24,696 bases of DNA from a virus. The notes beneath the pieces were generated by a model, which was not told where the DNA came from, did no database searches, and saw nothing but the letters and a program-made list of their open reading frames with translations. Shown here piece by piece: positions 1 to 24,696 of the stretch; position 1 is the stretch's first letter, and the number at the start of each line of letters is the position of its first letter. The position numbers and the translations under genes are program-made. The stretch spans positions 1 through 24,696 of the IMG/VR virus record IMGVR_UViG_3300025127_000261; one strand, given 5' to 3'.

Positions 1-2
1 TA

Positions 3-617
3 GATCCAGAGGACGTAAAAGAGTTTAAGGCTATGACAGCCGAGCTTAGAGATACATGGACTAAGAAACAAGTATTTAGAACAGAAACAGAAATGAGAAT
101 GTCTGTTCTTCAAGATATGAAGTATCCAACTAAAGCTGCAAAGTATTGGCAGTGTGTTAGAGAACAAAACGTATTCTTAGAAAACTTAATGAGTTTATCA
201 TTTGATTGTAGAAGATCAGAGGCTAAAGTTAAATGGTTAGAAAAAAAGATTGAAACAGAACAAGACGAATATAAATTAGAGAAATACAAAATAGATTTAG
301 ATGAAGCTAGATATGGTTTAGCTAATATGCAACTTGTAGCTAGAGACAGAATGAGAGAAATTAAACTTTGGTCTACGTTAAAGAAAGAATTTGATGATGG
401 AACGTTTGATACTAAAGATGTCAACAGACACCAATTAGATTCTTATCATATGATTATGAAAAACAAAGCAGAGACATTAACATCAGGGTCTAGTCAACCT
501 GAAGTGTTTAATGTGTTAGGTCAATTAAAAAGTATAGAAAGAGTTAAAAAATCAGGAGAAATGATTTACAACAAGAAAGAACAATTAACACATGACCTTG
601 GAGCCAAAGACAAATAA
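3..617 (+). CDS. Coiled-coil phage protein of unknown function, 5' end outside the window
   Basis: The reading frame is open to the left edge: the codons before the first Met (position 33) read DPEDVKEFKA and have no stop, so the gene probably begins upstream. The 194 residues from that Met are mostly helical and highly charged, with a heptad-like stretch around residues 60-115 rich in Lys, Glu and Leu that suggests a coiled coil. There is no signal peptide, membrane segment or catalytic motif that I recognise. It lies ahead of accessory and tail genes, where head or packaging genes often sit in such phages, so a virion-assembly role or a terminase-small-subunit-like role is possible but not supported by any motif. 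The last 26 bases overlap the sulfotransferase gene in another frame. Confident as a gene; function unknown. Confidence 0.8.
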   Translation, partial: DPEDVKEFKAMTAELRDTWTKKQVFRTETEMRMSVLQDMKYPTKAAKYWQCVREQNVFLENLMSLSFDCRRSEAKVKWLEKKIETEQDEYKLEKYKIDLDEARYGLANMQLVARDRMREIKLWSTLKKEFDDGTFDTKDVNRHQLDSYHMIMKNKAETLTSGSSQPEVFNVLGQLKSIERVKKSGEMIYNKKEQLTHDLGAKDK

Positions 618-1386
618 ACAGCTTTTATTTTTAGTAGCAATGCCAAGGTCTGGTAATACCTTGTTTGCATCTATCATGAATCAAAACCCAGATATAGCAT
701 GCACACCTAATTCTATTACGTTAGAAATAATGAAAGATTTATTTTTATTAAAAGACACAGATGTATTTAAAAATTATCCAGATCATAAATCATTAGATAA
801 TGTATTAGATTCTGTTTATGACACTTATTATAAAGACTGGCCACAACGTATAATTATTGACCGAGGCCCTGTAATGACACCAGGTAATTTTTCACTCATG
901 CAAAAACATTTTAAACGACCTTTTAAATGTATTGTATTACTTAGAAATTTGATGGATGTGTTAGCGAGTTATATGCAATGGTACACAGAAAACCTTGATG
1001 CATTTCCTAATAGATACAATTGTAAAAACGATGAAGAAAAGCTAGGAATGATTATGAATAATAAAGGTGCTGTTGCTAAAGATTTAGAAGCAATTAAAAA
1101 CGCATATAAATATCCTGATATATGTCACTTTGTTAAGTATGATGATTTAGTTGCACAACCAGAACAAGAGTTAAAAAAAATATATCAGTTTATGGGTGAA
1201 CCTTATTTTAACCACAGATTTGATAATTTAGATCAAGTAAAAGTAAATGGATTATCTTATGATGACAAAATAGTTGGTAGTAATATGCACAAACTATTTG
1301 ATGGTCCTGTTAGAAAAGTGTATAACCCTTATATAGAAAAGATCCCAGAAAGGATTAGACAGAAATATGAACACATCAGATTTTAA
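592..1386 (+). CDS. Sulfotransferase family protein (PAPS-dependent type)
   Basis: This 264-residue protein has both PAPS-binding signatures of the sulfotransferase fold. The 5'-phosphosulfate loop is PRSGNTLF at residues 18-25, after a hydrophobic strand (LLFLVAM). The 3'-phosphate site is LLRNLMDVLASY at residues 116-127, with Arg118 and Ser126 as the expected contacts. The family moves sulfuryl groups from PAPS to hydroxyl or amino groups on sugars, lipids, proteins or small molecules; the substrate here cannot be read from sequence. There is no signal peptide, so it should act in the host cytoplasm. It overlaps the preceding gene by 26 bases and the following oxygenase gene by 20, so it belongs to one tightly packed unit with the four oxygenase-like genes. 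Similar genes are known in marine phages. The ATG at 592 leaves 17 residues before the loop, normal for the family. Confidence 0.85.
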   Translation: MTLEPKTNKQLLFLVAMPRSGNTLFASIMNQNPDIACTPNSITLEIMKDLFLLKDTDVFKNYPDHKSLDNVLDSVYDTYYKDWPQRIIIDRGPVMTPGNFSLMQKHFKRPFKCIVLLRNLMDVLASYMQWYTENLDAFPNRYNCKNDEEKLGMIMNNKGAVAKDLEAIKNAYKYPDICHFVKYDDLVAQPEQELKKIYQFMGEPYFNHRFDNLDQVKVNGLSYDDKIVGSNMHKLFDGPVRKVYNPYIEKIPERIRQKYEHIRF

Positions 1387-2023
1387 TTTTGTATTTTTAG
1401 GTCAGTCGGTATTACGATACCAAGTACCTTTAGATGTGTATAATATTATTAATCATATTTATGAAACTAAATATCCTGAATTAAAACCAGCTAACAAACA
1501 ATTAGTTGGTAAAATAGAAAAAGAACATAGTTTATTTTATAGTGGAGAAGACAGTCCGAAGATGACTAAACATAATCATTTACCTAATAATGTCTTAGAA
1601 TGGTTTGAACAAAGATTTAGACATTATTTAGAATGGAATAAAGTTAGAGAATACAATTTACATTTAAATTCTATATGGGTTAATACTATGTTTGAAAACG
1701 AGTACAATCCAGTGCACGTGCATCAAGGAACATTGTTTACAGGTTTATCAAGTGTAATGATTTTAAAATTACCAGAATCTTATGGTGTAGAATACTCTGC
1801 AGCAGACGCGCCACAAAATGGTAGACTACAAATTTTAGGATCAGCTAGTGGTCAGTTTGCAAACGTAGATTATCAACCAAATATTAAAGAAAGAGATTTT
1901 TATATATTTCCATATGATATGAGACACTGCGTATATCCATTTAATGGGCCAGGTATGAGACGAACACTAGCTGCAAATATGGATGTTCAATACGACTCAA
2001 TTAAAAACAGAGGAGTAAGTTAA
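1367..2023 (+). CDS. 2-oxoglutarate/Fe(II) oxygenase-like protein, first of four
   Basis: The 218-residue product resembles the phage and bacterial 2OG-Fe(II) oxygenase group whose metal site begins with an N-x-V/H-x-H pattern. Here NPVHVH (residues 114-119) gives candidate ligands His117 and His119, a later FPYDMRHCVYPF places His187 as the distal ligand, and Arg198/Arg199 could bind the 2-oxoglutarate carboxylate. Such enzymes usually hydroxylate an unactivated carbon with O2 and 2-oxoglutarate. The substrate is not deducible; virion proteins, nucleotides and host surface molecules are all open. The start overlaps the sulfotransferase gene by 20 bases, and the stop shares one base with the next ATG (TAATG), so the two are likely translationally coupled. 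The family call is good; actual enzyme activity is an inference. Confidence 0.75.
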   Translation: MNTSDFNFVFLGQSVLRYQVPLDVYNIINHIYETKYPELKPANKQLVGKIEKEHSLFYSGEDSPKMTKHNHLPNNVLEWFEQRFRHYLEWNKVREYNLHLNSIWVNTMFENEYNPVHVHQGTLFTGLSSVMILKLPESYGVEYSAADAPQNGRLQILGSASGQFANVDYQPNIKERDFYIFPYDMRHCVYPFNGPGMRRTLAANMDVQYDSIKNRGVS

Positions 2024-2616
2024 TGTACGAAAATAGACATATCACAGAACCTAAATGGAAGAGTTGGATTGTGCAAACAACAACACCGTTGTTTACACCG
2101 GACCAGTGTAGACAGATTATAGAATGTGGTAGAAGACAACCACCACAAAAAGCGCAAGTTGGTATGGGCAAACCTGGAGGTGGTACAGATACAAAGAAAA
2201 GAGTTACAACGATCAGTTGGATACCATTTAAAGAAATGGAACCCATGTATCGTGACCTTAATAATTTTATACAAAAAGCAAATGAAAATCATTTTGGTTT
2301 TGGAGATATACAAGTTACAGAGAACGCACAATTTACAGAATATCCAGAGGGTGGGTTTTATGATTGGCATATGGATTGTGATATAAATATGGCTCACGAA
2401 CCACCTGTTAGAAAAATATCAATGACTCTTTTGTTAAATGATCCGTCAGAATTTGAAGGAGGTCATTTAGAATTAGGTGGACCAGGTAAATTTGGAGAAC
2501 TTAAACAAGGTCATGCAATTATATTTGCATCTTTTATAAATCATAGAGTACAACCTGTTACACGTGGTCTTAGACAATCGTTAGTTGTTTGGTTTGGAGG
2601 CAAACCTTTTAGATGA
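2023..2616 (+). CDS. Prolyl-4-hydroxylase-like 2OG-Fe(II) oxygenase, second of four
   Basis: This is the clearest oxygenase of the cassette. The 197-residue protein has the full double-stranded beta-helix signature: H-x-D as WHMDCD (His116, Asp118), distal His174 in FINHRVQPVTRG, and Arg184 ten residues later as the 2-oxoglutarate salt-bridge residue, followed by SLVVWFGG. This arrangement is typical of the P4Hc/PiuC-like group, which hydroxylates protein side chains or small molecules. A glycine-rich GGHLELGG stretch (residues 146-153) between the two halves of the metal site also fits. No signal peptide is present, so it acts in the cytoplasm. It begins on the last base of the previous stop (TAATG) and ends in an ATGA overlap with the next gene. 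It is not a close copy of its neighbours, so the cassette is not a simple tandem duplication. Confidence 0.88.
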   Translation: MYENRHITEPKWKSWIVQTTTPLFTPDQCRQIIECGRRQPPQKAQVGMGKPGGGTDTKKRVTTISWIPFKEMEPMYRDLNNFIQKANENHFGFGDIQVTENAQFTEYPEGGFYDWHMDCDINMAHEPPVRKISMTLLLNDPSEFEGGHLELGGPGKFGELKQGHAIIFASFINHRVQPVTRGLRQSLVVWFGGKPFR

Positions 2617-3194
2617 TTAAAGAACAATTTTTTCCAACAACTATATACGGTAAAGATGTAAAATTAAATAATCAACTTTTTGCTAACGAAATTGTTGAGT
2701 GGTCTAAAAAAGATCCTGGTGTTAAAAAAACAAATCGTAATGGTTGGCATTCAACGACAGAGATGCATAAGATGCCTGTGTTTGAACCTTTAGTTAAAGA
2801 ATTATTTTTAATGATGCAGGATATATGGCAAGAAGAATGGTTAGATAGAGAACCGGTATTAGGTAATATGTGGGCTAATATAAATCCACCAGGAGGATCT
2901 AATGCTCCACACATACATCCTAATAGTTTATTTAGCGGAGTATACTATATAAAAGCACCCGAAAATTCTGGTGATTTAGTTTGTAATGATCCTAGACCAG
3001 GTGTGCAATTAAATATGCCAACAAGAAAAAAAGGTAAACCGTCTAAACATTTATGGAGAGAAGTACATTTAAAACCAGTAGAAGGTAGAATTATAATGTT
3101 TCCTTTTTATCTTTGGCATAGTGTTGAACCTAATATATCTAATGATATAAGAATATCAGTAAGTTTTAATTTTATACAACATGGCTTTCAATAA
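2613..3194 (+). CDS. 2OG-Fe(II) oxygenase-like protein of the H-x-H-P-N type, third of four
   Basis: The 193-residue protein matches the pattern of the putative 2OG-Fe(II) oxygenase family with an APHIHPNSLFSGVYYI core at residues 98-113. His100 and His102 are candidate metal ligands, FPFYLWHSVEPN supplies distal His169, and Arg180 in DIRISVSFN fits the 2-oxoglutarate site. A GDLVCNDPRP segment (residues 120-129) after the core is also characteristic. It belongs to the same broad group as the first oxygenase gene but is only distantly similar to it. The ATG overlaps the previous stop as ATGA, which implies re-initiation by the same ribosomes, and the 3' end overlaps the fourth oxygenase gene by 14 bases. 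Substrate unknown. Confidence 0.82.
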   Translation: MIKEQFFPTTIYGKDVKLNNQLFANEIVEWSKKDPGVKKTNRNGWHSTTEMHKMPVFEPLVKELFLMMQDIWQEEWLDREPVLGNMWANINPPGGSNAPHIHPNSLFSGVYYIKAPENSGDLVCNDPRPGVQLNMPTRKKGKPSKHLWREVHLKPVEGRIIMFPFYLWHSVEPNISNDIRISVSFNFIQHGFQ

Positions 3195-3828
3195 ATATCA
3201 CGTAATTAAAAATGCAGTTAGCTACGAGTTAGCTAACTTTGTGTTTAACTATTTTCTCTTAAAACGAGATGCAGTCGCTTGGATGTATCAAAATAATATT
3301 ACTTATGATAATGGTATGCTTGGAACATGGACCGATCAACAGATACCAAATACATATTCACATTATGCAGATTTTGCTATGGAAACTTTACTTGTTAAAA
3401 TGTTACCAGTTATGGCTAGAGAAACAGGACTTAATCTTATACCTACATATTCATACGCTAGAATATATAAAAAAGGTGATGAATTAAAAAGACACAAAGA
3501 TAGACCCTCTTGTGAGATATCTACTACATTAAACTTAGGTGGAGATCCCTGGCCCATATTTATCGATGGTACAGGGGCTGACAGCGTCATAGATGAGTAT
3601 AAAAACATACATAAGCCCAATGCACCCAAAGGCACTAAAGTCTTGCTTGAAGTAGGTGATATGCTAGTATATAGTGGTTGTGAATTAGAGCATTGGAGAG
3701 AACCTTTTGAAGGGGATGTCTGCGGACAAGTCTTTCTTCATTATAACCATGTGAATGGTCCTTTTGCTGAAAAGAATAGGTTCGACAGAAGGCCAATGTT
3801 AGGTGTTCCACCAATACGGAATACATAA
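3181..3828 (+). CDS. 2OG-Fe(II) oxygenase-like protein, fourth of four, without an obvious 2OG-binding arginine
   Basis: The 215-residue product shows H-x-D as RHKDRP (His105, Asp107), a following STTLNLGGDPWPIF strand pair, and a distal histidine in ELEHWREPF (His171). This is the layout of phage-type 2OG oxygenases often annotated in marine phages. The residue about twelve positions after the distal histidine, where an Arg or Lys normally holds 2-oxoglutarate, is Gln183 in CGQVFLHYN. The cosubstrate may be held differently (Arg173 is a candidate) or the protein may be non-canonical. The ATG at 3181 overlaps the preceding gene by 14 bases. A 14-base gap then separates it from the large tail gene, the first non-overlapping junction in this block, so the accessory cassette probably ends here. 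Confidence 0.75.
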   Translation: MAFNKYHVIKNAVSYELANFVFNYFLLKRDAVAWMYQNNITYDNGMLGTWTDQQIPNTYSHYADFAMETLLVKMLPVMARETGLNLIPTYSYARIYKKGDELKRHKDRPSCEISTTLNLGGDPWPIFIDGTGADSVIDEYKNIHKPNAPKGTKVLLEVGDMLVYSGCELEHWREPFEGDVCGQVFLHYNHVNGPFAEKNRFDRRPMLGVPPIRNT

Positions 3829-3842
3829 TAAAATGAGGTTAT

Positions 3843-6020
3843 ATGCTACAAAAAATAGGGTTTCAACCTGGAATTAATAAACAAATTACAGCTACTGGAG
3901 CAGAATCACAATGGATAGACTGTGATAATGTTAGATTTAGATATGGCACTCCAGAAAAAATAGGTGGTTGGAAACAACTAGGGGACGATGCACTTACAGG
4001 TGCGGGACGTGGTCTTCATCATTTTGTAAATAGTAAAGCAAGAAAATACGCTATCATTGGTACAAACAGAATTTTATATGCATACTCAGGTGGTGTGTTC
4101 TATGACATACATCCAATTAAAACCACAACAACTCTTACAAGTGCATTTAGCACGACTAACGGATCAGCTGTTGTTACAATAACTTTCAGTGGAGATCACG
4201 GCATATCCGCACAAGATATTATTTTATTAGATAATTTTAGTGCAATAACTAATTCAAACTTTGCTGCTGCAGATTTTAATGATAAAAAATTTATGGTAAC
4301 AACTGTACCAACAAGCTCAACTATTACAATTACAATGCCATCAAACGAGTCAGGATCTGGTGCAACTACATCAGGTGGTATTAGAGTGCAACACTACTAT
4401 CCTGTTGGACCAGCTGTACAAGCAAAAGGTTTTGGTTGGTCTCTTGGATCTTGGGGTGGTGAGGTAGCTGGTGAACCCGCAACGACATTAACAAATGGTA
4501 TTACTGACACTGTTACAACAGGAATAATATTGGGAGATGTATCACAGTTTCCAGACTCAGGTACAAATTTTATAAAAATAGATAATGAAGAAATATCTTA
4601 CACAGGTATATCTGGTAATGAACTTACAGGTGTTACTAGAGAAGTTAGAGGTACAACAAAAGCTGCACACAGTGGAGGTGCAACTGTTACAAGCACAACT
4701 AACTTTGTAGCATGGGGTGAGGCTGCATCAGGAGACTTAGTCTTAGAACCCGGTATGTGGTCACTAGATAATTTTGGTGACAAAGCAATATGTTTAATAC
4801 ATGATAGTGCTGTTTTTTCTTGGAACTCTGCAGCAACAAATGCAGAAACAACAAGAGCTGCAATTATTACTGGAGCACCTACAGCATCAAGACATATGTT
4901 AGTATCTACTCCGGATAGACACTTAGTATTTTTTGGAACAGAAACAACTATTGGAACACCGTCAACACAAGACGATATGTTTGTAAGATTCTCTGATCAA
5001 GAGGATATAAACACATACACACCCACAGCAACTAATACCGCTGGTACACAGAGACTTGCTGACGGATCACAGATCAGAGGAGCAATTAGAGGTAGAGATG
5101 CAATCTATGTCTGGACTGACACAGCATTATTTACACAACGTTTTGTTGGATCTCCTTTTACTTTTGCGTTTGCACAGGTTGGAACTAACTGTGGACTTGT
5201 TGGACAGAATGCATGTGTAGAGGTTGATGGTTCTGCATACTGGATGTCAGAGAATGGTTTTTTTAGATATGCTGGTAAATTAGAATCACTACCATGTTTA
5301 GTTGAAGATTTTGTTTATGATAATATAAATTTAGAGTCTGGTAACCAGATGGTATCTGCAGGGTTAAATAATTTGTTTGGTGAGGTTATATGGTTTTATC
5401 CAACTACAGGATCCTCTGTTGTTAATAGACAAGTTACTTATAATTATTTTGATTCATCACCACAACGACCAGTGTGGACTGTTGGAACATTAGCTCGAAC
5501 TATGTGGGAGGATTCTGCGGTATTTGGTAAACCACATGCAACAGAATATAGTGCAGGTAATGATTTATCTTTTGATGTTGTAGGCAACACAGAAGGTAGA
5601 ACAATATACTATGAACACGAAACAGGAACTGATCAAGTTCAAGGGGGTACGACTACAGCAATTGTTGCAAGCATAGAATCAGGAGATTTTGATATTACTC
5701 AGAGAATAATAGGTAATCAACAAACTGGGATAGCAGACACTAGGGGAGATGGAGAATTTATAATGAAGATAAGAAGATTTGTACCTGACTTTATCTCACA
5801 AACTGGATCAACAAGAGTAACTTTTAATTTAAGAGATTTTCCAAATGATACACAAAGTAGCTCACCATTAGGTCCTTTTGATGTAACATCTAGCACAAAA
5901 AAAGTAGATACAAGAGCTCGTGCCCGTGCTATAGCTTTAAAAATATCTAATACAACAACTAATCAAAGTTGGAAGTTAGGAACATTTAGATTAGATATAC
6001 AACCAGACGGGAGACGATAA
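3843..6020 (+). CDS. Tail hub / packaged-DNA stabilisation protein-like (P22 gp10-like) with inserted beta modules
   Basis: This 725-residue protein starts with a conserved sequence (GFQPGINKQITATGAESQW, then NVRFRYGTPEKIGGW) that I recognise from short-tailed marine phages, where it is annotated as a structural or DNA-stabilising protein. Repeating strand patterns through the rest (for example YAIIGTNRILYAYSGG, RHLVFFGTE, IYVWTDTALFTQRF, AYWMSENGFFRYAG) suggest a beta-propeller-like body, as in P22 gp10, which closes the portal after packaging. Two segments look like inserted beta-sandwich modules: about residues 98-182 and 218-284, the second with the common phage signature IDNEEISYTGISGNELTGVTR. 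At 725 residues it is much longer than P22 gp10 (about 470), partly because of these inserts. A GAGG Shine-Dalgarno at 3835-3838 precedes the ATG. It ends in a TAATG overlap with the next gene. Structural role likely; exact gp10 equivalence unproven. Confidence 0.7.
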   Translation: MLQKIGFQPGINKQITATGAESQWIDCDNVRFRYGTPEKIGGWKQLGDDALTGAGRGLHHFVNSKARKYAIIGTNRILYAYSGGVFYDIHPIKTTTTLTSAFSTTNGSAVVTITFSGDHGISAQDIILLDNFSAITNSNFAAADFNDKKFMVTTVPTSSTITITMPSNESGSGATTSGGIRVQHYYPVGPAVQAKGFGWSLGSWGGEVAGEPATTLTNGITDTVTTGIILGDVSQFPDSGTNFIKIDNEEISYTGISGNELTGVTREVRGTTKAAHSGGATVTSTTNFVAWGEAASGDLVLEPGMWSLDNFGDKAICLIHDSAVFSWNSAATNAETTRAAIITGAPTASRHMLVSTPDRHLVFFGTETTIGTPSTQDDMFVRFSDQEDINTYTPTATNTAGTQRLADGSQIRGAIRGRDAIYVWTDTALFTQRFVGSPFTFAFAQVGTNCGLVGQNACVEVDGSAYWMSENGFFRYAGKLESLPCLVEDFVYDNINLESGNQMVSAGLNNLFGEVIWFYPTTGSSVVNRQVTYNYFDSSPQRPVWTVGTLARTMWEDSAVFGKPHATEYSAGNDLSFDVVGNTEGRTIYYEHETGTDQVQGGTTTAIVASIESGDFDITQRIIGNQQTGIADTRGDGEFIMKIRRFVPDFISQTGSTRVTFNLRDFPNDTQSSSPLGPFDVTSSTKKVDTRARARAIALKISNTTTNQSWKLGTFRLDIQPDGRR

Positions 6021-6748
6021 TGTCAATAATGGATATTTATGGAATAGACCCATATGCAGGTCCAGGTGGAATAGATGCGGCTTTACCTAATTTTGATCTG
6101 TCAATACCTCCAGGTGTTCCAGGTATGACAGCTCCAGCGATTAATTTTAAAAATGCTCCTGTTAATTTTATGTTAAGAGAAAATAATCCCAGAGTGTTTG
6201 ATCCTGCAGTTAATCTTAAAAACTTTGCTCAAAATTTTCCTAGTAATGTTAAATCTGGAGTTACATCTGTAACAGATAAAAGTATTGATTTAGGAAAAGC
6301 AGCTCTTAGCGGAATAATATCTTTAGCAACAGGTATACCATTTGCAGGTAATGTTTTAAGTGGAATAACAAGTCAATTTGAAAATAGACCTTTGGGCGCT
6401 CCAGTTATAGATGAATTTGGAAATGTTTATGATCCAGAAGAGTTAAATAAATTAAATGCATTAGGTGGATATTATACTGATCCTGCAAGATCAGCTAGAA
6501 GAAGAAGTAAAAGAATTGCTAGAATGTTAGAAAGACAAAAACTCGGTAAAAAAATATCTCTTCAAAATTTAGCTAAACTCCAGGCTCAGGAAAGAGCACA
6601 AGAAAAAGCTCAAAGAGCAGCCATAGATGCTATGTTTGCTAGAGGAGAGGGTGGAACAGGACAAGATTTTACTGGTGGTAGATTTGATGGTGCAGGTAGC
6701 AGAGGAGAATATGATGCGGACCCAACAGGATTTTCAGGAAGTAGTTAA
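6020..6748 (+). CDS. Putative virion protein with hydrophobic centre and glycine-rich tail
   Basis: I do not recognise a named family. The 242 residues fall into zones: a Pro/Gly/Asn-rich N-terminal part (1-60), a hydrophobic, small-residue stretch at about 95-115 (LSGIISLATGIPFAG) that could insert in or cross a membrane, a very basic patch at 158-178 (RSARRRSKRIARML), an Ala/Gln/Glu helix likely to be coiled coil (180-205), and a Gly/Asp/Ser-rich disordered end (208-242). This is typical of minor virion or ejected proteins of podoviruses. It is joined to the tail gene before and the 54-codon gene after by one-base TAATG overlaps, so it is part of the late structural operon. Confidence 0.75.
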   Translation: MSIMDIYGIDPYAGPGGIDAALPNFDLSIPPGVPGMTAPAINFKNAPVNFMLRENNPRVFDPAVNLKNFAQNFPSNVKSGVTSVTDKSIDLGKAALSGIISLATGIPFAGNVLSGITSQFENRPLGAPVIDEFGNVYDPEELNKLNALGGYYTDPARSARRRSKRIARMLERQKLGKKISLQNLAKLQAQERAQEKAQRAAIDAMFARGEGGTGQDFTGGRFDGAGSRGEYDADPTGFSGSS

Positions 6749-6912
6749 TGGCTAAGATAGTACAAGTATTAACAAGACCGGCAACAGAATATGATTTATC
6801 TACAGCAGAGGCACAGGTAAGAGATCTTGATGCGATTGTAGAGAAATTAAACACAACGTTTCAAGAAGAACTAAAAGAGGAGGTAGAAGCATTTAACTTC
6901 TTTCTACAATAA
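6748..6912 (+). CDS. Small 54-residue protein in the virion gene chain, function unknown
   Basis: This short gene fills the space between two structural genes exactly: its ATG shares the last base of the previous stop, and its TAA shares its last base with the next ATG (TAATG at both ends). The product begins MAKIVQVLTRPATEYDLSTA and ends in an acidic helix (EELKEEVEAFNFFLQ). Residues 20-50 show heptad-like hydrophobic spacing (V, L, I, V, L), suggesting a short coiled coil. No cysteines, membrane helix or known motif are present. The perfect fit into the overlap chain and the good codon composition support it as real despite the length. A minor structural or chaperone role would fit its place but is only inferred. 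Confidence 0.72.
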   Translation: MAKIVQVLTRPATEYDLSTAEAQVRDLDAIVEKLNTTFQEELKEEVEAFNFFLQ

Positions 6913-7253
6913 TGGCTAATAGTTTTATAAATAAAAAAGTAGATTTAACGACAACAGATCTTACTACACTATACACAGTGCCTAGTTTTAAGACAGCTGT
7001 TGTAAAATCATTAATTGTATCCGAGGACGCTGGATCAGGGAGCACAATAACAATAACTTTAGTAAATGCTAGTAGTGCTATATTTAACTTATTCAAAGAC
7101 AAAGCCATAGCATCTAAAGCAACCACAGAACTTTTAACTCAACCTTTGGTTATGGAAGAGGGTGAGATACTAAAAGTACAAGCCGCTGACGCGAACGAGC
7201 TGCACGTCATAGCTTCTATATTAGAAATACAGCCGCGAGAGGTAACAACATAA
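6912..7253 (+). CDS. Small beta-rich virion-associated protein
   Basis: The 113-residue protein is dominated by alternating polar and hydrophobic residues (TLYTVPSF, AVVKSLIVSE, STITITLVNA, ILKVQAADANELHVIASILEI), which suggests an all-beta sandwich. Small proteins of this type are common beside tail genes in short-tailed marine phages and are usually annotated as virion proteins of unknown function. It has no signal peptide and no cysteine. It is embedded in the TAATG chain at both ends, so it should be made with its neighbours. A decoration or tail-accessory role is plausible. The structural role is inferred from fold propensity and context only. Confidence 0.75.
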   Translation: MANSFINKKVDLTTTDLTTLYTVPSFKTAVVKSLIVSEDAGSGSTITITLVNASSAIFNLFKDKAIASKATTELLTQPLVMEEGEILKVQAADANELHVIASILEIQPREVTT

Positions 7254-7432
7254 TGAAAGATCTACCAGTAATAGAACCAAAAGAGATTATAACAACAATA
7301 ACAAATATGAAGACAGGTGAGGAATATAAGGATGATGCTGAATGGAAAGCCAAAGGTATACCAGAATCTGACATAAGAAAAGATGTCAGAGTTATCATGC
7401 CAAGCCTTGATTTATTTGGAGAAACAAAATAA
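7253..7432 (+). CDS. Small 59-residue conserved-type phage protein, function unknown
   Basis: The gene starts on the last base of the previous stop (TAATG) and encodes 59 residues beginning MKDLPVIEPKEIITTITNMK and ending MPSLDLFGETK. The composition is ordinary, without membrane segment or cysteines. The GEEYKDDAEWKAKG stretch and the following basic-acidic run look like a small globular alpha/beta protein. I have an impression of similar short proteins at this place in marine phage genomes, ending in a SLDLFG-like motif, but cannot verify it. Eleven bases without a clear Shine-Dalgarno separate it from the next gene. Confidence 0.7.
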   Translation: MKDLPVIEPKEIITTITNMKTGEEYKDDAEWKAKGIPESDIRKDVRVIMPSLDLFGETK

Positions 7433-7443
7433 GATAGTAAACT

Positions 7444-8673
7444 ATGGCAATTTCAAGATCACAGATGGAAAGACAACTTAGAAACATGGGTGGAATCATG
7501 AGTCTAGAAGACCCAAGACAAGGATACTTTTTAGGTAAACTTGTAAGAAAAGCTAAAAAAGCTGTAAAGAAAGTTGTTAAAAGTCCTATAGGTAAAGCTG
7601 CTATATTAGCAGGAGGAGCTGGTCTTTTAGGTGGAGTTGGTCCATTTGCCGGTTTAAGAACTTCTGGATTAGGAAAATTATTAATGGGTAGTAAATTATC
7701 TCCTGGTTTTATTGGACCCGTATCTGGAGGACAAACAGGAATATTACAAAAATTTTTTCTTAAAGACCCTAGAGGTGGTTTTTCATTAGGAAATTTATTA
7801 GGTAAAGGATTAACTAATAAAGGATTAGCTGCAGGTATCGGAGGCGTATCTGGACTTGCTGGATTGTTAGCTGCACAAGAAGCAGAGGACGAAGATAGTA
7901 TTGATATTTCAGATATTGACAGAGGTGAGGGATTAAACATTCTAGATATTGTTGCACGTGCAAGAAAAAATGATCCTGAGTTTAGATTCTTACCACCAGT
8001 AGATTTTCAAAACCTAGCAGAAGGTGGTGGTGTCGGATCATTAGCCATGAACAAAGAAAATGTAAAACAAAAATTTGTATCAGATGAAGCTGGAGCAATA
8101 CCTAAAAAAGGTGGTGGGGTAACACCTGATGATATGGGTAAATTAAAGCAAAGTGATTTTGATAGTGAGGAAGATTATCAGAGATATCTAAGACAATTAA
8201 ATAGAAAAGCTAGAGGTGGAATTACAGAACTAGATGCAGGAGCACCTGATATAAAATTAAAAGGAGATGTAAAACCAGAAAACATGAAAATGGCTCGTTC
8301 TAATATGATGAATAAAAGAAGAAATGCTTTAGATGCTGCCTTTGATGCTGCTATAGACGAATATATGAGTATCAATGCTGTTGATGTTGTTCCAATGGAT
8401 ATTCAAAATGCTATATTTAAATCTCTTCAAAGAAAAATGTTAGGTAGAGCTGAAGGAGGACTCATGGACCTTGGAGGCATGGAGATGGATCTCAGAGGCG
8501 GTGGATTTGTACCACTAGGGGCCAAAGAAAAGGCTGATGATGTACCAGCAAGATTAAGTAAAAATGAATTTGTAATGACCGCTGATGCTGTAAGAGCAGC
8601 AGGTGGAGGAAGTGTTGATAAGGGAGCAGATAAGATGTATAACCTTATGAAAAATTTGGAGAGTAGAGTATAA
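7444..8673 (+). CDS. Glycine-rich internal virion protein with C-terminal EFVMTADAVR domain
   Basis: This is a 409-residue protein. Near the N-terminus is a GGIMS motif (16-20) followed by RQGY (25-28). Next comes a strongly basic helix (KLVRKAKKAVKKVVKS, 32-47) and a Gly/Ala-rich hydrophobic stretch (about 49-70) that could interact with membranes. The middle is disordered, with repeated E/R-GG-G/I/L segments. The last 45 residues, beginning DDVPARLSKNEFVMTADAVR, form a motif I know from the ends of phage tail, tape-measure and internal proteins. This suggests a virion protein, perhaps one ejected with DNA, but biochemical function is unknown. It ends with a TAATG overlap onto the next gene. 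A related N-terminal motif occurs in the protein starting at 9559. Confidence 0.75.
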   Translation: MAISRSQMERQLRNMGGIMSLEDPRQGYFLGKLVRKAKKAVKKVVKSPIGKAAILAGGAGLLGGVGPFAGLRTSGLGKLLMGSKLSPGFIGPVSGGQTGILQKFFLKDPRGGFSLGNLLGKGLTNKGLAAGIGGVSGLAGLLAAQEAEDEDSIDISDIDRGEGLNILDIVARARKNDPEFRFLPPVDFQNLAEGGGVGSLAMNKENVKQKFVSDEAGAIPKKGGGVTPDDMGKLKQSDFDSEEDYQRYLRQLNRKARGGITELDAGAPDIKLKGDVKPENMKMARSNMMNKRRNALDAAFDAAIDEYMSINAVDVVPMDIQNAIFKSLQRKMLGRAEGGLMDLGGMEMDLRGGGFVPLGAKEKADDVPARLSKNEFVMTADAVRAAGGGSVDKGADKMYNLMKNLESRV

Positions 8674-9557
8674 TGGCAGTAACAGAAACACGTAATTTAC
8701 CCGCACAGTTTATAGAAGATCTTGGTAAAGATTATGCTAAACAACTGGCAGCAACTACAGCTATACCTGTAGATACTTCTAAATTTGCACCACAAGTTGC
8801 AGCACAAGATGCATTACAAACACGAGCTGCAACATTAGCAGGAACAGGTGTTGGATCTTTTCAACCATTTATACAAGCTGCGCAACAACAAGCAACAGCC
8901 GCAGGTACAACTTTAGGTGGCATAGCTGGTTTAACAGGTGCACCAACAGCAGCACAGACGGCAGCATTTACATCACCATTTCAACAACAAGTTATTGATA
9001 CAACATTAGCTGAGTTTGATAAACAAAGAGCTATCAACGAACAAAACATCAGGGATCAACAAGCACAATTAGGTGCATTAGGTGCAGGTAGATCAGGTGT
9101 ACAATTATCAGAGTTTCAATCACAATCAGGAAGAGATAGAGCTGCACTAGAAGCACAATTAAGACAACAAGGTTTTCAACAAGCACAAGCAGCTAGACAA
9201 CAAGATATTCAAAATAGATTTGGTTTAGCTCAGGCACAATCAGGTTTAGGTGCGTTTCAAACTGGATTAGCTACACAGGTTCCACAATTACAAAGAGCAG
9301 ATATCTCTACACTTGGTCAGGTAGGTGCAGCACAACAAGCACAAAGACAAGCTGTATTAGATGCACAAAGACAAGCTGCAAGAACCGAAGCATTTGAACC
9401 ATTAGATAGATTAGGTTTCTTTGGTCAAGGTGTAACTGGATTAATGGGTGGTTACCCTGCACAGTATCAATTCCAATCAACACCACCAGCATCACCATTA
9501 CAAACTGCACTAGGATTAGGTACAGGACTAGCAGGAATATTCGGAGCATTGAAGTAA
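8673..9557 (+). CDS. Gln/Ala-rich helical protein, probable internal or ejected virion protein
   Basis: The 294-residue product is extremely rich in Gln and Ala, especially from residue 95 to 250 (for example RQQGFQQAQAARQQDIQ and AQRQAVLDAQRQAARTE). It should form long helices or coiled coils. The C-terminal part (about 275-294) is Gly/Leu-rich and hydrophobic. This composition is typical of podoviral internal core or ejection proteins. The repeats are at the level of amino-acid bias rather than exact DNA repeats. The gene starts in a TAATG overlap with the previous one and is followed after one base by the next ATG, so the three internal-protein genes are co-translated. No enzyme motif is visible. 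Confidence 0.75.
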   Translation: MAVTETRNLPAQFIEDLGKDYAKQLAATTAIPVDTSKFAPQVAAQDALQTRAATLAGTGVGSFQPFIQAAQQQATAAGTTLGGIAGLTGAPTAAQTAAFTSPFQQQVIDTTLAEFDKQRAINEQNIRDQQAQLGALGAGRSGVQLSEFQSQSGRDRAALEAQLRQQGFQQAQAARQQDIQNRFGLAQAQSGLGAFQTGLATQVPQLQRADISTLGQVGAAQQAQRQAVLDAQRQAARTEAFEPLDRLGFFGQGVTGLMGGYPAQYQFQSTPPASPLQTALGLGTGLAGIFGALK

Positions 9558-9558
9558 C

Positions 9559-10677
9559 ATGATGAATCGTATTTTAAAAAGACCTATGTTTAGAATGGGT
9601 GGTCGAAGCGATGATGGTATTATGTCTGTTAGACGTGGATATCAAGAGGGTGATCAAGTCAAAGAACCAGGGTATTTTGATAAATCTGGTTTAGGTATTT
9701 TATTAAAGGGTATAGGAACTGAAGCTAGAAAAGCAGGAGCTGGTATATATGATTTAGGTGGAGTTCCCTTAAATGCAGCATCTAGATTTTTTTTAGGTGA
9801 AAATCCTGGTTTTTCAGGAGCTAGGTTTTTTGGTTTAGGTGAAGAAGAAGGTATTGATCCAGATAAAGCAATGTTTTTAGGAATGACTACAGAAGCTAAA
9901 CCAAGTGAAATGTTTGCAGGTAAATCTTTAGATTTAGGGACTTCTGCTGAAGCATCAGAAACAGATACAGACACAAATAAAGATAAAAAAACAATCATAA
10001 CAAATAAAGATGGAGCTACGCAAAAACTTTCTGACAACGATCTTAAAACTATGTATGAAGATCTATTACCATTATTTAAATCAGAATTATCAGCAGACGA
10101 TGATGAATTAAAAAGACAAAAATATTTAGAGTTAGCTAAGTTTGGTGCTAATCTTTTAGGACAGCCTGGTGGTGACTTAATTGGTTCTGTAGGTAGAGCG
10201 GCAGCACCTAGTATTGAAGGACTAACAAGAGTTGCTGAAACTAGAAGAAGAGCTAACGAAGCAGCTAAATCTTTAGCATTAGAGGCAGCGTTAAAACAAG
10301 CTGACCCTGGCACAATTATGAAACAAGTTAGAGATATTATGAGATTAAATCCAGATATAAGTCAAAAAGATGCTTTGGCTCAAGTAATGTCTACAGGCTC
10401 TGCTACAAGAGAAAGAACATCAGAAGATAGAATAGGGACATATGCTGAAGGATTATTAGAGGATGATGTTGTAGGAAGCAAAACAGCAGCTAGAGTTGCG
10501 GCTGAGGCAATTGAAGAATCAGGAAAAGGTTTAGGCACATTTAAAAAAGATCCTGGTGCAGGAGATAGAAAAGAAGGAGAATACTATATCCTTAAGGATG
10601 GTAGAATAGGTAAATACAAAGGTAAAAATAAAAAAGGTGAAGATGATTTTGCATCACCTGGTGACGATGATTTTTAA
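9559..10677 (+). CDS. Putative internal virion protein with N-terminal GIMS...RRGY motif
   Basis: This 372-residue protein opens with MMNRILKRPMFRMGG, then GIMS (20-23) and RRGY (25-28), closely matching the N-terminal motif of the protein at 7444-8673. The region to about 120 is Gly/Phe-rich (GIYDLGGVPLNAASRFFLG). A Thr/Asp/Lys-rich hydrophilic linker follows (about 133-155), then a long charged helical domain (165-290), and finally a Gly/Lys/Asp-rich, probably disordered tail. There is no recognised catalytic motif. Two Met codons in tandem (9559 and 9562) could serve as start; the nearest Shine-Dalgarno-like GGAG is at 9543-9546, slightly far. The place between other internal-type proteins supports a virion role. 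Confidence 0.72.
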   Translation: MMNRILKRPMFRMGGRSDDGIMSVRRGYQEGDQVKEPGYFDKSGLGILLKGIGTEARKAGAGIYDLGGVPLNAASRFFLGENPGFSGARFFGLGEEEGIDPDKAMFLGMTTEAKPSEMFAGKSLDLGTSAEASETDTDTNKDKKTIITNKDGATQKLSDNDLKTMYEDLLPLFKSELSADDDELKRQKYLELAKFGANLLGQPGGDLIGSVGRAAAPSIEGLTRVAETRRRANEAAKSLALEAALKQADPGTIMKQVRDIMRLNPDISQKDALAQVMSTGSATRERTSEDRIGTYAEGLLEDDVVGSKTAARVAAEAIEESGKGLGTFKKDPGAGDRKEGEYYILKDGRIGKYKGKNKKGEDDFASPGDDDF

Positions 10678-10683
10678 GGAGGT
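10675..10683 (+). promoter_or_regulatory. Strong Shine-Dalgarno overlapping a stop codon, before the 1422-codon gene
   Basis: TAAGGAGGT is a nine-base match to the 16S anti-Shine-Dalgarno sequence, with GGAGG ending four bases before the ATG at 10687. Its first three bases are the stop codon of the preceding gene. It is among the strongest ribosome sites in the window and fixes the start of the large protein, which would need high translation. Most nearby genes rely on overlap instead. Confidence 0.8.
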
Positions 10684-10686
10684 ATC

Positions 10687-13600
10687 ATGGGATTTCAATT
10701 ATCTCCTGAAGAAGAAAAAACAGAAAAGAAGAAAGAACAAGACGTAGGATTTTTTGAATCTGCATTAGCTGGTGTTGCAACTGGTTTGTGGAATATACCA
10801 AAAGGTTTTGTATCTTTGGGTGCAGAACTATTTGATGTAGTCGCGGATACTAATACAGCTAAAGACGTTGAAGAATGGTTTGATAATGTAAACCCATTCG
10901 ATGATGAAGCTGAAGCAAGAACAATTGGTAAGATTACAACAGCATTAGCATCTATTGGACCTTTAGCAATTAAAGGTGCACAAGTTGGAACAAGAGCAGC
11001 TTTGTTAGCAAGAAAAGCACTACAAGCAAAACAACAAGGTAAATATTTAAGTTTAGCAAAAGTTGGATCTAAAATTATGGGGCCAACTACAGGAGCAATA
11101 GTTGGTTCAGGCGTTGGTGAAGCAATTGTTGCTGACGAGGATATTGGAACATTTGCTGATATTGCTAAAGGCACTTCGTTAGAACCTTTTGCAATAACCA
11201 TGATGGATCGGGAAACTAAAGAAGGTAGATCAGAAGCATTTAGAAGATTAAAAAATAGATTAAAATTTGGAACTGAGGGAGCTTTATTTAATCTTGCATT
11301 AGTAGGAGCTGGTAAAGGTATACAACAATTAAGAAAGCCATCAGAGACAGGATTACTAGAATATGCAGATAGCCCATTAAAAAGAAAATTACAAAAATAT
11401 GGTTTGTTTGGTTTAAAACCAGAGGGCACTGGAACTAAATACACATTTGAAGCTAGACGTTTTGGTTTAGATAATATTAGAGCAACAGAGTTTGCTGCCA
11501 GTAAATCAGTGCAAGAATTAGACACAGCTATAAAAGAATTAGGTGACGTAGTTAAAAGTAATTATTATACAGCACCTAAAGGATTAAAAGAAACTGTTAG
11601 CTCACAAGAAAAATTTTTAACAGATTTATATGATGTGTTAAGACCTGTGGATAAAGGATCAGAATCTTTATTAACTGTTACTAGAAGAAAAGGAGGCAAA
11701 GATATTATATCTAAACAAATAGATGATGTTGTAGCTTATAAAAATATCAACGATGGTATTAAAGAGTTAACAGAACAAACTATTAAATTAGGGGATGACA
11801 GAACTAAAAATTTAATTACAGAACAACAGTTTAGAGAACAGAGTCAATCTCTCTTAAAACAATCTGATGTATTAAATAAACAACTTAATGACATAACTAA
11901 AAGAAGACCTAATATTGAACAGTTAATCAAAAAAACTGAAAAAGGGTTTTTTAAGAAAAAAAACTACAGTAATACAAAAGAATTTAATAGTATTTTAGAA
12001 AAAGTTAGAAAAGCCGGTGGTAATACAGAAAAGTTAGAAAATGCAATTATTAACTTTAGAATGTCAGTTGATAATATGTCAGTTAGACTTTTACAAAGAA
12101 GGATGCCTGGAGACGTTGCTGATGAAATAAAAGATAATTTAGGTAAATATTTAAATGCTCAATATAAACAATTTGAAATGTCGGGTCCTTTACAAAAGTA
12201 TAAACCAACAGCAGAACAGATTAATAATGCAACTGAATTATTAAAAGCAAATAAAATAAGAGGTTATCAAGAATTAAATAAAACAGCACCAACAAAAGAA
12301 ATTATAGAAAAATTTAGTAAAGAATCAACAGACGAGGTAAACCAATTTTTAAAAATAAAGTCTGTAGATGAAGTAGATGTTATCAATTTAAAAAACGAAA
12401 CAGGAGATGTTTTAAATAAAGCCACAAAAGCAGAGGTAGATTCTATTGTTATAAAAGATAACGTATTAAAAAATAAGGTATTAGAGCCATGGCAAGAAGA
12501 ATTAGCAGGTTTAATAAAAGATCCTTCATATAGTTTTTATACTACTGTTAGTAAACAAGGTCATTTAAATTACACTTTAAAATATTTAGATGATATAGGA
12601 AAAGCAGGATCACAAGGCCCTAATAAATTTATATTTAACGCAGATGAATTATCCTCAGCACAAAAATCAAATCCACTACAGTTTAAATTAGTTGAACCAG
12701 GAAGTTCTAGAGTTTCATCAGGTTTAGAGGGTAAATATATTAGAACACCTTTTTATGATTCTGTATTTGACACAACCAGTAACTGGTTAAATAGAAGTGG
12801 TGTTGGAACTTTTTATAAGTATGCAGTGCTTGCACCGAAAGCTGCATCACAAATTGCAAAAACAATTTTATCTCCACTAACACATGTTAGAAACTTTATT
12901 AGTGCAGGAGCTTTTGTGTCTGCTAATGGAGCAGCTTTTCCTAATTATGGAGATATATCTGTTTTGTTACCAAAATCTTTAGGAGGTCAAGGTGTATTTA
13001 AACAAGCCTATGATCTTACAGGTAAAAGAATATTAGGCACTATGACAAAAGCAGATGATGCTTTATACGAAAGATTATTAAAAGTAGGAGTCGTAGACAG
13101 TCAGGTTCAGGTAGGTGAATCCAAAAGACTTTTAAAAGATATATTAAAAAATCCAGCTGCTGCAGACTCAAGAGTTTATACAGATTTATCAAATAACTTA
13201 AAAAATAAATTATTAAAAGTTTATGGGAAAACTCAAGATGCGTATGTAGCAGAGGATGATTTTTGGAAAGTAATTAATTGGAATTTAGAGAGAAATAGAT
13301 ATTCTAAATTAGCTAGTAATTTAAATGTTACTAAAGATAATTATAAAAAAATATTGGCTGAAGAGTCTACAAAAGGTAAATATTTTAGAAAACTTGTTCA
13401 AAGAGATGAATATGCAGCAGAAAGTTTTGATAATTTTTTAGATGAAATAGCGGGTAATATAACTAGAAATAGAGTGCCTAATTATGGATATGTTGGTAGA
13501 ACTGCAAAGGCTTTAAGACAATCTCCGTTTGGAAATTTTATAGCTTTTCCTTTAGAAATATTAAGAACAGGTAATAATATTATGGCAGGATCTATTGATG

Positions 13601-14955
13601 ATATTACTGCAGGTATTGGTAAAGGAACATTTGCAAATCCAGAAATACCAGATCTTGTTAATATGGGTTTAAAAAGATTAACTAGTTTTGGCATAACAGT
13701 GGGTGGTGTGCCGTACGCTTTAGCAGAAACATTTAAAGCTAAAAATGATGTTAGTGATGAAGAGATGAATGCTTTAAGAAGAATCGTGCCTGAGTGGTCT
13801 CAAAACTCTACACTATTACCAACAGGTAGAGATGAAAAAGGTTATATAAAATACATAGATTTTAGTTATTCAAATGCTTATGATACTTTAATAAGACCAT
13901 TTAATTCTGTGATAAATTCTCTTGCTCAAGGAGAAGCAACAAAAGATTCTTTAATGAAATCTTTAGGCACAGGAATGGCTGATAGTTTGTATGAAATACT
14001 AGAACCGTTCGCATCTGAATCTATTTATACAGAAGCATTATTAGACTCTACAGTTAGAAGAGGTATTGGGAGAGGTGGAAGAAGAGTATGGTCACCTGAA
14101 GATGATTTTGGTGTAAGAGCTTTTAAAGGTATCACTCATGTTGCAAACTCATTAATGCCTGGATCAATATCACAATTTAAAAGATTAGAAAGAGCAACAA
14201 GAGGAAAAGCAGATAAAAAATATGGTCAAACATTTGAACTACAAGATGAATTACCAGGATTATTTGGTTTTAGAAGTATACAATCAGATCCTGAAAGATC
14301 TTTAAAATATATGACAACACGTTTTGGATCTAGACTTAAAAAAGCAGACAACTTATTTATATCTCCATTACTTAGAGGTGGAAGAGTTACACCACAAGAT
14401 ATATTAAGTTCTTATAAATATTCAGAAGCTAGAAGATTTGCTATTTTAAAAGAAATGTACCAAGATATTGAAGCTGCTAGAACATTAGGTATGTCTAACT
14501 CTAAAATTAGAAGAGAAATACAAAAAAGAAAAGGTATTAAAAAAACAGTAGTTAATGATTTATTAAAAGGTGCTTACACGCCAAAAGAACCCAGTGATTT
14601 TTTTATAGATAGAATAAGAAAAATTAATAGAGATTTAAATGAAAAAGAAGGAGTAGATACTCCAAATCCTTTTACTATAGCTAGACCCTTTCTTAGAAAA
14701 ATAATTGTTGAAAATAGAAAATTAAATCTATTAGAAGACAACCCTGTATTTCCTAGTTTTGAAATACCACAACCACAAGCAACGCAACAAGAATCACGGA
14801 TCACGACACCACCTGTAAATACAGTCCCCATAAGTCCACAAGTAGTGACTGCCACTAATCAAAATGCTGGCTTGAGTTTGCCACCTAATTTTGCTAATTT
14901 ATCGACAGCAGAGAAATTAAAAACTTTAAATGATTTAGGAATAAATATTAACTAA
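10687..14955 (+). CDS. Very large internal virion / DNA-ejection protein
   Basis: At 1422 residues this is the largest gene in the window. The N-terminal part has an acidic-basic leader and then Gly/Ala-rich amphipathic or hydrophobic segments (about residues 75-150, for example ITTALASIGPLAIKGAQVG and GPTTGAIVGSGVGEAIVA) that could enter a membrane. Residues about 270-620 are a Lys/Glu-rich helical region, probably coiled coil. A middle domain has hydrophobic KTILSPLTHVRNFISAGAFVSANGAAFP. The end is Pro/Gln-rich and then has LSTAEKLKTLNDLGIN. Size, composition and position match the large ejection protein of podoviruses (the role of T7 gp16). I do not see a clear lytic transglycosylase motif or protease triad, so enzymatic function is not claimed. 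It has an excellent Shine-Dalgarno, and the holin-like gene follows after two bases. Confidence 0.72.
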   Translation: MGFQLSPEEEKTEKKKEQDVGFFESALAGVATGLWNIPKGFVSLGAELFDVVADTNTAKDVEEWFDNVNPFDDEAEARTIGKITTALASIGPLAIKGAQVGTRAALLARKALQAKQQGKYLSLAKVGSKIMGPTTGAIVGSGVGEAIVADEDIGTFADIAKGTSLEPFAITMMDRETKEGRSEAFRRLKNRLKFGTEGALFNLALVGAGKGIQQLRKPSETGLLEYADSPLKRKLQKYGLFGLKPEGTGTKYTFEARRFGLDNIRATEFAASKSVQELDTAIKELGDVVKSNYYTAPKGLKETVSSQEKFLTDLYDVLRPVDKGSESLLTVTRRKGGKDIISKQIDDVVAYKNINDGIKELTEQTIKLGDDRTKNLITEQQFREQSQSLLKQSDVLNKQLNDITKRRPNIEQLIKKTEKGFFKKKNYSNTKEFNSILEKVRKAGGNTEKLENAIINFRMSVDNMSVRLLQRRMPGDVADEIKDNLGKYLNAQYKQFEMSGPLQKYKPTAEQINNATELLKANKIRGYQELNKTAPTKEIIEKFSKESTDEVNQFLKIKSVDEVDVINLKNETGDVLNKATKAEVDSIVIKDNVLKNKVLEPWQEELAGLIKDPSYSFYTTVSKQGHLNYTLKYLDDIGKAGSQGPNKFIFNADELSSAQKSNPLQFKLVEPGSSRVSSGLEGKYIRTPFYDSVFDTTSNWLNRSGVGTFYKYAVLAPKAASQIAKTILSPLTHVRNFISAGAFVSANGAAFPNYGDISVLLPKSLGGQGVFKQAYDLTGKRILGTMTKADDALYERLLKVGVVDSQVQVGESKRLLKDILKNPAAADSRVYTDLSNNLKNKLLKVYGKTQDAYVAEDDFWKVINWNLERNRYSKLASNLNVTKDNYKKILAEESTKGKYFRKLVQRDEYAAESFDNFLDEIAGNITRNRVPNYGYVGRTAKALRQSPFGNFIAFPLEILRTGNNIMAGSIDDITAGIGKGTFANPEIPDLVNMGLKRLTSFGITVGGVPYALAETFKAKNDVSDEEMNALRRIVPEWSQNSTLLPTGRDEKGYIKYIDFSYSNAYDTLIRPFNSVINSLAQGEATKDSLMKSLGTGMADSLYEILEPFASESIYTEALLDSTVRRGIGRGGRRVWSPEDDFGVRAFKGITHVANSLMPGSISQFKRLERATRGKADKKYGQTFELQDELPGLFGFRSIQSDPERSLKYMTTRFGSRLKKADNLFISPLLRGGRVTPQDILSSYKYSEARRFAILKEMYQDIEAARTLGMSNSKIRREIQKRKGIKKTVVNDLLKGAYTPKEPSDFFIDRIRKINRDLNEKEGVDTPNPFTIARPFLRKIIVENRKLNLLEDNPVFPSFEIPQPQATQQESRITTPPVNTVPISPQVVTATNQNAGLSLPPNFANLSTAEKLKTLNDLGININ

Positions 14956-14957
14956 TT

Positions 14958-15176
14958 ATGGCAATAGACCCTAAAACAACAAGAGAACATATCGTAGCCT
15001 TATATGGATATATAACGGGCGTGAGAAAAGACATTTCGCAGATTAAAAATAATCATTTGAAACACATACACGAAGATGTCGAGAAATTGGGTGGTAAGAT
15101 AGACAAGATCTATTGGGTTCTCTTAGCGGCAGCGGGATCTGCAGCACTCTTTGCACTAGGTATATTATTTAATTAA
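14958..15176 (+). CDS. Holin-like small membrane protein (XhlA-like layout)
   Basis: The 72-residue protein has a soluble, charged N-terminal half with a helical segment (residues about 22-48, NNHLKHIHEDVEKLGGKID) and one strong C-terminal membrane helix (residues about 50-71, YWVLLAAAGSAALFALGILF). This resembles XhlA-type haemolysin/holin accessory proteins, which have a coiled-coil N-terminal part and one C-terminal helix. It sits two bases after the large internal-protein gene and shares one base with the endolysin start (TAATG), the usual holin-endolysin order. It could instead be a spanin-like or other membrane protein, but no lipobox or second helix is present. Function is inferred from topology and neighbourhood. 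Confidence 0.65.
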   Translation: MAIDPKTTREHIVALYGYITGVRKDISQIKNNHLKHIHEDVEKLGGKIDKIYWVLLAAAGSAALFALGILFN

Positions 15177-15655
15177 TGAATCTTTCAAGAAACTTTACTC
15201 TTTTAGAATTAACCAAATCAGATACTGCAATACGTAAGGGTATTAATAATAATCCTAACGCAGAACAAATAGAAAAATTAAAAACACTTTGTGAAAAAAT
15301 TTTACAACCGGTACGTGACCACTTCGGCAGGGTTAAGGTGACCAGCGGTTTTCGTAGCCCAGAGTTATGTGTTGCAATCGGCAGCTCTATAAATTCACAG
15401 CATGCCAAAGCTGAGGCCGCCGACTTCGAAGTAGTAGGCGTAGATAATTGTGAGCTTGCAGATTGGATACATAGAGAATTAGATTGGGATCAACTTATAT
15501 TAGAATTTTATACTCCGGGTGAACCTAATTCTGGGTGGATACACTGTAGCGTAACAGAGGGCATGGATAGAAAACAATTTTTACATGCATATAGATCAGA
15601 GGGTAAGACTAAATACAAACCTATTATAGGTAAAGCAAAAGATTTATTTGTTTAA
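15176..15655 (+). CDS. Peptidase M15-type endolysin (zinc D-Ala peptidase fold)
   Basis: The 159-residue protein has the M15A layout: an N-terminal FTLLELTKSDTA segment, the conserved SGFRSPEL (57-64), then the zinc ligands His76 and Asp83 in SQHAKAEAADFE, and the third ligand His123 in WIHCS. Glu110 in DQLILEF is a candidate catalytic base. Such enzymes cut peptide bonds in the peptidoglycan stem or cross-bridge and act as phage endolysins. No signal peptide or membrane segment is present, so release would depend on the holin-like neighbour. By manual count, GC is about 52% in 15301-15440 (73 of 140), against 26% in the 120 bases before and 36% in the 120 after, so the catalytic core differs from its own gene. 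The stop overlaps the convergent helicase stop by four bases. Confidence 0.88.
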   Translation: MNLSRNFTLLELTKSDTAIRKGINNNPNAEQIEKLKTLCEKILQPVRDHFGRVKVTSGFRSPELCVAIGSSINSQHAKAEAADFEVVGVDNCELADWIHRELDWDQLILEFYTPGEPNSGWIHCSVTEGMDRKQFLHAYRSEGKTKYKPIIGKAKDLFV

Positions 15656-17082
15656 ATCCAATCTCTTAATTCCTCACCCATAACCTCAGATGCAATATTA
15701 ATTTTTTTACGTAAGGATCTAACTATCTTTTCATCAACAGTATCTTCGGCAATTAAATCTATATAGGTTACATTTTTCTTTTGACCTATACGATGTGCTC
15801 TGTCTTCTGATTGCAATCTTTTCTCTAAATCATAACCATTAGAATAATAGATAACGGTATTAGCCTCTGTTAGAGTAATACCATAACCACCAGTAGAAGG
15901 TGTGCCTATCAAAAATCTACACTCATTATCGTTTTGAAATTTACGTATATTATCTTGTCTTTCATCTTGTGGTGTTAATCCATAATAATCGACCACGGAT
16001 CTCGGACCATATTTTTTTTCAATAGTATTTTTTATATCTTGTACATCTCTTTGCCAATATGCCCATATAATAGCTTTATTTTCTGTCTCTTCTAATACAT
16101 CCATAAGTTCATCTAATCTATTATTTTTTATAGTTTGCACAGTGCCATCGTCAGCAACAAAATGACCACAAGTTATTTGTTGTAGTCTCATCAGTTGAGT
16201 TAACACAGTAACTGTAGAAGTGACCTTACCATTTAAGTTTGCAATAGCTGTCTTTCTCATCTCTTCATATAGCTTTTCTTGTTCTTTAGTTAGAGCTACA
16301 TGTCGTTTCATATATATTTTATCAGGCAAATCTAAACAATCTTCTTTCAATACTCTGTAAGAAAAACCTTTTAATCTATCAGATAACTCACCTAAGTTTT
16401 GAAACTTGTGTACTGTTTGTATTGATCTACCCCTTACATGTATTGTTTTCATAATCGCATATCTATTTCTAAACGCATACCAAGAATTAAAATTCAAGAG
16501 AAACGGATCAAGGAACTCACATTGTGTATATAAATCTAAAGGATTTTTAGTTACAGGCGAACCCGTAAGGATTCGCCTATATTTAGCTATAGGAGCAAGA
16601 GCTAAAACGTTTTTGGTTCTCTTCGCTGATGGATTTTTTATTGTAGTAGATTCATCCATAGCCATCAAAGTTTTGTGTGAATATAAAAATTTTTGTGCAA
16701 ACTTAACACCTTTGTCTGTAGACAAAGCCTCTACATTCATAATTAATATGTGAAGTTCAGATCCTGTTTCAAATAAAGTTTCTAATTTTGTTTGTTGTTT
16801 TTTAGTAATGTTTGCTTGCCACAATACAGTTTTGTGTTCTATGTGATCAGGCAAGTGTGCAGGTAATTCTTGTTCATGCCAGGTTTTAACAACACCTTTT
16901 GGTGCAACTATTAATGCACCATCAACTTTACCCTTATCATAAAGCATGGCTAAATTATCTATTAATACTTTTGTTTTTCCTGTACCCATTTCCATAAAAT
17001 AACCGTAGGTCTCTTTATTCCAAGACTTTTCAAGCGCAGTCATTTGATGCCCATAAGGCTTCAACTTAAATTTGTAATTCAT
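15652..17082 (-). CDS. SNF2-family DNA helicase/ATPase (SF2)
   Basis: The 476-residue product has the SF2 SNF2 motifs in order: PYGHQ (9-13), Walker A MGTGKT (32-37), Ia VAPKG (59-63), motif II DEST (143-146, in DESTTIKN, in place of DEAH), III LTGSPV (172-177), V GGYGITLTEANTVI (398-411) and VI QSEDRAHRIGQ (424-434). The last is diagnostic for SNF2-like proteins. It is near the minimal two-RecA-domain size with no extra targeting domain. SNF2 proteins move along double-stranded DNA and remodel bound proteins; phage versions may help recombination, replication restart or counter-defence, but the role here is not shown. It is the only leftward gene, convergent with the endolysin, and has its own sigma70-like promoter. 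Its leader is about 13 bases with a GAAAGA-like ribosome site. Confidence 0.9.
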   Translation of the reverse strand: MNYKFKLKPYGHQMTALEKSWNKETYGYFMEMGTGKTKVLIDNLAMLYDKGKVDGALIVAPKGVVKTWHEQELPAHLPDHIEHKTVLWQANITKKQQTKLETLFETGSELHILIMNVEALSTDKGVKFAQKFLYSHKTLMAMDESTTIKNPSAKRTKNVLALAPIAKYRRILTGSPVTKNPLDLYTQCEFLDPFLLNFNSWYAFRNRYAIMKTIHVRGRSIQTVHKFQNLGELSDRLKGFSYRVLKEDCLDLPDKIYMKRHVALTKEQEKLYEEMRKTAIANLNGKVTSTVTVLTQLMRLQQITCGHFVADDGTVQTIKNNRLDELMDVLEETENKAIIWAYWQRDVQDIKNTIEKKYGPRSVVDYYGLTPQDERQDNIRKFQNDNECRFLIGTPSTGGYGITLTEANTVIYYSNGYDLEKRLQSEDRAHRIGQKKNVTYIDLIAEDTVDEKIVRSLRKKINIASEVMGEELRDWI

Positions 17083-17094
17083 AATATCTTTCTA

Positions 17095-17122
17095 TTGACA
17101 TTAATATAAGGGATGTTATATG
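17095..17122 (+). promoter_or_regulatory. Rightward sigma70-like promoter for the replication genes
   Basis: A perfect -35 TTGACA lies at 17095-17100. Sixteen bases later comes a -10 TATATG (17117-17122) with an extended TG at 17114-17115 (TGTTATATG). Transcription would begin near 17129-17131, practically at the ATG at 17131, so the first message would be leaderless or nearly so. This is one of two promoters packed into 37 bases; the other runs leftward. Confidence 0.7.
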
Positions 17123-17131
17123 ATTTGTCAA
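17103..17131 (-). promoter_or_regulatory. Leftward sigma70-like promoter for the SNF2 helicase gene
   Basis: On the minus strand a perfect -35 TTGACA (plus-strand TGTCAA at 17126-17131) is followed after exactly 17 bases by a -10 TATATT (plus-strand AATATA at 17103-17108), five of six matches to consensus. Predicted start is near 17096, giving about 13 bases of leader before the ATG at 17082. The element is interleaved with the rightward promoter: each -10 lies in the other's spacer. Confidence 0.72.
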
Positions 17132-17523
17132 TGTCAGAAAGCATAAAGTACGAAGATATGAAAAATAATTATACGTCCACTGTATATGTTATTCAGGAGA
17201 TAGCTGGTACAAAAGCAGGTAATCCAAAAATAAATATTATGGGGGCAAGTGGTTATGGTCAGTTTAAATTTTTACTACCAGAGTTTTCGCAAATGATATT
17301 TTCTCCAGGTCCATTAATTTTTAAATTAAGACAGGGTTTAAAAAATTATAAAACTAGAGATTATTTACTACTTACAGGCGATCCTGCAATCATAGGTGTT
17401 GCATGTTCTATTGTATCTGATATTACAACGGGTAAATTTAATTTACTAAAGTGGGATAAACAAGAAAGAAAATATTATCCTATTGAAATTAACTTATATG
17501 AGAAAGGAGAGATTGATGAATAA
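17131..17523 (+). CDS. Conserved-type early phage protein of unknown function, possibly leaderless
   Basis: The product is 130 residues from the ATG at 17131. An in-frame ATG at 17113 lies between the -35 and -10 of the promoter and could not be on that transcript, so 17131 is preferred; a later Met at 17158 is also possible. The sequence has a compact alpha/beta look: VYVIQEIAGT, PKINIMGASGYGQFKFLLPE, the phrase DYLLLTGDPAIIGVACSIV, and GKFNLLKWDKQERKYYPIEI. I associate this pattern with small proteins at the start of replication modules in marine phages, function unknown. No Shine-Dalgarno precedes it, in keeping with leaderless start. The last eight bases overlap the next gene. First gene of the rightward operon. 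Confidence 0.78.
   Translation: MSESIKYEDMKNNYTSTVYVIQEIAGTKAGNPKINIMGASGYGQFKFLLPEFSQMIFSPGPLIFKLRQGLKNYKTRDYLLLTGDPAIIGVACSIVSDITTGKFNLLKWDKQERKYYPIEINLYEKGEIDE
17503..17510 (+). promoter_or_regulatory. Shine-Dalgarno that sets the start of the 17516 gene
   Basis: AAAGGAGA lies five bases before the ATG at 17516. A longer reading from 17483 has no such site and would sit deep within the preceding gene, so the shorter start is chosen. Confidence 0.75.
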
Positions 17524-18070
17524 CATTGATTTCGAAAAAGACCAACAGAATAGTGTAAAGAAGATAGACAATATCGAATCACTATCAGATCAAGTTATTA
17601 AGTTAGAGTCTGTTTTTTCAGATATAGAAAAAGCAGAAGAAAATTTAAAAACTTTAAAAAAGAAAAGAGATCACATATCAGGAGAGGTTATACCAACCAT
17701 GATGACTGAGATGGGATTATCAGAATTAAAACTTCAAGATGGATCACATCTTAAAGTTGCCACTTCTTATAAAGCTCACATTAGTGAAGCAAATAAAGAA
17801 ATGGCGTTTAACTGGCTTCGTGACAATGGACTAGGTGATATTATTAAGAACGAGATCTTGGTAGCATTTGGTCGTAACGAAGATAACAAGGCAGCGTCCT
17901 ACGCTGAACTTGCGAAGAGTCAAGGGTTTCAACCGACACAAAAGATGAAGGTTGAACCCATGACTCTGAAAGCGTTAGTCCGTGAACGTTTAGAGGCAGG
18001 TAAAGAAATGCCAACGGAAATTTTCGGTGTATTTACCGAGAATAAAACAACAATAAAAAGGAACAAATAA
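17516..18070 (+). CDS. Coiled-coil protein of the replication module, function unknown
   Basis: The 184-residue protein starts at 17516, decided by the Shine-Dalgarno at 17503-17510. Residues about 18-55 form a charged coiled coil (IESLSDQVIKLESVF, then KAEENLKTLKKKRDHISGE). The second part is a compact domain with GLSELKLQDGSHLKVATSYKA, a WLRDNGLGDIIKNEI segment, and near the end VEPMTLKALVRERLEAGKEMP and IFGVFTENKTTIK. The domain pattern is one I associate with phage replication clusters next to ssDNA-binding-type proteins, but I have no named family for it. It overlaps the preceding gene by eight bases and is followed after two bases by the next ATG. A DNA-binding or replication-accessory role is an inference from context. 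Confidence 0.78.
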   Translation: MNNIDFEKDQQNSVKKIDNIESLSDQVIKLESVFSDIEKAEENLKTLKKKRDHISGEVIPTMMTEMGLSELKLQDGSHLKVATSYKAHISEANKEMAFNWLRDNGLGDIIKNEILVAFGRNEDNKAASYAELAKSQGFQPTQKMKVEPMTLKALVRERLEAGKEMPTEIFGVFTENKTTIKRNK

Positions 18071-18072
18071 AA

Positions 18073-18822
18073 ATGAACCAAGTAGCAACTAAAAAAGAAG
18101 GTGCATTAGCAGTAAATATGTTTGAAGCTGATGCAAACAAAGGTGCTCAAAATATATCGCAAGAAGATCTTGCGTTACCTTTCTTAAAAATTTTGGGACA
18201 ACTATCTCCAGAGGTAAACAAAAGAGATGGTAAATATGTAGAAGGTGCTGAACCTGGCAAAATAATTAATACCGTCACTAATCAATTGTATGATAGTGTT
18301 GATGTTGTGCCAGTGTTTTACAAAAGACAGTACATAGAATGGCAAGACAGAGGTACATCATCAGGTGCACCAGTAGCTATTCACGAAGCAGGTAGTGATA
18401 TAATTAATCAAACCAAAAGAGACGCTTCGTATAAAGATAGATTGCCAAATGGTAACTACCTTGATAATACTGCTAATCATTTTGTACTACAGCTAGGTGA
18501 TAATCCACAAACAGCATTAATTTCTATGAAATCTACTCAATTAAAAGTTAGTAGAAAATGGAATTCAATGATGATGGGTATCAAAATGCAGGGTAAGAAC
18601 GGATTGTTTACTCCGCCTACATACAGCCACATTTATAAACTATCTACTGTTCAGATGTCTAACGACAAAGGAACATGGTTTGGTTGGGATGTAGCGAAAG
18701 TAGGTCCTGTAACTGATAAATCAGCTTACGAGATGGCGAAGAGTTTTGCTGAAAGTGTTGGCAAGGGGGAAGTCCAGGCTAAACACGGTTCGGAAGAAAA
18801 CGAATCAAAACAACCATACTAA
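18073..18822 (+). CDS. Possible single-stranded DNA-binding protein
   Basis: The 249-residue protein has several strand-like segments (DSVDVVPVFYKRQYIEWQDR, FVLQLGDNPQTALISMKS, YSHIYKLSTVQMSNDKG, WFGWDVAKVG) compatible with an OB fold, and aromatic plus basic residues suited to ssDNA contact (STQLKVSRKWNSMM). The C-terminal end is hydrophilic with EENES before QPY, a loose echo of the acidic tails of SSBs, but it is not a good match to the usual DDIPF ending. It lies just before the primase gene, where many phages place SSB. An AAAAGGA ribosome site precedes the ATG. The call rests mainly on position and fold propensity; an annealing protein or unrelated replication factor remains possible. 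Confidence 0.5.
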   Translation: MNQVATKKEGALAVNMFEADANKGAQNISQEDLALPFLKILGQLSPEVNKRDGKYVEGAEPGKIINTVTNQLYDSVDVVPVFYKRQYIEWQDRGTSSGAPVAIHEAGSDIINQTKRDASYKDRLPNGNYLDNTANHFVLQLGDNPQTALISMKSTQLKVSRKWNSMMMGIKMQGKNGLFTPPTYSHIYKLSTVQMSNDKGTWFGWDVAKVGPVTDKSAYEMAKSFAESVGKGEVQAKHGSEENESKQPY

Positions 18823-18872
18823 ACGTATCCTAGGTGGTGGGCGGCTACGCGAGAGTAAGTCGCCCACGTTTA
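18820..18872 (+). promoter_or_regulatory. GC-rich hairpin with upstream Shine-Dalgarno, before the primase start
   Basis: The arms GTGGGCG (18837-18843) and CGCCCAC (18861-18867) pair perfectly. Pairing continues inward with G-U, C-G, U-A, a bulged A, A-U and C-G to a GCGAGA loop. An outer five-pair helix (TAAAC at 18820-18824 with GTTTA at 18868-18872) is possible but not needed. AGGTG (18832-18836) directly precedes the stem, and the ATG at 18876 lies eight bases after it. With no T-run after the stem, a terminator is unlikely. It may be a translation-control element. Confidence 0.7.
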
Positions 18873-18875
18873 ATT

Positions 18876-20372
18876 ATGGTTGAGCAGTTTAAAAAAATAT
18901 TTGAAGGATTAGATCGTGCTCATGGTGTCACTAAAATAGGTGAATCGAATGGCAATGGCACCAAAGTAAAAGGACAATCTTTTGTAAAACGTGAACCGGT
19001 TACAGATGATCTTTGGCAAAAACATTTAAATGGTATTGAAAGTTTAGGTGTTATACCGATTAACGATGATAATAATTGTAAGTGGGGATGTATAGACATA
19101 GACTCTTATGCAGGATTTGATCACAAACAATTAATAGAAAAAATAAAATCTTTTAATTTACCACTAGTAGTATTTAGATCTAAGTCAGGTGGTGCACACG
19201 TATTTTTATTTACTGAAGAATATGTTTCTGCAAAGTCCATGCAAGATAAGCTAATGGAAATCAAAGCAGTTTTAGGTTACGGAGGATCAGAAGTTTTTCC
19301 TAAACAAACAGAATTAAAATCGAAAGATGATACAGGAAATTTTTTAAATTTACCATACTTTAATGGTGACAGTACAACAAGATATGCCTTTCTTGAAAAT
19401 GGAGATGCTGCTAGTATGGATGGTTTTTTTGATCTGTACCAAAATAAAAAACAAAAAGATATAACTCTAATAAAAGTTAAAAGACCTGAATCAGAATACA
19501 GTGATGGGCCACCTTGTATTGAAACATTAGCTATGAATAAAATAGGTGAAGGTGGTAGAAATAATGCATTGTTTCATTATGGTGTTTATGCAAAACAAAA
19601 ATGGCCAGCAGAATGGAAATCAAAAGTAATGTTATTTAATGCAACTGCAATGCAAAAACCTTTGTCTGATTCAGAAGTACAAATAATTGTAAATCAACAT
19701 GAGAAAAAAGAATGGGGATATAAATGTAAAGATGAACCTATGTGTAGTATGTGTGATAGAACTTTATGTAGAAGTAGAAAATATGGCATTGGCCAAGAGA
19801 TACTATTTCCTGGGCTAACCGACCTTCAGGTTATTGATCTGGAGGACCCTTACTATTATCTTAATGTAGATGGAGAAAGATTATACTTAGAGAATGTAAA
19901 ATACTTAAGACAACAAAGTTTATTTCAAGAGGCATGTATGAAACAATTAAGGAATAGACCTATAACTTTAAAAGAAAAAGATTGGGTGCAGCTTACAAAT
20001 ATATTATTAAACAATGCAGAGGTAACAGAACCCGCGCAAGGAATGAGAACAGAAGATCAGTTACAAAATCATTTAGAAGAGTTTTGTTTAAATAGACAAG
20101 TATCAACAGATAAAAACGATTTAAAGAAAGGTGGTGTATGGACTTCAGAAGGTCATCATCATTTTGTTTTTGATAGGTTCTATCATCAGTTTTTAATTAG
20201 ACGTAGATGGGATGTGGGCTACCAAAGAACCGGACAAATGTTAAAAGAAAAATGTGGATGTGAAGATAAAAGATTAGGAAAAGAAAGACTGTCTGTGTTT
20301 GTAGTCAAAGAGTTTGATAAGAAGATAGATGAATATAATCAAAAAAAATTAAAAGAGGACTCACCATATTAA
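18876..20372 (+). CDS. Archaeo-eukaryotic-type DNA primase with PriCT-like part and cysteine cluster
   Basis: From the ATG at 18876 the protein has 498 residues. A GTG start at 18834 would run through the hairpin and adds an unlikely MVGGYARVSRPR extension. The primase domain shows motif I as GCIDIDSY (Asp74, Asp76) and motif II as SGGAHVFLF (His108), followed by the characteristic GYGGSEVFPKQTELKSKDDTG and NLPYFNG stretch, as in the primase domain of TOTE-type proteins. Residues 226-275 (EGGRNNALFHYGVYAKQKW and after) look like a PriCT domain. Then comes a C-x5-C-x2-C-x4-C cluster (Cys284, 290, 293, 298) that may bind Zn or Fe-S. The C-terminal third could be a winged-helix region. It would make primers for the polymerase encoded downstream. 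No helicase domain is fused; a separate SF1 helicase gene follows in a TAATG overlap. Confidence 0.82.
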   Translation: MVEQFKKIFEGLDRAHGVTKIGESNGNGTKVKGQSFVKREPVTDDLWQKHLNGIESLGVIPINDDNNCKWGCIDIDSYAGFDHKQLIEKIKSFNLPLVVFRSKSGGAHVFLFTEEYVSAKSMQDKLMEIKAVLGYGGSEVFPKQTELKSKDDTGNFLNLPYFNGDSTTRYAFLENGDAASMDGFFDLYQNKKQKDITLIKVKRPESEYSDGPPCIETLAMNKIGEGGRNNALFHYGVYAKQKWPAEWKSKVMLFNATAMQKPLSDSEVQIIVNQHEKKEWGYKCKDEPMCSMCDRTLCRSRKYGIGQEILFPGLTDLQVIDLEDPYYYLNVDGERLYLENVKYLRQQSLFQEACMKQLRNRPITLKEKDWVQLTNILLNNAEVTEPAQGMRTEDQLQNHLEEFCLNRQVSTDKNDLKKGGVWTSEGHHHFVFDRFYHQFLIRRRWDVGYQRTGQMLKEKCGCEDKRLGKERLSVFVVKEFDKKIDEYNQKKLKEDSPY

Positions 20373-21865
20373 TGAAAACAATTGTATTAGGACCACCAGG
20401 TACAGGAAAGACAACTACTTTATTGAACAAAGTAGATAGTTATTTAAAAAAAACAGACCCTGATAAAGTTGGATACTTCGCATTTACACAGAAAGCTGCA
20501 TACGAAGCAAGAGATAGAGCTATTAAAAAATTTAATTTAACGGAGGATGATCTTCCATATTTTAGAACATTACACTCTTTAGCGTTTAGAAAACTAGGTA
20601 TAAAAAAAGAAGATGTAATGCAGCGTAGACATTATATTGATCTTGGAAATAAACTAGGCTTTCCTGTAAACTATGCAAGATTTGAAGATGATCACAATGG
20701 TATATTTACCTCTGACAGTGAATACTTACGAATAATTAATCTCGCAAAGTTACGAAATATTACAGCTGAACAACAGTTTGATTTAGCAGAGCACAATCAA
20801 GATTTAGAAAGAGATAAACTTAAAGTTATTGAAAATGAAATAGAGAGATATAAAAAAGAATATAACTTAATAGATTTTAATGACATGATTTTAAAATTTA
20901 TAAAATCAGATAAATCACCAAAGTTTGACGTAGTGTTTATAGACGAAGCACAAGATCTATCATTAATGCAATGGGACATGGCAAAGAGTATTTGGAATAA
21001 AACTACAGATTCTTTTATTGCAGGAGACGATGACCAGGCAATATTTAGATGGGCTGGAGCCGATGTAGATTCTTTTATTGCACAGAAAGGTTTGATAATG
21101 CCATTAAAACAATCACACAGAATACCAGCGATGGTGCACAATGTTGCGATGAATATAATTAATAAAGTTAAAAATAGAATAGATAAAACCTGGCAACCAA
21201 AAACACACAAAGGATCTTTATCAAGGTATGATGATTTTGAACAACTTAACATGACTTCAGGTGAGTGGTTAATTTTATCTAGAACTAAATACATGTTAAA
21301 AGATTTAGAGGATACTTTATATCGTAATGGTTTGTACTATAGAAATAAATTTAAGAAAACCAAAGAACAAGATTTACATTACGCTGCACAAGACTGGGAG
21401 AACCTACGTAAAGGTCAACCGATAGCATATAAACAAGTAGAAAGAATATATGGTTATATGAAAGACAACACAGACAAGAAAAAATTAAAAGGTATGTTAA
21501 AGGATGCATCTTACGATATTACTACATTGAAAAAAGATTATGGTTTAAAACTAGATAGCAATGCAGTTTGGTATGAAGCTTTTGACGATGCACCAAGTAG
21601 AGATATTAATTATTTAAGAAAAATGAGAAAGAATGGAGAGAAACTAAATGAACCACCGAGAATAACTTTGTCCACTATACATGGTGCAAAGGGTGGTGAA
21701 GCACAAAACGTTGTGTTGTTAACTGACTTGAGTGAAAACACAATGAAGGCCTATGAAAAAAACCCCGATGATGAGAATAGATTATTCTATGTTGGTGCAA
21801 CACGGACCAAGGAACATCTACATATCATATCACCAAAACAAGAATACAAAGGATACAGCATATGA
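20372..21865 (+). CDS. UvrD/PcrA-like superfamily 1 DNA helicase
   Basis: The 497-residue protein has all SF1A motifs: Walker A GPPGTGKT (7-14), Ia AFTQKAAYEA (37-46), Ib RTLHSLA (65-71), II DEAQD (191-195), III GDDDQAIFRW (218-227), IV LKQSHRIP (245-252), V STIHGAKGGEAQNV (434-447) and VI RLFYVGATRTK (470-480). This is a shorter version of the UvrD family, about two thirds of bacterial UvrD, with reduced 1B and 2B subdomains. Members unwind DNA 3' to 5' with ATP. No DnaB-type helicase is seen in the window, so this protein, lying between primase and polymerase genes, may be the replicative helicase or a loader/recombination helicase. It starts in TAATG with the primase stop and ends in ATGA with the DUF3310 gene. 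Confidence 0.92.
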   Translation: MKTIVLGPPGTGKTTTLLNKVDSYLKKTDPDKVGYFAFTQKAAYEARDRAIKKFNLTEDDLPYFRTLHSLAFRKLGIKKEDVMQRRHYIDLGNKLGFPVNYARFEDDHNGIFTSDSEYLRIINLAKLRNITAEQQFDLAEHNQDLERDKLKVIENEIERYKKEYNLIDFNDMILKFIKSDKSPKFDVVFIDEAQDLSLMQWDMAKSIWNKTTDSFIAGDDDQAIFRWAGADVDSFIAQKGLIMPLKQSHRIPAMVHNVAMNIINKVKNRIDKTWQPKTHKGSLSRYDDFEQLNMTSGEWLILSRTKYMLKDLEDTLYRNGLYYRNKFKKTKEQDLHYAAQDWENLRKGQPIAYKQVERIYGYMKDNTDKKKLKGMLKDASYDITTLKKDYGLKLDSNAVWYEAFDDAPSRDINYLRKMRKNGEKLNEPPRITLSTIHGAKGGEAQNVVLLTDLSENTMKAYEKNPDDENRLFYVGATRTKEHLHIISPKQEYKGYSI

Positions 21866-22101
21866 CAGATAAAGATTTATTTAAATCAACAACCTACAAT
21901 TCATTAGAAGATCAAGTTGGTGGGAAGCATTATCGTAAGATGAAGATTCAACCCGCAGAGTTTATAAACGAGAACAAATTGCTATTTGCGGAGGGCAATG
22001 CTATAAAATATATTTGTAGGCATCAGTCTAAAGGAAAGGAACAAGATATAAAAAAAGCAATACATTATCTTGAAATGATACTAGAGAGGGATTACTCATG
22101 A
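21862..22101 (+). CDS. DUF3310 protein (T7 gp1.7 nucleotide-kinase-like domain)
   Basis: The 79-residue product is a clean match to the DUF3310 pattern: DQVGGKHYRKMKIQPAEF, then EGNAIKYICRHQSKG, then DIKKAIHYLEMIL. This domain occurs in many phages and in T7 gene 1.7, whose product phosphorylates dGMP and dTMP. The protein here is the domain alone, shorter than T7 gp1.7, so kinase activity is uncertain. It lies between helicase and DNA polymerase genes with ATGA overlaps on both sides, which suggests a supporting role in nucleotide supply. Confidence 0.88.
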   Translation: MTDKDLFKSTTYNSLEDQVGGKHYRKMKIQPAEFINENKLLFAEGNAIKYICRHQSKGKEQDIKKAIHYLEMILERDYS

Positions 22102-23945
22102 TACAGAAACCGGTATTCACACCACAAACAGAATGGGTACCACCAGAATCTTTTCCAGATCTATCACAGTATGAAGAAATATCTATTGACTTAGAAACAA
22201 AAGATCCTGATCTTAAAACAATGGGATCGGGCTCTATTACAGGTAGATCAGAAATAGTTGGTATAGCTTTAGCTGTTGAAGGATGGTCAGGATATTATCC
22301 AATAGCACACGAAGGCGGTGGTAACTTAGACAAGAAAAAAGTTATGGACTACTTTAGAACTATTCTAAACTACCCATCTACCAAGATATTTCATAATGCT
22401 ATGTACGATGTATGTTTTATTAGAGCTGCAGGACTTAAAATTAATGGTCGTATAGTAGATACCATGATTGCTGGCTCTCTCGTAGACGAGAATCGCTTTC
22501 GTTACGATTTAGGCTCCATGGGTCGGGATTACCTTGGAAGAGGCAAAAATGAGGCTGTATTAGCCGAAACAGCAGCTATCTGGGGTGTAGATGCTAAGTC
22601 TGAGATGTATAAGTTACCTGCTATCTATGTTGGAGAATATGCAGAGCGAGATGCAGAACTAACCTTAGATCTATGGCAACAAATGAAACAAGAGATACAA
22701 CATCAAGATATAGAAGCTATCTTTGATTTAGAGACCGAACTTTTTCCTTGCCTTGTTGATATGCGATTTTTAGGTGTGCGAGTAAACGTTGAAGGAGCGA
22801 ATCAATTAAAACACAAACTGCTAACAGAAGAAAAAGAATGCCTACAAAAAGTAAAAAAAGAAACAGGAGTAGATACCCAAATATGGGCTGCTCGATCGAT
22901 TGCGCAAGTCTTTCAAAAACTGAACCTACCTTTTGACCGAACTGAAAAAACAAATTCTCCATCTTTTACAAAAAACTTTTTAAAGAATCATCCTCATCCA
23001 ATAGTTAAACATATTGCTAGAGCTCGTGAAATAAACAAAGCTCACACTACATTTATTGATACCATATTAAAACATGAACATAAAGGAAGAATACATGCAG
23101 AAATAAATCAACTTAGATCAGATCAAGGGGGCACGGTCACTGGTAGATTTAGTTATAACAATCCAAACTTACAGCAGATACCAGCACGGAACAAAGAACT
23201 TGGACCACTGATCAGAAGTTTATTTATACCTGAAGAAGGATGTCAATGGGGAGTATTTGATTACTCACAACAAGAACCACGTTTAGTTGTTCACTATGCA
23301 TCACTACAAAAAATGTATGCAGTCAATGATGTATTAGATGCTTATCAAGATGGTAACGCAGACTTTCATCAGATTGTAGCTGAGATGGCACAGATACCTA
23401 GAGAACAAGCTAAGACAATTAATCTTGGATTATTTTATGGCATGGGTAAAAATAAATTACAAGCTGAACTTGGTGTTAGTAAAGAGAAAGCCAATGATTT
23501 ATTTAGACAATATCATTCTCGTGTGCCATTTGTAAAACAATTAATGGATAGTGTTATGGCCCGTGCACAAGATAGAGGTAAGGTTAGAACTTTATTGGGT
23601 AGACTATGTAGATTTCATTTATGGGAACCAAATCAGTTTGGTATCCATAAACCATTGCCTCACGATGCAGCACTCGCGGAACACGGACCAGGGATTAGAA
23701 GAGCTTTCACATACAAAGCATTGAATAAATTAATTCAAGGTTCTGCTGCAGACATGACAAAGAAAGCTATGATAGATTTACATAAAGAAGGCATCACACC
23801 ACATATACAAGTGCATGATGAACTTGATATATCAGTTGATAATAATGCAGATAAAATAAAAGAAATTATGGAGTCTGCAGTTGAACTAGAAGTGCCTAAC
23901 AAAGTGGACTATGAATCTGGTCCTAATTGGGGTACAATTAAATGA
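22098..23945 (+). CDS. polA: Family A DNA polymerase with 3'-5' exonuclease domain
   Basis: The 615-residue protein carries a proofreading exonuclease (Asp31 and Glu33 in SIDLETK, HNAMYD with Asp104, and Y181-x3-D185) and the polymerase palm and fingers: TVTGRFSYNNPNLQQIP (346-362), motif A VFDYSQQEPRL (Asp388), the O-helix REQAKTINLGLFYG (435-448, Arg435, Lys439, Tyr447), and motif C QVHDELD (His573, Asp574, Glu575). It lacks a 5' nuclease domain, as usual for phage enzymes. The residue equivalent to E. coli Phe762 or T7 Tyr526 is Leu443. It copies the phage genome with the primase and helicase encoded just upstream. It starts in an ATGA overlap with the DUF3310 gene. Its stop codon overlaps a Shine-Dalgarno (TGAGGA) for the next gene. 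Confidence 0.95.
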   Translation: MIQKPVFTPQTEWVPPESFPDLSQYEEISIDLETKDPDLKTMGSGSITGRSEIVGIALAVEGWSGYYPIAHEGGGNLDKKKVMDYFRTILNYPSTKIFHNAMYDVCFIRAAGLKINGRIVDTMIAGSLVDENRFRYDLGSMGRDYLGRGKNEAVLAETAAIWGVDAKSEMYKLPAIYVGEYAERDAELTLDLWQQMKQEIQHQDIEAIFDLETELFPCLVDMRFLGVRVNVEGANQLKHKLLTEEKECLQKVKKETGVDTQIWAARSIAQVFQKLNLPFDRTEKTNSPSFTKNFLKNHPHPIVKHIARAREINKAHTTFIDTILKHEHKGRIHAEINQLRSDQGGTVTGRFSYNNPNLQQIPARNKELGPLIRSLFIPEEGCQWGVFDYSQQEPRLVVHYASLQKMYAVNDVLDAYQDGNADFHQIVAEMAQIPREQAKTINLGLFYGMGKNKLQAELGVSKEKANDLFRQYHSRVPFVKQLMDSVMARAQDRGKVRTLLGRLCRFHLWEPNQFGIHKPLPHDAALAEHGPGIRRAFTYKALNKLIQGSAADMTKKAMIDLHKEGITPHIQVHDELDISVDNNADKIKEIMESAVELEVPNKVDYESGPNWGTIK

Positions 23946-23954
23946 GGATTTATT

Positions 23955-24605
23955 ATGGCTTATTTAAATGCAAACATTCCTGTAGAGTATGCACAGATAA
24001 GAAGGGAATATCTTTATGATCTTAAAAAACATCATGGAGAAGTTGAAGACTGTATTATCTTTGGTGTTAGCTGTATTACAGGTCGTGCTCTTTTATTTCA
24101 TGCTATCATGGAAAATGGTGCAATCTTTTATCGTCTCCCAATTACGGCTTTTATTCAACGTGGTTTTCAACCGGAAGCTGTTCCATCCCGTAGACTTGAT
24201 GAATTACAGCTTTGGAATTCTTTTAGTTATTATCCTGCTATTACTAGTTGGGATATTTTAGAATCACAATCAGGTAAATACATAGGTAAAGATAAAAAAT
24301 GGCATTGGGGTAAATATTTATTTACTGTTGACTTTGCACACCCAGAGCCTAATATACTCGACACTGATCATTCAGAGATTCCGCACGAACATAAGTGCGC
24401 ACACGTACTTGCATTAAATGATGGCAACTACGCAGCACAACCTAACAACAGATTAATTTGGGATATACCGTCGTTTACGGTAAAAGACGAAACACCTGAT
24501 TGGAAGGTACAAACTAATTACTGGAACGTAGAAGATACACAACAGTGGCGAACAGAAGACACTGACAATTTCTTTTACGAGATAGAGGAGAAAAAAAATG
24601 ATTAA
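23955..24605 (+). CDS. Conserved phage protein of unknown function after DNA polymerase
   Basis: The 216-residue protein starts MAYLNANIPVEYAQIRREYL and has a well-ordered look, with CIIFGVSCITGRALLFHAI, FYRLPITAFIQRGF and SRRLDELQLWNSFSYYPAITSWD. A similar sequence is frequent in marine and other podovirus-like phages directly next to replication genes, without known function. Aromatic residues (Trp, Tyr, Phe) are abundant, with a His/Glu/Asp-rich stretch around residues 130-150 (FAHPEPNILDTDHSEIPHEHKCAH) that might bind metal; this is speculation. The C-terminus is strongly acidic. A TGAGGA ribosome site six bases before the ATG supports the start. The last eight bases overlap the small gene that follows. 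Confidence 0.85.
   Translation: MAYLNANIPVEYAQIRREYLYDLKKHHGEVEDCIIFGVSCITGRALLFHAIMENGAIFYRLPITAFIQRGFQPEAVPSRRLDELQLWNSFSYYPAITSWDILESQSGKYIGKDKKWHWGKYLFTVDFAHPEPNILDTDHSEIPHEHKCAHVLALNDGNYAAQPNNRLIWDIPSFTVKDETPDWKVQTNYWNVEDTQQWRTEDTDNFFYEIEEKKND
24585..24590 (+). promoter_or_regulatory. Shine-Dalgarno for a 25-residue peptide gene
   Basis: GAGGAG is followed by seven A and then ATG at 24598, an ideal spacing. It lies inside the end of the preceding gene and is good evidence that the following very short reading frame is translated. Confidence 0.75.
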
Positions 24606-24675
24606 TAAATGTAAAAACATATGTTGTAAAATATGGGAAAAAATTAAATCTATATTTACACCAAGAAAACAATAA
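24598..24675 (+). CDS. 25-residue cationic, cysteine-containing peptide
   Basis: The reading frame encodes 25 residues with seven Lys, one Arg, and three Cys at positions 5, 9 and 10 (CKNICC), followed by an amphipathic WEKIKSIF segment and a TPRKQ end. It is too small for a family assignment. Support comes from the ideal Shine-Dalgarno at 24585-24590, the eight-base overlap with the previous gene and a TAATG junction with the next. It could bind a metal, attach to a membrane, or be a peptide that modulates a host enzyme; nothing in the sequence chooses among these. It could also be a short translated leader that couples the neighbouring genes. Confidence 0.6.
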   Translation: MINKCKNICCKIWEKIKSIFTPRKQ

Positions 24676-24696
24676 TGGATTTAGCAGCATTATTAA
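24675..24696 (+). CDS. Start of a gene cut by the window end
   Basis: An ATG shares the last base of the preceding stop (TAATG) and is followed by six in-frame codons (MDLAALL) before the window ends. The junction type is the same as at most other genes here, so a gene probably continues to the right. Nothing can be said of its function. Confidence 0.5.

Follow-up and report, generated by a model that had tools for sequence, protein, structure and literature searches.

The stretch analyzed here (the window) comprises 24,696 nt of virus DNA, positions 1-24,696 of IMG/VR record IMGVR_UViG_3300025127_000261, and carries near its start a cassette of five overlapping genes on the + strand: ST (592..1386), encoding a PAPS-type sulfotransferase of 264 aa, followed by the oxygenase-like genes A (1367..2023), B (2023..2616), C (2613..3194) and D (3181..3828). 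All five ORFs are found where the initial annotation had placed them, at 592-3828, with overlaps of 20 (ST/A), 1 (A/B), 4 (B/C) and 14 nt (C/D). The invariable upstream neighbor, pre (3..617, +), whose final 26 nt overlap ST, encodes a coiled-coil-like protein that is cut by the contig end and weakly matches phrog_1409, while the invariable downstream landmark is a gene for a P22 gp10-like 'stabilization' virion protein (3843..6020, +), which lies outside the enzyme set. The full ST-A-B-C-D order was found again in 89 IMG/VR loci, and A-D without ST in 40 (a few of these loci are on the same contig), with translational coupling maintained in both types. Median dN/dS values of 0.11-0.25 for the cassette genes indicate purifying selection, and the catalytic residues are essentially invariant among 131-243 homologs per gene. 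Given the recurring order, the low dN/dS and the nearly invariant catalytic residues, the cassette is not a chance arrangement, and its five genes are real, intact and selected.

The window is a fragment of a relative of HTVC023P-type pelagiphages. Its gp10-like protein is 44-48% identical to those of 023Pt_psg01 and HTVC027P over most or all of the length, and the flanking gene order is the same. Related contigs are present in two SAR11 single-cell assemblies, further matches being to metagenome bins that are possibly contaminated; the virus probably infects SAR11 bacteria.

Judged from its sequence, ST is a member of the PAPS-dependent sulfotransferase family, matching Sulfotransfer_3 (PF13469; E 1.5e-14, 55.2 bits, cut-off 27) and Sulfotransfer_1 (PF00685; E 2.7e-13, 50.3 bits, cut-off 22) in Pfam. 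The 5'-phosphosulfate loop PRSGNT (residues 18-23) is invariant in 131 copies except at S20 (128 copies), and the 3'-phosphate residues R118 and S126 are invariant in all 131. Seven TPST entries were the top fold matches (Z 16.0-16.8 over 231-242 residues), followed by CurM (Z 14.9). TPST1/2, with which ST has the PAPS loop in common, are thus the nearest solved fold, though ST is only 14-16% identical to them. In an ungapped sequence alignment, the catalytic Glu-x-Arg that follows the PAPS loop in TPST is absent from ST, which has N40 and I42 at these positions. This difference would fit an alternative in which ST sulfates a glycan, either tail-attached or in host lipopolysaccharide, and some of the oxygenases act on sugars, altering surface glycans to block superinfection, for example. 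The sole NCBIfam match of ST, the nodulation-factor sulfotransferase NoeE, points in the same direction, although it is far under the cut-off. We regard sulfation of a glycan as unlikely, as the fold of ST is closer to TPST than to the heparan sulfotransferases (Z 12.2 and below) and altering the host surface late in infection would bring little benefit to a lytic phage.

A to D are, by sequence, four different 2OG oxygenase-like proteins, and the subtypes proposed for them in the initial annotation were correct. A and C, both of the H-x-H type, match PF13759 (2OG-FeII_Oxy_5) with E values of 6e-8 and 1e-26 (33.4 and 93.6 bits, cut-off 27). Both are without the two-His-one-carboxylate iron site (HxD/E...H) and instead have HxH...H, conserved in essentially all of the 185 copies of A (H117, H119, H187, with RR198-199 beyond) and the 202 copies of C (H100, H102, H169, extended by RxS at R180 and S182). 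The C protein is also of the TIGR02466 type, and its profile matches the solved structures 3bvc and 2rg4, of which 3bvc likewise has H-x-H at that site. A PDB search found no solved relative for the A profile, and the assignment of A as oxygenase-like derives from its Pfam match together with a profile match to C. As the initial annotation had stated, these are not tandem copies; when aligned as profiles (92 columns), A and C are far apart, at 26% identity. B, a PKHD/prolyl-hydroxylase-like protein with HxD...H...RxS, matches PF13640 above the cut-off (E 2e-13), and its H116, D118, H174 and R184 are found in 234/234 copies and S186 in 233. The B profile matches structures of PKHD-type hydroxylases (PiuC, YbiX; E about 1e-15) as well as bacterial prolyl 4-hydroxylases (P4H), though all scores against the PKHD/P4H-type families are far under the NCBIfam equivalog cut-offs.

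D, the phage H-x-D type, has no Pfam match and belongs to phrog_2954 (E 6e-49). Its predicted structure is a double-stranded beta-helix (AlphaFold pLDDT 93), with fold matches to P4H/PHD2 (Foldseek E 3e-8 to P4H; Z 14-16), and the HxD...H triad (H105, D107, H171) is present in 243/243 copies. R94 and R173 also are conserved. D is without the canonical Arg/Lys about 10 residues past the second His that is associated with 2OG binding, and an invariant Q183 lies in that region. D is classed as oxygenase-like from its modeled fold and invariant triad, with the use of 2OG only putative. Sequence searches of the PDB, whether by the single D protein or by its profile, were uninformative.

The same family is named "ferrochelatase" in databases and in two publications (PMC9599517, PMC11561400), where D and iron-dependent oxygenases are read as auxiliary metabolic genes acting in host haem or iron metabolism. 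However, no ferrochelatase family model in Pfam or NCBIfam matches the window D, and an NCBIfam ferrochelatase match was found in 0/39 D-family members. There is no ferrochelatase among the structural matches listed for D, and those inspected were all oxygenase-type; this listing is not a formal exclusion. The lack of a family match, the oxygenase fold and the invariant HxD...H led us to reject a ferrochelatase or haem role, and the auxiliary metabolic reading is very improbable. The correction touches the published reports of linked ferrochelatase/oxygenase auxiliary metabolic genes and their seasonal enrichment (PMC9599517, PMC11561400).

In Foldseek, D was best matched by a Pseudomonas P4H, both on its own and bound to EF-Tu, raising the question of whether the oxygenases might hydroxylate a host protein such as a translation factor for takeover, with a separate host target for ST. 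This is improbable, since the match is generic (13-16% identity, with many 2OG oxygenases tied), and the location and varying content of the cassette described below fit a variable virion target better. Little probability also attaches to a tailoring pathway for small molecules or nucleic acids with an incidental location in the structural region. The 2OG oxygenase superfamily does act on metabolites and nucleic acids as well, and HTVC023P-type genomes carry DNA-hypermodification genes (PMC9599517), but the similarities of B, C and D are to PKHD/P4H and TIGR02466 proteins, D has only weak TET-like matches (E 0.35), replication genes are not adjacent, and the cassette contains no other biosynthetic genes. 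DNA has little support as the target of modification.

The site of the cassette is fixed, with tail-adhesin genes on one side and the P22 gp10-like gene on the other. Relatives with upstream sequence have one to four Kelch-like proteins and a tail-spike-like protein encoded immediately before pre; in the closest of these (L156), pre is 99% identical to the window protein. Clusters of several non-orthologous 2OG oxygenases near tail genes, with a D-type 'ferrochelatase' alongside, already are known from pelagiphages (HTVC008M gp068-072, HTVC023P gp65-67, HTVC033P gp58-61; PMC9599517), in a survey that took D as a haem enzyme and made no mention of sulfotransferases. In HTVC023P and HTVC033P, the B-C-D order is shared with the window, and in these two and 023Pt_psg01 the B-C-D core (or relatives) adjoins tail genes with PF21722 glycine-rich tail proteins. 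A related cluster of D and four oxygenases in the myovirus HTVC008M follows Mtd_N/Peptidase_S74 and glycine-rich genes. The HTVC008M, HTVC023P and HTVC033P clusters differ from the cassette in lacking the sulfotransferase and gene A in the compared stretches and in having glycine-rich tail proteins where the window group has Kelch proteins. Fe(II)-dependent oxygenases and tail fibers also are among the commonest genes in metaviromic islands of marine phages, with an inferred role in host recognition (PMC3909814), though without a defined cassette, a sulfotransferase or a described propeller link. Cassette content varies, and the tail-adhesin location is seen in both podo- and myoviruses. New here are the optional nature of ST, its link to beta-propeller genes and the correction for D.

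ST behaves as a plug-in, with at least 11 gains or losses against a constant A-D background. In the group of the window, Kelch genes were found in 32/33 loci with ST versus 19/57 without, and ST adjoins a Kelch or RCC1 gene in 79/82 copies from five other phage lineages. Propellers were sought by phmmer in the fetched loci, and those next to ST were confirmed by Pfam. The mean chance of such adjacency per lineage was 0.16-0.48, with a product of 0.002, values to be read knowing that the Kelch queries were picked after inspection of ST neighbors and that loci within a lineage are related. One locus (L069) has ST and no recognized propeller. A tblastn search of the phage collection with a Kelch protein gave no match, perhaps due to low-complexity filtering, and the AG-345-O18 propeller, assigned by a weak Kelch_4 match, had no match in a PDB search. 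Known sulfotransferases of S-SKS1, S-SRM01 and OM43 phages, whose function in the OM43 phages has been called unclear (PMC10580990), are of the same family as ST. They are 23-30% identical to it and come from other phage families with mostly different oxygenase sets, and in S-SKS1 and S-SRM01 a beta-propeller gene adjoins the sulfotransferase. Direct adjacency to propeller genes rather than glycan genes in five lineages further argues against a glycan as the substrate of ST, though S-SRM01 and AG-345-O18 do have glycosyltransferase, nucleotide-sugar epimerase or heptose-type genes in the vicinity of ST, and HTVC023P and HTVC027P encode a glycosyltransferase downstream of their gp10-like genes. 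The suggestion in the initial annotation that hydroxylation creates the acceptor for ST was not supported, because A-D persist without ST through these gains and losses, and ST adjoins propellers in phages with few oxygenases nearby (a recognizable oxygenase within 3 kb of ST in only 2/30 SRM01-like phages). Presence of ST also was compared with the length class of the adjoining Kelch protein (raw Fisher p 6e-5); there were too few independent tree pairs, and we make no claim.

Tyrosines preceded by Asp/Glu make up 25% in Kelch proteins of the window lineage versus 6-7% in S and D. As an acceptor motif this was rejected, given that short Kelch proteins from loci with and without ST did not differ (p 0.90) and the motif stems from the Kelch repeat. 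No shared acceptor site or motif was found, the S-SKS1 Kelch repeats carrying Phe at the Tyr position. As a phage-encoded source of PAPS, APS kinase was looked for in eight partial contigs and not found. On the host side, a full-length match was present in about 26/147 SAR11-family genomes (which are incomplete), the remaining matches being partial (a 136-aa P-loop protein, for instance). Whether SAR11 hosts supply PAPS is doubtful.

We favor, with a probability of roughly 0.55, a reading in which the cassette post-translationally tailors the adhesins at the phage's own tail tip, with sulfation optional. A-D would act on freshly synthesized adhesins, hydroxylating residues of Kelch propellers in this phage and of glycine-rich tail proteins in relatives; D and B are nearest to prolyl/protein hydroxylases. 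Where ST is present and the host supplies PAPS, ST might sulfate exposed groups of the propeller adhesin. Such modifications would give the receptor-binding tip a different surface chemistry and so affect host recognition. A tail-adhesin target is favored because linkage to tail-adhesin genes recurs in several phage families, in line with the earlier proposal of a virion target based on location in the structural region; unlinking of these genes in related phages had been named as a counterindication, and the linkage was not refuted.

Several observations point the other way. Linkage alone is no proof of substrate, as the block might be a site where exchanged genes accumulate. The Kelch genes in the 19 loci without ST, the ST of L069 lacking a recognized propeller, the unconserved TPST Glu-x-Arg, the glycan genes near ST in S-SRM01 and AG-345-O18, the failure to find a shared acceptor motif and the doubtful PAPS supply in SAR11 count against modification of adhesins.

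More broadly, and with the odds against it, we tentatively raise the idea of a protein-sulfation system encoded by marine phages themselves, whose enzymes would sulfate (and hydroxylate) the beta-propeller tail proteins with which these phages bind receptors, sulfation being an exchangeable module that tracks propeller type and host PAPS supply. If the enzymes do modify adhesins, host recognition in this group would rest on enzyme-made chemistry that is invisible in the genome sequence alone. The association of ST with propeller genes gives phage sulfotransferases a concrete candidate substrate.

The initial annotation had placed five overlapping genes, for a sulfotransferase (ST, 592-1386) and four 2-oxoglutarate-type (2OG) oxygenase-like proteins (A, 1367-2023; B, 2023-2616; C, 2613-3194; D, 3181-3828), at positions that proved exact; all are on the plus strand, with overlaps of 20, 1, 4 and 14 nt. 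Pfam, PHROGs and NCBIfam assigned ST to the sulfotransferases, A and C, which are only distantly related to each other, to PF13759, B to PF13640 as a PKHD/prolyl-hydroxylase-like protein, and D, for which there is no Pfam entry, to the phage family phrog_2954. Among the fetched IMG/VR loci, the cassette recurs between a coiled-coil-like gene (pre, 3-617) and a P22 gp10-like virion gene (3843-6020), with the full order pre-ST-A-B-C-D-gp10-like in 89 loci and the same order without ST in 40, a few of these loci being on shared contigs. Median overlaps are constant across loci (pre/ST 26, ST/A 20, A/B 1, B/C 4, C/D 14 nt), median dN/dS values for the cassette genes are 0.11-0.25, and the catalytic residues are essentially invariant (131 ST, 185 A, 234 B, 202 C and 243 D copies). 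These genes form a conserved unit, and the ORFs, families and recurrent order confirm its existence as a sulfotransferase with four oxygenase-like proteins. Elsewhere in the window, the 216-aa protein encoded after the DNA polymerase gene (23955-24605) matches phrog_3704, which bears the database name 'ferredoxin' (E 6e-72).

Homologues of D were found in 154 phage records, many of them named ferrochelatase. None of the tests made supported this identity: the AlphaFold model of D (mean pLDDT 93) is similar to 2OG oxygenases, prolyl hydroxylases among them (Foldseek E 3e-8, Z 14-16), an HxD...H motif is invariant in 243 copies, and D matched none of the ferrochelatase family models. D does lack the customary 2OG-binding Arg/Lys after the second His, with Q183 in that place. 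The correction of D's identity is new here. The ferrochelatase name has now spread through many phage records and two published AMG analyses, one taking it as haem metabolism beside oxygenases (PMC9599517) and the other describing an enrichment of phrog_2954 'ferrochelatase' among seasonal viruses (PMC11561400).

The predicted fold of ST (pLDDT 92) resembles protein-tyrosine sulfotransferases. Upon structural re-comparison of the Foldseek matches, tyrosylprotein sulfotransferase (TPST) entries filled the first seven rows (Z 16.0-16.8), with the CurM domain next at Z 14.9 and heparan and cytosolic enzymes at no more than 12.2; TPST1 was also ranked first by Foldseek. We did not file ST as a TPST, given that Asn and Ile are present at the positions aligned with the catalytic Glu-x-Arg of TPST.

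The slot 3´ of pre is occupied by ST in 117 loci and by A in 51. In loci without ST, a start codon at the corresponding spot within the pre 3´ end opens A instead, so that the pre overlap is retained. On a FastTree tree of B, C and D, ST switches between presence and absence 20 times, and at least 11 of these changes fall on well-supported branches, counts possibly inflated by recombination or mis-assembly. ST is a plug-in of the cassette, behavior that is new here. Since A-D remain together as ST comes and goes, they are independent of it, and the proposal of a stepwise pathway, in which the oxygenases create the acceptor for ST, is unsupported and unneeded.

Because the window spans the whole of a 24,696-base IMG/VR record, the sequence upstream of pre is absent and was inferred from relatives. 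There, a protein with tail-spike matches precedes proteins with a common N-terminal motif and Kelch-like repeats (a weak Kelch_1 match; PDB Kelch protein 4yy8, E 0.008). The B-C-D core lies alongside PF21722 glycine-rich tail proteins in HTVC023P, 023Pt_psg01 and HTVC033P, with no ST in the stretches read, and in the T4-like phage HTVC008M, D and four oxygenases follow Mtd_N/Peptidase_S74 and glycine-rich genes. Thus, the oxygenase core or its relatives accompany varied tail adhesins across phage families; oxygenase clusters near tail genes were already known. Also in HTVC008M (locus L338, 16199-18158), the two terminase subunit genes flank an overlapping pair, a PF13759-like 2OG oxygenase gene and one with the annotation tryptophan halogenase (PrnA).

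The link of ST with beta-propeller genes in several lineages is new here; it is described in none of the papers found. The Kelch queries behind it were picked after the ST neighbors had been seen. An annotated phage collection yielded ST homologues in S-SKS1, S-SRM01 and the single-cell viruses AG-345-E08, -L05 and -O18, with IMG/VR relatives fetched for three of these five lineages. A propeller gene adjoins ST in 79 of their 82 copies: Kelch in S-SKS1 (PF24681 above cut-off), L05 and O18 (weaker matches), and RCC1 in S-SRM01 and E08. Adjacency of a random ORF in the same loci had a mean probability of 0.16-0.48 (0.002 when multiplied across all five lineages, the contigs inside each being related to one another). 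Within the group to which the window belongs, Kelch genes were found in 32/33 ST loci vs 19/57 without ST, and among cultured phages and loci fetched via the gp10-like gene in 3/4 vs 4/42 (p 0.009). The sole ST locus of this group with no recognized Kelch gene (IMG/VR 3300037963_002006) carries a larger set of some nine ORFs in the same slot before gp10-like (2612-9752); ST and a methyltransferase-like ORF are among them, and many show oxygenase-like motifs. In AG-345-O18 (locus L341, 729-1349), the Kelch and ST genes have an oxygenase-like gene of the DUF6445 family (PF20043) as a neighbor, and AG-345-L05 has a similar ORF (L340, 14480-15100). In S-SKS1 (L336, 13122-13783), a B-type oxygenase is apparently broken, perhaps by a frameshift, into two overlapping ORFs of 92 and 142 aa.

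The most parsimonious interpretation is that the cassette modifies newly made tail-tip adhesins, whose genes lie just upstream. A-D would provide hydroxylation as the constant part, and sulfation by ST would be an optional extra for propeller-type adhesins. The position and coupled gene order of the cassette are seen directly; late expression, the substrates, the modified sites and an effect on host recognition are inferred. The initial annotation had favored a virion target, a reading strengthened by the recurrent place beside tail-adhesin genes and the adjacency of ST to propeller genes.

The gp10-like gene is matched across its full length or most of it by 023Pt_psg01 and HTVC027P, and in part by HTVC023P, and its flanking order is common to the window and all three; for HTVC027P there is also a transcriptome. 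Relatives of this gene also lie on contigs of two SAR11 single-cell assemblies, which supports, short of proof, a SAR11-type host for this phage. We hypothesize that the gains and losses of ST may stem from an uneven supply of PAPS. Assimilatory sulfate reduction is reported to be absent from HTCC1062 (PMC5069961), and a table of that paper apparently lists a cysC orthologue and cysQ. Among 147 SAR11-family genomes, full-length APS-kinase matches were detected in about 26, and sulfotransferase-family matches over cut-off in 58, often in ~520-codon frames.
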